From: Natrinema longum
GTDB taxonomy: Archaea; Halobacteriota; Halobacteria; Halobacteriales; Natrialbaceae
Direction: 5' to 3'
NCBI RefSeq assembly: GCF_017352095.1
Contig: NZ_CP071463.1
Location: forward strand, 2,418,001-2,482,000
Length of the DNA: 64,000 nt
Both the position numbers and the translations under genes were made by a program. The notes under the pieces are model-generated. The model worked only from the letters and a program-made list of their open reading frames with translations, was not told the DNA's origin and did not search any database. This document shows positions 1 through 64,000 of the stretch, in pieces (the first letter of the stretch is position 1; the number at the start of each line of letters is the position of its first letter).

Positions 1-91
1 GCCCCGTTTTCACCGTCGTAACGTATCGGTCTGTCTGCCGGTCCCTGGGCTTTTGCCGGTCGTACTCGGTCGTTCGTACGGGGTGGAAAGC

Positions 92-175
92 TATAGTAGC
101 AACTGAAAGTCATTGCGTTCCTGATCGCACGACAGCGTTGCGATCAGTGTGTCAATCGTTTCAGTTGCTACTATA
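92..175. repeat. Palindromic dispersed element, copy 1
   Basis: Perfect 17-base terminal inverted repeat (TATAGTAGCAACTGAAA at 92-108, its reverse complement at 159-175) enclosing a second perfect 9-bp hairpin (CTGATCGCA at 121-129, TGCGATCAG at 139-147; loop CGACAGCGT). A diverged copy with the same core lies at 32391-32476 and a minimal remnant at 7981-8013. No ORF fits inside. It looks like a miniature non-autonomous element or REP-like palindrome. I cannot assign it to a named insertion-sequence family from sequence alone. Confidence 0.8.
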
Positions 176-184
176 ACAAGACCC

Positions 185-355
185 ATGAGAATCGGAGAGC
201 GCTGTACGGTCTGTGAAACGCGCATCGGCAAGGGAGAGATCCGGTACTACGAGACGTGCGGTCGGGGACTCCACGAGCCGTGTGCGGAGGACAAAACGAC
301 GTTCGAATGTCGCCACTGCGGGGACGAGACGTGGATCGGGGCGGTCGAGTTCTGA
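185..355 (+). CDS. Small zinc-finger protein
   Basis: A 56-residue protein with two CxxC pairs (CTVC at residues 7-10 and CRHC near residue 42) plus an intervening C and an HEPC motif, giving enough Cys/His ligands for one or two zinc sites. It ends in an acidic tail, as is usual for haloarchaeal proteins. I start at the ATG at 185 because everything upstream in this frame is palindromic element 1. The role is unknown. Small zinc fingers of this kind in haloarchaea are usually annotated as hypothetical and may bind nucleic acid or a protein partner (inference). The element ends only 9 bases before the ATG, so it supplies the upstream region of this gene. Confidence 0.7.
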   Translation: MRIGERCTVCETRIGKGEIRYYETCGRGLHEPCAEDKTTFECRHCGDETWIGAVEF

Positions 356-380
356 CGGGGGCGGCCGTATTTCGACGCGT

Positions 381-1520
381 CTAGAGCAACTGCTCGGCGA
401 TGATGCCCTTCTGGATCTCGCTCGTCCCGTCGTAGATCTTCGTGATCCGGGCGTCCCGGTAGAAGCGCTCGACCGGGTGATCCGAGACGTAGCCCGCGCC
501 TCCGTGAACCTGTAGCGCCTCGTCGGTGACGTCGACGGCTCGCTCGCTCGCGAACAGCTTCGCCATCGAGGCGAGTCGCGTCGCGCGGTCGTCCTCGCCC
601 GACTCGAGTGCAGCCCCCGCCCGATAGGCGAGCGACCGCGCCGCCTCGACGTTCGTCGCCATCTCGGCGATCTTGTGCCGGATGGCCTGGAACTCCGAGA
701 TGGGCTGCTCGAACTGTTCGCGCGCTTGCGCGTAGGCGATGGCTTCCTCGAGGGCGGCCTGTGCGACGCCGGTCGCCTGCGCGGCGACGTCGGCGCGAGC
801 GGGTGCGAAAAAGCGCATGAGCTGGTAGAACCCCTCGTCGACCTCGCCGACGACGTTTGCCTCGGGGACGCGGAGGCCATCGAGGACGATCTCGGCGGTA
901 TCCTGCGCTTTGATCCCGAGCTTGTTCGTGATCGCCGTCGCCTCGTAGCCGTCGACGTCCGTTGGGGTGAGGAACGCGGTGATCCCGTTGTGGTCCTTCT
1001 CGGGCGACGTTTTGGCCATGACGATCGCGACGTCGGCGACGGTGCCGTTGGTGATCCACATCTTCCCCCCGTCGATCACCCACTCGGTCCCGTCTTTCCT
1101 GGCGCGCGTTTCCATCCCCGCCACGTTCGACCCGTGTGCGGGTTCGGAAATCCCGGTCGCGATCGGCGTCTCGCCTGCGGTGACCCGCGGCAGCCACTCC
1201 TCGCACATCCACTCGTCGCCGTACTCGACGAGCATTCCCGTACCGAAATCCGCCGCGGCGATCGAGCCGCCGACCCCGGGATCGGCGCGCCAGAGTTCTT
1301 CCGTGACGATGATCGTCGAAATCGGATCCATCCCCGCGCCGCCGTACGCCTCGGGAACGTGGGGTGCCACGAGGTCGAGATCGGCTGCTGCCGCGAGCAA
1401 TTCGGACGGATAGCGGTGTTCGGCTTCGTACTCCGCGGCGACTGGCCGGATCTCTGCATCCCCGAACTCCCGGACCGCGTCGCGGATCGCTCGTTGCTCC
1501 GCGGTGAGCTGAAACGACAT
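381..1520 (-). CDS. Acyl-CoA dehydrogenase family protein
   Basis: A 379-residue protein of normal length for the FAD-dependent acyl-CoA dehydrogenase family, which carries out alpha-beta desaturation of acyl-CoAs in fatty- or branched-acid catabolism. The N-terminal helical domain begins FQLTAEQRAIRDAVREF. The mid-domain has the substrate/FAD signature (GISEPAHGSN, then WVIDGGKMWITNG), and the C-terminal domain ends IYDGTSEIQKGIIAEQLL. In the MCAD/SCAD/GCDH type the catalytic base is the Glu of YEGT. Here that position reads Asp (residue 364, codon 429-431). Either a shortened side chain serves, or the base lies elsewhere as in isovaleryl-CoA dehydrogenase. The gene stands alone between the zinc-finger gene and tyrS, so the substrate cannot be inferred from context. 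Confidence 0.93.
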   Translation of the reverse strand: MSFQLTAEQRAIRDAVREFGDAEIRPVAAEYEAEHRYPSELLAAAADLDLVAPHVPEAYGGAGMDPISTIIVTEELWRADPGVGGSIAAADFGTGMLVEYGDEWMCEEWLPRVTAGETPIATGISEPAHGSNVAGMETRARKDGTEWVIDGGKMWITNGTVADVAIVMAKTSPEKDHNGITAFLTPTDVDGYEATAITNKLGIKAQDTAEIVLDGLRVPEANVVGEVDEGFYQLMRFFAPARADVAAQATGVAQAALEEAIAYAQAREQFEQPISEFQAIRHKIAEMATNVEAARSLAYRAGAALESGEDDRATRLASMAKLFASERAVDVTDEALQVHGGAGYVSDHPVERFYRDARITKIYDGTSEIQKGIIAEQLL

Positions 1521-1774
1521 ACCACGACCTCGGGCGGGGGGATGGTCAATCCATCGGCGAGCGCCGGTGAAACGGCATCAGTGACGGAGCCCAGACGCGG
1601 CATCACCGTTCGCAGAAGCGACATATCGTCTCCGAATACGAGCGTCTGTCCTTGCTATCCAAGGAGAAACGGGCCAGTGCTGTGGAGTCGATAGTCCCGT
1701 ATGGAACGCGGAGGCCGTCGGCTGAAAAACGCCGTCGAAGTCGAGTAACCTCGAGCGTCGAGGGGACCGACCGG

Positions 1775-2755
1775 TTAGTCTCGAATCTCGCGTAGCTTCT
1801 CACGGCCCGGCGCGATCAGCTCGTCGAGGTAGGTCGCGAGGGTCCCCTTCGCGTCGGCGGGGTGGAGCTCGCCCGACTCGAGGTCCGCGGCCAGCGCCTC
1901 GTACTCCTCGTAGGTCAGGTCGCCGCCGTACTTCTCGGGGCGCTCGACGACGATCTCGTCGAATCGCGGGAAGACGTGGTACTCGAAGAGTTCGAGGACG
2001 GGGTTCTCGAGGTCCCCCTCGGGGTCTCGCGTCGGCGGACAGAACGCCGCGTTGACCTTCTCCTCGAGCTCCGCGGTCGAGTCTTCCATCGAAATCGTGA
2101 TCCCCTCGCTCGAGGACATCTTCCCCTCGCCGCTGGTGAGGTCGGCGACGATCGGCGTGTGAAGCGCGGGTCGGACCTCGTACTCGAGATCGGGCAGTTT
2201 CTCGCGGGCGAGCATGTGGACCTTGCGCTGGTCTAACCCACCGACAGCCAGATCGAGATCGAGGTACTCGATGTCCAAGGTCTGCATCAACGGGTAGACG
2301 AGGTGACTCACCTTGGCCGTCTCGTCGCCCTGGATCTCGGCCATCGCGCGCTGGGCGCGGTTCATCGTCGTCTCTCGCTCGAGGTGGTGGAGATCGAGCG
2401 TGTACTCCTCCTCGAGTTGGAACTCGGAGCCGTAGACGAACTCGGCGTTGTCCTCGTCGAGCCCGTAGGCGAGGAACTGGGCTTTCATCTGCTCGGCGGT
2501 CTCCCGAATCTCCTCGAAGGTCCCCTTCTCGTTGAGGTAGGCGTGAACGTCCGCGAGCAGGATGACGACCTCCATCCCCGCGTCCTGGAGGTCGATGAGC
2601 TTGTTCGCCGTCAGGAGGTGGCCGAGGTGGAGCACGCCGGAGGGTTCGTAGCCGACGTAAGCGCGTTTCCCCGCGGGATCCTCCGCGAGGTCGCGGACCT
2701 CCTCGTCGGTGACGACCTCCTCGGCGTTTCGCGTGAGTAGCTCGTAGCTGTCCAT
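1775..2755 (-). CDS. tyrS: Tyrosyl-tRNA synthetase
   Basis: A 326-residue class I aminoacyl-tRNA synthetase that charges tRNA-Tyr in the cytoplasm. The Rossmann domain carries the HIGH motif as HLGH (residues 43-46), after the GYEPSG tyrosine-binding segment typical of archaeal/eukaryotic TyrRS. The KMSKS loop reads KMSSS (212-216), the usual haloarchaeal form. It lacks the bacterial C-terminal S4 domain, as expected for archaeal TyrRS. On the minus strand the TATA-like GCTATAAATT lies about 30 bases before the ATG, indicating a short or absent leader. The flanking genes are unrelated, so it is probably transcribed alone. Confidence 0.97.
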   Translation of the reverse strand: MDSYELLTRNAEEVVTDEEVRDLAEDPAGKRAYVGYEPSGVLHLGHLLTANKLIDLQDAGMEVVILLADVHAYLNEKGTFEEIRETAEQMKAQFLAYGLDEDNAEFVYGSEFQLEEEYTLDLHHLERETTMNRAQRAMAEIQGDETAKVSHLVYPLMQTLDIEYLDLDLAVGGLDQRKVHMLAREKLPDLEYEVRPALHTPIVADLTSGEGKMSSSEGITISMEDSTAELEEKVNAAFCPPTRDPEGDLENPVLELFEYHVFPRFDEIVVERPEKYGGDLTYEEYEALAADLESGELHPADAKGTLATYLDELIAPGREKLREIRD

Positions 2756-3118
2756 ACGTGGCAGGAACCGGAGGAGGAATTTATAGCTCCTGATAGCCGC
2801 TCCGGCTCGAGGGAGTCGACCCCGCTACTCGGAACGGTTTCAGTATCGAGTCGACCCGATCGCGCGCCGTGCCAGCGAGGGAGCCGGCCACTGCACCCAC
2901 CCCGGCCCGACGGACCCGCCGGCAGGGCCGGCGACGCCGCCGACTTTCCCGCCCAGTTTCGCCCCCTCGCCGCGCCGCGCGAGGCGTGTTCCGATCGAAG
3001 ACACGGTGGCTCGAGCGATGGCATCGGCAGACGATTCGGGCCAGTGACAGGTCCTTCTTCCTCCGTCGGTCGCCGGTTCACGTATCGTTTTGCTCGACGC
3101 CGTCGTACGCTCGAGACG
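2756..3118. other. Intergenic region with possible decayed Gly-rich ORF
   Basis: This 363-base region holds the tyrS promoter (TATA-like at about 2782-2790). On the minus strand (3004 down to 2840) a frame encodes a Gly/Ala-rich stretch (AKLGGKVGGVAGPAGG), whose natural continuation (VGAVAGSLAGTARDRVDSIL) lies in a different frame. That suggests a glycine-zipper-like small protein broken by a frameshift, though GC-rich shadow coding could mimic it. Nothing else is recognisable. Confidence 0.4.
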
Positions 3119-3673
3119 ATGATGGCGACTACCCACGTGTTCGCCGGGCTCGCGGTCGTCGCGCCGGTCGCATACGTCGCTCCCGAGTTCGCGGCCGCGC
3201 TCGCGGTCGGTGCGATTCTCGGCGGGCTGGCACCCGATTTCGATCTCGTCGGGACACACCGGCGGACGCTTCACTTTCCGGTCGGCGGGCTCGCAGTCGC
3301 CGGCCCCGCCGTCGTCGTCGCCGCCGTCGCTCCCTCGAGGACGACCCTCGCCGTCGCTGCCTTCGCCGGGACCGCCTGGCTACACGCTGCAAGCGACGCG
3401 ATCGGCGGCGGCCCCGAAATGGACCCGTGGAACGAGCGGACCGAGCGTGCGGTCTACGACCACGTCCGCGGGCGATGGATTCGACCACGGCGATGGATTC
3501 GCTACGACGGCGCTCCGGAAGACGCCGTCCTCGGTGCCGCGCTCGGAATACCGGCGCTCGTCGTCTTCGACGGCTGGCTCGCTGCCGTTGTCGTCGGGAG
3601 CCTCGCCGTCTCGGTGGTCTACGCACTGTTCCGTCGTCGCCTGGTTGCCTGGACGCCCGACTGGCTCGATTGA
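3119..3673 (+). CDS. Membrane-bound YdjM/DUF457-like metal-dependent hydrolase family protein
   Basis: A 183-184 residue integral membrane protein (two adjacent ATGs, 3119 and 3122). It has the features of the LexA-regulated inner-membrane hydrolase-like family (YdjM, DUF457): an early His (ATTHVFAGL), the GGLAPDFD motif at about residues 32-39, a following HRRTLHF segment, and LHAASDAIGG at about 96-105. These conserved His/Asp residues probably bind a metal. Four or five hydrophobic segments run through the protein. The real substrate of this family is not known. It is followed 85 bases downstream by another membrane protein on the same strand, but no functional link is evident. Confidence 0.78.
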   Translation: MMATTHVFAGLAVVAPVAYVAPEFAAALAVGAILGGLAPDFDLVGTHRRTLHFPVGGLAVAGPAVVVAAVAPSRTTLAVAAFAGTAWLHAASDAIGGGPEMDPWNERTERAVYDHVRGRWIRPRRWIRYDGAPEDAVLGAALGIPALVVFDGWLAAVVVGSLAVSVVYALFRRRLVAWTPDWLD

Positions 3674-3758
3674 CTACGAGGCCGACCCGTCGGTCACGAC
3701 GACTGTCTCTCGTCTGGAAGTCGGAACGCTGATACGCCCGCTCGCCAAGCGATCCCGT

Positions 3759-4223
3759 ATGGTCGACGTGCTCGCCGCTCGAACGATACACCTGGTCGTT
3801 GCGGCCCTCTGGGCCGGCAGTGTCTGTTTCGTTGCTGCCGTCGTTCTGCCGTTGGCACGCGACGGCGCGTTCAACACGACCCACCCGCTCGAGGTCATCT
3901 CGGGGAAGTTGACGACGATTTCGCGGGTGAGTTCGGTCGTTCTCTTGCTTTCGGGCGGCCACCTCGCTGGGAACGCCTACACGTTCGGGTCGCTCTTCGG
4001 GACGACCAACGGTCGGCTGGTCGTCGCGATGGTCGCGCTCTGGTTGCTCCTGACCGCGCTCGTCGAGATCGGCACGAAGCGGTTCGAAACCGGGCTCACC
4101 GGGAAGAAGATTCGTGAGCCCGCTCGCGATTCGCTGCCGACGTTTCGGGCGGCAGCCGTTACGGCGATCGCACTGTTAGTCGTTGCAGGCCTGCTCTCGG
4201 CCAACGTCGGCCTCCTCCTGTGA
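3759..4223 (+). CDS. CopD-like / DUF4149-type four-helix membrane protein
   Basis: A 154-residue protein starting MVDVLAARTIHLVVAALWAGSV. It has four predicted transmembrane helices and an early His in the first helix (TIHLVVAALWAG), the arrangement seen in CopD-type copper-resistance membrane domains and related uncharacterised haloarchaeal proteins. A second His (GGHLAGN) begins helix two or its loop. Copper handling is a family-level guess. Only the fold type is supported, since no copper chaperone, CopC domain or metal-responsive regulator lies nearby. I chose the ATG at 3759 because upstream sequence in this frame is the reading shadow of the preceding gene. Confidence 0.68.
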   Translation: MVDVLAARTIHLVVAALWAGSVCFVAAVVLPLARDGAFNTTHPLEVISGKLTTISRVSSVVLLLSGGHLAGNAYTFGSLFGTTNGRLVVAMVALWLLLTALVEIGTKRFETGLTGKKIREPARDSLPTFRAAAVTAIALLVVAGLLSANVGLLL

Positions 4224-4319
4224 CATGCAAGACGGCTGTCCGGTGTTTCGACGCCGAACCCGTTCGAAATCAACATTCTTGCGAAAGATACTTAGTCAGT
4301 TGCTGTAAGATAGTCGGTA

Positions 4320-4754
4320 ATGGTTAGGGGTAAAGATCTGACCCTGTCGCTTCTCGCGGTAGGGATGGCTGCCGTGGCTGGCTACGTCCTCCGATCGGAA
4401 CGGTCAACGGCCCGCACATCGCGATCGAAGGCGAACCTCGGCGCACGCGTCATCGTTCCGGAAGACGTCCCGACGGACGCGACGGTGATCGACGCGTCCG
4501 CACAACGCCTCGGCGAGATCCCCGGCGCGCGGCAAGCACTCGACCGGGCGATCCACAACAGCGCACGCGACGAGTGGGAACACGTCACGCTCGAGCGCGA
4601 TGGCGCTTGGTCTATCGTCGACCGCATCCGGCAGACGTTACCCTACTACGACGCCGACGAAGACGAGTACAACGGCGTCTACGTCCAGTACAACGATCGA
4701 ATCGTCGTCCTCGATGCGATCGGCTGGGCGCATCTCGAGGAACCCATCGCGTAG
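4320..4754 (+). CDS. Hypothetical protein with N-terminal membrane anchor
   Basis: A 144-residue protein I do not recognise. The N-terminus (residues 1-25) is one hydrophobic segment with a basic residue pair before it, consistent with a membrane anchor or uncleaved signal. The rest is a soluble acidic domain containing VPEDVPTDATVIDAS, a helical middle (QALDRAIHNSARDEWEHVTL), and a C-terminal part rich in Tyr/Asp (YYDADEDEYNGVYVQYNDRIVVLD). The acidic composition is typical of haloarchaea. It is expressed alone: both neighbours are separated by about 80-100 bases. A TATA-like run (GATACTTAG) lies about 30 bases upstream of the ATG. Confidence 0.75.
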   Translation: MVRGKDLTLSLLAVGMAAVAGYVLRSERSTARTSRSKANLGARVIVPEDVPTDATVIDASAQRLGEIPGARQALDRAIHNSARDEWEHVTLERDGAWSIVDRIRQTLPYYDADEDEYNGVYVQYNDRIVVLDAIGWAHLEEPIA

Positions 4755-4831
4755 CTTTCTGTGCGGTCCTGACGGTGACGTCTCACCCGTCGTAACATTA
4801 ATCACCACCGGCTACCTCCGTTGGTCTGTCA

Positions 4832-6790
4832 GTGAGCCGCTCAGGCCAACGTGTCGTCTTCGTCGGTGCCGACGCGACGCTGCCGCGCGATCTCGCGGTC
4901 GCGTTCGACGTGGTCGCAGTGCGTGATCGAACGGCAGCCGTCGACTCCCTCGAAGCGACCGCCGTGAGTTGTGTCGTCGTCGACGGAACCGAGGCCGATC
5001 GCGTCGATACCGTCGCGGCGATCCACGAGGCTGCACCGTCGGTCCCGATCGTTTACACGACGGCGCGGCCGGACGGAACCGCTGCGGCCGCGGCGACGCG
5101 TGCTGGGGCGACCGAGTATCTGGTCCGGACAACCGACGTGACGCTCGTCGATCGCGTCGTAGCGTTGTCGCCCGACCCGCTCGCAACCGGATCGACCGAC
5201 CCAACGTCACCCGATCGCGAACACCCTGCTGGCGGGCATATCACTCCCAGCGATGCGATCGTCGGCCCCCGCCATGCGGCCGTCGTCACCGAACTGCTCG
5301 AGACGACGCGAGCGTTGTTTTCCTGTGAGTCCCGTGTGGCCGTCGCAGATGTCGTCGTCGACGCCGCCGAGCGGGTTCTCGGGTTCGACGTCGTCACCGT
5401 TCGGCTCTTCGATGCGGACACGGCGGAGCTCGTCTTGACCGGCGCGTCCGATCCCATTAGCGAACTGTTCGACGAACGCAAACGCGTCGGGACTCACGAG
5501 AGCGTGATGGGAGAGGCGTTTCGCAACTCGGAGCCGGTCGTCATCGATGACGGGCCGCCTCGCTCGTTCGGTTCACAGTGGGCGACCGAGCTGTTCCGCA
5601 GTATCATGTGCGTTCCGATGGGGTCCCTGGGCGTCCTCAACGTCGGCTCGCCGATCAGCGGCGCATTCGACGACTACCACGTCGAGCTCGCACAGCTGTT
5701 GACCGCCAGCGCGGCTGCCGCACTCGAGCGATCCGACCGCCGCGAGGAACTCATGCGCTACGAACAGGTCCTCGAGACACTCGAAGGGATGGTGTACGCG
5801 GTCGATACGGACGCACGACTGACGCTGGTGACCGAACCGCTCGCCGAGCGGCTGGGATACGACCGCGAGCAGCTCATCGGCGAACCCGTCTCGCTCGTTT
5901 TCGACGACGAATCCTACGAGCGTGCAGTAGAGCGCGTCGCTGAATTGCTCGCGGAGCCACAGTGCGATAACGCTCCCTTCGAGGCGACCTACGTCACCGC
6001 CGACGGCGAGCGGTTTCCCGTCGAAATCGAGTGGTCGCTGTTACCCCGCGACGAGGCGGAGATCGAGTCCGAGACGTTTCGTGGGACCGTCAGCGTCGTC
6101 AGGGACATCACGCAGCGAAAGGAGCGCGAACAGTACCTCCAGGTGCTCAACCGGGTCCTCCGACACAACCTCCGAAACGATCTCACCGTCGTCATCGGCT
6201 ACGCCGAACTCCTCTGTGAACGACTCGACCATCCGGAGCTCGCGACCGCCGCGGACACGCTCCGGGAGACCGCGACCGAGCTCGCCCACACCAGCGAGAA
6301 GACGCGCGCGATCCAGTACGCGCTAGACCGGGACAGCGACCTCCAGCCGATCGACGTCGCCGACGTCCTCGAAGTGGCCACCGACGAGGCGGATCTCGAC
6401 GGCGGTACCCTCACGGTCACGACGCGTGGCGACTGCCGAGCCTGGGCCGATCCCGGATTAGGGCTCGTCGTCGACAACCTCCTCGAGAACGCGGTCCGAC
6501 ACACGGGACCCGAACCGACCATCGATGCCGCTGTCGTTCGGGAGGGCGATCGGGTTCGGCTCTCGGTCTCCGACGACGGCCCCGGCATTCCGCCCGCGGA
6601 AATCGGCGTCATCACCGGCGAGAGCGATATCACACAGCTCACCCATAGCAGCGGACTCGGCCTCTGGCTGGTTCGGTGGATGGTCGACAGCTACGGCGGC
6701 ACCGTCTCCTTTGCACAGTCGACGCTCGGCGGGAGCCGCGTCGAAATCGCCCTCGAGGCCGCGTCGACGGATGCGACCGACTCGGCGTGA
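4832..6790 (+). CDS. Hybrid sensor histidine kinase (receiver-like, GAF, PAS, HisKA-like, HATPase)
   Basis: A 652-residue cytoplasmic signalling protein. Residues 1-115 resemble a CheY-like receiver (RVVFVGADAT start, VVVDG near residue 48). About 140-300 is a GAF domain, about 310-430 a PAS domain ending VVRDITQRKERE. The phosphoacceptor helix has the haloarchaeal form LRHNLRNDL with His445. The catalytic domain carries an N box (VVDNLLENAVRH), DDGPGIP and GLGLWLVRWMVD. No membrane segments are visible, so it should sense a soluble or redox signal. It starts at GTG 4832, and an AT-rich CATTAATC lies about 30 bases upstream, fitting a leaderless transcript. No dedicated response regulator is adjacent, so the partner is unknown. 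Confidence 0.92.
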   Translation: MSRSGQRVVFVGADATLPRDLAVAFDVVAVRDRTAAVDSLEATAVSCVVVDGTEADRVDTVAAIHEAAPSVPIVYTTARPDGTAAAAATRAGATEYLVRTTDVTLVDRVVALSPDPLATGSTDPTSPDREHPAGGHITPSDAIVGPRHAAVVTELLETTRALFSCESRVAVADVVVDAAERVLGFDVVTVRLFDADTAELVLTGASDPISELFDERKRVGTHESVMGEAFRNSEPVVIDDGPPRSFGSQWATELFRSIMCVPMGSLGVLNVGSPISGAFDDYHVELAQLLTASAAAALERSDRREELMRYEQVLETLEGMVYAVDTDARLTLVTEPLAERLGYDREQLIGEPVSLVFDDESYERAVERVAELLAEPQCDNAPFEATYVTADGERFPVEIEWSLLPRDEAEIESETFRGTVSVVRDITQRKEREQYLQVLNRVLRHNLRNDLTVVIGYAELLCERLDHPELATAADTLRETATELAHTSEKTRAIQYALDRDSDLQPIDVADVLEVATDEADLDGGTLTVTTRGDCRAWADPGLGLVVDNLLENAVRHTGPEPTIDAAVVREGDRVRLSVSDDGPGIPPAEIGVITGESDITQLTHSSGLGLWLVRWMVDSYGGTVSFAQSTLGGSRVEIALEAASTDATDSA

Positions 6791-6982
6791 GACGGTCTCC
6801 TGTCCGTCAGTGCCGGTGGGACCGGGACCGCCCCGCGGTCCCACCGGGAACTCGGGACAGCAAACCGTTTGACTCGTGGACGGCAGACCGCCGCTCGGAC
6901 TGCCCTCGAGCCACGAGCGGGTCGTCACCGGCTCCATCGAAGAACCGCAACCACTACGACAGCGGCCGGCCGACGCCTATCC

Positions 6983-7882
6983 ATGCAACTGGGCGTAATC
7001 GGACTCGGACGGATGGGACAGATCGTCGTCGAGCGGTCCCTCGCAGCGGGCCACGATGTCGTCGCGTTCGATCTGGACGAAGAAGCCGTCGCGACGGCTG
7101 CTGACGCAGGTGCCGCCCCGGCCGCCTCGATCGACGACCTCGTCGACCGGCTGGGCGCGGACAAACGCATCTGGCTGATGGTCCCCGCCGGCGAGGCGGT
7201 CGACGTCACCCTCGAGGAACTCGAGGCTCACCTCGACGGCGACGACGTCGTCGTCGACGGCGGGAACTCCTACTTCGAGGACTCGGTCCGCCGGGCCGAG
7301 TCCTGTCCCGCGGCCTACCTCGACTGTGGCACCTCCGGCGGCCCCGCCGGCGCGGAACTCGGCTTCTCGCTGATGGTCGGCGGCCCCCAGTGGGCCTACG
7401 ACGAGTTCGAGCCGGTCTTCGATGCGGTCGCGACAGGTCCCGACGGCCACGGTCGGATGGGGCCCGCCGGCTCGGGCCACTACGTCAAGATGATCCACAA
7501 CGGCGTCGAGTACGCCTTGATGCAGACATACGGTGAGGGCTTCGAGTTGCTCCACGAGGGCCGGTACGATCTGGATCTCGAGAACGTGGCCTCGGTCTGG
7601 AACAACGGCGCGGTGATCCGCTCGTGGCTGCTGGAGCTCTGCGAGGAGGCCTTCCGCGAGGAGGGCACCGACCTCGGCACCGTCGCCGACCGTATCGAGG
7701 GCGGCTCGACCGGGACCTGGACCGTCCAGGAGGCCCTCGAGCAGGAAGTTCCCTTGCCACTGATCTACACCGCGCTCGCCGAACGGTTCGGCTCGCGGGC
7801 CGACGACGGCCGCTTCTCGCGGCGACTCGCGAATCGACTCCGATACGGCTTCGGTCGCCACGAAGTCCCACGCCGCGAGTAG
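6983..7882 (+). CDS. gnd: 6-phosphogluconate dehydrogenase, decarboxylating (short, archaeal type)
   Basis: A 299-residue enzyme that oxidatively decarboxylates 6-phosphogluconate to ribulose 5-phosphate, the oxidative route to pentoses known in haloarchaea. The N-terminal Rossmann motif is GLGRMG (residues 7-12). The conserved segments DGGNSYF, CGTSGGPAGAELGFSLMVGG and KMIHNGVEYAL carry the family's substrate and catalytic residues (Lys and Asn in KMIHN). The length matches the shorter, GndA-like subfamily and not the 470-residue bacterial form. I start at the ATG at 6983 because the dinucleotide-binding strand (MQLGVIGLG) begins there. It is monocistronic. Confidence 0.95.
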   Translation: MQLGVIGLGRMGQIVVERSLAAGHDVVAFDLDEEAVATAADAGAAPAASIDDLVDRLGADKRIWLMVPAGEAVDVTLEELEAHLDGDDVVVDGGNSYFEDSVRRAESCPAAYLDCGTSGGPAGAELGFSLMVGGPQWAYDEFEPVFDAVATGPDGHGRMGPAGSGHYVKMIHNGVEYALMQTYGEGFELLHEGRYDLDLENVASVWNNGAVIRSWLLELCEEAFREEGTDLGTVADRIEGGSTGTWTVQEALEQEVPLPLIYTALAERFGSRADDGRFSRRLANRLRYGFGRHEVPRRE

Positions 7883-7980
7883 CGACCCCTCGAGCCCGTT
7901 TCGGATCCACGGCTCGCAGGGAGACTGTCGATACGGTATGGGGCCGCCCCTCCAATTCACGGTCCCGCGTGTGATCGGTC

Positions 7981-8013
7981 TATAGTAGCAACAAGCTATT
8001 CGGCAGTTGCTCC
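7981..8013. repeat. Minimal remnant of the palindromic element
   Basis: Begins with the same 12 bases as element 1 (TATAGTAGCAAC) and ends with GCAGTTGCT, the matching inner part of the right arm, with only about 13 unrelated bases between. The central hairpin core is absent. This looks like an internal-deletion derivative. It lies just upstream of the PAS kinase start at 8036 and may double as promoter DNA. Confidence 0.45.
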
Positions 8014-8035
8014 CAAAGTGACCGCTGATGAGTGA

Positions 8036-9076
8036 ATGGATTCCCACACGCTTCCCGTGAGTTCGGCCGAGTTCTATCGAACGCTCGTCGAAAACGCCGC
8101 CGAGGGAATGCTGACGATCGACGAAGACAGCCGGATCGTGTACGCGAATCCGGCTATCGAAGATATTCTGGGATATACGCCCGACGAACTCGTCGGGAGT
8201 ACCAAGATGAAGATCATTCCGGAGCGCCTCCGTCCAGTCCACGCTGGGGCGCTCGAGTCCTACGTCCAGACGGGAGACCGAAACATCGATTGGAGCGGCG
8301 TCGAACTCCCGGCGCTACACAAAGACGGGCACGAAGTGCCGACGCTCATTAGCCTCCGGGAGCACGAGCACGACGGCGAACGCTACTTCACTGGCATCGT
8401 TCGAGACATCACGGAACGGCGAGAACGGGAAGACGAGATTCACGAACAGAAAGAACGGCTCGACCAGTTCGCTGAGATCCTCGCTCACGACATCAGAAAC
8501 CCGCTCTCGGTCGCACAGGGGTACACGGACGTCGCCAAACAGACATACGACGCGCCCGTGTTAGCAGACATCTCGGACGCACTCGATCACATCGATGAAC
8601 TGGTCGACGACGTTCTGGTGCTCTCGAAGACCGGACAGACGGTCGGGGAACTCGGTCCGTGCAGTGTCGAACACGGCGTCCGCGAATCGTGGCAGGCCGT
8701 CGAAACACGGCACGCGGAGTTGCGAATCGAAACGCCGATCGGGACGATCAGGGCGGACGAAAGCCGGTTCCGAGAACTCCTCGGGAACCTCTTTCGGAAC
8801 GCCGTCGAGCACGCCGGAGCGGACGTGATCGTCCGCGTCGGTCGACTCCCCGACCGCGATGGCATCTACATCGCCGACGACGGACCGGGCGTTCCCGACT
8901 CGGTCCGGAGCGACATCTTCGAACACGGCTACTCGACGCGGGAGGCGGGAACCGGATACGGGCTCTCGATCGTGAAACAGATCGCGGAGGGCCACGGCTG
9001 GGACGTCTCGGTCACCGAGAGCGAGCACGGCGGCGCACGGTTCGACATCCACGATATCGATTTCGTCGACGGATGA
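8036..9076 (+). CDS. PAS-domain sensor histidine kinase
   Basis: A 346-residue soluble kinase. Residues about 10-130 form one PAS domain (FYRTLVENAAEGMLTIDED, then ILGYTPDELVG) closing with FTGIVRDITERRERE. A short linker leads to a classical H box (LAHDIRNPLS) with His151 as the predicted phosphoacceptor. The C-terminal ATPase domain has an N box (LLGNLFRNAVEHA), a G1 box (YIADDGPGVP) and a GTGYGLSIVKQI G2 region. There is no transmembrane helix and no receiver. No response regulator is encoded beside it, which is usual for haloarchaeal kinases. It starts at the first ATG after the palindromic remnant. Confidence 0.93.
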   Translation: MDSHTLPVSSAEFYRTLVENAAEGMLTIDEDSRIVYANPAIEDILGYTPDELVGSTKMKIIPERLRPVHAGALESYVQTGDRNIDWSGVELPALHKDGHEVPTLISLREHEHDGERYFTGIVRDITERREREDEIHEQKERLDQFAEILAHDIRNPLSVAQGYTDVAKQTYDAPVLADISDALDHIDELVDDVLVLSKTGQTVGELGPCSVEHGVRESWQAVETRHAELRIETPIGTIRADESRFRELLGNLFRNAVEHAGADVIVRVGRLPDRDGIYIADDGPGVPDSVRSDIFEHGYSTREAGTGYGLSIVKQIAEGHGWDVSVTESEHGGARFDIHDIDFVDG

Positions 9077-9088
9077 CGGAGCCAGACC

Positions 9089-11155
9089 CTAGAGATCCGC
9101 GTCGCGAAGTTCGAGGTCCGCGACGATCTCGTAGGGGTGGGCGTCCTTCCGGATGCCGTCGAGGATGGTAAAGGCCTGCCCGGGTTCCAGGAAGTGTTCG
9201 GTGACGACCTGTCCCAGCGGCGTGGGTTCGAAGCCGTCGATGAAGTCGTACTCGAGAAGCTTCCCGATGGCGTGTTTCGTGGGGACCTCGCCGAGCATGC
9301 GGTCGTTGAGCGCCTTCGCGGCCTTGCCCCCGACCGTGATGTTTGCCAGCGTCTCCTCGACGGCGGCGGCCTCGTCGTAGTGGGTCATGACCGACTCCAT
9401 CTCGCCTTTGAGGAGCTTGAACGCGACCTCGTCTTCGGTCATCTCCATCGAGTTGTGGTAGGCGGTGTCGGGTTCGACGAGGACGTACACTGTCCCCTTG
9501 TCGTGGTAGTCGGGCCGACCCGCGCGGCCGAGCATCTGGTGGAACTCCTGGACCGAGAGCCACTCGATGCCCATCGCCAGTGAGTCGAAGATCACCTGCG
9601 AGGCCGGGAAGTCGACCCCGGCCGCGAGCGCGGCGGTCGTGACGACGGCGGAGAGTTCTTGCTCGCCGAACTTGCGTTCGACCTCCTTCCGGCGCTTGTA
9701 GTCGAGGCCGGCGTGGTAGGGCGCGGCCGAATAATCGAGCTTCCGGCTGATCTCGTGACACCGCCGCCGTGAGTTGGTGAAGATGATGGTCTGGCCACGA
9801 TACCCTTTCGAGGACTCGCTGTCGAACTCGCGTCTGACGAGTTTGTTCTCGACGCGGACTTTCTCCTGGCCGTCCGCGAAGGTGACGTGGCGCTCGATCG
9901 GTACCGGCCGTTCCTCGAACTCGATGAGCGTCGCCTCGAGCGCCTCGGTGAGCTGTTGGGGGTTCCCGACGGTCGCCGAGAGGTAGACCCACTGTGCGCC
10001 GCCGTAGTCGTCCCGCCGCTTGGCGCGTTGTTCGCAGGTGTACTTGAGCCGCGAGATCAGGCCGTCGAGCCGGTGCCCCCGATCCTCTTCCTTGAGGGTG
10101 TGGACCTCGTCGATGACGACCGTCCCGATGTCGCCCATGTCCTTGCCCGTCCGCAGGGCGTGATCGATCCCCTCGTAGGTACCGACGATGACGTCGGCGT
10201 TGGGGTCGAACCGCTCGCCCTCGTCGGCGACGCGGCTCGCGCCCACGCGAATCGAGACGTCGACGAGGTGGCCGTACTCCTCGGTGAAGTCCTCGTACTT
10301 CTGGTTGGCCAGCGCGACCAGCGGGACGAGAAAGAGCATCGTCCCCTTGTTGTTCAACACGCGATTGATACCGGCCAGCTCGCCGACGAGGGTCTTCCCG
10401 GTCGCCGTCGCGGAGACGACGAGCTGGTCGTCGCCGTCGAAGAGGCCGTGTTCGACCGAGAGGCTCTGGACCGGCAACAGGGTATCGAATCGATCCTCGA
10501 GCAGGTTCTGCAGGCCGGGATGGAGGGAAAGCGAGTCGGTCCGAACTGGGTCGACCTCGTCGGTCGTCGCCGAGATGGTATCGAACTTCGTCAGGTCCGG
10601 ATCGAGCTGTCCCTTGAGCAGGTTGACGATTCGCTCGAGATCTTGAACCTCCATCATGAGGTCCTCGAGACGATCCTTTGCGGCACCCGAGACCTTGCCG
10701 CCGCCCGAAAAGGACAGCTGGCGCTCGAGTTCCTGTCGAGCGCAGTCCCGGCAGATCCAGTCGTTGTCGTCCTTGACAGCTGTCTCGGTCGTGATCGGCG
10801 AGTACCGGCCCGCTGAGGCGCAGTACCGGCAGGTCCGGACTGTCTTGACCTTGTCCTCGAGCTGGTACCCCTCGAACATCTCCCGGAGATCGCGCCGTCC
10901 CTGCGCGGAGGTCTGTTCGGAGATGCGCAGCCGCTTCGCTCGGCGGGCGAGCTCGACGAACTCGTCGGGCTGGCGCGGTTCTTCGCTCGAGCCCTGCTTC
11001 AGTCGGAACTTCGCGGGGCGGGGCCCGGCGGACGTTTCCGAAAGCCCGAGTTTCGCGCGGAAGAGCCGTTTGCCGTCGCGCTCGACGACCACGAGATAGT
11101 CGTCGCCCGTCTCGTGGCAAAAGATCGTTTCGACCTGCTGGACCTGCTTCGACAC
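9089..11155 (-). CDS. DEVH-box superfamily 2 helicase with zinc-ribbon insert
   Basis: About 688 residues from the GTG at 11155, which I prefer because the recognisable protein begins KQVQQVETIFCHETGDDYLVV. An upstream ATG at 11236 would add 27 residues that look non-coding. The N-terminal ~100 residues are family-specific, followed by a likely zinc ribbon (CRYCASAGRY and CRDCARQ). The helicase core has motif I SATATGKT (Lys254), DEVH (Asp349 onward), motif III LSATVGN, and motif VI QMLGRAGRP. The order resembles Ski2/Hel308-type SF2 helicases, but the N-terminus differs from Hel308. It probably acts in DNA repair or RNA remodelling. The exact substrate is unknown. It is convergent with the kinase, 12 bases away. 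Confidence 0.9.
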   Translation of the reverse strand: MSKQVQQVETIFCHETGDDYLVVVERDGKRLFRAKLGLSETSAGPRPAKFRLKQGSSEEPRQPDEFVELARRAKRLRISEQTSAQGRRDLREMFEGYQLEDKVKTVRTCRYCASAGRYSPITTETAVKDDNDWICRDCARQELERQLSFSGGGKVSGAAKDRLEDLMMEVQDLERIVNLLKGQLDPDLTKFDTISATTDEVDPVRTDSLSLHPGLQNLLEDRFDTLLPVQSLSVEHGLFDGDDQLVVSATATGKTLVGELAGINRVLNNKGTMLFLVPLVALANQKYEDFTEEYGHLVDVSIRVGASRVADEGERFDPNADVIVGTYEGIDHALRTGKDMGDIGTVVIDEVHTLKEEDRGHRLDGLISRLKYTCEQRAKRRDDYGGAQWVYLSATVGNPQQLTEALEATLIEFEERPVPIERHVTFADGQEKVRVENKLVRREFDSESSKGYRGQTIIFTNSRRRCHEISRKLDYSAAPYHAGLDYKRRKEVERKFGEQELSAVVTTAALAAGVDFPASQVIFDSLAMGIEWLSVQEFHQMLGRAGRPDYHDKGTVYVLVEPDTAYHNSMEMTEDEVAFKLLKGEMESVMTHYDEAAAVEETLANITVGGKAAKALNDRMLGEVPTKHAIGKLLEYDFIDGFEPTPLGQVVTEHFLEPGQAFTILDGIRKDAHPYEIVADLELRDADL

Positions 11156-11254
11156 GATATCTGATAGACGGGTGGCGTACTTGAGCGATTCGGACTCGGA
11201 CGGGTGGTGGCGACACCGAGTTCGTGAGGAGAGCAACTTGCGGTGTTCGACCGT

Positions 11255-12364
11255 CTAGAAGTCGCCGTTGACGATATCGCCGACCCGCTGCCGATCGAAC
11301 AGTTCCGTCTCGACGCCGTAGACCTGTTCGGCCGCGCGTTCCGTGACGACGAGGTTCGTGATCGGGCCCTGGTAGAGGGGGCCGCCGCGGTAGACGCTGC
11401 CGTTCTGGACGGCCGTTAGCTCCCGTGCGGTGTCGTCGTCTTCCATCTGCGAGACGATCGCGTCCTGGAACTCCTCGGCGGTCTTGGCTTCCTGTCCGCG
11501 AAACAGGATGATTTCGGGATCGATCTCGAGGAGCGTTTCGTAGTCGACCGCACCGCGCGTACTGTGGAAGTCGCGTACGTCCGTGTTGGCGAACGCGTCC
11601 TCGACCCCGAGGTCGCGCCACTGCTTGAAGCTCGTTCCCTCGCCGATCAGATACGGAGAGAACGAGCCCATTTCGCTCTCGACGGCCCACATGATCGCGA
11701 CCTCCGGCCGCTCGTCCTCGGCCGGAACGACTTCTTCGACGTTCGACTGGAACTCGTCGTGGACCTCGACGAAGGCCTCGTAGCGCTCGTTCTCCTGGAA
11801 CACCTCGGCGAGCTTCTCGAACGCCTCGTACAGGGACAGGTACGGGTAGTCTTCGTGCCACGAGTAGCCGGTCGAGAAGATACTGTTCCCGAAGAACGGC
11901 GCGATGTCGTTTTCGATGTCTTCGACGTCGCTCTCGGTGACATCGTCGCCGAACCGGTTCGTCAGGAAGTTAGGGTCGATGACGTGGACGTCCCCGTCCA
12001 TTTCGTAGAACGTCTCCGGATCGACGCCGTCGTCGGAGATCCGCGTCATCCCCGATTTGTCGACGCTGACATCGGGAATCTCGTCGTAATACTGCGTGTG
12101 GTATCGGGACGGCAGCCAGACGCCTTCCGGCGGATCCTGGCCCAGTGCGACCCCCATATCGGCCCAGCTTCCGTTGTTGGTGACCCACGTTTCCGGGACG
12201 CCCGGGAACTCGACTTCGCCGACCGGCGGCATCGACACGGTGTATGCGGCCTCTCTATCGGACGATCCGAGGGAACCGAGACAGCCGGCCGTTGCACCGA
12301 CGCCGGCCATCGCCCCTCCCGTTCGAAGCACGTTGCGTCTCGTCCAAGTCCGGTTCTCACTCAT
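11255..12364 (-). CDS. Iron-siderophore/cobalamin-type ABC substrate-binding lipoprotein
   Basis: A 369-residue extracellular solute-binding protein. The N-terminus has a twin-arginine motif (TRRNVLRTGG) and a lipobox (TAGC, Cys at about residue 28), so it should be Tat-exported and lipid-anchored, the norm in haloarchaea. The mature part resembles FecB/BtuF-type class III binding proteins that deliver ferric siderophores or corrinoids to FecCD permeases. Immediately upstream (12369-12386) is the palindrome TTTTAGGTTGACCTAAAA, matching DtxR/IdeR iron-regulator sites. A paralogue, ATPase and permease follow on the same strand upstream, making an iron-uptake function likely. The substrate itself cannot be read from sequence. 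Confidence 0.9.
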   Translation of the reverse strand: MSENRTWTRRNVLRTGGAMAGVGATAGCLGSLGSSDREAAYTVSMPPVGEVEFPGVPETWVTNNGSWADMGVALGQDPPEGVWLPSRYHTQYYDEIPDVSVDKSGMTRISDDGVDPETFYEMDGDVHVIDPNFLTNRFGDDVTESDVEDIENDIAPFFGNSIFSTGYSWHEDYPYLSLYEAFEKLAEVFQENERYEAFVEVHDEFQSNVEEVVPAEDERPEVAIMWAVESEMGSFSPYLIGEGTSFKQWRDLGVEDAFANTDVRDFHSTRGAVDYETLLEIDPEIILFRGQEAKTAEEFQDAIVSQMEDDDTARELTAVQNGSVYRGGPLYQGPITNLVVTERAAEQVYGVETELFDRQRVGDIVNGDF

Positions 12365-12368
12365 CGGA

Positions 12369-12386
12369 TTTTAGGTTGACCTAAAA
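12369..12386. promoter_or_regulatory. DtxR/IdeR-type iron operator, site 1
   Basis: Palindrome TTTTAGG-TTGA-CCTAAAA, 5 bases upstream of the binding-protein start codon at 12364. The half-site TTAGG matches the recognition pattern of DtxR/IdeR/SirR iron repressors described in actinobacteria and haloarchaea. Position over the transcription start predicts repression when iron is replete (inference). Confidence 0.7.
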
Positions 12387-12428
12387 ACTGAAAAGTGTTC
12401 CGAAGTACACTCCCTCTGCCGGTCAATC

Positions 12429-13536
12429 TCAGTACTCACCGGTAACGATGGCGGCGACGCGTCCGCGATCGAAGAGTTCCTCGTCGTCGAACTCGTTCGG
12501 GTATAATCCCTGCGCCGCCCGCTCGAGTTGAAAGAGGTGGATGATCGGCCCCTGGTAGGTCATTTCGCCGTAGATCACCCGGTCGTTCTGGACCGCCCGA
12601 AGTTCGCTCGCGATGTCGTGGTTGCGCATGAACGAGACGATCCCTCGTTCGAATTCCGACTCCGAGACCGCGCTCTGCTGTCTGATCGCGATGACGTCGG
12701 GGTCGATATCCAGAAGCGTTTCGTGGTCGATGGTGCCACCGGTCGCCTGTGCGTCGGCGATCCCGTTCGCGGCGACCGCTCCCTCGACCCGCAGGTCGTT
12801 CCAGTGTTTGGACTGCGTCCCCTCGTCGATGTGGTAGGGATAGAACGCCTCCGGCTCGCCCGACTTCGGAACGAGAACCGCGACCTCGGGTCGCTCGTCG
12901 GGCAGCCGCGAGCGGATGTCGGCGAGTACGTCTTCCTGGAGCCGCTCGAACGCATCGAATCGGTCTCGCTCCTGAAACACGGCCGCGATCTTTTCGAAGG
13001 CCTCGTAGAGGGTATACCGCCTGTAGTCGTGCCAGTCGTAACTGGCCGAGAAGATCGTGTTCCCCACGAACGGCCCGACGCTCCCCACAATATCGTCGAC
13101 GTCGTCGCGACTCCAGCCCAGTCGGTTGATCATGAAGTTGGGATCGACGATGTGGACGTCTGCCTCGAGTTCGTAGAACACCTCCTCGTCGGCCCCGCCG
13201 TCCCAGAGTTCGGTCAGGTCGTCCGCTTCGACCCCGACGCCCGGTAGCTCCTCGTAGTGGTGAGCGGCGTACCGGCTCTGCAGTCCGATTCCGACGAGCC
13301 CGTCGCCTCTGACCGAGTGCAACGCCTCTGTCGGCGTAGTCGTCCGTGTATGCGAGCCACCTCTCCGGGACGGCGTCGAACTCGACGGTGTCGACGGGCT
13401 CCATCGTCATCGAGTATTCGCTTTCGTCGTCGCCCGACACGAAATCGCCGAGGCAACCGGCTGTCGTGCCCAGTCCCGCGATCGCTACGCCAGTCTTCAC
13501 CACGGCTCGTCTCGTCCGCTGCGCATCGCTCGTCAT
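12429..13536 (-). pseudogene. Frameshifted second siderophore-binding lipoprotein
   Basis: A paralogue of the 11255-12364 protein. The start (13536) gives a Tat signal (TRRAVVKTGVAIAG), a lipobox (TAGC) and a mature start up to YADRGVALGQ. The rest (QSRYAAHHYEELPGVGV through the C-terminal VTGEY) is intact but in another frame ending at 12429. Aligning with the paralogue (ADMGVALGQ...SRYHTQYYDEIPDV) puts a single extra base near 13308, in CAGAGG. One correction restores about 368 residues. It may be a true recent pseudogene, a sequencing error, or a rarely used frameshift. All other segments remain conserved, which suggests a very recent lesion. An iron operator sits right before the start codon. 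Confidence 0.85.
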
Positions 13537-13538
13537 TG

Positions 13539-13558
13539 TTTTTAGGCCGGCCTAAAAA
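13539..13558. promoter_or_regulatory. DtxR/IdeR-type iron operator, site 2
   Basis: Perfect 20-base palindrome TTTTTAGGCCGGCCTAAAAA, 2 bases upstream of the start codon at 13536. The same half-site as sites 1 and 3 (TTTAGG/CCTAAA) and the same position relative to a transport gene support a shared iron-responsive repressor. Confidence 0.72.
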
Positions 13559-13584
13559 CACAAAGTACTTCGGATCGATCGTTC

Positions 13585-14442
13585 CTACCGGTCGGAAAGC
13601 GCCCGTTTCGGCAATACCTGTAACTCGGGTTCGTACTTCACGGTCGCTTCCACACCGAAGACGTCCGCGAGGAGTTGCTCGGTGACGACTTCCTCGGGCG
13701 GCCCCCAGTCGTACAGTCTTCCGTCGTGCATGGCGACCAGATAGTCCGCGAAGCGGGCCGCCTGTGCGATGTCGTGAAGGATGACCGAAACGGTGACGCC
13801 CTTCTCCTCGTTCAACTGGCGGATCGTCTCGAGGACGCGGAACTGGTGGTGAACGTCGAGAAACGTCGTCGGCTCGTCGAGCAGGAGGACATCGGTGTCC
13901 TGTGCGAGGACCATGGCGATCCAGGCCAGCTGTTTCTGCCCGCCGCTCAGCTGGCCGAGTTCGGCGTCGCGGATTCCTTCGATTCCGGCTAGCTCGATCG
14001 CCCGTTCGACCGCTCGATGATCCGCCTCGTCGGGGCCGTCGAAGAACCCGCGGTGTGGATAGCGGCCGTGATAGACGAGGTCTTCGACGGTGATCGAACC
14101 CAGCGAATCGTTTTCCTGCGAGAGGACTCCCAGTTCGCGGGCCAGTTCCTTCTGACTGAACGAGTCGAGATCCTCGCCGTGTATCCGGACCGTTCCGGTG
14201 TCCGGCTCGAGGTGGTTCGAGAGCGCCTTGAGGAGCGTACTCTTCCCGCTGCCGTTCGGTCCGACGAGTGCAGTGACCGCTTCCTCGGGGATGTCGAGGC
14301 GGGCACACTCCACGACGGTTCCGTCGCTCGACGGATAGCTGAGTTCCAGCTCGTCGCCGACCAGCGCGCTCTCGATTTCGACGCCCTCGTCGTCGGTGAT
14401 TCGTGTCCGTTCCCGGTCCGTGTCCCGCTGTGTGCGTGCCAT
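13585..14442 (-). CDS. FecE/FepC-type ABC transporter ATP-binding protein
   Basis: A 285-residue ATPase that would power iron-siderophore (or cobalamin) import with the FecCD-type permease encoded just upstream. Walker A is GPNGSGKST (residues 61-69), the ABC signature is LSGGQ (165-169), Walker B is LLLDE (186-190), followed by the H-loop in ILHDIAQAARF. These are all intact. Its start overlaps the permease stop by one base (14442), so the two are translationally coupled in one operon. The N-terminal ~35 residues are a haloarchaeal extension with many charged residues. The third gene downstream is the frameshifted binding protein. Confidence 0.94.
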   Translation of the reverse strand: MARTQRDTDRERTRITDDEGVEIESALVGDELELSYPSSDGTVVECARLDIPEEAVTALVGPNGSGKSTLLKALSNHLEPDTGTVRIHGEDLDSFSQKELARELGVLSQENDSLGSITVEDLVYHGRYPHRGFFDGPDEADHRAVERAIELAGIEGIRDAELGQLSGGQKQLAWIAMVLAQDTDVLLLDEPTTFLDVHHQFRVLETIRQLNEEKGVTVSVILHDIAQAARFADYLVAMHDGRLYDWGPPEEVVTEQLLADVFGVEATVKYEPELQVLPKRALSDR

Positions 14443-15551
14443 TATAGCTCACCCATCGATTGCTGTTTCCGCATCAGGAAGAGGAAGTACGGGCCGCCGA
14501 TCAGGCCCGTCACGACGCCGACGGGCATCTGCGTCCCGCCCAGCGCGAGCCGGGCACCGACGTCGGCGGTGACCATCAGCGCGGGGCCGGCGAAGACACA
14601 GCCCACCATCAGCCGTCGGTAGTCGCCGCCGACCGTGTTTCTGACGATGTGGGGAACGACGAGGCCGAAGAAACTGACGACGCCGGCGACGGCGATGGCG
14701 ACGCTGGCGGCCAGAATAGCGACGCCGGAGAGGAAAAAGCGGACTCGTTCGACGCGCATTCCGAGCGACCGGGCGGTGTTCTCCCCCAGCATCAGGACGT
14801 TCAGCTGGCGCGCACCGGCGAGCGCGATTCCGATCGCGATGACTGCCGGCAGGACTGCGATTCGGACCTCCTCCCATCCGGTGCCCGTCAGCGAGCCCGT
14901 TATCCAGGCGATCGCCGTCTGGACGACACCCAGATCGTCCGCGAAGAAAAACAGTCCCTGCTGGAGCGACTGGAAGACCATATTGACGATCACGCCCGCG
15001 AGTACGAGCCGAACGGGACTCGTGCCGCCTTTCCACGCGATCACGTAGACGATCCCGAACGCGAGAGTTCCCCCTAGAGCCGCGATCAACGGGAGGAACG
15101 GTGCGAGGCCGCTGAACACGACGAGCGTCGCCAAAACGGCGAACCCGGCCCCGGAACTGACACCCAGAATGAACGGACTCGCCAGTTCGTTTCGCGTCAC
15201 GGCCTGGAACACCGCACCCGAAACCGCGAGCGTCGCACCGGTAATGATCCCGACGAACACCCGCGGTAGTCGGAGGTCCCAGACGACGATGCTGTCGGTA
15301 CTCATGTCCGGCCGCTCGGTGCCGAACAGGAACGACGCCCAGGCGTTGAGATCGAAGATTACTGCGGGGTTGAACACCGCCTTCCAGGCCTCGAAAAACG
15401 TCATCGAGTACTCCCCGAAGCTTACCTGGATCAGACCCGCGACGATCGTAACGACCGTACTCGCCAGACAGAAGACGACAAGGGTCCCCGTTACCCAGCC
15501 GTCTCGCTGTCCAGTCGTCGCGTGCCCACTGACCGATGCTGCTTCTGCCAT
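14442..15551 (-). CDS. FecCD/BtuC-type ABC transporter permease
   Basis: A 369-residue polytopic membrane protein of the FecCD family with about nine or ten transmembrane helices. Family hallmarks are visible: WDLRLPRVFVGIITGATLAVSGA near residues 91-112, QAVTRNELASPFILGVSSGAGFAV, and the ATPase-contact region GMRVERVRFFL with the following VVSFFGLVVPHIVR. It forms the transmembrane pore for ferric siderophore or corrinoid uptake with the ATPase at 13585. A TATA-like stretch (ACTATACC on the minus strand, about 15578-15585) and an iron palindrome at 15557-15572 precede the ATG. The arrangement predicts iron-repressed expression. Confidence 0.94.
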   Translation of the reverse strand: MAEAASVSGHATTGQRDGWVTGTLVVFCLASTVVTIVAGLIQVSFGEYSMTFFEAWKAVFNPAVIFDLNAWASFLFGTERPDMSTDSIVVWDLRLPRVFVGIITGATLAVSGAVFQAVTRNELASPFILGVSSGAGFAVLATLVVFSGLAPFLPLIAALGGTLAFGIVYVIAWKGGTSPVRLVLAGVIVNMVFQSLQQGLFFFADDLGVVQTAIAWITGSLTGTGWEEVRIAVLPAVIAIGIALAGARQLNVLMLGENTARSLGMRVERVRFFLSGVAILAASVAIAVAGVVSFFGLVVPHIVRNTVGGDYRRLMVGCVFAGPALMVTADVGARLALGGTQMPVGVVTGLIGGPYFLFLMRKQQSMGEL

Positions 15552-15556
15552 CTTTG

Positions 15557-15572
15557 TTTAGGTATCCCTAAA
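15557..15572. promoter_or_regulatory. DtxR/IdeR-type iron operator, site 3
   Basis: TTTAGG-TATC-CCTAAA palindrome, 6 bases upstream of the permease ATG at 15551 and just downstream of a TATA-like box on the minus strand. It is the third copy in the locus, each directly before a transport gene. Confidence 0.68.
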
Positions 15573-15671
15573 AGAGGTATAGTAGTTGTGGTCCGGTGAC
15601 GCCGTGCTAGTGGCTCGCGAGGAACGATCGAGAGGTCGGCCAGCCCGACCGGCTCTAACCCACTGAACGAC

Positions 15672-16082
15672 TCACTCGAGCAGTTCGATCTCGTCGTCTC
15701 CGTTCGGGACGGCACAGATGAACGCGCCCCGCTCGTCGCTCTCGTTGCGGTACCAGTGGACGGTCCCGGCGGGAATCAACAGCGAGTCACCGGGCTCGAC
15801 CTCGTACTCCTCGTCACCGTCGACGGCTTCGCCGTCTGCTCGATGCGCCTCCGGCGCATCGCTGATCCCGACCGTGTACTCCCCTTCGAGGACGTACTGT
15901 TCGTGCTCGACGTCGTTGGTGTGTTTCGGTACCTCGCCACCGGGCTCGAGGACGAACCGACGAATCGCGAAGTTCGGCGCGCCGTGGTCGTCGGCGATGA
16001 GGACGCCCTTCGAAAGGGCCTCGGCAGCGTCGACCGTCTCGTATTCGATTTCGTTGCTGCGCCGCAGTACTGGCTCAGTCAT
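15672..16082 (-). CDS. Cupin-domain protein
   Basis: A 136-residue single-domain cupin. The two cupin motifs are visible as G(X)5HxH-type PKHTNDVEHEQYVLEGEYTVG and the later PGDSLLIPAGTVHWYRN, with His/Glu residues that normally bind a metal. It probably acts as a small-molecule binding or isomerase-like protein. No substrate can be assigned. I start at the ATG at 16082 (MTEPVLRRSNEIEYET). Longer forms upstream look non-coding. It lies on the same strand upstream of the iron transporter but is separated by about 120 bases including an iron operator, so co-regulation is not implied. Confidence 0.85.
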   Translation of the reverse strand: MTEPVLRRSNEIEYETVDAAEALSKGVLIADDHGAPNFAIRRFVLEPGGEVPKHTNDVEHEQYVLEGEYTVGISDAPEAHRADGEAVDGDEEYEVEPGDSLLIPAGTVHWYRNESDERGAFICAVPNGDDEIELLE

Positions 16083-16343
16083 ACTCCAAGTCGGTTCTCG
16101 AGCCCCAAAACTGTCCGGTTGCAGCTCACACTGCACACACCCGGTGCCTCGAGGACCCGCCTGACGCACGGGGACGACCGCCGCAGCCGACAGACCGCCG
16201 GCGCGGAGCCGATCTCCAACTGCTTACTGTGCGATCGAGGCGACGCTGCTCGTCGTCCGGCTCGCCGGCCCGGTGATAGTGCTGTCGCTCAGAAATGGAT
16301 AAAATACTGCAGTCAAGTGCCGATACCGTTTACGAATTCCGCC

Positions 16344-16538
16344 TTACAGGCGCTCGACGTTCGTCGCGCGCGGGCCCTTGGGGGCCTGCTCGATGTCGAA
16401 CTCGAGCTCCTGCCCTTCTTCCAGGTCCGGGCCGCCGATGTCTTCCATGTGGAAGAACACGTCGTCGTCCGCGTCCTCAGTCTCGATGAATCCGTAGCCG
16501 CCAGTGTCGTTGAAGAAATCAACGGTTCCTTTCGCCAT
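16344..16538 (-). CDS. cspA: CspA-family cold-shock protein, copy 1
   Basis: A 64-residue OB-fold single-stranded nucleic-acid binding protein, probably an RNA chaperone. The RNP-1 motif appears as GGYGFIE (residues 13-19) and RNP-2 as DVFFHME (residues 26-32). The protein is very acidic compared with bacterial CspA. A second gene at 41581-41775 encodes a near-identical protein. A TATA-like GTTTATCAC lies about 30 bases upstream of the ATG on the minus strand. The short 5' leader contains TTCTctttAGAA, a small inverted repeat. Confidence 0.95.
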   Translation of the reverse strand: MAKGTVDFFNDTGGYGFIETEDADDDVFFHMEDIGGPDLEEGQELEFDIEQAPKGPRATNVERL

Positions 16539-16649
16539 TGCTTCTAAAGAGAACGGCCGGGGAGTGATAAACCCTGCGACTCGAGACGAGCTCCGAAATC
16601 GGTCGATACAGTGCGTGACAGTCGACAGATACCGCGATGTGTGGCGGAA

Positions 16650-16868
16650 TCAGATGCCATCCCCGCCCTCGAGTCGCTGGACGGAGATGGCAATGAAATA
16701 CACGAGCATGAACAGGAAGAATCCGACCGAGAGCCCGACCAGTTCTACCGTTCCCACGCCGTCGGGATCGATGAGGGCAAAGGCCGCCAGCCCGACGACG
16801 AACACGGCGGTGATGAAGCCGCCGATGGCGTAGTAGAAGCCGATGTCCGACTCGAGTCGTTCGCGCAT
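16650..16868 (-). CDS. Small two-helix membrane protein
   Basis: A 72-residue protein with two hydrophobic helices (about residues 12-32 and 43-63) and short charged ends. It resembles no enzyme I know. Its importance lies in its position. It is divergent from the Lrp/AsnC gene at 16952, and its TATA-like box (about 16890-16899 on the minus strand) sits between the two halves of an 11-base inverted repeat. It is therefore a likely target of that regulator. The function is unknown. Similar small two-helix proteins are widespread and uncharacterised in haloarchaea. Confidence 0.72.
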   Translation of the reverse strand: MRERLESDIGFYYAIGGFITAVFVVGLAAFALIDPDGVGTVELVGLSVGFFLFMLVYFIAISVQRLEGGDGI

Positions 16869-16878
16869 GCCTGCCCCT

Positions 16879-16919
16879 TTCGGCTCCCAGTATAAGTATT
16901 CGGAGTTTTGGGAGCCGAA
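16879..16919. promoter_or_regulatory. Divergent operator of the Lrp/AsnC gene
   Basis: Perfect 11-base inverted repeat TTCGGCTCCCA (16879-16889) and TGGGAGCCGAA (16909-16919) with a 19-base centre. The minus-strand TATA-like box lies between the arms. The plus-strand TATA-like box (CCTTATAG, 16923-16930) directly follows the right arm and is about 26 bases before the ATG at 16952. Both divergent promoters are thus in reach of one dimeric or tetrameric regulator. Autoregulation by the adjacent Lrp protein is the simplest reading. Confidence 0.7.
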
Positions 16920-16951
16920 GTACCTTATAGCCGCCGCGGCAACGAACGCGT

Positions 16952-17413
16952 ATGGCGGAGTACGAGCCGGACGCGGTCGACCGGGAGATCCTCTACGCGT
17001 TACAGGAGGAGGCGCGAAACCTCTCCTCCAGCGAGATCGCCGACCGGACCGACGCCTCCTCGAGTACGGTCCGCAAGCGCATTCAGCGACTGGAGTCGGA
17101 GGGCGTCATCAAGGGATACAGCGCGAACATCGATTACACGAAGTCCGGCTACCCGATCCGGATGCTGTTGTTCTGTACGGCACCGATCCCGGAGCGGGGG
17201 GAGTACATCGACGACCTGCTCGAGATCTCGGGCGTCGTCTCGGTTCAGGAATTGATCACCGGTGAGCAGAACCTCCTCGTGACCGTGGTCGTCGAAAACG
17301 ACAGGGAAATCACGCCGATCGCACAACGGATCGCGGACATGGGACTGACGATCACCGACGAAGTACTCGTTCGCAGCCACCGATCGACCTCGTTCGACGA
17401 GTTCTCTTCCTAA
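16952..17413 (+). CDS. Lrp/AsnC-family transcriptional regulator
   Basis: A 153-residue regulator with an N-terminal winged helix-turn-helix (residues about 5-60: DAVDREILYALQEEARNLSSSEIADRT, then SSSTVRKRIQRLESEGVI) and a C-terminal RAM/effector domain (about 70-145). The order and length are typical of feast/famine regulators that sense amino acids or related ligands. It is followed about 300 bases later by dabB-dabA on the same strand, so it is a candidate regulator of that operon as well as of the divergent small membrane protein. The ATG at 16952 fits a leaderless transcript from the TATA-like box. Confidence 0.93.
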   Translation: MAEYEPDAVDREILYALQEEARNLSSSEIADRTDASSSTVRKRIQRLESEGVIKGYSANIDYTKSGYPIRMLLFCTAPIPERGEYIDDLLEISGVVSVQELITGEQNLLVTVVVENDREITPIAQRIADMGLTITDEVLVRSHRSTSFDEFSS

Positions 17414-17716
17414 CCAGTCCGTCGAGGGAGCCGATCCCGACGAACGGCTCGGCAAGTCCGGGCTCGCGGCCCTCATATCGACAGCCGGCGGCGACTCCGT
17501 GATGTGTTTTCCCCGAAAGCCGCCCGTTCGACCCTCGAGCAGTCGTTTGTGAACCTCGTGGCGTTCCGCGCTGGCGGGCGACGAACGATTTGTTCGTACC
17601 GAAGGCTATAATAACCGCTCTGGTCATATTCGGAGTAGAGACGACCAGTTGAGCAAGTGTTGCCGCGAACGATACGTCGCGACGGGACCCGATCCCGCGC
17701 TGGTCGACTACGATAC
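17414..17716 (+). promoter_or_regulatory. Upstream region of dabB-dabA with palindrome and TATA box
   Basis: A 303-base stretch with no credible gene. It carries the inverted repeat ACGAAC-GATTT-GTTCGT (17581-17597), ending nine bases before the TATA-like CTATAATAA (17606-17614). That places a possible activator or repressor site directly upstream of the core promoter of dabB. The predicted start point near 17640 leaves a leader of about 75 bases before the ATG at 17717. The repeat differs from the Lrp operator at 16879-16919, so it may be for another factor. Confidence 0.5.
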
Positions 17717-19213
17717 ATGACCGAGGACACAGCAACGATCGACGACGATGTCGCACAGCGCCCCGAACCGACGCCACCGAGTTCGGCCGTGCCGCGAGCG
17801 GCGACCTGGACGGTCTGGACGCTCTTTCTGGCCAGCCTCGGGGTTCTCGCGTTGACGGTTCGAGGGGGAGCCGGCTGGGAGTTTTCGACGCTCCTGCGGA
17901 TCGACGGGCTGACCGCAGTCATGTGGGTCGTGGTCACGTTCTTCAGCGGGATCGTCCACAGCTACTCGCGGCGCTACATGGCCGGCGACCGCGACATCGA
18001 GCGGTTCTTCGGCCGCGTGTTCGGCTTTACCCTCGCCGTCATGACGATGACCGCGGCGAACCACGTCGCGCTGTTCGTGGCCGCGTGGCTGGCGATGGGC
18101 CTGCTGCTGGCCGGCCTCATCGGCCACGTCCGCGACTGGCCACAGGCCGGAGCCGCCGGCCGGGTCGCCCGCCGCTACTTCCTCGCCAGCAGCGCCCTGC
18201 TCGCCGGCTCCGTTGCACTGCTGGTTTGGGCGACCGGCGCGACGACGCTCACCGGTATCATCGCGGGGCTCGAGGGCGTCTCGCGGACGGTCGTGCTCGT
18301 CGCCGCTGCGGGGGTCGTCCTCGCGGCGATCATCCAGTCGGCGCTCGTGCCGTTTCACGGCTGGCTGCTGTCGTCGATGACCGCGCCGACGCCGGCGTCG
18401 GCCCTGATGCACGCCGGCTTCGTCAACGCGGGCGGGGTCCTGTTGACCAGGTTCGCGCCGCTGGTCGGCGACGAACTCGTGATCATGTCGGCGATCGTCC
18501 TCGTCGGCGCGGTCAGCGCCCTGCTCGGGCAGGCGATGATCCTCGTCCAGACCGACGTCAAGCGCAAGCTCGGCAGCTCGACGATCGCCCAGATGGGCTT
18601 TATGATACTCCAGTGCGGGCTCGGCTTCTTCGCCGCGGCCATCGCCCACCTCATTCTGCACGGCTTCTACAAGGCGTATCTCTTCCTCTCGTCGGGTGCG
18701 GGCGTCGAACGCGCGGCTCCCAAAGACGCGGGCCACACCGAACTCGGCTTCTCCGGGATCGCCGTCAGCCTCGTGACGGCCGTCGGCGGCGGCGCGCTCT
18801 TTGGCGTCCTCACCGGGAAGGCGACGAGCCTGACGCTGAACAGCGGTACCGTCCTGACGCTGGTCGTGGTCCTGACGACGCTGACCGCCGCCCGGGACAT
18901 CCTCCGGCGCTCGACCCTGCCGACGTCGGTCAGGTTCGTCAGCGTCCCGCTGGTCGTCCTGACCGCCATCGGCGGCTACGCCGTGATGTTCAACGCCGTC
19001 TCGTCGATGCTGTCCGGCGTCCCGATGACTCACGTCTCGACCGAGATGACCGTCGTCCACTACCTCGTCGTCGCCCTCTTCGTCGGGGCGTATCTCGTCG
19101 CTGAACTGGGCTGGTATCGCTCGAGCGAACGCCTCTACGTCGCCCTGCTGAACGTCTCCCAACCCGATCCGTCGACCGTCCTCACCAGCACGGAGGAATA
19201 CAATGACGCGTAA
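17717..19213 (+). CDS. dabB: DabB, NuoL/MrpA-like proton-conducting subunit of an inorganic-carbon transporter
   Basis: A 498-residue membrane protein of the NuoL/M/N-Mrp antiporter family with about 13 hydrophobic segments. The conserved core PFHGWLLSSMTAPTPASALMHAGFVNAGG and the later DVKRKLGSSTIAQMGFM match the proton-channel subunits (Lys/His/Glu residues of the proton path). I choose ATG 17717. A GTG at 17657 would add 20 basic residues. The gene overlaps dabA by 11 bases. DabB paired with DUF2309/DabA forms the DAB complex known in chemoautotrophs and some other prokaryotes, where ion flow drives directional CO2 hydration to bicarbonate. That function is inferred here from the pair. Confidence 0.9.
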   Translation: MTEDTATIDDDVAQRPEPTPPSSAVPRAATWTVWTLFLASLGVLALTVRGGAGWEFSTLLRIDGLTAVMWVVVTFFSGIVHSYSRRYMAGDRDIERFFGRVFGFTLAVMTMTAANHVALFVAAWLAMGLLLAGLIGHVRDWPQAGAAGRVARRYFLASSALLAGSVALLVWATGATTLTGIIAGLEGVSRTVVLVAAAGVVLAAIIQSALVPFHGWLLSSMTAPTPASALMHAGFVNAGGVLLTRFAPLVGDELVIMSAIVLVGAVSALLGQAMILVQTDVKRKLGSSTIAQMGFMILQCGLGFFAAAIAHLILHGFYKAYLFLSSGAGVERAAPKDAGHTELGFSGIAVSLVTAVGGGALFGVLTGKATSLTLNSGTVLTLVVVLTTLTAARDILRRSTLPTSVRFVSVPLVVLTAIGGYAVMFNAVSSMLSGVPMTHVSTEMTVVHYLVVALFVGAYLVAELGWYRSSERLYVALLNVSQPDPSTVLTSTEEYNDA

Positions 19214-21662
19214 CACCGACGACGCCCGTCGCATCGAAGCGAGCATCGACCGCGCGGCCGAGCGCATCGGCTCGGTCTGGCCGCTGCACTCGTTCGTCAC
19301 GGCCAACCCCCTCTCGGGGTTCGAGGACGAGCCGTTCCACCGCGCCGTCGCGGAGGCCGAGGAACTGTTCGGCGGGCGGGGCTACCCCCACCCGTCGGTC
19401 TTCCGCCGCGCCTGGGAGTCGGGCCGGATCGACGCCGAGACGCTCCGAGCGGAACTCGCGGCCCACGGGATCGACCGCGACCCCGAGACGCTGCTCGAGG
19501 AACTGGCTGAGACCGAAGCGGCCCGGGACGCGGCCGATCCCGGCGACGCGACCGAGGCCGTCGATCGGGTCCTCTCGAAGTGGCTCGCGGCCTTCCTCGA
19601 CGAGGGCCAGGCCAAGTGGCCGATGCCCAACCGCGAGGACGGGTTCTACCGAGCGTGGCGCGCGGTGGCCCCCCACGACGGCGACGTGCCCGGCCCCGCC
19701 GACGCCGACGACCTCCCCGAGACGGCCATCGACGCGCTCGAGTCGGTCCTCGGTGACTACCCCGAGGGGCGCTGGGTCGACATCCTCGAGGCCCACCTCG
19801 CGGCGCTGCCGGGCTGGAGCGGGTTCGTCGTCCAGCGGACCGACGACGACGTCGACCCGTGGCAGGCGCAGTACCCGATCACGCTGGCCCAGTACCTCGC
19901 GGTGCGGCTGACGATCGCGGACCTGCTCGACGCGCCGATCGATCTCGACGCCGGCGACGGGACCGACGGCGACGACGCCGACGCGGTCCCGCTGCCCGAG
20001 ATCTGGCTGACCGCCTGGGAGAAGAGCTACCGCGAGCGGCTCCTCGAGGGGATCGACGACGCCGTGACCGATCCCGCAACCGCCGGGGACGGCGGCCATC
20101 CGGCTGCCCAGCTCGTGTTCTGTATCGACACCCGCTCGGAGGTGATCCGCCGCCACATCGAGGCGCAGGGTCCCTACGAAACCCACGGCTACGCGGGCTT
20201 TTTCGGCGTGCCGATGCGCCACCGCGGCTACGAGGCCCCGGCCGACACCGACGCCTGCCCGCCGATCGTCGACCCCGAACACCGGGTCGTCGACCGACCC
20301 GCCGACGCCGAGTCAGCCACCGCCCGCGACCGCTGGACCGGGCTCGCCACGGCCGCGCGCAACCACTTCACGACGCTCAAGTCCAACCTCGTCGCCGCCT
20401 TTACCTTCGTCGAGGGGGCCGGCAGCGCCTACGGCTCGGCGATGGCGGCCCGGACGCTGTCGCCGTCGACGATCGCCACGCTCGAGTCCGCCATCGCGGA
20501 GCGCGTCCCGAGCCGCCACGAGGCCGCCGCGCCCGCCGTCGACTACGACGCGTACGACGATCACGACCACGCCGACCACGACCTCCCGCAGGGGCTGAGC
20601 CACGAGGCGAAAGTCGAGTACGCCCAAAACGCCTTCGAACTCATGGGCTGGACCGAGTTCGCCCGACTGGTCGTCTTCGCGGGCCACGCCAGCGAGACGA
20701 CGAACAACCCCTTCGGCTCGAGCCTCGACTGCGGGGCCTGCGCCGGCAACCCCGGCGGGCCCAACGCCCGCGTCCTCGCGGCGATCTGTAACGACACCTC
20801 TGTCAGAGCGACGCTCCGTGAGCGCGGGATCGACATCCCCGAGGACACCGTCTTCCTCGCGGGCGAACACAACACGACGACCGACGAGATCACCCTCTTC
20901 GACGACGACGTGCCCGAGAGCCACCGCGAGGACCTCGAGTCCCTGCGCGCGGACCTCGCTCGCGCCCGCACCGGGGCCGCCGCCGAGCGCACCGCGTCGG
21001 CCGACGACGAGGCGGCAGTCGACGAGGTCGAGCGCAAGGCGGCCGACTGGGCCGAGACCCGCCCCGAGTGGGGGCTGGCCGGCAACGCTTCCTTCGTCAT
21101 CGGGCCGCGCGAACTCACCGCCGACCGGAACCTCGACGGCCGCGCGTTCCTCCACTCCTACGACTGGTCCGTCGACCCGGACGGCGACGCCCTCGAGGCG
21201 ATCGTGGCGGGACCGCTCGTGGTCACCCAGTGGATCAACAACCAGTACTACTTCGCGACGGTCGACAACGGCGTCTACGGGAGCGGCTCGAAGGTCACCC
21301 AGAACCCGGTGGGCAACGTCGGCGTCGTCCAGGGCAACGGCGGCGACCTGCTGACCGGCCTGCCGCTACAGTCGCTCAAACTCGACGACGAGCGTCCGTT
21401 CCACCAGCCGCTGCGCCTGACCGCGGTGATCCACGCGCCCCGCGAGCGCGTGACCGAGATCCTCCGCGACCACGAGGACGTCCGAGAACTGCTCGACAAC
21501 GGGTGGATCGGCGATCTGACCGTCGTCGATCCCGAACGCGATAACGAGTCGTTCCACTACGCGGGCGACCTCGAGTGGGCGAGCCATCGCGAGGAGGCAA
21601 CCCCGGAGGCGGCGACGCCGACGGAGACGACGCCGGTCGCGGAGTCGACGGCCGACGACTGA
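19203..21662 (+). CDS. dabA: DabA (DUF2309), carbonic-anhydrase-like subunit of an inorganic-carbon transporter
   Basis: An 819-residue soluble or peripheral protein of the DUF2309 family. The predicted zinc and catalytic residues of DabA are all present: Cys307 and Asp309 in VFCIDTRSE, His495 in FAGHASET, and Cys510 in LDCGACAGN. The His-to-Cys spacing of 15 equals that described for Halothiobacillus DabA. Further family blocks are WPLHSFVTANPLSGF at the N-terminus and WINNQYYFATVDN near the C-terminus. It starts inside dabB (11-base overlap), so the pair is coupled. Its end faces a beta-carbonic anhydrase gene 18 bases away. The last 60 residues are a low-complexity acidic tail (Glu/Ala/Thr-rich). 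Confidence 0.94.
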   Translation: MTRNTDDARRIEASIDRAAERIGSVWPLHSFVTANPLSGFEDEPFHRAVAEAEELFGGRGYPHPSVFRRAWESGRIDAETLRAELAAHGIDRDPETLLEELAETEAARDAADPGDATEAVDRVLSKWLAAFLDEGQAKWPMPNREDGFYRAWRAVAPHDGDVPGPADADDLPETAIDALESVLGDYPEGRWVDILEAHLAALPGWSGFVVQRTDDDVDPWQAQYPITLAQYLAVRLTIADLLDAPIDLDAGDGTDGDDADAVPLPEIWLTAWEKSYRERLLEGIDDAVTDPATAGDGGHPAAQLVFCIDTRSEVIRRHIEAQGPYETHGYAGFFGVPMRHRGYEAPADTDACPPIVDPEHRVVDRPADAESATARDRWTGLATAARNHFTTLKSNLVAAFTFVEGAGSAYGSAMAARTLSPSTIATLESAIAERVPSRHEAAAPAVDYDAYDDHDHADHDLPQGLSHEAKVEYAQNAFELMGWTEFARLVVFAGHASETTNNPFGSSLDCGACAGNPGGPNARVLAAICNDTSVRATLRERGIDIPEDTVFLAGEHNTTTDEITLFDDDVPESHREDLESLRADLARARTGAAAERTASADDEAAVDEVERKAADWAETRPEWGLAGNASFVIGPRELTADRNLDGRAFLHSYDWSVDPDGDALEAIVAGPLVVTQWINNQYYFATVDNGVYGSGSKVTQNPVGNVGVVQGNGGDLLTGLPLQSLKLDDERPFHQPLRLTAVIHAPRERVTEILRDHEDVRELLDNGWIGDLTVVDPERDNESFHYAGDLEWASHREEATPEAATPTETTPVAESTADD

Positions 21663-21680
21663 CGCTCCTCGCGGTCGCCG

Positions 21681-22400
21681 TCACTCCACCGATTCGTCGC
21701 CGTACAGCAGACTTTTCACCGCCGACTCGTCGCCCGCCGGCACCCGATCGGCGAGGACGTCGGGGTCGGTCTCGCCGTCGACGCTGACGAGATACGCGCG
21801 CCCCGGTTCGTCGCCGTAGACGCCCTGGAAGTCGTAGACGAAGCCGTAGACGTCGACCCGGTCCGGGACCTCGTCGGCGGCACACAGCGAGCGGGCCTGA
21901 TAGTCGACGTTGTACTCGACGAGCCGGTTGATGACGGCCTCGTCGTCGGCATCGCGGTCGATATACTCGCTCTCGAGGGCCTCCTCGACGACGGGGACGA
22001 GCATATCGACCCACTTGTCGACGCCGCGCGGTCCGGGCGGGTCCTCGCCGATCGCGACCCGGTAGGCGGCGGTGACGGCTCCGCAGCCGGTGTGGCCGAC
22101 GACGGCGACGGTATCGGTCCCGGTGTGGTGAATCGGGTAGAGGACCCCGCCGTCGACGATCCGGTCGCCGCCGTCGTCGTCCCAGACCTGATTCCCGATG
22201 TTGCTGGGCGTGAAGACCGCTCCCGGCCGATCGACGTCCCACATTCCCTCGTGGGAGACCCGCGAGTCGGAACAACAGACCGCGACGACGGACGGGTGCT
22301 GGCCGGTCTGGACGTCCGCGAAGTACTCCTCGGGCAGCGACTCGACGTGGCGGCGGTTGCCGGCGAGTAACCGCTCGAGGGTATCGCGATCGGTTCCCAT
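21681..22400 (-). CDS. Beta-class carbonic anhydrase
   Basis: A 239-residue zinc enzyme interconverting CO2 and bicarbonate. Zinc ligands are Cys43 in CSDSR, His103 and Cys106 in GHTGCGAV. Asp45 and Arg47 form the dyad that gates the type I active site. The sequence ends with a C-terminal region longer than small plant-type enzymes. The gene is convergent with dabA, so both ends meet in 18 bases. This arrangement, together with dabB-dabA, suggests a local inorganic-carbon module in which the soluble enzyme re-equilibrates imported carbon or supplies bicarbonate to carboxylases. Confidence 0.95.
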   Translation of the reverse strand: MGTDRDTLERLLAGNRRHVESLPEEYFADVQTGQHPSVVAVCCSDSRVSHEGMWDVDRPGAVFTPSNIGNQVWDDDGGDRIVDGGVLYPIHHTGTDTVAVVGHTGCGAVTAAYRVAIGEDPPGPRGVDKWVDMLVPVVEEALESEYIDRDADDEAVINRLVEYNVDYQARSLCAADEVPDRVDVYGFVYDFQGVYGDEPGRAYLVSVDGETDPDVLADRVPAGDESAVKSLLYGDESVE

Positions 22401-22530
22401 ACTCGAGCTACATGAACGGTGATGAAAAAGGTTCGACCCCAGTGTCCCATCGTGGGAAGACGGCTATCGCGCCGACGCCTCGAGGTTCCGCGAGCCAAAT
22501 ATTCACCTATGACCGTCTCGATAAGTGGGT

Positions 22531-23547
22531 ATGGAAGAAACCAGACAGTGGCAACTTGCAAGTCGACCCGTCGGCGAACCAACTCACAACAACTTCGAGC
22601 TCGTCACCGTCGACCGGCCCGAACCGGACAACGGCGAGGTACTGGTCGAGACGCTATATCAATCAGTCGACCCGTACATGCGCGGGCGCATGCGCGACGC
22701 GGAATCGTACGCCGAACCCTGGGACGTCGGCGACCCGATGAAAGCCAGCGTCGTCGGCGAAGTCCTCGAGTCCAACAGCGGCCGGTTCGCCGAGGGCGAT
22801 ATCGTCACTGGTGACCTCCTCTGGGCGGAGCACGCCGTTGCGGACGCGAACGAACTCCAGCGAGTCAACCCCGACCACGGACCGATCTCGACCGCGCTGG
22901 GCGTCCTCGGAATGCCCGGCGTCACGGCCTACTGGGGGCTGAACGACGTCGGTGATCCGAAACCCGGCGACACGGTGGTCGTCTCCGCCGCTGCGGGCGC
23001 GGTCGGCTCCGTCGTCGGCCAACTCGCCCGCCTCGCGGGTGCACGAGTTGTCGGTACCGCCGGAAGCGAGGCGAAGATCAACTGGCTCACCGACGACCTC
23101 GGCTTCGACGCCGCGATCAACTACAAGGAGACCGACGACCTCTCGGCCGCGATCGACGAGGCCTGCCCCGACGGCGTCGACGTCTACTTCGACAACGTCG
23201 GCGGCCCGATCACCGACGCCGTCTGGCCCCGGTTGAACGTCGACGCCCGCGTCGCGGTCTGTGGCCAGATCGCGCTCTACAACGCAACCGAGGTCCCGAC
23301 CGGCCCGCGGAAACTCGCCAAACTCATCGAGTCCCGCGCGACGGTCCAAGGGCTCCTCGTCAGCGACTACCAGCCCCGGTGGGGCGAGGCCCTCGAGCGG
23401 CTCTCGACGTTCGTCCAGAACGGCGACGTGCAGTACCGCGAAAACGTCGTCGAGGGCTTCGAGAACGCACCCGACGCGTTCCTCGGCCTGTTCGAGGGCG
23501 ACAACATCGGGAAGCAACTGGTTCAGGTCGCCGAGTACGACCGCTAA
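22531..23547 (+). CDS. Zinc-independent MDR oxidoreductase (prostaglandin-reductase/CurA-like)
   Basis: A 338-residue medium-chain dehydrogenase/reductase without zinc ligands, using NADPH to reduce alpha,beta-unsaturated ketones or aldehydes. The N-terminal QSVDPYMRGRM motif is diagnostic of the leukotriene B4 dehydrogenase/CurA group. The Rossmann glycine motif is AAAGAVGSVVGQLA at about residues 151-164. Length is normal. I prefer ATG 22531. An in-frame GTG six bases upstream is possible. It stands alone between the carbonic anhydrase and a 516-base gap, with no pathway context. Confidence 0.9.
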   Translation: MEETRQWQLASRPVGEPTHNNFELVTVDRPEPDNGEVLVETLYQSVDPYMRGRMRDAESYAEPWDVGDPMKASVVGEVLESNSGRFAEGDIVTGDLLWAEHAVADANELQRVNPDHGPISTALGVLGMPGVTAYWGLNDVGDPKPGDTVVVSAAAGAVGSVVGQLARLAGARVVGTAGSEAKINWLTDDLGFDAAINYKETDDLSAAIDEACPDGVDVYFDNVGGPITDAVWPRLNVDARVAVCGQIALYNATEVPTGPRKLAKLIESRATVQGLLVSDYQPRWGEALERLSTFVQNGDVQYRENVVEGFENAPDAFLGLFEGDNIGKQLVQVAEYDR

Positions 23548-24063
23548 CTCCGATTCCCGTCTCGACTGTGGCAGGCGCTGTCGCCGGGTTCGGTCCCATC
23601 ACGTAGACCGGAATCGGACTCTCGTTACCGAATCCAACGGGTTCGCGAAGCCTCTCCTTGCCGTCCGTTTCCCGAACGGCTAGCGACCTCTAACCGGTAT
23701 GGCTCATGCGTCTCGCTCGCGACACGATTGTCGGTGCCTCGAGCCTAGATTAGTTACGATACCCGTCCCATCGAGACGACCAGCTGGCCACTGTCTCAAA
23801 AGTACCCTACCTTGGCCACCGACACGGTATCGCGTCGATTTCCCGGGATTCATCGTTGACGATAAATATTCCTCCGATCGGGTTGCTCGAAGAGCGACCG
23901 AACACGTCGATCGATATCCCACTTGGAACGTGACTCTCAGCGCTTTCAGTGAGCGGGCAGGCGACGGTCGTTTGCTAGCGTATCAGATACGACTTCTCTG
24001 TATCCTACTCTTTTTTCCACCAGTTCTCGGAATGTTTATATTATGGTGGCCCGAAGCACTGAT
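23548..24063. other. Intergenic gap upstream of the PadR gene
   Basis: 516 bases. The only supported signal is the TATA-like GTTTATATTATG at about 24028-24039, some 27 bases before the ATG at 24064. Reading frames here show no family resemblance, and the base composition drops toward AT near 23860-24040. I see no tRNA, repeat copy or small-gene start with a ribosome site. Confidence 0.55.
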
Positions 24064-24357
24064 ATGTACGATCTCACTGGCTTCCAGCGTGATCTGCTGT
24101 ACGTAATCGCCGGGCAGGACGACCCACACGGACTCGCGATCAAAGCGGAACTCGAAGAGTACTACGAGAAAGAGATCCATCACGGCCGACTCTATCCCAA
24201 CCTCGACGATATCGTCGACAAGGGCCTCGTCGAGAAAGGGGAACTCGACCAACGGACGAATTACTACACGATCACGGCTCGTGGCCGGCGTGAACTCGAC
24301 GCCCGGCGAGAGTGGGAAAACCAGTACGTTGGCGATCGTCTTTCAGACTCGGAGTAA
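24064..24357 (+). CDS. PadR-family transcriptional regulator
   Basis: A 97-residue winged helix-turn-helix protein of the PadR family. The DNA-binding part runs LTGFQRDLLYVIAGQDDPHGLAIKAELEEYY, then GRLYPNLDDIVDKGLVEKGELDQRTNYYTIT (wing). The family N-terminal GRLYP segment is conserved. It lacks the extra C-terminal coiled coil of classical PadR and so belongs to the short class, common in haloarchaea. The target is unknown. The next feature downstream is the rRNA leader, 93 bases away, but no link with rRNA control is claimed. A TATA-like box about 27 bases upstream suggests a leaderless mRNA. Confidence 0.88.
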   Translation: MYDLTGFQRDLLYVIAGQDDPHGLAIKAELEEYYEKEIHHGRLYPNLDDIVDKGLVEKGELDQRTNYYTITARGRRELDARREWENQYVGDRLSDSE

Positions 24358-24450
24358 GGGCTGCGTACCCGTTCTCAATCGATCTTCTCGAGTATATCTA
24401 CTCGTGTCCTCGTGTGGTATTCCCTCTCTTTGGATCAACGGTTCGTAGCC

Positions 24451-24592
24451 CTTAAGTAGTGGTCGGCGATTACAGATATATCCGAAGAAGACGTGATCGA
24501 TGGAACGTTCAACTCGTTCCGTCATCCCGGATGGATCGAACCCGAAGGGGTTATGTACCCCGGACGGCGTACGATTACATCCGCAAGAGATG
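24451..24592 (+). promoter_or_regulatory. Tandem rRNA promoters P1 and P2
   Basis: Two AT-rich boxes fit haloarchaeal rRNA promoters: TTAAGTA (24452-24458) and TTATGTA (24551-24557). Each is followed by the same octamer CGATTACA (24467-24474 and 24572-24579), the likely start-site region. A weaker third box, CATTATGTG (24698-24706), lies inside the processing-stem segment and is doubtful as a promoter. Multiple tandem promoters are known for rRNA operons of Halobacterium and its relatives. Confidence 0.6.
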
Positions 24593-24632
24593 AGGATTCC
24601 ACCCCTGCGGTCCGCCGTACAGATGGGATCTG

Positions 24633-24692
24633 ATGTTAGCCTTGGTAGTTCGGTGACGCTCGATCGGTCGACGATCCGTGTCATCGAACGTG
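24633..24692 (+). other. 16S processing stem, upstream arm
   Basis: ATGTTAGCCTTGGTAGTTC and later GATCGG and ATCGAACGTG pair with the reverse complement at 26281-26339 downstream of 16S (one G-U in the first block). This is the long helix that carries the bulge-helix-bulge cut by the archaeal splicing endonuclease to release pre-16S. Bulge positions are not resolved by eye. Confidence 0.65.
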
Positions 24693-24763
24693 GACCCATT
24701 ATGTGTGAGTGTGTACTAACATTCACCGCCAACAGACCCTCCCCACACGGGGAGTAATATAGC

Positions 24764-26236
<1,473 letters not shown>

Positions 26237-26280
26237 ACAGACCGGGACTGGGGCGTCGCCCCAGCCCACCTTAGCGGTTT

Positions 26281-26339
26281 CACGTTCGATCGACCAGCGT
26301 CTGGCCGATCGGGCACCTTTGAACTACCGAGGCTAACAT
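26281..26339 (+). other. 16S processing stem, downstream arm
   Basis: CACGTTCGAT (26281-26290) and GAACTACCGAGGCTAACAT (26321-26339) are complementary to the upstream arm. They flank the mature 16S on both sides and close the loop that contains it. Confidence 0.65.
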
Positions 26340-26371
26340 GATACGCTCTGTCCGCCCGAGAGGGTGGACGT

Positions 26372-26443
26372 GGGCCCATAGCTCAGTGGTAGAGTGCCTC
26401 CTTTGCAAGGAGGATGCCCAGGGTTCGAATCCCTGTGGGTCCA
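26372..26443 (+). tRNA. tRNA-Ala (TGC)
   Basis: A 72-nt tRNA. Acceptor GGGCCCA pairs with TGGGTCC (discriminator A at 26443). The anticodon loop TTTGCAA carries TGC, and the T-arm GGGTTCGAATCCC is complete. It sits in the 16S-23S spacer, the usual place for tRNA-Ala in haloarchaea. The CCA end is not encoded. Confidence 0.97.
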
Positions 26444-26583
26444 TGTCTCGGAGGACGATCGAATCGTGCCCCTTAAGTGGGTTAGCCGATTTCGATCTAA
26501 TCCGAACAACGAACCGATGCACCACCCCGTGTAAACGCGGGTGGGAAGGGTTAATGCATGCCGCGTCTACGGCGTGCAGATGA

Positions 26584-26635
26584 GACCGTGTGTACGTGTA
26601 GTCCAGGCGTCCACTGGACCCGTTCCCGGGTCACT
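26584..26635 (+). other. 23S processing stem, upstream arm
   Basis: Contains ACGTGTAGTCCAG (26594-26606) and GGACCCGTTC, both complementary to 29615-29666 downstream of the 23S. Together they form the long helix carrying the second bulge-helix-bulge cut. Confidence 0.7.
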
Positions 26636-26675
26636 ACGTGGTTGTAACATCCGTTACGACTGCCGATCCGATGAA

Positions 26676-29590
<2,915 letters not shown>

Positions 29591-29614
29591 TTCATACTAC
29601 ATCGCATTGGATCC

Positions 29615-29666
29615 GTGACGCGAGAACGGGTCCGGACGCAAACTGGACTACACGTATACTACGGTC
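29615..29666 (+). other. 23S processing stem, downstream arm
   Basis: GTGACGCG..., CTGGACTACACGT and ACGGTC are complementary to the upstream arm at 26584-26635. Confidence 0.7.
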
Positions 29667-29720
29667 TTGGACACACCGACCGATATTGGAATGACGACGG
29701 TTCGATTCCGTTGATCGGCA

Positions 29721-29842
29721 TTACGGCGGCCACAGCGGCGAGGAACCTCCCGTACCCATCCCGAACACGGAAGATAAGCTCGCCTGCGTTACGGTGAGTA
29801 CTGGAGTGGGCGACCCTCTGGGAAATCCGTTTCGCCGCCACC
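29721..29842 (+). rRNA. rrf: 5S ribosomal RNA
   Basis: About 122 nt, beginning TTACGGCGGCCACAGCGG and closing with CGCCGCCACC so that the terminal helix forms. The internal CCCGTACCCATCCCGAACACG block is the archaeal 5S hallmark. It is the third rRNA of the operon, about 130 bases after the 23S 3' end. Confidence 0.97.
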
Positions 29843-29857
29843 ACTCATACTACTTTC

Positions 29858-29892
29858 AACCCCACACAGCGCCGGCTGTGTGGGGTTTTCTG
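29858..29892 (+). terminator. rRNA operon terminator hairpin
   Basis: A perfect 13-bp stem (AACCCCACACAGC paired with GCTGTGTGGGGTT) with a 4-base loop (GCCG), followed immediately by a short T run. It lies 15 bases after the 5S end. Archaeal termination uses T-rich tracts; the hairpin may be the pause or processing site. Read-through to the tRNA-Cys would then need its own promoter. Confidence 0.75.
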
Positions 29893-29974
29893 CATATACT
29901 TGCAGTATATTCCTCTCCCAACGATTGTGCCGTACCGCTATGCTTAAACGAACGCAGTAACAACGATAAAACGC

Positions 29975-30050
29975 GCCAAGGTGGCAGAGTCCGGCCGAAC
30001 GCAGCGGCCTGCAGAGCCGCCCACCGCCGGTTCAAATCCGGCCCTTGGCT
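29975..30050 (+). tRNA. tRNA-Cys (GCA)
   Basis: About 76 nt. Acceptor GCCAAGG pairs with CCTTGGC, discriminator T. The anticodon loop CTGCAGA holds GCA, and the T-arm GCCGGTTCAAATCCGGC is complete. A TATA-like TGCTTAAACG lies about 30 bases upstream, so it can be transcribed independently of the rRNA operon despite its position right after it. Confidence 0.96.
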
Positions 30051-30534
30051 TCACTCGGTTCTCTCTTGCAGAGTAATACCGCTAGTCGTTGCTTCGATCG
30101 TGCTTTCCCGGATAACAGTTTTTAAACTCGTCACGAACTAGCCCTCGATCCATCATCTAGTTCGTCGTATTGATGACGAGCGGAGGGAGCAAAACACGTC
30201 GTACGCTTGCCCGTTCCCCCGCATCACGTCATTTCTGGACTACGACCAACCGTCGCGATCACTACGCTCGTCACGGGTTGTTCCTCTCAGAAGCGTGCCG
30301 GATGCGTTCGAACTACGCGCCGAGATGTTCCGGTTCGTTCGCTTCGCTCACTTCTGGGCTCCGACTCATCTGCTTCAAATCACGCGTAGCCGTTTTGTCA
30401 CCCGCGAGTTCGCTCGTAGTAACAGCGGGCCGGGCGCGATTTGAACACACGGTCGCTCGCACTGCGTGTTCCCTGCGTTCAAATCCCTTCGGATCCGTTG
30501 CTGACGGCTCACGAATTTGTTCGCCGTCAGAAAG
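30051..30534. repeat. Decayed tandem array of tRNA-Lys-tail units
   Basis: 484 bases without a credible gene. The 25-base block AGCGGGCCGGGCGCGATTTG(AACAC) occurs at 30424-30448 and again at 30533-30557, where it is the 3' end of the minus-strand tRNA-Lys. The ~109-base unit before each copy is recognisably alike (shared TTCAAAT, GTTCGC and CAGAA or AACAG blocks). A third, weaker unit ends near 30315 (CAGAAGCGTGCCGGATGCG). The pattern suggests repeated capture of the tRNA 3' end by integrating elements, with their bodies lost. Confidence 0.6.
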
Positions 30535-30608
<74 letters not shown>

Positions 30609-30687
30609 CGTGGTTTCCCTTTTCGGGGAGTCGCGGTTAAACGTTTCTTTCTCCGCTGCCGAGAGAGGGTATCGGTCAGAGACTGTC

Positions 30688-31383
30688 TTACTCGAAGTAC
30701 TGTTCGAGTGCGTCGGTGACGAGTTCGCCGGGAGTGATTCCGTCGATGGAGGCACGTCGGCGGAGATCACGGTAGGTAGTCGGTGAGAGGGTGATCTCGA
30801 GTCGGCCGAGGACGACATCGTGTTCTGCGAGGGCCTGATCGATGGGGGTTCCGTCGTTGATGGCGCTGGCGGCGCTGCGGACGTCGCGGACGGTAAGGTC
30901 GCCGTCGAGGATGGCCCATGCGAGGAGGAGACGCGCTTCGCCGCCGACACGGGCGATGTGTTTGGCGGCGGTCGGAGCGATCCGACCGAGGGCGACTTGT
31001 TTGCGAACCGATCGGGGAAGATCGTGGACGCGGGCCCACTTGCGGATAAACGAGACGGTGGCGTCACCGCCGGCGCGTTCGGCGGCGGCTTTGTAGGAGC
31101 CTTCGCCGCGCACGAGGGCGGCACAGGCGGCTGCGCCGCGGAGCATGTACAGGTGGTCGTCGTTGGTGTTCCCGGCAGCGAACTGACGGACGGTTTCGGC
31201 GGCGTCCGCGAGGCTCTCCGGGTTATCGGGATCGAATTGGACGGCTTCCCGAGCACGGGTCCCGGCGACCGATTCGTCGCCCCGGATAACTGGTGCACCG
31301 ACGGGGGATTCGCGGTCCGTCGGGATCGATCGACCGGTCTCGCCACGGCGGGGCGAACGATCACCGGGCCGGTTGTCAGTCAT
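30688..31383 (-). CDS. Haloarchaeal conserved hypothetical protein with C-terminal DNA-binding-like domain
   Basis: A 231-residue protein from the ATG at 31383. A TTG at 31410 would add nine residues. The first ~60 residues are charged and probably disordered. The middle (about 60-170: LADAAETVRQFAAGN, ACAALVRGEGSYKAAAERAGG, TAAKHIARVGGEARLLLAWAILDG) is helical. The last 35 residues (LGRLEITLSPTTYRDLRRRASIDGITPGELV) resemble a ribbon-helix-helix strand-helix-helix. That makes a DNA-associated role possible. I recognise this as a haloarchaea-specific family, probably one of the DUF71xx series, without a known function. It lies next to the tRNA-Lys, 79 bases away. Confidence 0.72.
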   Translation of the reverse strand: MTDNRPGDRSPRRGETGRSIPTDRESPVGAPVIRGDESVAGTRAREAVQFDPDNPESLADAAETVRQFAAGNTNDDHLYMLRGAAACAALVRGEGSYKAAAERAGGDATVSFIRKWARVHDLPRSVRKQVALGRIAPTAAKHIARVGGEARLLLAWAILDGDLTVRDVRSAASAINDGTPIDQALAEHDVVLGRLEITLSPTTYRDLRRRASIDGITPGELVTDALEQYFE

Positions 31384-31439
31384 GGCTCTCGGTACGGGGT
31401 TCGTTGTCAAAAGGTCGTTGCCGTGGCGAAACGCTCGTG

Positions 31440-31580
31440 TTACTCCTCGCGCTGCTCGGCGAGGTGCTCCCAGATCTCCGTACAGCCGGCCCCTTCCTCG
31501 ATATCGTCGAGGTGGGCGTCGTCACGCTCCTCGGTTTCCTGCTCGATCGGCTCTGGTTTGCATTCGGCTGCATCACTCAT
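31440..31580 (-). CDS. 46-residue acidic protein
   Basis: Short gene missed by length cut-offs. It reads MSDAAECKPEPIEQETEERD at the N-terminus, has a second Cys in GAGCTEIWEHLAEQREE at the C-terminus, and stops TAA. It contains two Cys and a large excess of Glu/Asp, as typical haloarchaeal short proteins do. A TATA-like ATACTTATG sits about 27 bases upstream of the ATG on that strand, matching a leaderless start. It lies just upstream of the 231-residue gene on the same strand (56 bases). Function unknown. Confidence 0.68.
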   Translation of the reverse strand: MSDAAECKPEPIEQETEERDDAHLDDIEEGAGCTEIWEHLAEQREE

Positions 31581-32111
31581 AGATAGCCGTTCGAATCCCG
31601 CCATCATAAGTATCGCTTCGGCCGCAAGCGATACCCCTGCTCGGTCTTACGGGAGGATTATGCCGCTATCTCTGACGGATTTTCCTTTTGACACGTCCGG
31701 GTGACGAGTGGGGACCGTTCGAGTCGTCCGCTCGTGACCGATAGCTCCGGGATCGATTCGTGTGGAACGAACGGATTCGTCCGTCCGAATCAATGGGGAC
31801 CGCGATCATCGCACGACACAGAGCGATCGAAGACGAGTCGCGGTCGGGACCGTCCGTCGTCAAATCGTCGGTTCGTCGCCCCGCTCAAGGAAGCGGTCGT
31901 TCGAGGGCGATCGAGTTGTGGCAAAATAGGCCGATACGTGTGGCACTCGGGTCGGTGATTTTCGGAGTTGATAGTAAATATATGATACGGTTGGGTGTAT
32001 CCGGGGACGCTCGGGTGGGAGTCGAGTCGAAGACGGTTCGATCGAAGTCCGGTTTCGACGACTCGTGACGGCCGCCAGTATAAGTGATCGGGGTGCGAGG
32101 ATCGAACTGAC
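31581..32111. other. Intergenic gap
   Basis: 531 bases. It contains the promoter of the 46-residue gene at the left end and a TATA-like AGTATAAGTG (about 32076-32085) some 27 bases before the start codon at 32112. A patch around 31960-31990 is AT-rich. I see no tRNA, ORF with family resemblance, or further copy of the palindromic element. Confidence 0.5.
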
Positions 32112-32405
32112 ATGTCCGATCGATTGATGACGGTCAACGCGCGGACGACGCTGGACTACGTCGAGGGGAAAGCGATCGGCGAGAGTTTCGAGTGGGAGTC
32201 GGTCGCCGTCGTGAACGCGACCGCTGACCGCGAGAATCCGGACGGTGTTCGTCTCCAGTTCGAACTCGACAACCTCTCGGAGGCGCACCTCCCGAAGCAT
32301 ATGATCGAACTCGAATTGACTCCGGCACAGGCTCGTGCGGTGGCCGCTGATCTCGAAACGCATGCCGACCGTGTCGAAGACGCTGGGGGCGATAGCAGCC
32401 ACTGA
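32112..32405 (+). CDS. Haloarchaeal DUF6360-like small protein
   Basis: A 97-residue acidic protein, start MSDRLMTVNARTTLDY, followed by a beta-rich middle (SVAVVNATADRENPDGVRLQFELDNL) and a C-terminal helix (TPAQARAVAADLETHADRVEDAGGD). The layout matches a small haloarchaeal family I recall as DUF6360, with no known function. The end is unusual. The last residues and the TGA stop (32403-32405) lie inside the left arm of the second palindromic element, so the insertion defines the C-terminus. A TATA-like AGTATAAG upstream fits a leaderless mRNA. Confidence 0.75.
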   Translation: MSDRLMTVNARTTLDYVEGKAIGESFEWESVAVVNATADRENPDGVRLQFELDNLSEAHLPKHMIELELTPAQARAVAADLETHADRVEDAGGDSSH

Positions 32406-32476
32406 CAGTCACTGCACACCTGACCGCACGACAGCGTTGCGATCCGTGTGGAAATCGTTTCAGTGGCTCCTGTTGG
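32391..32476. repeat. Palindromic dispersed element, copy 2
   Basis: Shares the internal core CGCACGACAGCGTTGCGAT with copy 1, and the same right-arm context ATCGTTTCAGT. Its arms read AGCCACTGA (left) and TCAGTGGCT (right), against AGCAACTGA and TCAGTTGCT in copy 1. Both sides changed together, keeping the pairing. The inner hairpin is no longer perfect. The left arm overlaps the end of the preceding gene. Confidence 0.75.
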
Positions 32477-32567
32477 TCTCGAGGCGTCACGATTCGGCCG
32501 CTGGCACCTCCCGTCGCAGACGACCGGCTTTTTCACTCGGCGGCTGAACGGCGGAGCTGGGTATACC

Positions 32568-33040
32568 ATGAGTATAGACACGATTCAGGACCTGTTCCAG
32601 CACGGCCTCGAGGACATCTATCACGCGGAGGACCACCTCGTCGACGCACTCGAGTTCCTCGAGTGCGATACCGAGAGCGACGACATCTCACAGGCGTTTT
32701 CCGAGCACTGTGAGGAGACCCAGGGTCAGATCGACCGTCTCGAGGAAGTCTTCGACGTGTTCGGCGAGCCACCCGAGAGGAGTGTGAGGTATCAAAGGAT
32801 TACTCGAGGAGTTCACGTCGATGGAGTCCGCCCAGGAGGTGATGGACTATCACAGCCGCCGAAAAGACCGAACACTACGAGAGCGCTGCCTACGGCAACC
32901 TGATTCCGCTCGCGGACCAACTCGGTATGGACGAGGCGACCGATCTGCTTGAGGAAACCCTTCGGGAGGAATAGGCTGCCCTCGACGAGCGCAAGGAGTT
33001 GACTGAAGGGTTCGAGATGGCGGCGATCCCGGCGGAGTGA
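32568..33040 (+). pseudogene. Broken DUF892 (YciE/YciF-type ferritin-like) gene
   Basis: The start MSIDTIQDLFQHGLEDIYHA, then EETQGQIDRLEEVFDVFGE is a DUF892 ferritin-like N-terminus. After residue ~70 the reading frame shifts (near 32780). The expected GLLEEFTSMESAQEVMDYH occurs in another frame. A second shift near 32865 returns to AAEKTEHYESAAYGNLIPLADQLGMDEATDLLEETLREE, which ends in an in-frame TAG near 32972. Coding sense continues (ALDERKELTEGFEM) to a TGA at 33040. At least three lesions make function very unlikely. Intact homologues are about 165 residues with metal-binding Glu/His. An acidic reading frame continues to about 33165 and may be further remains. Confidence 0.85.
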
Positions 33041-33273
33041 TCCATATCGTCGACGACAGCGATGCCGTGGACGGCGAGGAACAGATCCAGTACGCTGGTG
33101 AAGACGAGGAGTCGACGACTACCATCGGCGAGGAGGGGAGCGAGGAACGATTCGAGGAGGAGTAGTTCCGTTCAACCGTCCGTTTCGCGCCGGCTCGAGG
33201 CCGGTAATCGGTTTCTGGTTCGAGGCTGCCGGGACGCGTACGGCTTTTACTGTTCGACGCGTAACTGTCACGT

Positions 33274-33747
33274 GTGACAACGCCCGTACCGGAGGACGGT
33301 GAGGGGCTGTCGATCCGACCCGCGGAGCGTGCGGACCTCCTCGCGGTCGTTCGTATCGAGAACGCCTCGTTTTCTCAACCCTGGCCACACGATGCCTTCG
33401 ATCGGTTCCTCGGCGAGCCGGGGTTTCTCGTCGCGGAGGCTGACGGCGAGGTCGCCGGCTACGTCGTCGCCGACGTGACCCAACAGATCGGCCGTGCGCT
33501 GGGCCACGTCAAAGACATCGCCGTCCATCCCGACCACCGCGGGAACGGCGTCGGATCGCGACTTCTGTCTCGATCGCTCGGCGTGCTTGCTGCCCACGGT
33601 GTCGGGACGGTCAAACTCGAGGTACGGTGCTCGAACGACGGGGCGAAACGGCTCTATCGGGAGTTCGGTTTCGATCCCCTCCGTCGGGTCCCCGAGTACT
33701 ACGGCGACGGCGAGGACGCGATCGTCATGATTCGCAAGTTAGGATAG
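33274..33747 (+). CDS. rimI: RimI-type N-terminal acetyltransferase
   Basis: A 157-residue GNAT-family enzyme, starting at GTG 33274. The N-terminal LSIRPAERADLLAVVRIENASF and the acetyl-CoA binding motif (VHPDHRGNGVGSRLL) match RimI/Ard1-type N-alpha-acetyltransferases. The final LEVRCSNDGAKRLYREFGFDPL (motif B) is typical. In archaea such enzymes acetylate the N-termini of proteins during translation. The gene stands alone, 42 bases before the next start on the same strand, so it may share its transcript with the DUF5810/5809-like pair. Confidence 0.9.
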   Translation: MTTPVPEDGEGLSIRPAERADLLAVVRIENASFSQPWPHDAFDRFLGEPGFLVAEADGEVAGYVVADVTQQIGRALGHVKDIAVHPDHRGNGVGSRLLSRSLGVLAAHGVGTVKLEVRCSNDGAKRLYREFGFDPLRRVPEYYGDGEDAIVMIRKLG

Positions 33748-33790
33748 CGAGTTGCGGGACGTTTTCCCGTTTGCAACCGTACGTCGAGCT

Positions 33791-34234
33791 ATGGGATACG
33801 CCTGTCCGGTCTGTGCTGTCGAAGAGGCTGACGCGGTTCATCTCGCGAACCACCTCGCGATAACTGCGTCACTCGGTCGCGAGGAACACCGCGAGTGGCT
33901 CGCGGAACACGCCCCCGACTGGGGCGAGTGTACCCCCGAGGAACTCGGCGAGATCGTCAGTCCACACGCGACGGAGATCGACACCCCCGAATTCGAAGCG
34001 GGGAGTCACGGCCACGACCACGGCCACGAGCCCGGTCGACCCGATTCGCTCGAGGATGGAATCGCCCGCCAGAGCCGCCAACCAGGCCGCGGATCGATGA
34101 CGACTGAAACCGAGACCGTACTACGGGAAGCCGCGGAACTGACTCGCGAAATGCAGTCCTCGAGTGACGAGGCCGACGGAGCGAAATCGGACGCTGACGA
34201 TCCGGACGACCCCGGCGGGAACGAAAACGCGTAA
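33791..34234 (+). CDS. DUF5810-like zinc-finger protein
   Basis: A 147-residue protein starting MGYACPVCAVEEADAVHLANHLA. The N-terminus is a C2H2-like finger: CPVC with HLANHLA. Several His follow (GSHGHDHGHE), an acidic linker, and an acidic tail. I recognise the pattern as the haloarchaeal family DUF5810, which is usually followed by a DUF5809 protein, as here (34260). The role is unknown. The finger suggests nucleic-acid or protein binding. The start is ATG 33791, which begins the finger. The upstream extension is non-coding. Confidence 0.82.
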   Translation: MGYACPVCAVEEADAVHLANHLAITASLGREEHREWLAEHAPDWGECTPEELGEIVSPHATEIDTPEFEAGSHGHDHGHEPGRPDSLEDGIARQSRQPGRGSMTTETETVLREAAELTREMQSSSDEADGAKSDADDPDDPGGNENA

Positions 34235-34259
34235 CTGCCCGTCCACCGACTGTTCGGGT

Positions 34260-34670
34260 ATGCACACGGTGGGGACGTTTACGTTCGAATCGGCCGCGGA
34301 CGCACGAGCACAGTACGAGTCGGTCGGCCCCGCGGCCCAGACGGTCGTCCGGGAGGTCACGAAGGCCATGGCGTTCGACCGCGCGGAGTACGACGACCGT
34401 GTCACGAGCGAGGTTGTCGAAACCGCCCGGGACGCCCTCTTCGCGAGCCTCCTCGAGGTCCGCGTCGGAAACCGCGAGGAGTTCGAAGACTGGCGCGACT
34501 CCTACGACGGCGAGGTGACGACGGTCGGCCACGAGGACGTCGACCACGTCGTCTGGCATGCGGGACCGGACGGCGAGGCCGTCGCGGCGACGTTCCAGAA
34601 CGAGGAAGCGGCGGCGGTGGCGACGCTCCGGCGGCAGGCGTTCGGACGCTTGTATCGCGACCTGGTATAG
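34260..34670 (+). CDS. DUF5809-like protein
   Basis: A 136-residue acidic protein, starting MHTVGTFTFESAADARAQY. The first part forms an alpha-beta unit with helix ESVGPAAQTVVREVTKAMAF. The middle VRVGNREEFEDWRDSY and VDHVVWHAGPDGEAVAATFQNE are the conserved blocks. It is paired 25 bases behind the DUF5810-like gene, and the two probably form one operon. Function unknown. The persistence of the pair across haloarchaea (recalled from annotations, not checked here) suggests cooperation. Confidence 0.8.
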   Translation: MHTVGTFTFESAADARAQYESVGPAAQTVVREVTKAMAFDRAEYDDRVTSEVVETARDALFASLLEVRVGNREEFEDWRDSYDGEVTTVGHEDVDHVVWHAGPDGEAVAATFQNEEAAAVATLRRQAFGRLYRDLV

Positions 34671-34872
34671 GTGACAGTTCGAACGCCGATCGGACCTCAA
34701 CGGTTCGGACCCGGACCGGTTCGGCGGGAACGACTGGACGACGTGGTGGTGACATCCGTGAGTGGCTCGAGGTGACTGAACCGGTTGCCAGCGAGCAGTG
34801 CGTTCGTGACCGATCCCAGTAGTGATGGGGCGACCATCACCTATTATCCCCTCGAGCCCCCACTCTCGCCCG

Positions 34873-35472
34873 ATGACAGTACCCGACGACTGGGAGTTAC
34901 TCGAGGAGCGGACGGAGTACGAGACGGGCTGGTACGACGGCGGCTACGACCTCCTCAGACAACCCGACGGCAGCGAGAAGCGATATTACTGGGCGGACCT
35001 GCCCGCCGCCGTCGTCGTGGTCGCGCGGATCGACGGACGCGTCCTCGCGGACGCGGAGTGGAGTGACGACGGCGGTGCTGGGACCGGGACGGACGAAGAC
35101 CGTCTTTTGTTCGTCGAACAGTACCGACCGACGATCCGCGAGACCCATCTCGAATTGCCCGCGGGAATCGTCGAGGACGGGGAGTCATACACGACAGCGG
35201 CCACCCGAGAACTCGAGGAGGAGACCGGCTTTCGGCCGTCGAGTACGGCCCTGCTACAGGAGTACGCCGTCGCGACCGGCGTCTTACGACACGATCGCGC
35301 GATCGTCTACGCCGAGGGGCTCGAGCCCGGCGACCGGGAACTCGACAGCAACGAGTTCCTCGAGGTGACGACGGTGCCGGTGGGCGACGCCCTCGAGCGC
35401 GCTCGCGAACAGCCGTCGAACGATGCGACGCTAGGAGGGTTGTTGGTGGCACAAGCGGACGGGGTACTCTAA
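34873..35472 (+). CDS. NUDIX hydrolase, ADP-ribose pyrophosphatase-like
   Basis: A 199-residue NUDIX hydrolase cleaving nucleoside diphosphates linked to another moiety. The NUDIX box is complete, GIVEDGESYTTAATRELEEETGF at about residues 97-119, with the REL..EETGF glutamates that bind Mg. The following loop (LLQEYAVATGVLRHD) fits the ADP-ribose/nucleotide-sugar group. The N-terminal segment (WELLEERTEYETGWYDGGYD) resembles the strand-swapped dimerisation part of ADP-ribose pyrophosphatases. The start ATG is 34873. It is not close to any functionally related gene. Confidence 0.9.
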   Translation: MTVPDDWELLEERTEYETGWYDGGYDLLRQPDGSEKRYYWADLPAAVVVVARIDGRVLADAEWSDDGGAGTGTDEDRLLFVEQYRPTIRETHLELPAGIVEDGESYTTAATRELEEETGFRPSSTALLQEYAVATGVLRHDRAIVYAEGLEPGDRELDSNEFLEVTTVPVGDALERAREQPSNDATLGGLLVAQADGVL

Positions 35473-35523
35473 CCTGCGACCGATGTCGGCAGCCCTCCAC
35501 AGGGGGAGAGACCGCGTTCGCCC

Positions 35524-35766
35524 CTAAAATTGGGTGCCGTGCCCGGACCGTCCACCGGTCCGTCCACGACCGAGGAGGACGTAGAGTAAGAGGCCGAGGA
35601 GCCCGCCGAAGAACACGACGAGCGTCCAGAGCGCTGCACTGTGTGGACTGTTCGTCTGGGCGTCGGTGTACACCCACACCAGCGCCGCGATCTGGATGAC
35701 GAACAACACGAGCGCGAACAGAACGATCGCACCGCCACCGCCTTGCATCGGAACGAGTACACTCAT
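35524..35766 (-). CDS. Small two-helix membrane protein (PLDc_N-like)
   Basis: An 80-residue protein, MSVLVPMQGGGG then a first helix (AIVLFALVLFVIQIAALVWVY), an aromatic/Asn loop (TDAQTNSPHSAALW), and a second helix (TLVVFFGGLLGLLLYVLLG). The end is a Gly/Arg-rich tail. This two-helix shape matches the short phospholipase-D N-terminal (PLDc_N)-type domain and other small membrane proteins. The family function is not known. I start at ATG 35766. Longer frames upstream are shadow. Confidence 0.72.
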   Translation of the reverse strand: MSVLVPMQGGGGAIVLFALVLFVIQIAALVWVYTDAQTNSPHSAALWTLVVFFGGLLGLLLYVLLGRGRTGGRSGHGTQF

Positions 35767-35920
35767 TGGGACCAGTATGTGAAAGAGACGACAACTCCAA
35801 TATATGTTTTCTGTTCTGGCTACGGGATCGATAGCCGACGAGCCGTAATCGAACTGCCAGCGGCTCCAGTAGGGGGCCAAATCCGTATTCTTATTCACGT
35901 CGATACCCACTGTCACGGTA

Positions 35921-36286
35921 ATGGACGGCGAAATCTCCACCGACGAGGTCAAGGAACTTCTCGAGGCGGATGCCGACGTTCGCATCGTCGACATCCGAGA
36001 CGAGCGGAATTTCGAACACAGCCACATTCCCGGCAGCGAGAACATCCCCTTCCACGAACTCACGGAGCGCATCGAAGAACTCGAGGACGACGACCACATC
36101 GTCACCGTCTGTCCCCACGGGAAGGCGAGCGTGCAGGCTGCACAGCTCATCGGCTCCTACGAGGGGACCGCCGACGCACGCGTCGAGAGCATGGCGGGTG
36201 GTCTCGACAAGTACGGGATGAAGTTCGGGCTCGTCCGTGAGGCGGAAGACGAGGACGAACCGGCCGGACGCGAATCCCCGTTCTGA
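35921..36286 (+). CDS. Rhodanese-like sulfurtransferase
   Basis: A 121-residue single-domain rhodanese transferring sulfane sulfur through a persulfide on its active Cys. The catalytic loop is CPHGKAS with Cys64. A helix follows (VQAAQLIGSYEG), and the typical SMAGGLDKYGM lies next to it. The length is normal for single-domain forms. The start ATG 35921 gives the MDGEISTDEVKELL beginning. The acidic tail is characteristic of haloarchaea. Possible roles include sulfur delivery for Mo-cofactor, thio-tRNA or detoxification. No close neighbour points to one. Confidence 0.92.
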   Translation: MDGEISTDEVKELLEADADVRIVDIRDERNFEHSHIPGSENIPFHELTERIEELEDDDHIVTVCPHGKASVQAAQLIGSYEGTADARVESMAGGLDKYGMKFGLVREAEDEDEPAGRESPF

Positions 36287-36470
36287 CGCCCCGAGCGGAG
36301 GTCACGCCGTCGTTTCGAGCCAGCTCCTTGCGAGGGTGATCGACTACCTGTGAGACGAGCGACCGCGACTCTCCGGGAGGGTCGCGACTGGTCGAGATGC
36401 GAAATAAGAAACGATTCGAGAGCGGCGGCGCGGTCGTGGGTTCGGAAGTCGTCTCAGAGCATTGCGGGCA

Positions 36471-36764
36471 TTAGGCGACGTTGAAGCCGCGGTCCCGAAG
36501 GAACTCCTCGATGCGGCCGGTGTGGTTCCCCTGGAGTTCGATCTGGTCGTCCTCGACGGTCCCGCCACAGGCGAATTTTGACTTGAGATCCGACGAGAGA
36601 CTGTCCAGATCGACGTCCTTCGGATCGAATCCTTCGACGATCGTTACCTCTTTCCCGTATCTGCGCTCGTCAATGCGGATGTTGAGTTGCTGTTGGCCCT
36701 TGGCCACGTCCTCGCAGACGCAGAGTTCTTGGGGCAGCCCGCACGTCGAGCAGACTTCCGACAT
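36471..36764 (-). CDS. Translation initiation factor aIF1/SUI1 (YciH-like)
   Basis: A 97-residue SUI1-fold protein. A short N-terminal zinc finger ([14 protein letters not shown]) precedes the SUI1 domain ([46 protein letters not shown]). The conserved basic-aromatic loop RYGKEVT and [14 protein letters not shown] are present. aIF1 binds the small ribosomal subunit near the P site and controls start-site fidelity. Haloarchaeal genomes have paralogues of this family. This one has the zinc-finger form and is normal in length. Confidence 0.95.
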
Positions 36765-36919
36765 TACGTTCGTTGCTATGAAACGGGCATATTAAACACT
36801 ATCGGGACCCGCATGCCTTCGCGTGGTTCTTTTTCAGGACCCGACGGGTTCTGTCGGTGGCTGGCCGTCGTCGAACGGACGCGAACTGCGGGTCGCCGGA
36901 CTCGTCTCGGTCGGGCGGG

Positions 36920-39235
36920 TTATCTGAGGCGACCGATACCCGGGAGTCGCTTCCGAGCGAGGTCGTCGACGATTGCGATCGCTTCGTCGGCTTCGGCTCG
37001 GCTAACCCCGTTGCCGTAGGTCGCTCGCTCGTAGTACTCGAGGACCTGCTGGGCCCGTGGATCGAGTCGGTCCCCGTCCGTCCGGGCTGGCGTCGACAGT
37101 GCCTGCAGGTATGCCCGCGCCGATTCTCCGCGACTGCGGGGGCGGTACTGGCGTCCGAGGAGTCGCTCGAGGCGGTCGAAGGCGCGTTCGGCGTCTCGAT
37201 CCGGATCGGCCCGGGACCCGTGCCAGTAGACGCCGACTTCGCGACGGAGACGGGTCGTCGCGTCGATTCGGCGCGCGCCGGCGGCGAGGCCGACGAGAAC
37301 GACGAGTCCGAGTACGGCCGTCTCGCGGGTAACCGTATGGAGGGATTCGATCAGTGAGCTGTCATCGTCGGCCGTGCTTCCGTCGGTTCGGTCACCGGAA
37401 TCCGACGGGTTCGATTCGTTGTTCGGATCGTCGGCTGGCTCCGTTCCGTTGTTCGGATCGTCGGCTGGCTCCGTTCCGTTGTCCGGATCGTCGGCTGGGT
37501 CGTTCGGGTCGTTTGGATCGGGAGCGGACGGTTCGAGGGGGTCGTTCTCGTCTTCGTCGCCGATCGAGACATCCTCGCTCTCGTCGGTATCCGCGTCCTC
37601 GTTACCGTTCGCACGGGCTTCCTCGAGACGCTCGGTGTGGACCTCGCTGCGTGAGCCGCCGGGCGTCGGGTCGAACCGGACCCAGCCGTGGTCGGGGAAG
37701 TAGACCTCGACCCAGGAGTGAGCATCGAGTCCGCGAACGACGTACTCGTCGTCGTCGACTTGTTGGCCGCTCGTGTAGCCGGTGACGTAGCGGGCGGGAA
37801 CCCCCTCTTCCCGGAGCATCTGTGTCATCGTCGTCGCGAAGTAGACGCAGTAGCCTTCGTCCATCTCCAGCAGGAATCCGTCGGCGACGTTGCCAGCGGG
37901 CTGGGAGACCTCCAGCGAGTAACCCTTCGAGGAACGGAGGTGTCGCTCGATCTCGATGGCTTTCTCGTATGGGTTCTCGGCGTCGGCCGTGATCTCCGCG
38001 GTGCGTTCCCGGAACTCGCTCGAGGTTTCTTCCGGCGTCTGGAGGTAGTATTCGGTTACTTCCTCGGGGTAGTCCGTCCCCGCGTTTCGGAGTGCGGTCG
38101 GGCTCGAATCGACGACCGCGCTTTCGACGGTGTACTGATCACCCTCCTGCAGGGGGGTTTCGGGCCGTGGCTGACCGTCCCTGGAGACGGTCGTTCGCTG
38201 TGTCACGTCACCACTGAGGGCTAGGGGTTGTGGTGCGACGGGCATGATACCCAGTTCCGTCTCGGCAGTGACCGTCTGTCGAACCGTCTCGTAGTTCCCG
38301 GGGGGATTCGCGAGTCGGCCGTCGTACCGGTTGCTCTGTCCGGTCCGGATCCATTCGTCGCCCGAAAAGCGGTCGTAGACGCCCGTTCGCCAGTAGGACC
38401 GTCGATCGGACTCGACCGTAAACCGAACTTCGGGTGAGAGATCCACCTGCCCGGAGATCCCCGATCGCTGCGGGGCGGAATCGATCGTCGCCTCGAGCGA
38501 GCCGTCTTCGCCCTGGACGAGGTGTGTCGGCCCCGTCGGCTCACCGGGGACGACCGTCACCGACAGCGAGAGGGCGACGATCACCGCGAACAGGACCGCA
38601 AGCAGGTCCGCTTGCGCGATCGAACCGCCACGACGCTCGAGTTCGCCGACGGCGATGGTCCCGATGGCGGCGAGCGTGCCGATCAAGGTGGTGAGCGTCC
38701 CGGCGTCGCCGGTCAATACGAGAAAGCCAAGCGCGATCCCGCCGGGAACGACGCTGAGTGCGTACCGGCCCCGCACGGCGAGATACCACGAGAGGAACAC
38801 GGGGGCGGGCACGAATCCCAGCGTCCAGATCCCCGCCTGGACCATTCGAAGCACCGGCAGCCCGGTCGCGAGCGCGACAGTATCGGAGATGAGGGCACCG
38901 CCGGCCGTGAAGACGACGCCGAGTTCGACGCCGGCAGCGGTGAGATAGTAGGCGAACCCGAAGCCGGCCGCCACGATCGCGAGGGCACCCGCGGTCCAGG
39001 GACGGATCACCCGTGCGAACAGCGTCGCCGTGAGAAGCATGCATCCGACGATCGCGAACAGCGATCGACTACCGCCGACGACCTGCGTTATCCCGTACAG
39101 GACGCTCACGTACGAGGCCGTCAGAACCAGTACACAGCCCAGTGCCAGGGGGCGGAGGACGTCGGAGCCGACCCGGCGATCCCCGTCGAGGGTGACCGTT
39201 CGATCGCCGGCATGACTGGACGATTGCGTACTCAT
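36920..39235 (-). CDS. Membrane protein with transglutaminase-like domain (DUF3488/DUF4129)
   Basis: A 771-residue protein. About residues 30-210 hold eight or nine transmembrane helices (DUF3488 part). A periplasmic-side region follows, then a transglutaminase-like cysteine-protease fold with the triad Cys463 (EGYCVYFAT), His506 (DAHSWVEVYF) and Asp522 (RFDPTPG). A disordered linker contains a three-fold 10-residue repeat (NNGTEPADDP). A last membrane helix (about 650-670) and a cytoplasmic DUF4129-like tail close it. Its start overlaps the DUF58 stop by four bases (ATGA), so the MoxR-DUF58-transglutaminase operon is coupled. The likely role is in surface or protein-complex processing (inferred from the family). 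Confidence 0.93.
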   Translation of the reverse strand: MSTQSSSHAGDRTVTLDGDRRVGSDVLRPLALGCVLVLTASYVSVLYGITQVVGGSRSLFAIVGCMLLTATLFARVIRPWTAGALAIVAAGFGFAYYLTAAGVELGVVFTAGGALISDTVALATGLPVLRMVQAGIWTLGFVPAPVFLSWYLAVRGRYALSVVPGGIALGFLVLTGDAGTLTTLIGTLAAIGTIAVGELERRGGSIAQADLLAVLFAVIVALSLSVTVVPGEPTGPTHLVQGEDGSLEATIDSAPQRSGISGQVDLSPEVRFTVESDRRSYWRTGVYDRFSGDEWIRTGQSNRYDGRLANPPGNYETVRQTVTAETELGIMPVAPQPLALSGDVTQRTTVSRDGQPRPETPLQEGDQYTVESAVVDSSPTALRNAGTDYPEEVTEYYLQTPEETSSEFRERTAEITADAENPYEKAIEIERHLRSSKGYSLEVSQPAGNVADGFLLEMDEGYCVYFATTMTQMLREEGVPARYVTGYTSGQQVDDDEYVVRGLDAHSWVEVYFPDHGWVRFDPTPGGSRSEVHTERLEEARANGNEDADTDESEDVSIGDEDENDPLEPSAPDPNDPNDPADDPDNGTEPADDPNNGTEPADDPNNESNPSDSGDRTDGSTADDDSSLIESLHTVTRETAVLGLVVLVGLAAGARRIDATTRLRREVGVYWHGSRADPDRDAERAFDRLERLLGRQYRPRSRGESARAYLQALSTPARTDGDRLDPRAQQVLEYYERATYGNGVSRAEADEAIAIVDDLARKRLPGIGRLR
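37418..37507. repeat. Three in-frame 30-base tandem repeats
   Basis: Unit GTTGTTCGGATCGTCGGCTG(GCTCCGTTCC) repeats at 37418, 37448 and, with a few changes, 37478. On the minus strand it encodes NGTEPADDPN-type decapeptides in the disordered linker of the transglutaminase protein. The length keeps the reading frame, so copy number could vary without breaking the gene. Confidence 0.75.
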
Positions 39236-40305
39236 ACGGTCACCCCCGGGGAGTCACCGGTGTCGTAGTCGGTTCGATCGTCGCTTCCGCTCCGTTCGCT
39301 GGGCTTGTCCGTCCGCTCCGCCCGGTCGCGACCGCGGAGCCGGTCGAACGGAATCTCCTGGTCGTCGATGACGACCGTCGTCCCGTCGGTCTCGGTCCGG
39401 ACCACCACGTCCGCATTCCGTCGGGTCTGCTCCCCGAGCGTCCCGGGCCCGGCGACGGCAAGCATTCCCAGGAGTTCGCGGTGGTGGGCCCGGCCCGATC
39501 CCGGGGGCCGTCTCCCGTCGGGGAGAACCAGTCCGACCGTGGCACCCCGCTCGAGGAGGTCGGTCGCGACGGTCGCGGCGGCCGACGCCATCTCCCCGTC
39601 GCGGTCGGTGAGACATTCGGCGACGACCGTGACGGCCCCGGCCTCCTCGCCGTCCGCATACTCCGTGACGACCAGGTCGTCGTCGGGCCGTTTTGCCGCA
39701 CTCTTCCAGTGGATCTCCCGTAGCGGGTCCCCGCGCCGGTACTCCCTGAGGTGATCGAACTCGTCGTGAGCGTGGCGATCCGCGACGCTCGCGAGCAGTT
39801 GGACATCGGCCGCGGGACCGCGACCCAGCTCTCGGACCCGCGGATAGACGAGGACGGATGTCGTCACCTCGTCCTCGAACCGCCGTTCGACGAGTCCGAC
39901 GACGTCCTCGACGGTGATCGACAGCGGGCCGACTCGGTGTTCGCCCCGTTCCTCGAGTCGAACGTCGTACGTGAACGTCTCGTCGCCCTCGAGGGTCGTT
40001 TTCGCGACCGGGTCCGTGGCTGCAGCGAGGCCGTCGCCGACGGTATCGCGCACCGTCGCGGCGACGGGGCGATCGGTTTCGATCGTGAGTTCGACCCGTC
40101 GCTGTTCCCCGATGAATCCCTCGGGGACGGGCTGGCGGGTGACTCGCGGTCGGTTGACTCGGCCGATCGTGAGCAGGCCGGCCAGGAGGACGACGACGAG
40201 GGGAACGACGACGGCGTTTAGCGCCCGCGGACCGAACTGCCAGCTCAACGCGACGGCCCCGAGCACGACGGCGACGACGATCCAGCCGCGGCGTGTGAGT
40301 CTCAT
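39232..40305 (-). CDS. DUF58-domain protein
   Basis: A 357-residue protein. Two N-terminal helices (RGWIVVAVVLGAVALSWQF and ALNAVVVPLVVVLLAGLL) anchor it to the membrane. The rest is cytoplasmic, with the DUF58 core motif HLREYRRGDPLREIHWKSAAK at about residues 190-210. DUF58 proteins resemble von Willebrand factor A-type domains and work with MoxR ATPases. It is flanked and overlapped by both partners: the MoxR gene overlaps by four bases upstream (40302-40305), and the transglutaminase overlaps by four bases downstream (39232-39235). The start MRLTRRG at 40305 defines this overlap. Confidence 0.93.
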   Translation of the reverse strand: MRLTRRGWIVVAVVLGAVALSWQFGPRALNAVVVPLVVVLLAGLLTIGRVNRPRVTRQPVPEGFIGEQRRVELTIETDRPVAATVRDTVGDGLAAATDPVAKTTLEGDETFTYDVRLEERGEHRVGPLSITVEDVVGLVERRFEDEVTTSVLVYPRVRELGRGPAADVQLLASVADRHAHDEFDHLREYRRGDPLREIHWKSAAKRPDDDLVVTEYADGEEAGAVTVVAECLTDRDGEMASAAATVATDLLERGATVGLVLPDGRRPPGSGRAHHRELLGMLAVAGPGTLGEQTRRNADVVVRTETDGTTVVIDDQEIPFDRLRGRDRAERTDKPSERSGSDDRTDYDTGDSPGVTV

Positions 40306-41282
40306 TCGACGGCGGTGTGCTCGAGTGCGTCCTCGACGACCGCGGTGCCGTCCCGGTCGCGACCGGTCGTCTTGATCCGGTGGCTCATCACGACCGGCGC
40401 TTCGGTCTGTACGTCGTCCGGAATCACGTAGTCCCGACCGTTCGTGACGGCGCGAGCCTGGGCCGCTCGGAGCAGCGATATCGTCCCGCGGGGACTCACA
40501 CCGATGCGCGCGTTCTCGCGAGTGTAGGCCGCGAGTCGCGTGACGTACGTCCGGACCGGCTCCGCGACCTGGACCGTCGATACGGTTTCGCGGGCGGCAA
40601 CGAGCGTGTCGCGATCGGTTACCGACTCGAGGGACTCGATGGGGTGGTCGCCGACCGTCCGGCCGAGGAGGTCGGCTTCCTCGTCGGCGTCGGGGTAGCC
40701 CAGATGGAGTTTCTTCATGAACCGATCGACTTCGGCGAAGGGCAGGTCGTAGGTACGGTTCGGTTCGACGGCGTTCTGGGTCGCGATCACGGTAAACGGC
40801 GTCGGGAGTTCGCGCGTCGTGCCGTCGACGGTGACCTGTTCTTCTTCCATGGCCTCGAGCAGCGCCGCCTGGGTCTTCGGCGGCGCACGATTGATTTCGT
40901 CGCCCAGCACGATGTTCCCGAAGACGGGGCCGGGTTGATAGTCGAATTCGCGGCTCTTCTGGTTGAAGACGTTCACGCCGGTGACGTCGGAGGGGAGGAG
41001 GTCGGGCGTAAACTGAACGCGGCTGAATGTGCAGTCGACGGATTTGGCGATCGAGCGTGCCAGCATCGTTTTGCCGACGCCGGGCACGTCGTCGAGAAGG
41101 ACGTGGCCGCGTCCGAGGACGGCGGTGATCACGTGTTCGATCACGTCGTCGTGGCCGACGATCACGCGCGAGACGTTCGTCTCGATATCGTCGCACAACC
41201 GCTTTATCGTCGAGATTCGGAGGGGAGCGCTGTCGGCCGCCGGCTCTGTACTCGCTTCCGCTGTCGGGTTGGCATCAGTCAT
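40302..41282 (-). CDS. MoxR-family AAA ATPase
   Basis: A 326-residue AAA+ ATPase. Walker A is DVPGVGKT (residues 65-72), Walker B is LGDE (126-129, with GDEINRA), and the sensor region (FTVIATQNAVE) is present. The C-terminal lid AYTRENARIGVSPRGTISLLRAAQARA is characteristic of MoxR. MoxR proteins act as chaperones in the assembly or activation of larger complexes or membrane-bound enzymes, often via a DUF58/VWA partner. The four-base stop/start overlap with DUF58 argues for coupled translation of the whole operon. Confidence 0.94.
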   Translation of the reverse strand: MTDANPTAEASTEPAADSAPLRISTIKRLCDDIETNVSRVIVGHDDVIEHVITAVLGRGHVLLDDVPGVGKTMLARSIAKSVDCTFSRVQFTPDLLPSDVTGVNVFNQKSREFDYQPGPVFGNIVLGDEINRAPPKTQAALLEAMEEEQVTVDGTTRELPTPFTVIATQNAVEPNRTYDLPFAEVDRFMKKLHLGYPDADEEADLLGRTVGDHPIESLESVTDRDTLVAARETVSTVQVAEPVRTYVTRLAAYTRENARIGVSPRGTISLLRAAQARAVTNGRDYVIPDDVQTEAPVVMSHRIKTTGRDRDGTAVVEDALEHTAVE

Positions 41283-41580
41283 AGTCTCGAGGCTGTCCGC
41301 GGGGACCGGACGAACCGTTCTTCACATCCTCATCGGGTTCTGCGGAACATATGTTTTGTGTCATACGAGTTATTCGCTTCTCGAGACGTGTCGGGTCGTC
41401 GTCGAGCGGCCGATTCGCGTGGCTCGAGCGAAACGAGAGCCCGGGCCCGACAGCGTACGTCCGCGAGGAGAGCGGCCGCTCGTGAGCGTGGACGACGCGT
41501 CGGCGCTCCGTGAGCCGACGGTCAGACCGTTGCAGCCGCTATCGATGTCGATCGGAAACCGATACCACTCCCAGGACAGC
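41283..41580. other. Divergent gap between moxR and the second cspA
   Basis: 298 bases. It should contain the promoter of the MoxR operon (an AT-rich AACATATGTTTTG around 41347-41359). I see no gene, repeat or RNA structure. Confidence 0.45.
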
Positions 41581-41775
41581 CTAGAGCCGCTCGACGTTCG
41601 TCGCGCGTGGCCCCTTTTCGGCCTCCTCGATCTCGAACTCCAGTTCCTGGCCCTCCTCGAGGTCAGGACCCCCGATGTCCTCCATGTGGAAGAACACGTC
41701 CTCGTCCGCGTCGTCGGTTTCGATGAATCCGTAGCCGCCAGTGTCGTTGAAGAACGCAACCGTACCTTTCGCCAT
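41581..41775 (-). CDS. CspA-family cold-shock protein, copy 2
   Basis: A 64-residue OB-fold nucleic-acid chaperone, identical to copy 1 (16344-16538) apart from a few acidic substitutions. Motifs GGYGFIE and DVFFHME are intact. A TATA-like CTTTATACT lies about 30 bases upstream on the minus strand, followed by a leader ending CAAGTGCA before ATG. The separation from copy 1 by 25 kb and the conserved protein suggests an old duplication kept by selection for amount or separate control. Confidence 0.95.
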   Translation of the reverse strand: MAKGTVAFFNDTGGYGFIETDDADEDVFFHMEDIGGPDLEEGQELEFEIEEAEKGPRATNVERL

Positions 41776-41871
41776 TGCACTTGAACAAAGCCACGACGAA
41801 AGTATAAAGCTTCGGGGCCCACTCGCAGGCTCATCCCCGAGAAAACGTCTCGTATCGGTGGTAATAGCCGA

Positions 41872-42111
41872 TTACCACTGTTTGCAGTCGGGACAGACCA
41901 GGTCGCCGTCGGCTCGCCAGACCCGCTCAGTCGGACCCCCACAGCGTGTACACGTGTAGTCGCCCCACGCGTACGTCGAGCGGTCAGCGCCGATCGAACC
42001 GCCATCCGGGTCGTCACTCGGTTCGCCGCCGTCTCGAGATGGGGCTCCCGTCGTCCGATCGTCATCGCCGTCGGTGGAACCGAAATCCGAGAGCGTCGCG
42101 TCGTCGGGCAC
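41872..42111 (-). CDS. Zinc-ribbon protein (DUF7573-like)
   Basis: A 79-residue protein starting at the GTG 42111 (VPDDATLSDFGSTDG). The TATA-like GGTTAAGTCC about 28 bases upstream supports this start. An ATG at 42150 would add 13 residues on a poorly conserved leader. The C-terminus is a zinc ribbon, YTCTRCGG then LVCPDCKQW. The middle is an acidic, disordered linker. I recall the family as DUF7573 of haloarchaea. It could be a rubredoxin-type or RNA-binding small protein; the function is unknown. Confidence 0.66.
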   Translation of the reverse strand: MPDDATLSDFGSTDGDDDRTTGAPSRDGGEPSDDPDGGSIGADRSTYAWGDYTCTRCGGPTERVWRADGDLVCPDCKQW

Positions 42112-42194
42112 GGGCACCGATACGAACGGACGGGACTTAACCGTCCGCATGCGGGACCGGCACCGCCAAGTAGGGCCGGTAACAACCCCCGTAT

Positions 42195-42389
42195 ATGGTT
42201 ACGGTCACACCCCTGAACATCATCGTGGACAACATCGTGGAAATGATCGGCCTCTTCAGCGACGTCGCAATGGGTGCCGGACTCGCACCGCTGCTGGTCC
42301 TGATGGGGGCGCTTCTCGTCGCCGTCTCGATGGGCGTCTTCGGCATCCTCACGCTCGGTGCCGTCGGGAACCTCTTCACCGCGAACTGA
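42195..42389 (+). CDS. Small membrane protein
   Basis: A 64-residue protein with two hydrophobic segments (about residues 5-22 and 28-58), the second with GALLVAVSMGVFGILTLGAVGN. No charged extension is present. It is divergent to the zinc-ribbon gene, 83 bases away, and convergent with the Mer-like gene, 16 bases away. I do not recognise the family. The intact coding frame, ATG and the typical amino-acid usage suggest it is a real short gene, though its expression is not proven. Confidence 0.6.
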   Translation: MVTVTPLNIIVDNIVEMIGLFSDVAMGAGLAPLLVLMGALLVAVSMGVFGILTLGAVGNLFTAN

Positions 42390-42405
42390 GACCTCCTTCT
42401 GCGAC

Positions 42406-43431
42406 TTACGTATCCCGACTGCTCGCACGCGAGAGCGCCTCGCTCGCCCGTTCGACGGCGTCTTCCAGGTCCGGTCCCAGCGGCGAGCCGACGACGATCC
42501 CGTCGACGTACTCGAGCGCCCGGGCGAACCGCTCCGCGACCGTCTCGGTCGTCCCCGCGATACAGAAGGCGTCGATCATCGCCGGGGTGACGCGGCCGAA
42601 GGCCTCGGGAAGATCGCCCTGCTCGAGCGCCTCGCTCACCGCGCGTGCCGCGTCGCGGTCGATATCGTGCCGCTCGAGGACCGGCTCCGCGGCCCCGCCG
42701 ACGATGAAGGCGACGGGCGGCCGGGCCGCCTCCCGGGCCTCGGTTTCGTCGCCGGCGACGCTGACGCTCGCGAACGCCAGCGACTCGAAGGGGTCGTGGT
42801 CGTCGGGCCGTTCGGCCAGTCCCTGCTCGAGTTGGCCCGCGGCCCACTCGAGGTCCCGCGGATGGGCGGCGTTGACCAACACTCCATCGGCGCGTTTCGC
42901 GCTCATCCGGAGCATGTGTGGGCCCTGTGCGCCGACGTAGACCGGTATCCGATCGGACGGGGGATCGAGGTTGAGCGCCGCGTCCCGCGCGGTGAAGGTT
43001 CCCTCGTGGGTCACCGTCTCGCCGTCCCAGAGGTCACGAGCGACCTCGAAGGTCTCGAGGACGCGTCGGAGCGGGCTGTCCCGTTCGATGCCGAGGTTCG
43101 ACAGGGAGGAGCGATCGCCCGCGCCGACGCCGAAGACCGCTCGGCCGTCGCTGAGTTCGTCGATCGTCGCCGTTCCCGACGCGAGTTTTACGGGGTGGGT
43201 TTCGTAGGGGTTGACGACGCCCGGCCCCAGCCGGATCTCGTCGGTCGCGTCGGCCATCCGTGAGCACACGACGAGTGGGTCGCGGTTGAAGTAGTGGCTG
43301 CTCGCGAAGGCGATCTCGAACCCTTCGTCCTCGGCGAGTGCGGCCAGTCCGGCGACACGTTCCGGCGGGTGTTCGGGAGTGAGTTCGATGCCCCAGGTCG
43401 GCTCGCCGCTGGTGGAAGTGTGATCTGTCAT
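42406..43431 (-). CDS. mer: F420-dependent oxidoreductase, Mer-like (methylenetetrahydromethanopterin reductase family)
   Basis: A 341-residue luciferase-like TIM-barrel enzyme that uses reduced coenzyme F420. The start MTDHTSTSGEPTWGIELTPEHPP is followed by FASSHYFNRDPLVVCSRMAD, VVNPYETHPVKLASGTATIDELS, GVGAGDRSSLSNLGI and VYVGAQGPHMLRMSAKRADGVL, which match the Mer family. In methanogens Mer reduces methylene-H4MPT. In haloarchaea the corresponding C1-carrier role (H4F-like) is inferred. It overlaps cofE by four bases (ATGA at 43428-43431), so cofactor maturation and the enzyme are translated together. Confidence 0.9.
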   Translation of the reverse strand: MTDHTSTSGEPTWGIELTPEHPPERVAGLAALAEDEGFEIAFASSHYFNRDPLVVCSRMADATDEIRLGPGVVNPYETHPVKLASGTATIDELSDGRAVFGVGAGDRSSLSNLGIERDSPLRRVLETFEVARDLWDGETVTHEGTFTARDAALNLDPPSDRIPVYVGAQGPHMLRMSAKRADGVLVNAAHPRDLEWAAGQLEQGLAERPDDHDPFESLAFASVSVAGDETEAREAARPPVAFIVGGAAEPVLERHDIDRDAARAVSEALEQGDLPEAFGRVTPAMIDAFCIAGTTETVAERFARALEYVDGIVVGSPLGPDLEDAVERASEALSRASSRDT

Positions 43432-44198
43432 TCGTCGACCCTCCAGTCCCGTAGTGCCTGTCGCACGAGGTCGTTCTCGACCGACCGGAACAGTTCGTCG
43501 CTGCCCTCGTGGGTACCGAACTCCCAGTCCCGGACGACGACGGCGGGCGTCCCGCCGGCCCCCTCGCCGGTGACGAGGTTCGCGGCGGCGGCGAGTTCGT
43601 CGATCACCGACTGGACGGTGACGCCGAGTTCGTGGCCGTCCCGGTCCGCCTCGCCGCGCCAGTCCCGGCTGGCGGGCAGCCCGGCCCAGCCGATCGCGAC
43701 GCCGGTCTGGCCGTGTCGGAAGGGTCGCCCGCAGGTGTCGGTCACCACGACGCCGACGTCCTCGTGGCCCCGCGCCGCGAGTCCCGAGCGGATCCGCTCG
43801 GCGCTCTCGCTGGGCTTGCGCGGCAACAGGAGGATGTCGTGACCGGGCACGTTCGAGCGGTCGATCCCCGCGTTCGGCGCGATGTGGCCAAAGCGCGTCT
43901 CGGCCAGCAGGAACGGACAATCGATCAGCAGCTCCGAACTCTCCTCCAAGACCGCCTGTGCGAACCGCGGGTCCTTCTCCTCGCCCGCGACCGCCTCGAT
44001 CCGGTCGGCGATCTCCTCGGCCCGCCCGCTGACGGGGTACTCCTCGAGGTCCGCCGTTCGCCCCTCGGCCTTCGAGACGATCGTACTCGCGACGGTGAGC
44101 ACGTCGCCGGGCTCGAGGGCGGCCCGATCCGCGACGAGGGCGGCGATGTCGTCGCCGGGGCGGATTTCGGGCAGATCCGCCACGCCGTTGAGTTCCAT
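43428..44198 (-). CDS. cofE: F420-0:gamma-glutamyl ligase
   Basis: A 256-residue GTP-dependent ligase that adds L-glutamates to coenzyme F420-0 to make F420-2, the form used by the cell. The N-terminal VADLPEIRPGDDIAALVADR, the TVASTIVSKAEGR metal/nucleotide region, and the GHDILLLPRKPSESAERIRSGLAARG and VVVTDTCGRPFRHGQTGVAIGWAGL motifs match CofE. The latter carries conserved metal-binding Asp residues. The start is ATG 44198. It is upstream of and overlaps the Mer-like gene, a sensible operon. Confidence 0.95.
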   Translation of the reverse strand: MELNGVADLPEIRPGDDIAALVADRAALEPGDVLTVASTIVSKAEGRTADLEEYPVSGRAEEIADRIEAVAGEEKDPRFAQAVLEESSELLIDCPFLLAETRFGHIAPNAGIDRSNVPGHDILLLPRKPSESAERIRSGLAARGHEDVGVVVTDTCGRPFRHGQTGVAIGWAGLPASRDWRGEADRDGHELGVTVQSVIDELAAAANLVTGEGAGGTPAVVVRDWEFGTHEGSDELFRSVENDLVRQALRDWRVDE

Positions 44199-44265
44199 AC
44201 TGGTGGGTGGGGAAGCGGCGTCAAAAACGCACCGTCACCGGAGAATGGAGCCAGCGATGGACGGG

Positions 44266-44802
44266 CTATAGCTCCGCGACGGTTGCACAGTCCTGACAGG
44301 AGATGACCATCTCGTCGGGTTCGGGCATCCGCTCGTCTTCCGGATTGACCGCTTCGATGTCGTGGACCGTTTCTCGTCCGCAGTCCGCACAGTCGAACAG
44401 CACCTTCGTGTCTGTCCATCCGTGGCGGGGCTCCCCGACGCCGAGCGCCACGGCGACGACTCGTTCGTCGCCTTCGTTACCGCCGGTCTGATAGGAACCG
44501 CCGCGCTCGAAGTGGATGACTTCGCCGGAGCCAACCTCGTGGGTTTCGGGCTCGGCACCCGGCCCCGATTTCACCTCGAACGTGGCCGTCCCATCGATCA
44601 CGTAGAACAACTCCTCCTGATCGTGGTGCGTGTGGTGGCCGCCGGAGAACGACTCGCCGGGCTCGAGTTCGAAGTGGACCATCGCGAACCCCATCTCGTC
44701 GATGGCCCGCGAGAGCGGTTTGCGGTGGCTGTTGATGCCCATGAAATGGGGGACGTTCTCGATGTCGTCGACACTCCGTTTTTCCATGCTACCACTAGGC
44801 AT
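44266..44802 (-). CDS. Cupin with C-terminal zinc ribbon
   Basis: A 178-residue protein. The N-terminal ~125 residues form a cupin (HHTHHDQEELFYVIDGTATFEV and GSGEVIHFERGGSYQTGG, with several His/Glu in the metal position). The C-terminal ~45 residues hold a zinc ribbon (FDCADCGRET, then ISCQDCATVAEL). Two Met starts, 44802 and 44787, lie close. The first is chosen, and the second is almost as good. Cupin-ribbon fusions occur in haloarchaea without known substrate. The gene stands 67 bases before cofE on the same strand, with no overlap. Confidence 0.85.
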   Translation of the reverse strand: MPSGSMEKRSVDDIENVPHFMGINSHRKPLSRAIDEMGFAMVHFELEPGESFSGGHHTHHDQEELFYVIDGTATFEVKSGPGAEPETHEVGSGEVIHFERGGSYQTGGNEGDERVVAVALGVGEPRHGWTDTKVLFDCADCGRETVHDIEAVNPEDERMPEPDEMVISCQDCATVAEL

Positions 44803-44879
44803 GGTGTGTACCCTCTAAAACGTTCCCGCCGTTCGGAATATGTGGCTGAATATACAGTCAACACCCTACTGCGTGTCGG

Positions 44880-46562
44880 TTACGACCCGTTTCGGTCGAT
44901 CGACTCGCGGTGCGTTCCGGCGGCTCGGTCGGTCTCGACCGACTCCGCGTTCCGCTCGCCCGGATCGCCGTGCCCGCCGCCGCCGGGCGTTTTGACGGTA
45001 ACTGTCGTCCCAGCCGTCACGTCGACCGTCGTCTTCGCGGGAACCGCTTCGCCGTCGATCAGGTTCTCGCCGGTCGCGCCGTCCCCGCCGCCGGCGACGC
45101 CCTTCGGCGCGTGGCGGCGGCGCTCGGTCAGCAGCGACACCGTCGCCGGCGTCTCGACGGTCACCGACCGCTCGAGGCCGAGGCCCCCGCGAAACCGGCC
45201 GCGCCCGCCGCTGCCCTCCCGAAGCGCGTAGCGTTCGACCCGGAGCGGGTACTCCGTCTCGAGGGATTCGACGGGCGTGTTGAGCGTGTTCGTCATGCCG
45301 ACTTGGACGCCGTCCATCCCGTCGCGGTCGGCGCGCGCGCCGAAGCCGCCGCCGAGCGTCTCGTAGTAGGCGAACGAGCCGTCGCGCGCGCCGATGGTGA
45401 GGTTGTTCATCGTCCCCTGGCCCTGTGCGGGGACGCGGTCGGGCGCGGCCTGTGCGAGCGCGGTGAAGACGACGTCGGTGACCCGCTGGCTGGTCTCGAC
45501 GTTGCCGCCGACCACGGCGGCGGGCGGGTTCGGGTTCAACAGCGATCCCTCGGGGGCAGCGACGCTCACCGGCTCGTAGCAGCCGTGATTCGGCGGGATC
45601 TCCGGATCGGTGATACAGCGCACGACGAAGTAGACCGCGCTCGTCGCGACCGCCAGCGGCGCGTTGAGGTTCCCCGCGACCTGCGCTGCGGTTCCGGAAA
45701 AGTCCACGTCGATCGTCCCGCCGTCGACCGTGACGGCCGCGGCGATTTCGACGTCCTCGTCGGTCACGCCGTCGCCCTCGAGGACGTCGGTGGCCTCGTA
45801 CGTGCCGTCGGGCAGGGCCGCGATTTCCGCCGCGATCCGCTCGCGGGAGTAGTCGATGACAGCGTCGAACCCCTCGAGGACCGTTCCGCGGCCGTGCTCG
45901 TCGAAGAGGGCCCCGAGCCGCGCTTCGGCGCGTTCGTTCGCTGCCTGCTGTGCGCGGAGGTCCGCCCGGCGTTCGCGGAGGTTGCGGACGTTCGCGAGAA
46001 CGAGCGAGCGGACGTCCTCCCGGGGCTCGCCGCCCTCGACGAGCCGAATCGGGGGGAGCCGGAGTCCCTCCTGATAGATCTCCTCCGCGCCGGCGGGCAT
46101 GCTACCGGGAGTCATCCCGCCGACGTCGGCGTGGTGGGCTCGAGAGACGGCGTAACCGACGATCGATCGGGCGTCATCCTCGTCGTCGCTCCCGCTGCTC
46201 CCGTCATGCCCGGGCGCGATCGGCGAGACCATCGTCACGTCCGGCAGGTGCGTTCCGCCGGTGAAGGGGTCGTTGAGAACGAACACGTCGCCCGGTTTCG
46301 GATCGTGCTCGCGTACGGCGTCGACCGCGGCCGGCATCGCGCCGAGGTGGACCGGGATGTGTTCTGCCTGCGCGATCATCCGCCCCTCGGCGTCGAACAG
46401 CGCCGTCGAGCAGTCCCGCCGTTCCTTGATATTCGGCGAATACGCCCCCCGGATCAGGGTCTGTCCCATCTCCTCGGCGACGCTCTCGAGTTGGTTGCGA
46501 ACGACCTCGAGGGTCACTGGATCGATGCGATCGTCCGTCTCGTCTGTCGGGTCCGTCGTCAT
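44880..46562 (-). CDS. hyuB: Hydantoinase B / 5-oxoprolinase-family subunit
   Basis: A 560-residue protein of the HyuB family, starting [50 protein letters not shown]. Family segments include [45 protein letters not shown] and [22 protein letters not shown]. Together with HyuA it hydrolyses cyclic amides (hydantoins or 5-oxoproline) or carboxylates ketones in related complexes. Its start overlaps hyuA by four bases (46559-46562). Substrate specificity is not readable here. Confidence 0.94.
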
Positions 46563-48592
46563 CGTCGGTTCTCCTCCGTTCGCGTCGCGACGAGCGTTCC
46601 GTCGGCCAGAACCTCCCCCGCCCAGGTCGGCGGGACGACGGTGGTGCTTTCGGCCTGCTCGAGAACCGCCGGGCCCGCGATCGACGCGCCCGCCGCGAGC
46701 CGCTCCCGATCGTAGATCGTCGTCTCCCGCCGGCCAGCGTCGGGAAAGGTGGCGTCACGAGTCCCGAGGACGGCGTCGCCCTCGCCGTCGTGGCGGATCG
46801 CCGGCTCCGATCCCAGGACGGTCGCCGTCGTGCGGAGGGTGACGACCTCGATCGATTCGTCCATCGCGTAGCCGTAGGTCCGCTCGTGGACGTCGTGAAA
46901 CCGGTCGGCGACCGCGTTCGCGTCGAACGTATCGTCGACGGGAACGGTCAGTTCGAAGCTCTGGCCCGCGTACCGGCAGTCGGCTGCCCGCTCGACGCGT
47001 GCCGCGTCCGGAGCCGACGCGTCCGCGAGCACGTCGGCCACGAGGTCGTCGTACACGTCCTCGAGCGCCGCTGGCTTCGCTCCGTCGAGCGCGACGCCGA
47101 CGGTCCTGGCGGCGTCGTAGCTCTCGTCGGCCGCGAGCAGCCCGAACGCGGAGAGCACGCCGCTCGGCCGCGGGACGACGACCTGCTCGACCGACAGGGA
47201 ATCGGCCAGCGCCGCGGCGTGCATCGGCCCCGCGCCGCCGAAGGCCACGAGCGCGAAGTCGCGAGGGTCGTGGCCCCGTTCGACCGTCACGGACCGGATC
47301 GTCCGCGTCATCGTCGCGTTCGCCACCCGGAAGACGCCACGAGCCGCCTCGAGCGGTCCCGCGAGGCCGGCTTCTTGGGCCAGTTCGTCGAGGGCCTCGC
47401 GTGCGGCGTCGACGTCGAGGGTCATTTCACCGCCCAGCGCGGTTTCGGGGCCGATGTAGCCGAGCACGACGTTGGCGTCGGTGACGGTCGGTCGAGTGCC
47501 ACCGCGGTCGTAACAGGCCGGGCCGGGCGCTGCACCCGCGGACTCCGGCCCGACCCGGAGCGCGCCGCCCGAGTCGACCCACGCGATCGAGCCCCCGCCC
47601 GCGCCGACGGTGGTCACGTCGACCATCGGCGTCCGGATCGGTATGTCGTCCACCTCGGCGTCGGTCGTCCGCTCGGCCCGTCCGTCCCGGACGAGGCTCA
47701 CGTCGCTCGAGGTGCCACCCATGTCGAACGTCACGAGTCCGTCGACGGCATCATCGCCGACGGTGGCCGCTGCACCGACGACGCCGGCGGCCGGCCCCGA
47801 CAGCGTCGTCGTCACGGCGTGGTCACGCACCGTCTCGGGATCGGCGATACCGCCGTTGGCCTGCATGATCCGCGGTGTCGGAATCCCGGCCTCGCGGGCC
47901 TCCTCGACCAGCCGACCGACGTAGCGGTCGATCGCGGGCCGGACGTAGGCGTCGACCGTCGTCGTCGACGTGCGTTCGAACTCGCGGAACTCCGCGAGCA
48001 CCTCGTGGGAGGCCGAGACCGGGGCCTCGAGTTCCTCGCGTAGCGTCTCGGCGACGAGGCGCTCGTTCTCGGGATCGGCGTAGGCGTGTAGCAGACAGAC
48101 CGCGACCGCCTCGACGTCGCGTTCCCGGAGCGTCGCTGCGAGATCGCGGATTGCCTCGGCGTCGACCGGTCGTTCGACCCCGTCGGCGGTCGTCCGTTCG
48201 TCGACTTCGAACCGCCGGTCGCGGGGGACCAGCGGCTCCGGTTTCTCGGCCTCGAGATCGTACAGATCGGGTCGGTCCTGGCGACCGATCTCGATGACGT
48301 CCCGGAAGCCCTCGGTCGTCACGAGCGCCGTCTTCGCGCCGTCGCGTTCGAGCAGGGCGTTGACCGAGACGGTCATCGCGTGGGCGAAGCCGTCGATTTC
48401 GGTGGGTTCGATGCCGGCGCGGTCGCAGGCCTTGCGGAGTCCCTCGAGGACGCCGATGTGTTGGTCGTCGGTCGTCGGGACCTTCGCGGTGACGAGTCGG
48501 TCGTCGACGGAGAGGGCCACGTCGGTGAAGGTGCCGCCGACGTCGACGCCGATGCGCGTGTCGCCATCGACTGGCGGCGTCTCACTGGTCAT
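46559..48592 (-). CDS. hyuA: Hydantoinase A / 5-oxoprolinase-family ATP-binding subunit
   Basis: A 677-residue HyuA-family protein of the actin-like ATPase fold. The nucleotide-binding beta-hairpin is RIGVDVGGTFTDVAL near the start, and a later DMGGTSSDVSLVRDG is the second phosphate-loop, as is GAGGGSIAWVD. It uses ATP to activate a cyclic amide for hydrolysis by HyuB. Length is normal. The four-base overlap with hyuB supports a two-subunit operon. No transporter, racemase or carbamoylase lies beside it, so a specific catabolic substrate cannot be inferred. Confidence 0.95.
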   Translation of the reverse strand: MTSETPPVDGDTRIGVDVGGTFTDVALSVDDRLVTAKVPTTDDQHIGVLEGLRKACDRAGIEPTEIDGFAHAMTVSVNALLERDGAKTALVTTEGFRDVIEIGRQDRPDLYDLEAEKPEPLVPRDRRFEVDERTTADGVERPVDAEAIRDLAATLRERDVEAVAVCLLHAYADPENERLVAETLREELEAPVSASHEVLAEFREFERTSTTTVDAYVRPAIDRYVGRLVEEAREAGIPTPRIMQANGGIADPETVRDHAVTTTLSGPAAGVVGAAATVGDDAVDGLVTFDMGGTSSDVSLVRDGRAERTTDAEVDDIPIRTPMVDVTTVGAGGGSIAWVDSGGALRVGPESAGAAPGPACYDRGGTRPTVTDANVVLGYIGPETALGGEMTLDVDAAREALDELAQEAGLAGPLEAARGVFRVANATMTRTIRSVTVERGHDPRDFALVAFGGAGPMHAAALADSLSVEQVVVPRPSGVLSAFGLLAADESYDAARTVGVALDGAKPAALEDVYDDLVADVLADASAPDAARVERAADCRYAGQSFELTVPVDDTFDANAVADRFHDVHERTYGYAMDESIEVVTLRTTATVLGSEPAIRHDGEGDAVLGTRDATFPDAGRRETTIYDRERLAAGASIAGPAVLEQAESTTVVPPTWAGEVLADGTLVATRTEENRR

Positions 48593-48773
48593 CCCAGGCT
48601 GGTCCCTCGAGTAGCGTGTCAGAATCCTCGTCGAGCGATACCGCCACGCGCTGTGTCATGGTCACAGGCGGGGGGCCGAGGTAGGTATAGTTCACGCACT
48701 CGATCCGTCGTCCGGTCGGGGCGACGGCTTCGAATCCCGAAAGCGATTCCCTGCGGGCGGACGTCGGTCACGT

Positions 48774-50108
48774 ATGAGCGATTCACCGGTAGCCTCCGAC
48801 GACCCGGGGAGCGACGACGGGGAGACGAGTCACGTCGTTACCGCCTTCCTCCGAAACCGGGGGGAGGTCCTGTTGCTCCGCCGGAGCGATTCCGTCGGCA
48901 CTTACAGAGGCCAATGGGGCGGCGTCTCCGGCTTCGCCGAGGGCCAGCCGGACGAACAGGTCCGCGTCGAGATCCGCGAGGAAACCGGCCTCGAGGCCGA
49001 CGACGTCTCGCTCGTCCGCTCCGGGCGGCCGATCACGTTCGCCGACCCCGCTCTCGAGCGCGAGTGGGCCGTCCACCCGTATCTGTTCGACTGCGAGACC
49101 CACGAGATCCGGCTGAGCGACGAACACGATGCCTTCGAGTGGGTTCCGCCGACCGCGATGCTCGCGTCGGTCGGCGACGACCGGGAGACGGTCCCCGAAC
49201 TCTGGACTGCCTACGAGCGCGTGGCACCGACCGTTCGGTCGATCGCCGCCGACGGCGAGCACGGGGCCGCGTACCTGTCGCTGCGCGCGCTCGAGGTGCT
49301 TCGCGATCGGGCCGGAGTGCTCGTCGCCGAGCGCACGGAATTCGGGGCCGATCCGGACGGCGAGTGGGACGAACTCGCCGAACTCGCGGGCCGGATACTC
49401 GAAGCCCGACCGTCGATGGCCGTCCTCCGGAATCGGACCAATCGGGTGATGGCCGATGCGAACAGAGGGGCCGGGGATGGGGCGGCCGTCCTCGAGTCGG
49501 CGATCTCGACGATCGATTTCGCACTCGACGCCGACGAGGACGCTGCAGCGACCGCGAGCGAGCGATTCGAGGACAGCGTCGCGACCCTCTCGCGGTCGGG
49601 GACCGTCCTCGAGGCGCTCGAGCGGGGCGAGCCGTCACGCGTGTTCGTCGCCGAGTCGCGGCCAGCCCGCGAGGGGATCGACGTCGCCGAACGGCTGTCC
49701 GAACGAACCCCAAGCACCGTCACGGTCCACACCGACGCAGCGATCGCGCACGTGCTCGCACGCGAAGACATCGATCGGGTAGCGGTCGGCGCAGATACCG
49801 TCCTCCCGGACGGCTCCGTCGTGAACAAGACGGGCACGCGGGCACTGGCGGTCGCCGCCGACCGGGAGGGGATCCCGGTGTCCGTCGTTGCCACGACGGA
49901 CAAGGTCTCGACCCGCGAGGGTGTCTCCCTCGAGTCCGGCGAGCGATCCGCGGTGTACGACGGCGACGCGTCCCTCGACGTGTTGAACCCCACGTTCGAC
50001 GTGACACCCGCCGAGTGCGTGACCGAGTTCGTGACCGAGCGCGGGACGCTCGACCCGGTCGATATCGGTGCGGTCGCTGCGGAGTTGCGGGACCTCGAGG
50101 AGTGGTAA
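48774..50108 (+). CDS. NUDIX - eIF2B-like fusion protein
   Basis: A 444-residue two-domain protein. Residues 1-150 are a NUDIX hydrolase: VTAFLRNRGEVLLLRRSDSVGTYRGQWGGVSGFAEGQPDEQVRVEIREETGLEAD holds the box glutamates. Residues 160-440 are a Rossmann-like domain of the eIF2B alpha/ribose-1,5-bisphosphate isomerase family. Motif SRSGTVLEAL and the later GADTVLPDGSVVNKTGTRAL with its conserved Asp are visible. The catalytic Cys of R15P isomerase (as in HCNS) is replaced here by Ser/Arg residues, so isomerase activity is doubtful. A nucleotide-salvage or regulatory role coupled to NUDIX cleavage is possible. Confidence 0.88.
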   Translation: MSDSPVASDDPGSDDGETSHVVTAFLRNRGEVLLLRRSDSVGTYRGQWGGVSGFAEGQPDEQVRVEIREETGLEADDVSLVRSGRPITFADPALEREWAVHPYLFDCETHEIRLSDEHDAFEWVPPTAMLASVGDDRETVPELWTAYERVAPTVRSIAADGEHGAAYLSLRALEVLRDRAGVLVAERTEFGADPDGEWDELAELAGRILEARPSMAVLRNRTNRVMADANRGAGDGAAVLESAISTIDFALDADEDAAATASERFEDSVATLSRSGTVLEALERGEPSRVFVAESRPAREGIDVAERLSERTPSTVTVHTDAAIAHVLAREDIDRVAVGADTVLPDGSVVNKTGTRALAVAADREGIPVSVVATTDKVSTREGVSLESGERSAVYDGDASLDVLNPTFDVTPAECVTEFVTERGTLDPVDIGAVAAELRDLEEW

Positions 50109-50339
50109 TCGGCCGTTCCCTCGGTGCGATGGGCCACAGGCTGGCTCCCGTCCGTGAGGTTTTTGCGTCCGACTGGTCTACGACTGCCAGGTGGCGATGA
50201 CGAAAGTTACCCCCGCTTAGCCCCTTGTGATGAAAGCCTTCACCGAGCCACCACCGTTCTGACGACCTGAGAGACGTCCGTCGCGTCGTCCCAGTAGCGC
50301 TGCCAAACCTTCAACCGTGATTCGCGCGTACCGACACCC

Positions 50340-51269
50340 ATGCGATTCGAACTCGAGCGACTCGGCGTCCACGAGTCAGTCGAAGCGGTGTTTCCGCCGG
50401 CTGAACTGGCGGCGTCTCTCTCTCACCTGCCGGCGGAGGTCGCAGTAATCGGCGACGACGAAATCGCTGGCTGTGATGCAGTGGTCACGCTCGAGCACCG
50501 CGAGGCCTTCCTCGAGGTGGAGTGGGTCCACTCGATTCAGGCGGGCGTCGATCGGTTCCCGTTCGACGAGTTCGAGGACCACGACGTGATTCTCACGAAC
50601 AGCACGGGCATTCACGACCGAACCGTCGGCGAGACGGTCGCGGGGTATCTCCTCATGTTCGCCCGGCGGCTGCACGATCACGTCGCGAACCAGCAAGAGC
50701 GCCGGTGGGACCGCCCCGAGTGGGACGCGGCCTTCACGCTACCGGGGTCGACGGCCTGCGTCGTCGGCACCGGGACTCTCGGCAAGGGCGTCGCCGAAAC
50801 CCTCGGCGGGCTCGGCGTCCGCGTGACCGGGGTTCGACGCTCCGGCGACCCCGTCCCCGGCTTCGACGAAATCTACACGACCGACCGCCTCCTCGAGGCG
50901 ATCGCCGACGCCGAGTTCGTGATCGTCACCGTCCCACTGACCGACGAGACCCACCACCTCTTCGACGCGGAGGCGTTCGACGCCATGCGCGACGACGCCT
51001 ACTTCGTGAACGTCGCCCGAGGCTCCGTCGTCGACGAACCGGCGCTGATCGACGCCCTCGAGGCTGACGCGCTCGCGGGAGCCGCTCTGGACGTCTTCGA
51101 GGCGGAGCCCCTGCCCGAGGACTCACCGCTGTGGGGGATGGACGAGGTGATTATTTCGCCCCACTGCGCCGCCTACACCCGCGACTACTTCCGGGACACC
51201 GGCGATATCGTCCGCGAGAACGTCGATCGACTCGCGGACGGCGCGGAATTCCACAACCGCGTGGTCTGA
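50340..51269 (+). CDS. D-2-hydroxyacid dehydrogenase (NAD-dependent)
   Basis: A 309-residue enzyme of the D-isomer specific 2-hydroxyacid dehydrogenase family that reduces 2-oxoacids. The NAD-binding Rossmann motif is VVGTGTLGKGVAETL (about residues 140-154). The catalytic triad is Arg in NVARGSVVDE, Glu in FEAEPLPEDSPLW and His in ISPHCAAYT. The length matches the DdhD type of haloarchaea. The start ATG 50340 follows a 231-base gap of no visible content. No transporter or kinase adjoins, so the substrate (for example hydroxypyruvate, glyoxylate or 2-oxoisocaproate) is open. Confidence 0.94.
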   Translation: MRFELERLGVHESVEAVFPPAELAASLSHLPAEVAVIGDDEIAGCDAVVTLEHREAFLEVEWVHSIQAGVDRFPFDEFEDHDVILTNSTGIHDRTVGETVAGYLLMFARRLHDHVANQQERRWDRPEWDAAFTLPGSTACVVGTGTLGKGVAETLGGLGVRVTGVRRSGDPVPGFDEIYTTDRLLEAIADAEFVIVTVPLTDETHHLFDAEAFDAMRDDAYFVNVARGSVVDEPALIDALEADALAGAALDVFEAEPLPEDSPLWGMDEVIISPHCAAYTRDYFRDTGDIVRENVDRLADGAEFHNRVV

Positions 51270-51495
51270 TCAGGGATTGACTCGAGGCAGTGGGGCTCTC
51301 GAATAAGTGCCGATATTAGACGGAACGCGTGGTGGCCGGGCGCACGACTCGAGTATCACGAGGGTCGTGCAACCCGGGGGAGGGCAGGCACTTACCCGAC
51401 ACGCACCGCGAGCGAGGTCGCAGGCCGAGCGAGCGGGCCGACGACCGATGTGGAGGGCCCGAAGGGGCCAGAACGGAGGGCGGAGTGCTTTTGAT

Positions 51496-51546
51496 CGAAA
51501 TTTTGCCGAGGGTGCGGCTTCGCCGCGCCCGCAGAGCAAAATTTCG
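51496..51546 (-). terminator. Hairpin at the 3' end of engB
   Basis: 11-base perfect arms CGAAATTTTGC (51496-51506) and GCAAAATTTCG (51536-51546), with a second hairpin GCGGC-TTC-GCCGC (51514-51526) in the loop. It directly follows the engB stop codon (minus strand, 51547-51549). In the engB direction the hairpin is followed by ATCAAAAGC. The AAATTTTGC/GCAAAATTT arms with a GC-rich centre recall 3'-end hairpins recurring in haloarchaeal genomes; I could not count copies. Confidence 0.65.
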
Positions 51547-52170
51547 TTAGAAGAACTTGAACAGATCGTCCCGCTGTTGCTCGTGCAGGTGGGATCGAAC
51601 GGCCTCGGTGAGTGGCTCGAGCTGGCCGCGTTTGGCGCTGATGGGGGCGACGGTGTCTTGCCACTGCTTCCACGGCGGGTAGAGGCCGAGGCGGTCGCAG
51701 AGATCGTCGAGCCGTTCGTCCTCGTCGTCGACCTTGTCCATCTTGTTGACGGCGACGACCGTCGGCACGTCCAGCTCCCGCAGGAAGTGGAACATCTCGA
51801 CGTCGTAGGGGATCTCGTCGGGACCCGAGTGGCGGTCGATGATATCGACGACGCTCTTGCCGTCGACGACCAGAATCGCGACGAGGATGTCGTCGGCGTA
51901 CTCCTCGAGGTAGTGGACGATCTCGGTCTTGATCTCCTCGCGGAGGTCCTCGTCGACGCCGCTCATGAAGCCGAAGCCGGGGAGGTCGGTGATGACGAAG
52001 TCCTCGGGTGCCCAGTCGTAGTGGTTGGGCGAGCGAGTGACCCCGGGTTTCCCGCCGGTATCGAAACTGTGGCCGGTCAGCTCGCGCATGAGCGTGGATT
52101 TCCCCACGTTCGAGCGCCCGACGAGTGCCACTTCGGCGTCTCGGTTGGGCCGCGTATCGAAATCGATCAT
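51547..52170 (-). CDS. engB: EngB/YihA-type ribosome-biogenesis GTPase
   Basis: A 207-residue TRAFAC GTPase involved in large ribosomal subunit assembly. G1 is GRSNVGKS (residues 18-25), G3 is DLPG (62-65), G4 is NKMD (142-145). The start [20 protein letters not shown] is normal. The sequence extends to an aromatic end (DDLFKFF). It stands alone on the minus strand, followed by a hairpin at its 3' end. In haloarchaea it is expected in the cytoplasm. Confidence 0.95.
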
Positions 52171-52263
52171 AGCCGACTGTAGGGTGGACCGACCTTTATA
52201 CGCACTGTAACGGGAGTCGGCTGCCAGTGGGCTCGGTCGGCGTCCCCCCGTGGTCCCGTGGCG

Positions 52264-52737
52264 CTACACGCTCGTCGCGACGAACACCCCGATTCCGAAC
52301 GAGGCTGCGACGAGCAGGGCGATGGCCACGAGCCGGCGGCTCGAGGGCGTCGCCTCGAGATCGACGTGGCGACTATCGCGGGCGGTCTGGACGCCGAACC
52401 AGGCCAGCGACGTACAGCCGATGGCGACTCCGCCGGCGAAGAGCCACGACCACGCGTCGTCCGTGACGAGGGCGGAACGGATCGCCGAGAGCGTGACGAC
52501 GGCCGCGAGGAGGATATCACCGATTCCGACGACGACGTTCCACGGAACGGGCCGCCCGACGACCGTGATCGAGTCGACGAGTCCGCCGACGAGCAGTAGG
52601 ATCGCCGAGAGGGCGAAGCCAGCGAGGAACGCGCCGGCCAGCGGACCGGTGAGTACGCTCGAACCGAACGCGGCGAGAGACGCGCTGACGAGTCCCAGCA
52701 TACCGACGCCCAGTAGCGAGGCGAGCCGCCGTTTCAT
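52264..52737 (-). CDS. Multi-helix membrane protein
   Basis: A 157-residue integral membrane protein from ATG 52737 (MKRRLASLLGVGMLGLVSA). Five predicted helices run through the protein (approximately residues 8-30, 35-55, 65-85, 92-112, 133-153). The basic start RR and the loop after helix 4 (FGVQTARDSRHVDLEATPSSRRL) lie on the cytoplasmic side. I do not recognise the family. Its neighbour downstream is divergent (DUF389 at 52865). No transport motif is visible. Confidence 0.78.
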   Translation of the reverse strand: MKRRLASLLGVGMLGLVSASLAAFGSSVLTGPLAGAFLAGFALSAILLLVGGLVDSITVVGRPVPWNVVVGIGDILLAAVVTLSAIRSALVTDDAWSWLFAGGVAIGCTSLAWFGVQTARDSRHVDLEATPSSRRLVAIALLVAASFGIGVFVATSV

Positions 52738-52864
52738 ACGTGCCGTTTCTCGGCTTGATACAAGAAGTTGACTCGAGAGACGATCCCACGTTCGAGCCAA
52801 AGCGGGCGACTCGCGTGGAGCGAATGCCCCGAAGTTATGACCCAGGGGCGTCTCAGATCGAGAC

Positions 52865-54166
52865 GTGCGTCTCGTACAGTTGACGGTGCCGACGGGGAAG
52901 CGAGAGACGATCCTCGAGATTCTCGACGAGCGGAAGATCGATTACGTCGTGACCGACGAGATCAGCAGCCGGGAGTATACGGCGGTCGTCTACTTCCCAC
53001 TGCCGGATGCCGCCGTCGAGCCGGTACTCGACGAGATACAGAACGCCGGGATCGAGGAGGACGCGTACACGGTCGTCGTCGACGCGGAGACGGTCGTTTC
53101 CAGGCGATTTCAGGCACTTCGAGACGAGTACGAGGACGGTGACGTCGGATCGGACCGGATTTCACGCCAGGAGCTGCAGGCGGAGGCCGACGATCTGACG
53201 CCGAGCTTCCCCGTCTACGTGGTGATGACGGTCATCAGCGCGGTCGTCGCGACCGCGGGGCTGTTACTGGACTCGCCGGCGGTCGTCGTCGGATCGATGG
53301 TGATCGCGCCGCTGATCGGTCCGGCGCTGGGGGCGAGCGTCGGCACGGTGATCGACGACGAGGAACTGTTCGTCGAAAGCGTCACGTACCAGATCGTCGG
53401 CGTCGTGGTCGCGATCGCGGCGGCGGCGATCTTCGCGGTGCTAGTTCGGTCCCTGAACATCGTCCCGCCGGACCTCGTCCTCTCGAGCGTCGGCGAGATA
53501 TCCGAACGGCTCGCGCCGGACTTGCTTTCGCTCGCGATCGCCCTCGGTGCCGGTGTCGCGGGGGTCGTGAGCATCGCGACGGGAACGTCCGTTGCGCTCG
53601 TCGGCGTGATGATCGCGGCAGCGTTGATTCCGCCCGCCGGCGTCGCGGGTATCACGCTCGCGTGGGGCCAGCCGACGGCCGCGATCGGCGCGACGGTACT
53701 CGTCCTCGTCAACCTGCTCTCCGTGAACCTCGCGGGCCTGTTGACGCTGTGGTACGCCGGGTATCGCCCGGAGAACCTGTTCGACCTCGGCGAAACGGAA
53801 CAGCGCCTTCGCCAGCGGATCGTCGGCCTCGTCGTCATCGTCCTGATCTTCGCGGTGTTCCTCGGCGGGATCACGTACGCCTCCTACGAGTCGGGGAACT
53901 TCGAACAGGACGCTCGCGAGGAAGTGGAGACGGTCCTCTCACAGGACCGGTACGAGAACTATCAGCTCCTCGAGTTCCAGGTCGTGATGGACGACAACTA
54001 CCCGTTCCGGAACGCCGAGCGGGTGATCGTGACGATCGGCGGCCCGCCTGATCAATCGGCACCCGAACTGGCCGACACCTTCCACGAGCGGATCAACGGC
54101 CACGCCGACCAGCCGATCAACGTCGAGGTCAGGTACGTCGGGGTCCTCGAGCGGGGGAACCAGTAG
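52865..54166 (+). CDS. DUF389 / TIGR00341-family membrane protein
   Basis: A 433-residue protein, start GTG 52865. The N-terminal ~110 residues form a cytoplasmic ferredoxin-like domain with repeated beta-alpha units (RLVQLTVPTGKRETILEIL, then REYTAVVYFPLPDAAVEPVLDEI). The DUF389 membrane part then has about eight helices, with the characteristic AVVVGSMVIAPLIGPALGASVG and MIAAALIPPAGVAGI motifs. A C-terminal soluble tail (about 360-433) closes it. DUF389 proteins occur in bacteria and archaea, and their transport substrate is not known. A GTG start is used since no ATG fits. Confidence 0.9.
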   Translation: MRLVQLTVPTGKRETILEILDERKIDYVVTDEISSREYTAVVYFPLPDAAVEPVLDEIQNAGIEEDAYTVVVDAETVVSRRFQALRDEYEDGDVGSDRISRQELQAEADDLTPSFPVYVVMTVISAVVATAGLLLDSPAVVVGSMVIAPLIGPALGASVGTVIDDEELFVESVTYQIVGVVVAIAAAAIFAVLVRSLNIVPPDLVLSSVGEISERLAPDLLSLAIALGAGVAGVVSIATGTSVALVGVMIAAALIPPAGVAGITLAWGQPTAAIGATVLVLVNLLSVNLAGLLTLWYAGYRPENLFDLGETEQRLRQRIVGLVVIVLIFAVFLGGITYASYESGNFEQDAREEVETVLSQDRYENYQLLEFQVVMDDNYPFRNAERVIVTIGGPPDQSAPELADTFHERINGHADQPINVEVRYVGVLERGNQ

Positions 54167-54488
54167 GACGAGCGGAGCCACCGGTCCCGTCGACGGCTGA
54201 CTCCCACGGGCCGATCGTGAGTCGGGCGTTCGCAGTGACGGGGAGACTGCGACCGGGTGCTCGAGATGGGGTGGGTTGTGCTGGGGGTCCGTTATCGGCG
54301 AACACGGTCGAGAGAGGTCGGGAAAGAGCGCGTCTCGACACCGAGCAACAAAACCCTGGTCCGGCCACGCGCCGTCCGCTCCGGAGGAATCCGACGCCGA
54401 CGACGAAGATCGGTCCCGTCGTCGACAGTCCCGCGGCCGTCTGGCGCATCCAGCGGAGACCGGCCCCTCTCATCGGCTCGCACGCACG
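54167..54488. other. Intergenic gap
   Basis: 322 bases between two convergent genes. Open frames here read as GC-rich shadow and have no family resemblance. I see no tRNA or repeat copy. The right end presumably carries termination signals for the GTPase gene. Confidence 0.5.
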
Positions 54489-55475
54489 TTAGCCGTCGAA
54501 CGGCAATTCGGGCTCGTATCCGATCGCCTCGACGGCGGCATCGAGTACCGTCTCGACGTTCGCGCCGGTTTCGACGCTCATGGTGTAGTCGGCCGCGACG
54601 GCCTCGTCGAGGTCCTCCTCGAAGCGGTCGGACTTGTTCGCGATCGTGTACACGGGAACGGCGTCGAACTGGGCCGCGATCGAGTCCCGGAGCTCGAGTT
54701 GGGGGCCGATCGGATACCCGCATTCGCCGGTGGGATCGACCATCACGAGCATGCAGTCGGCGAGGTGCTCGATGGCACTGACGGCCTGGGATTCGATCTC
54801 GTTTCGGTCCGCCGGCGGGCGATCGAGCAGGCCGGGGGTGTCGACGATCTGGTAGCGGATGTGGTCTCGTTCGAAGTGGCCGACGCCGATCCCCTTCGTC
54901 GTGAAGGGATAGGAGGCGGTCTCGCCGCGCGCGTTGGTGACGTCGTTGACGAACGAGGACTTGCCGACGTTGGGGTAGCCGGCGACGACGATCGTCGGCT
55001 CGTCGGGGTTGATCTCGGGCAGGTCGCGTAGATCGTTGCGCGACTCGTTGATGTACAGCAGGTGGTCGTCGACCTGCTCGACGATGTCGGCCAGTCGGGC
55101 GAAGGCCTGCTTGCGGTGCTTGCGCGCGGTGTCCACGTCGGTCTTCCGGAGGCGGGGCTGGTACTCCTCGTGGATCTCGCGGGCCTTCCGGCTGGCCCAC
55201 ATGACTTCCGACAGCGCCTGTCGGAGCCGGTCGACGTCGACGATCGCGTCCGCCAGCTCGTAGTAGAACGGATGGACGTCGTCCTCGTACTCGAAGTCCG
55301 GCCACGCCGTGACCACGTTCTCGAGGTTGTCGGAGATGATGTTGGCCGCCGTCTGGAGCATCGACTGCTGGGCCTCGAGGCCGCCTTTGGCCTTGCCGGC
55401 CCGCGCTGCCCGCGAAAACGCCTTGTCGATCAGCTCTTCCGACGTGGGCGTCGTCGGAAGGTCTTCGAAAATCAT
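54489..55475 (-). CDS. Nog1-type GTPase
   Basis: A 328-residue TRAFAC GTPase of the OBG/Nog1 group, active in ribosome assembly. The N-terminal ~155 residues form the Nog1 helical domain (SRAARAGKAKGGLEAQQSMLQTAANIISDNLENVV). G1 is GYPNVGKSS (residues 166-174), G3 is DTPGLLDRP, and G4 is NKSD. It lacks the bacterial OBG beta-barrel. Haloarchaeal Nog1 is expected to bind the 23S rRNA or ribosomal proteins late in assembly. It is convergent with the DUF389 gene; no operon partner. Confidence 0.94.
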   Translation of the reverse strand: MIFEDLPTTPTSEELIDKAFSRAARAGKAKGGLEAQQSMLQTAANIISDNLENVVTAWPDFEYEDDVHPFYYELADAIVDVDRLRQALSEVMWASRKAREIHEEYQPRLRKTDVDTARKHRKQAFARLADIVEQVDDHLLYINESRNDLRDLPEINPDEPTIVVAGYPNVGKSSFVNDVTNARGETASYPFTTKGIGVGHFERDHIRYQIVDTPGLLDRPPADRNEIESQAVSAIEHLADCMLVMVDPTGECGYPIGPQLELRDSIAAQFDAVPVYTIANKSDRFEEDLDEAVAADYTMSVETGANVETVLDAAVEAIGYEPELPFDG

Positions 55476-55621
55476 GTCCCGGACTAGAGCCCCCGATCAT
55501 AAAGGGCGTTCGTTATGGGTCGGTGTGTCGATCCCGGCGGTGTGTCTCCGGGAGCAGTCCGTCAGCTCGGGCGGCAAGTGTCCACCGCGGGCTTATTGCC
55601 GTCGCCGTCGTCCGATCCCGT

Positions 55622-55993
55622 ATGACAAACTGGCGTGCCGTCTTCGTGGGCTTTCTCGTCGCGACGGTGCTCGGAATCGTCGGCCTCGTCGTGCCCGGAA
55701 TCGGCCAGCTCGTCGCGGGGCTGATCGGCGGCTTCGTCGCCGGCTACATGGCCGGCGGCGGCCTCGGGAGCGGCTTCTGGCACGGATTGCTCGCCGGCTC
55801 GCTCGGCGGCATCATCGGCGGACTGCTCGTCGGCATCACCGTCGGCGTCGCCGGCCTCGCGCTCGGTCCGATCGGCGGGGCGATCTCCGGGGCTGCCGGG
55901 CTCGGAATCGTCGCGTTCGCCGTCGCGGTCTCGCTGATCATGGCCCTCGAGAGTGCGATTGCCGGCGTCGCCGGTGCTGCGGTCCGTTCCTGA
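55622..55993 (+). CDS. DUF5518-like membrane protein
   Basis: A 123-residue protein from ATG 55622. It is Gly/Ala/Val-rich with three or four hydrophobic segments (MTNWRAVFVGFLVATVLGIVG, LIGGFVAGYMAGGG, GLLAGSLGGIIGGLLVGITVGVAG, IVAFAVAVSLIMALESAI). The glycine-zipper-like spacing (GxxxG) suggests helix packing. I recall the pattern as DUF5518 of haloarchaea, with no function known. Upstream longer frames look non-coding. Confidence 0.75.
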   Translation: MTNWRAVFVGFLVATVLGIVGLVVPGIGQLVAGLIGGFVAGYMAGGGLGSGFWHGLLAGSLGGIIGGLLVGITVGVAGLALGPIGGAISGAAGLGIVAFAVAVSLIMALESAIAGVAGAAVRS

Positions 55994-56104
55994 TGCGGTA
56001 GCTCCCCTCGTTACTGATAGTCGGTCCGTCCCCGCTCCGCGAGAAATCGATCGGTGACCGGAGTGCTCCGTTCGGTCGCCGGCCACTCGGGACAGGGGAC
56101 CGTC

Positions 56105-57190
56105 TCAATCGTCGCTGACGACCGGCACGCTCGCGCGCACCTCGAGTCGATCCAGATCCCCGATGAAGGACGCCAACATCTCGCGGGTGACGTGGGGCAT
56201 ACAGACGACCCGGAGTTCCCCCGTGGCGGTCCGCGAAATCCGCCAGCCCTTGGCTCGCAGCGCGTCGAACGTCGATCGCGGCACGTCGGACGCGACCAGC
56301 GGCAGCGTCGGGTCGGCGACGTCGTAGCCCCGCTTCTCGAGGGCGTCGGCGAGCCACTCGGCGTTGTTCTGTGAGCGGACGTACTGGCGGCGATAGCCGC
56401 CGGGCCACAGCTCTTCCATCGCGGCGACGGCGCTTGCGACCCCAGCACCCGAACGGGTTCCCGTCAGCGTCGCCTGCGAGGTCGACTCGAGGTAGGGCGT
56501 GTCGACGGCGAGTTCGTCGAGCAGGTCCGGCGAGCGGACGAGCAGTCCGCCCGCGGGAACGGCGGCCTGGCCCATCTTGTGGGGGTCGATCGCCATCGTA
56601 TCGACCGCGGCGTGGTCGAAGTGCCACTCGTAGTCGGTAAAGGGGAGGACGAACCCACCCCACGAGGCGTCGACGTGGAGGGCGGCGTCGACCGACTGTG
56701 CGATCTCGCCGAGTTCGGGAATCGGATCGACGCGGCCGTACTCGGTCGTTCCGGCGACGCCGACCACCGCGGCGGTGTCGTCGTCGACGGAGGCCCGGAC
56801 GGCCTCGAGGTCGGCCCGATGGCGGTCGTCGGTCGGGACGATTCGCAGTTCGACGCCGAGCAGGTCGGCGGCCTTCTGGAAGCTGAAGTGGCCCGATTCG
56901 GGCATGACGACGTTGGGCGTCCGGCTCGCCGCTCGTTCGCGGGCGATCCGGATCGCCTGAATGTTCGCTTCCGTTCCGCCGCTGGTGATGTAGCCCGCCG
57001 GCTCCTCGAGCCCTGCGATCTCGCTCAGCAACGCGACGGCGTCGTCCTCGAGGGCTGCGACGTTCGGGTAGGTACCCGGATCACCGGGGTTGGTCGCGAG
57101 AAACCGTTCGGCCGCGTCGCGCGCCGCCGGGTGAGGATCCGTACACATCGACGAGAGAACCCGGTCGAACGCCTGCGGCTCGACTTGCAT
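56105..57190 (-). CDS. mfnA: L-tyrosine/L-aspartate decarboxylase (MfnA type)
   Basis: A 361-residue PLP-dependent group II decarboxylase. The PLP lysine is Lys205 in DPHKMGQAA, the stacking His is His101 ([11 protein letters not shown]) and the cofactor-binding Asp is Asp174 in HVDASWGG. The motif [15 protein letters not shown] is typical. In methanogens MfnA decarboxylates tyrosine or aspartate. In haloarchaea the product may be beta-alanine for CoA synthesis (family knowledge). It is divergent from gatD, 124 bases away. Confidence 0.94.
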
Positions 57191-57314
57191 ATCACGTATG
57201 TAATCCGTCGTGGGTTTATTTGTTGCGTTCGATAACCGCTCTCATGTCCCGGGGCGTCCCGACGGACCGGGCCGAAAGCGTGCCTTCAAGTCCGCCGCCG
57301 CGCAACGGCCACCC

Positions 57315-58568
57315 ATGAACCCAGGCGACCGCGTCCGCGTCGATCGCGCGGACCGCACGTACGAAGGCGTGTTGCTCCCCTCGAGCACGGACGACCACCT
57401 CGTCGTGAAACTCGAGGGCGGCTACAACGTCGGCGTCGACCGGGAGGGAGCCGACGTGTCGGTCCTCGCGGAGGACGTCTACGAGATCGACGGCACCGAT
57501 TCGACGGGAACTGAGGAAACGGGCTCGGCGATCGAGTTCGACGACGACCTGCCGACGATCTCGTTGATCTCGACCGGCGGCACGATCGCGTCGACGGTCG
57601 ACTACCGCACCGGCGCGGTGACGGCCCAGTTCGACGCCGAGGACGTCCTGCGCGCCGTTCCGGACCTCGCGGGCCGCGCGAACTACCGCGGTCGCGTCGT
57701 CGCCAACATCCTCTCGGAGAACATGGAGCCGCCCATCTGGCAGGACCTCGCCCACGCGGTCCACGAGGAGATCGCGGCCGGTGCCGACGGCGTCGTCGTC
57801 ATGCACGGCACCGACACGATGCAGTACTCCGCCTCGGTGCTCTCCTTTATGCTCGAGACGCCGGTCCCGATCGTCTTCACCGGCTCCCAGCGCTCCGCGG
57901 ATCGGCCGTCCTCGGACAACGTGATGAACGCCGTTTCGGCCGTCGAGGCCGCAAAGAGCGACTGTGCGGAGGTCATGGTCTGTATGCACGCCTCCGAATC
58001 CGACGACCGCTGTGCGCTCCACCGCGGGACGCGCGTCCGGAAGAACCACACCTCGCGCCGCGATGCGTTCGAAACCGTCGGGGCGGAACCGCTGGGAGAA
58101 GTCGACTACGAGAGCGAAACCGTCGAGTTCCGCCGGGAGTACCAGGAGCGTGGCGCGGTCGACCTCGCCATCGAACCCGCCCTCGAGGACGACGTCGAAC
58201 TCCTGAAGTTCACGCCCGGGATGGATCCCCAGTTCCTCGACGTCCTCGAGGGGTGTGAGGGAGTCGTCATCGAAGGCACGGGCCTCGGCCACGTCCACAC
58301 CGATCTGATCCCCCGCATCGAGGAGCTCATCGAGGACGGAACGACCGTCGCTATGACCAGCCAATGTCTCGAGGGCCGAGTCTGCGATCGGGTCTACGAC
58401 ACCGGTCGGGACCTGCTCGAGGCGGGGGTCGTCGAGGCCGGCGATACGCTGCCGGGGACGGCGAAAGTGAAGTTGATGTGGGCCCTCGAGAACGCCGAGG
58501 ACGTCGAAGAGGCGATGGGGACCTCGCTGGCTGGCGAGATTCAGGAGCGATCGGTACCCTGGGAGTAA
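57315..58568 (+). CDS. gatD: Glu-tRNA(Gln) amidotransferase subunit D
   Basis: A 417-residue protein of the archaeal GatDE complex, which amidates Glu-tRNA-Gln to Gln-tRNA-Gln. The N-terminal ~75 residues are a beta-barrel domain that contacts the partner. The asparaginase-like domain follows, with STGGTIAS (residues 86-93, catalytic Thr) and HGTDTM (164-169) motifs. These release ammonia from glutamine or asparagine for GatE. The start is ATG 57315, MNPGDRVRVDRADRT. GatE is not in this window and should lie elsewhere in the genome. Confidence 0.96.
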   Translation: MNPGDRVRVDRADRTYEGVLLPSSTDDHLVVKLEGGYNVGVDREGADVSVLAEDVYEIDGTDSTGTEETGSAIEFDDDLPTISLISTGGTIASTVDYRTGAVTAQFDAEDVLRAVPDLAGRANYRGRVVANILSENMEPPIWQDLAHAVHEEIAAGADGVVVMHGTDTMQYSASVLSFMLETPVPIVFTGSQRSADRPSSDNVMNAVSAVEAAKSDCAEVMVCMHASESDDRCALHRGTRVRKNHTSRRDAFETVGAEPLGEVDYESETVEFRREYQERGAVDLAIEPALEDDVELLKFTPGMDPQFLDVLEGCEGVVIEGTGLGHVHTDLIPRIEELIEDGTTVAMTSQCLEGRVCDRVYDTGRDLLEAGVVEAGDTLPGTAKVKLMWALENAEDVEEAMGTSLAGEIQERSVPWE

Positions 58569-58679
58569 TACGGTTCGGTGTACCGATTTCCCGGTGGGCG
58601 GTCCCGGTCCCATCGGCACTGACGGACAGGAGACCGTATAAGAGACGCCGGGACACTATTCATATCGCCCTGCGTACTC

Positions 58680-59192
58680 GTGGACGTGCTCGAAGAGGTA
58701 CGGGAGTTCGGCCCGGTCGTGTTGATTCCGGCAGCCTGGATCGCTGCGGGAGCCGCAGACGCTGGCTACCTGAGCGACGACGGTATCCTCGTCGCCCATT
58801 TCGTGATGGCTGGGTTCATCGCTTTCTTTGCGATCACGGGGTGGAACGAGATGAATCGGGGTGCGTTGCGAGCCTGGCGACTCGTCCTCGTCGCCGGTCT
58901 CGGTATTACGGTCGCCGGTATCGCCGGGTTCTTTCTTCCGTCGGTCGCGGAACCGTTGCTTGCGACGAGTCTGGTTGGCTGGATGGTCCTCCCCGCGGCG
59001 GGACTCGCGTACACCGCCCGGAAACTCCCGGATGCGGCGTTCGTCTACGGCGGGGGCGCTGTGCTCTCGATTCTCGGAGCTGTCCTCTTCGTAGGATCTC
59101 TCGTCGACGACCGGGGGTTGCTCGCGATTCTGGCTTTCGTCATGGTCGCTGTCGGACAGACTGCCGGCATCGTTGACGCTGCCCGGCGCTGA
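58680..59192 (+). CDS. Multi-helix membrane protein
   Basis: A 170-residue integral membrane protein from the GTG at 58680 (MDVLEEVREFGPVVLIPAAW). It contains about six hydrophobic segments with an acidic cytoplasmic start and an Arg end. No motif of a transporter family is visible. Upstream a GACCGTATAAGAG box (58632-58644) lies about 40 bases before the start. I do not recognise the family and do not assign a function. Confidence 0.72.
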   Translation: MDVLEEVREFGPVVLIPAAWIAAGAADAGYLSDDGILVAHFVMAGFIAFFAITGWNEMNRGALRAWRLVLVAGLGITVAGIAGFFLPSVAEPLLATSLVGWMVLPAAGLAYTARKLPDAAFVYGGGAVLSILGAVLFVGSLVDDRGLLAILAFVMVAVGQTAGIVDAARR

Positions 59193-59336
59193 CAGACCGG
59201 CGGGAGTGGTACCCACTCCTAACGCCCTCACACCACTCGGCACGGCTTAGCGTGCGCCACCGTATTGGACGGCCCGAGTCGATTCTGCGAAGGTCTTTCC
59301 CACGTGACCACGTGAGTCCTCACTGTTTGCCAGACG

Positions 59337-60287
59337 ATGTCATCTGATGCCGACCCCTCCATCGAGATCCGCCGCGCAACTCACGACGATTACGACGCCG
59401 TCGTCGGATTCACCAGCGACCTCTGGCCCGAGCACGGCGGCGACTACATCCCGCGGATCTACCACGACTGGCTCGAGGACGAGCCCGGCCAGGGAAAAAA
59501 GACCCTCCTCGCGGAAGTCGACGGCGAGGTCGCGGGGCTCGTCCAGGGAGTCATGCTGTCGCCCGACGAAGCCTGGTTTCAGGGGATGCGCGTCGCGGCC
59601 GACTACCGTCGGCAGGGCGTGAGCCACCGCCTGAACGAGGCGATCTTCGAGTGGGCCCGCGAGCAGGGAGCGACGATCGGCCGCGTGATGATCTTCTCGT
59701 GGAACGCGGCGTCGCTGGGCGCAGCGCGAGCCAGCGGCTACGAACCGATCACCGAGTTCCGCTTCGCCCACCCGGAGCCGGATTCGGACGCCGAGGGGCC
59801 ACATCGGGTCTCGAGCGATCCGACGGCGGCCTGGCGGTACTGGACCCACAGCGACGCCCGCGAACATCTCACCGGGCTCGGACTCGCGCCGGAGGAATCG
59901 TGGGCCGTCCGGGAACTCACGCGGGACGATTTCGACCGATTGGCCGACGAGACGGCCGTCTTCGCGGTCGAGGACGGCGACGGACTCGCCGGCACGGCCT
60001 ACCGATCGCGAACGTACGACCGAGAACTCGAGGCGGACGCGGACGCCGCGACCGGAGCCGCGACGACGGAGACGTGGGCCGAATACGGCGTCGCGGCGTG
60101 GGACGACGTCGACGCCGCGCGGTCGTTGTTCGCCGCGATCGACCGCGACGCGGCCGACTGCGGGGCCGACGAGACGCGTGTACTAATCCCCGAAACGACC
60201 CGGTACGTGACCGACTCCCCCTACGCGAACGCGGATCTCTCCGAGGAGCCGGATTTCGTGCTCGGGATCGACCTCACGGGCGAGTGA
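59337..60287 (+). CDS. GNAT acetyltransferase with extra C-terminal domain
   Basis: A 316-residue protein. The first ~140 residues form a GNAT acetyl-CoA domain (IEIRRATHDDYDAVVGFTSDLWPE, then MRVAADYRRQGVSHRLNEA with the R-R-Q-G acetyl-CoA loop, and VMIFSWNAASLGAARASGYEPITEF). The remaining part is a second beta-alpha domain whose sequence (WAVRELTRDDFDRLADETAVFAVEDGDGLAG) resembles a degenerate GNAT copy without the acetyl-CoA loop. A two-GNAT arrangement like this occurs in aminoglycoside-type and related acetyltransferases, but the substrate is not known. The start is ATG 59337. Confidence 0.87.
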   Translation: MSSDADPSIEIRRATHDDYDAVVGFTSDLWPEHGGDYIPRIYHDWLEDEPGQGKKTLLAEVDGEVAGLVQGVMLSPDEAWFQGMRVAADYRRQGVSHRLNEAIFEWAREQGATIGRVMIFSWNAASLGAARASGYEPITEFRFAHPEPDSDAEGPHRVSSDPTAAWRYWTHSDAREHLTGLGLAPEESWAVRELTRDDFDRLADETAVFAVEDGDGLAGTAYRSRTYDRELEADADAATGAATTETWAEYGVAAWDDVDAARSLFAAIDRDAADCGADETRVLIPETTRYVTDSPYANADLSEEPDFVLGIDLTGE

Positions 60288-60328
60288 CCGCGGACGGTCT
60301 CACGATCGATCTCGGGATGGGAGCGACC

Positions 60329-60613
60329 TCAGCCGCCACTGACCGGCGGGAACAGCGCCAGTTCGTCGCCCTCCTCGAGTTCCGTTTCGAGCCCCTCCTC
60401 TTCGACCAGGACGTTGGTTCCGTTGCGAAGCACGTTGATCTGCGATCGCAGGTCGCCGTCGTCGTCGAGCACGCGCCCCTCGAGTTCGGGGGCCGCCGCG
60501 AGCAGCGATTCGAAGGCGTCCCCGACGGTGTCGCCGGCCGTGGCGTCGACGGTCACGTGTTTGTCACCGGCGCGTTCGGCGAGGTCGGCGAACAGCTTCC
60601 ACTCCGTAGGCAT
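60329..60613 (-). CDS. samp1: SAMP1-like ubiquitin-fold small modifier / MoaD family
   Basis: A 94-residue beta-grasp protein of the ThiS/MoaD/SAMP family ending in VSGG. The N-terminus MPTEWKLFADLAERAG and the LRSQINVLRNGTNV and DELALFPPVSGG ends closely resemble Haloferax SAMP1. These di-Gly tails are activated by the E1-like UbaA and attached to protein lysines, or serve MoaD in molybdopterin. I start at ATG 60613; a further 9-residue upstream extension (60640) is less typical. It is downstream, by 31 bases, of the TrkA-C gene on the same strand and may be co-transcribed. Confidence 0.9.
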   Translation of the reverse strand: MPTEWKLFADLAERAGDKHVTVDATAGDTVGDAFESLLAAAPELEGRVLDDDGDLRSQINVLRNGTNVLVEEEGLETELEEGDELALFPPVSGG

Positions 60614-60644
60614 ACGTGGCGCTATCGGTGCCGACGGCAAGTAG

Positions 60645-61895
60645 CTACCGCTCCCGTGTCCGTTCGCGCTCCCGCATTGACGCGGGCTCCGCGTCGCGGT
60701 CCGAATCCCCGCTTCGTTCCGTCGGTCCGACCAGCGTTCGCTCCGTCACCCGCCGGAGGGCCTCCGGCCGACCGAGGACGTAGGCGGTGTCGCCGGCAGC
60801 GAGTCGAACGTCGCCCGCCGGCAACGGCAGGTGTTCGTCGCCAGTACCGCCCTCCGTCTCGCGCTCGAGGGCCAGTACCAAAACCGGCAGCGAGTCGATC
60901 GATATCCCGACGAGCGAATCGTCGGCCTCGATCGAGACGGTCGTGACCGTCTCGTCGGCCGCCCGGAGCAGGGAGACGAGTTCCCGTTCGGCGTCGGGAC
61001 TCCCCGGCAGCGTCACGAGCCGGTACGTCCGCTCCGGCTCGAGGTCGCGGGCGTCCTCGGCGTCGATGGCGACCGTCACGGTGTCGGCGGCTGTCGCGCG
61101 CAGTTCGCCGCCGGCGATCCGTCGAGCGGTTCCGTCGGGGGCGTCGCGAGCCCAGATTCGGACCGCATCGCCCGGGCTGGCGTCGGCCGCGGGATCGCCC
61201 GCTAGCGCGACGGCGACGGTCCCCGGTGCGAGCGTCGGACCGATCCCCGCCGGTCGGCTCCCGACCGCGAGATACTCGACCGTTCCGTCCGCCGCGAGGT
61301 CGACGTCGACGTGTCCGATCCCGAAATCGCGCTCGAGGCGGGCGATCAATCGCTCGCGTAACTCCTCGACCGAGAGTCGCCGGGGGAAGAGGAACGTCTC
61401 GCCCACGAGCTCCGCTTTCACCGATTCGTCGACGGTGTCGTAGCCGTCGATGTCGCCGATTTCATCGGGCAGTTCGACGGTGACGACGCGACCGGCTGCC
61501 CGAACCAGCTGCGTGACCTCGGTGAGCGTCCGTGGGGTCGCGACCATGAACACGTCCAGCGCGAGGTAATCGCCCAGCCGTCGACCCGCGTCGGCGGCGA
61601 TCGCGCTGGCGACGAACGCGGCGACGGTGTAGATGGCGGTGGCCGGTTCGGTCAGCCCCGTGTTACCGATAATCGCCTGAGACAACGCAGTCTGGGTGTT
61701 CAACCAGATCGCGACGAGCGCGACGCCACACAGGACCGCGATGCCCTCGGGGATCTCGTCGGCGCTGTACCACCGGTAGACGAACGCCACGCTGGCTCCC
61801 ACGCCGGCGGCGAGCAGGGCAAAGCCGAGGATTCGAACGATCGCTTCGACCAGCGTCTCGGTCGAAACCAGCTGTGCCACGACGGGGTTGATCAC
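60645..61895 (-). CDS. Membrane protein with TrkA-C (RCK_C) domains, 1
   Basis: A 416-residue protein from GTG 61895. About three or four N-terminal transmembrane helices (to residue ~115) precede a cytoplasmic part with LALDVFMVATPRTLTEVTQLVRAAGRVVTVELP and a C-terminal RCK_C-like beta unit (LPLPAGDVRLAAGDTAYVLGRPEALRRV). No TrkA-N GxGxxG motif is visible, so nucleotide control is uncertain. It follows the similar gene at 61945 by 49 bases, and probably belongs to one operon with it. The role is likely in K+ transport or channel control, as the divergent gene (63387) encodes a K+ channel. Confidence 0.82.
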   Translation of the reverse strand: MINPVVAQLVSTETLVEAIVRILGFALLAAGVGASVAFVYRWYSADEIPEGIAVLCGVALVAIWLNTQTALSQAIIGNTGLTEPATAIYTVAAFVASAIAADAGRRLGDYLALDVFMVATPRTLTEVTQLVRAAGRVVTVELPDEIGDIDGYDTVDESVKAELVGETFLFPRRLSVEELRERLIARLERDFGIGHVDVDLAADGTVEYLAVGSRPAGIGPTLAPGTVAVALAGDPAADASPGDAVRIWARDAPDGTARRIAGGELRATAADTVTVAIDAEDARDLEPERTYRLVTLPGSPDAERELVSLLRAADETVTTVSIEADDSLVGISIDSLPVLVLALERETEGGTGDEHLPLPAGDVRLAAGDTAYVLGRPEALRRVTERTLVGPTERSGDSDRDAEPASMRERERTRER

Positions 61896-61944
61896 GATCG
61901 TTCACCCCCACGATCGGGACGAAGCCAAGCGCCGACGGCGCAGT

Positions 61945-63222
61945 TCATCGCGCGATCGCCTCCGCAAACGCCTCGATCGCGTCGTCCGGCCCCGCGAGGA
62001 ACGCCTCGTCGTCGGGCTCGAGTCGTCGTTCGATGCCGGGTCCGAACACCCAGCCGTTACTTCGGCCGCCCGTTTCGCTGCCCTGCCGTCGCACCGCGAG
62101 GACGCTCACGGTCCCCGTCGATGGGGGATCCTCGAGGTCGGCGCTCTCGTCGGCTGCGTCGCTCGTTCCGACGGTAATCCGGCGAACGGCGTATCCCTCG
62201 CGTTTGACCAGCGCGAACGCTTCGAACTCGCGGCTCGTGCCACGAGAGCGTACGACGAGTCGCGGCGAGTCGGCCTCGAGGACGGCTTTCACGTCCCGCC
62301 GGGCGACGGAGACCGTGACTCGCCCCGGGCCGCCGGCCGTCGCTGCGGTCGGTTTCGCCGTGTGGATCTCGGATTCGACGTCGGCACCGCCATCGGTGGC
62401 CAACTCCGCTGGCGGATCGTCGGGAACGGGAGCCCGAGCGTGTTCGTCGTCGATATCGGTCCGCGCACTCACCACCGTCCCGGCGATCGAGCGCTCGCCG
62501 GTGCGAACGGTAACCTCGTCGCCGCGACCGAGGCCGGTCGGGACGAGCGTGGCGATCGAGACCGCCCGCTGGCCCGCCGCGACCCGCCTCGAGAGGCTGC
62601 CGGAGGGCGGTGCGGCCGTGATCGTCGCCCGCCCCTGTTCGTCGATCGCGACGTCGACGTCGGCGAGGTCGTGGTCCGTTCGCAGTCGCTCCTCGAGGCG
62701 GGACTCGAGTTCCGAGAGCGGGAGATCGGCGGGGAGCCGCCAGGAGCCGCTCTTGAGGGTCTGTCGGAGGGTGGCCGAGAGCGGGGGGTAGCCCTCCATG
62801 TTCCGGATTTCGCCGGTCGGGCGGACGGTGACCTGACCGACCGACCCGACGAGTTCGACGACGTCGGCGGAGAGGGTTCGCTGTCGGAGGCGGGTAAAGG
62901 AGAGTCGGCGGGGGAGTTCGGCCCCGAGTTTGTCGCCCTGGTTGTGGGCATAGAGCGCGAGCATGAGGACGACCAGGACGGCGACCAGCAGCCGCGGCGA
63001 CTGGGCGATCGTGGGTTCGACGAGGCCGAGCAATCCGCCCTGGACGCTGGCAATCGACAGCGCGAGGACGACGACACCGAACCCGGGCAGCGTGACGCCG
63101 GTGAAATACCGCACGAGAAATCCCAGCGAGCCGGCCACGAACGCCGGGACGATCCCGGTTAGCAAACCGAGATAGAGGCCGAGAAGCACCTCGATCAGCA
63201 AGTCGACCGGAAGCGATTGCAT
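61945..63222 (-). CDS. Membrane protein with TrkA-C (RCK_C) domains, 2
   Basis: A 425-residue protein paralogous in layout to the previous one. It starts MQSLPVDLLIEVLLGLYLGLLTGIVPAFVAG and has four N-terminal helices, then a cytoplasmic part (VVELVGSVGQVTVRPTGEIRNMEGYPPLS) and a C-terminal RCK_C-like region (PDDEAFLAGPDDAIEAFAE). No GxGxxG. The promoter is in the divergent 164 bases before the channel gene at 63387. Both genes probably form a membrane complex with K+ ligand-sensing domains. This is inferred from domain and position only. Confidence 0.82.
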   Translation of the reverse strand: MQSLPVDLLIEVLLGLYLGLLTGIVPAFVAGSLGFLVRYFTGVTLPGFGVVVLALSIASVQGGLLGLVEPTIAQSPRLLVAVLVVLMLALYAHNQGDKLGAELPRRLSFTRLRQRTLSADVVELVGSVGQVTVRPTGEIRNMEGYPPLSATLRQTLKSGSWRLPADLPLSELESRLEERLRTDHDLADVDVAIDEQGRATITAAPPSGSLSRRVAAGQRAVSIATLVPTGLGRGDEVTVRTGERSIAGTVVSARTDIDDEHARAPVPDDPPAELATDGGADVESEIHTAKPTAATAGGPGRVTVSVARRDVKAVLEADSPRLVVRSRGTSREFEAFALVKREGYAVRRITVGTSDAADESADLEDPPSTGTVSVLAVRRQGSETGGRSNGWVFGPGIERRLEPDDEAFLAGPDDAIEAFAEAIAR

Positions 63223-63386
63223 TGTGGGTCAGTGGGAGGGAATCGTTAAATTTGCACCGACACGCCCACCGTTCCGGCGGCAGCAATCGTCGGTCTCACG
63301 TCGATCGAGAGCCGACGCGACGGTTCGCTCGGTCCGGATCGGTACAGACGGAGACGTTTAACTAACACCACCGCCCAGCGGTGTGT

Positions 63387-64000
63387 ATGGTCGAGGACCC
63401 GTCGCTTCGAGCGCGATTGCCGGAGAACTGGCAGCGGGTGTTCACGACGCGGATCGCCATCGTCCTCGTTCTGCTCGTTGCCTTGCTTTCGGTCGCCACT
63501 GCGGTCATCAATATCGGGACCGAGACCGTCTACGGGCCACTTGCGGAGTACATCCCCGAGGCCGTCCAGGACGCTGCCGGCTTCACCGGCGCACTCACCG
63601 GATTCCTGATGGTCGGCAGTGCGCTCGCACTCCGGCGCGGACTCAGAGCCGGCTGGTGGGCAACGCTCTTTCTCTTGCCCCTGACCGCAGCGCAGGGACT
63701 GCTCCAGACCAGCCAGTACTCGGTCCCGCTGGTCGTCGTCTCACTGCTCGCGATTCCGCTCCTCCTGCTTACGCGCAAGCGATTCGACAAACCCCTCTCG
63801 CTTACGACGACGCAGATCGCGGCCGGCTCCGCACTCGTCGGCGTGCAACTCTACGGGACCATCGGCGGCTACGCCCTCAGGGAGCACTTCGACGGGATCA
63901 ACAACATCCTCGACGCCTTCTACTTCACGCTGATTACCTCGAGTACGGTGGGATACGGCGACGTGACGCCGAACGCGGAGTCGGTCCAGGGGATGTTGTT
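63387..64000 (+). CDS. Potassium channel protein, C-terminus beyond window
   Basis: Partial gene, 204 codons plus two bases, open to the window end. The start MVEDPSLRARLPENWQRVFTTR is followed by about five or six transmembrane helices and a pore with the selectivity filter TVGYGD (residues 187-192) in FTLITSSTVGYGDVTPNAES. The filter defines a K+ channel. The rest, probably TrkA-N/C cytoplasmic domains, lies past the window. It is divergent from the TrkA-C pair. The ATG at 63387 is preceded by an AT-rich GTTTAACTAACACC about 30 bases upstream. Confidence 0.92.
   Translation, partial: MVEDPSLRARLPENWQRVFTTRIAIVLVLLVALLSVATAVINIGTETVYGPLAEYIPEAVQDAAGFTGALTGFLMVGSALALRRGLRAGWWATLFLLPLTAAQGLLQTSQYSVPLVVVSLLAIPLLLLTRKRFDKPLSLTTTQIAAGSALVGVQLYGTIGGYALREHFDGINNILDAFYFTLITSSTVGYGDVTPNAESVQGML

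Follow-up and report, generated by a model that had tools for sequence, protein, structure and literature searches.

The question raised by this locus is whether the long palindrome near its start owes its matching arms to selection on a folded form, or whether it is a mobile element whose copies brought the arms with them. The window, i.e., the whole stretch of 64,000 nucleotides that was analysed, corresponds to bases 2418001-2482000 of the single 3,588,874-base Natrinema chromosome (G000) and contains two copies of the element (Table 1). As an earlier note on this DNA had described, the ends and the inner hairpin of copy 1 are perfect, the 17-nt outer arms and the 9-nt inner arms (121-129 and 139-147) each being 100% complementary. 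The note had also reported that copy 2 keeps the core of copy 1 and differs from it by paired changes in the arms, and this proved accurate: the exact 19-base core is present in copy 2 (two occurrences in the window against 0.09 expected), the arms change from AAC/GTT in copy 1 to CCA/TGG in copy 2, and the outer arms of copy 2 (AGCAGCCACTGA and TCAGTGGCTCCT) are complementary at 11 of 12 positions. Folded as DNA, copy 1 was far better than shuffled sequences on both strands (z = -6.7 and -7.6), and the fold of copy 2 was much weaker (z = -1.3 and -2.6). The insertion of copy 2 is common to G000 and its closest relative, Natrinema ejinorense JCM 13890 (G061, locus L344), which is placed in the same species; copy 2 is the older, decayed one. 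The element is composed of two facing ends of approximately 33 bp each, with the end sequence TAGTAGCMACTGAAA, around a 9-nt loop, with almost nothing else and no ORF of its own. Empty sites in related genomes set the boundaries of the full units at 91-176 and 32390-32475, correcting the earlier limits of 92-175 and 32391-32476, and showed that the outermost base on each side, together with the adjacent TA, represents the target and its duplication.

Table 1. Positions of the two element copies, their parts and neighbouring genes, counted from the first base of the window.
Feature	Position	Strand	Remarks
Copy 1, full 86-bp unit	91..176	+	Covariance model match G000:2418091-2418176, 102.3 bits
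Copy 1, left arm	92..108	+	Opens with TA (target duplication), then TAGTAGCAACTGAAA
Copy 1, inner hairpin	121..147	+	CTGATCGCA / TGCGATCAG, 9-nt loop
Conserved 19-base core	126-144	+	Within the inner hairpin of copy 1
Copy 1, right arm	159..175	+	Perfect reverse complement of the left arm; closing TA is target duplication
Small Cys-rich ORF	185..355	+	Conserved in G010; start codon just downstream of copy 1
rRNA operon	24764-29843		16S, tRNA, 23S, 5S; ordinary
DUF6360 gene	32112..32405	+	Last codons and stop within copy 2
Copy 2	32390..32475	+	Covariance model match G000:2450390-2450475, 91.1 bits

A search of the whole G000 genome with the 19-base core, allowing up to three mismatches, yielded 57 matches, compared with 0 for a reversed-pattern control. 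A covariance model based on 27 copies identified approximately 70-80 distinct places in this genome, many at 80-110 bits; its 128 matches do not equal 128 copies, because the palindrome makes strong copies score on both strands. In the sample of relatives, the model matched 27 of 27 same-genus genomes, six of nine other genera of the family and three of 24 genomes outside the family. The dispersed nature claimed for the element was thus upheld, with further copies in the genome and its relatives that carry paired changes. By BLAST, the element was found on 48 plasmid records from Natrinema, Haloarcula, Natrialba, Natronorubrum, Halomicrobium, Halostella and others, and a search of phage records gave no match. 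Among the matches listed on annotated records, nearly all fall where the gene table, which is incomplete, shows no gene. N. ejinorense carries eight identical copies, implying recent movement. The family is real and has been recently active in haloarchaea.

The mode of insertion was read from empty sites in N. ejinorense and G010, which are about 95% and 91% identical to G000, respectively, over one locus. The flanks of 40 copies were joined and used to search the three genomes, and 20 candidate empty sites were aligned; neither G010 nor N. ejinorense has copy 1 at the orthologous place. In clean cases, an empty site N-TA-N corresponded to a filled site N-TA-(TAGTAGC...GCTACTA)-TA-N, with TA duplicated at the target CTAG (pairs L157/L203 and L180/L205) or GTAG (L177/L199 and L037/L204), while some older or paralogous pairs were ambiguous. 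The outermost base of the element copies the target, being G in L177 and L037. Locus L190, with TC at both sides as a direct duplication, independently supports a 2-bp duplication. Recent copies in N. ejinorense are flanked by TA on both sides in 21 of 24 cases and by C...G outside these (i.e., CTAG) in 19 of 24, even against the rarity of CTAG in the window (28 observed, 62.6 expected from trinucleotides). A TA duplicated at CTAG is the signature that IS630/Tc1-mariner elements leave on insertion; IS630 prefers the TA inside CTAG and its family duplicates TA (PMC2170065, with its reference Tenzen and Ohtsubo 1991).

These features bear on two kinds of haloarchaeal repeat with which the element might be identified. 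The MITEs, PATEs and small mobile repeats (SMRs) of Haloquadratum walsbyi (PMC3119063) are, like the present element, transposase-free mobile repeats of haloarchaea. The earlier note had suggested an IS200/IS605-type or REP-type origin, i.e., an IS200/IS605-related PATE or a palindrome moved by a Y1 transposase, which would suit both the palindromic form and the richness of haloarchaea in IS605-type elements and PATEs. However, PATEs and IS605 elements have neither terminal inverted repeats nor a target duplication (PMC3119063), and the present element has both; an IS200/IS605-derived PATE was therefore rejected, and the suggestion as a whole retains a negligible probability. Membership in, or kinship with, the Haloquadratum SMRs, with a mobiliser of their own, is also highly improbable. 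SMRs resemble it in length (80-110 bp), in having conspicuous terminal repeats and many copies and in lacking a known parent. According to their description (PMC3119063), however, they leave no target duplication and their terminal repeats are unrelated to known transposons, and the present element differs in both respects. SMR identity was rejected on the basis of the TA duplication, the element being set apart by the descriptions of PATEs and SMRs rather than by their sequences.

A closer match was provided by IS630-family transposases (NCBIfam NF033545, Pfam DDE_3), which occur within the genus in G004, G016 and G026, with relatives of one of these proteins in 45 of 81 genomes of the family. 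The IS630 elements of the genus and family are approximately 1059 bp long with two overlapping ORFs, and their ends (TATAGTAG...ATTGCTCAC) are of the same kind as those of the short element. The sequences of these ends are N-TA-TAGTAACCGTTAGAA... and N-TA-TAGTAGRCGTTAGAAATAATTGCTCAC, sharing the layout N-TA-TAGTAR... with the short element. Its left end, TATAGTAGCAACTGAAAGTCATTGCACAC, is identical to the consensus of the IS downstream ends at 20 of 29 positions and to the best single IS630 end at 23 of 29, the similarity being moderate past the first 8-9 bases; three of the four element ends in the window rank among the window's seven best 29-mer matches to this consensus. The 1059-bp elements of Natrialbaceae (ends N-TA-TAGTARNCRYTAGAA...ATTGCTCAC), which have this layout and up to 23 of 29 bases in common with the left end, differ in that they encode a transposase and in that their two ends are less alike than the arms of the short element. 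At 86 bp, with 17-bp arms, no coding capacity, some 70-80 copies, a target duplication, presence or absence between strains and ends related to those of an autonomous transposon, the element has the attributes of a MITE. Given the TA duplication at CTAG and the similar ends of the 1059-bp IS630 elements, we regard it as a non-autonomous MITE of the IS630 type, whose arms are inherited from source copies and subsequently decay without constraint, and assign this reading a probability of about 0.86. The many copies, strain-specific insertions, TA duplication, IS630-like ends and absence of an ORF likewise agree with the proposal in the earlier note of a non-autonomous element driven in trans.

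The note had further advised looking elsewhere for a matching transposase, of the IS200/IS605 type. IS630/DDE_3 transposases occur in related genomes, but none was detected in searches of G000, G005, G007, G009 and G010, and N. ejinorense has only a remnant. A resident transposase would be expected if the MITE were currently active, although a MITE does not strictly need one. When an autonomous parent was sought by means of the exact MITE end, the matches listed comprised MITE-type ends only. Since no IS630 transposase was found in G000, we infer the mobiliser from the ends and the target; possible explanations are its loss, a location on a plasmid or the action of another TA-duplicating enzyme. 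The last of these, a TA-duplicating transposase from outside the IS630 family (the IS427 group of IS5 is an example of another such family), would fit the presence of recent copies in several genomes that have no IS630/DDE_3 transposase, but we consider it unlikely, as the end sequence and the CTAG layout of the MITE match those of same-genus IS630 elements.

The paired arm changes had been taken in the earlier note as a sign either that the folded form is selected, as RNA or DNA, or that recent copies of the element carried it. Covariation between copies was clear at the family level: over 27 copies the score was 0.145, compared with 0.086 in shuffles (0 of 500 as high) and 0.02-0.06 for slid structures, and 32 two-sided cells were counted against 13.5 in shuffles. 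Such strong covariation, together with the stable fold of copy 1 and the conserved 19-base core, would be in line with a structured RNA or a DNA hairpin with a host function (regulator, terminator or protein site) whose fold is selected at each site. However, changes at fixed loci were nearly all one-sided. At 13 insertions common to G000 and N. ejinorense in the same orientation, the outer stem showed 39 one-sided and six two-sided changes (3.3 expected if the arms were independent), three of the latter keeping a pair, and the inner stem showed 37 and one (2.1 expected). At these insertions, divergence was 11.4% for the element and 5.6% and 8.1% for the flanks; as the flanks are partly coding, the higher value for the element is not necessarily a sign of faster mutation. 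Across 133 copies, outer-stem pairing dropped with the divergence (d) of the remaining element and tracked (1-d)^2, as without selection, up to approximately 14%; beyond this it stayed above the curve, probably because older copies derive from other source sequences. The numbers of G-T and A-C mismatches were similar (70 and 53 in the outer stem, 71 and 78 in the inner stem), so that no transcript strand was clearly favoured. A search of Rfam returned no family match, only a chance-level match to a miRNA, and the copies are strain-specific. Selection of the fold at each site is thus very unlikely. The one-sided changes at shared sites, the decay of pairing and the similar mismatch counts demonstrate that the paired changes originate in source copies and are inherited by later copies, in agreement with the second of the two possibilities.

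In each genome, the copies with the best scores mostly carry arms that match perfectly and have a lineage-specific sequence, namely CCGCTG in G004, G005 and G007, CAACTG in G009, G014 and N. ejinorense, CTCTTG in G015 and CCACTG in others. In one group (L078, L079, L081-L086 and L089), the arms TAGTAGCCACTG and TAGTAACAACTG consistently differ at two positions, indicating that perfect matching is not strictly required for spread. In the mechanism that we propose, an IS630-family transposase acting in trans would most likely excise the MITE and insert it at TA, preferably within CTAG, duplicating the TA; the duplication and the target were observed at the insertion sites, and the enzyme is the putative part. 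Each lineage would have active source copies with mostly matching arms of the four sequences above, and new copies would take their arms from a source and then decay without constraint. Inheritance from sources followed by free decay produces covariation across the family without selection of the fold at each site. The matching arms of the sources themselves might be due to an exchange between arms through the hairpin or to a transposase that prefers matched ends.

The orientation of shared insertions is relevant to this exchange. Among 18 insertions common to G000 and N. ejinorense with both flanks matching, the element was reversed relative to the flanks in five (L018/L352, L037/L185, L040/L333, L060/L194 and L319/L367). 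In L018/L352, L040/L333 and L060/L194, both copies have rare states in common and no other N. ejinorense copy is as close, which argues convincingly that at least these three pairs each represent a single insertion that flipped in place. The remaining pairs, L037/L185 (two differences, with ten other copies equally close) and L319/L367 (17 differences), could have arisen from separate insertion events that hit one site. In-place inversion is therefore a probable and unusual feature of the family, and arm exchange via the hairpin would also account for it. A self-correcting, flipping palindrome, in which arm exchange by template switching or recombination inverts the interior and copies changes from arm to arm, is a tentative explanation to which we give somewhat less than even odds. 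If it is true, perfect arms and family covariation would arise without structural selection on RNA or DNA, and compensatory changes in dispersed palindromes would not by themselves be evidence of such selection. Correia elements of Neisseria provide a precedent, their inversion having been reported by Elbeyioglu et al. 2016 according to PMC5874624 and the review PMC10969869. The apparent inversions would make the MITE an archaeal counterpart of these invertible elements, and promoters nearby might be affected.

Related systems are known from other hosts. RUP of pneumococcus duplicates TA and is mobilised in trans by an IS630/mariner transposase. MITEs of the RUP and Stowaway types resemble the present one in the TA duplication and in trans-mobilisation by an IS630/mariner transposase but differ in sequence and host, and the present MITE is nearly all palindrome. 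Stowaway MITEs are derived from mariner (PMC6881990). The Correia repeat enclosed elements (CREE) of Neisseria are likewise short and non-coding, with terminal repeats, many copies and a mobiliser that they do not encode, and they insert mostly at TA (PMC2649163); they differ in their unrelated sequence and in the domain of their host, and they carry promoters and an IHF site. No paper naming the present family was found in the literature searched. The family is new, and its kind, a non-autonomous element with a borrowed transposase, is already known. Descriptions of haloarchaeal MITEs are sparse, and the present one is abundant and shows recent activity throughout a genus with many sequenced species. 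It also illustrates clearly how covariation across a family could pass for the mark of a structured RNA, and how insertions at orthologous sites of two conspecific genomes allow differences inherited from the source to be told apart from changes that occurred on site.

Regarding the neighbouring genes, the ending of the DUF6360 gene that is supplied by copy 2 is also found in N. ejinorense, which shares the insertion, and the matches in most other relatives end before it. A Pfam search with the small Cys-rich ORF beside copy 1 gave no match.

Several variant arrangements were also observed. In G010, a 114-bp variant subfamily (L164, L170, L172, L174 and L178) has a longer inner hairpin and the arms TCGTTG/CAACGA, which are nearer to the IS630 end sequence. 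Head-to-tail MITE neighbours with a spacing of -1 to 3 bases occur in G007 (C5:50920-51091, C48:137695-137865 and C49:27970-28144). Fragments directly adjoin complete copies at G000 C1:3039552-3039599 and in the flank of L184, which suggests nested or clustered insertions. Finally, the IS630 elements at L286 (1487-2545) and L293 (945-2003) have each inserted into a MITE, in both cases 18 bases short of its right end.
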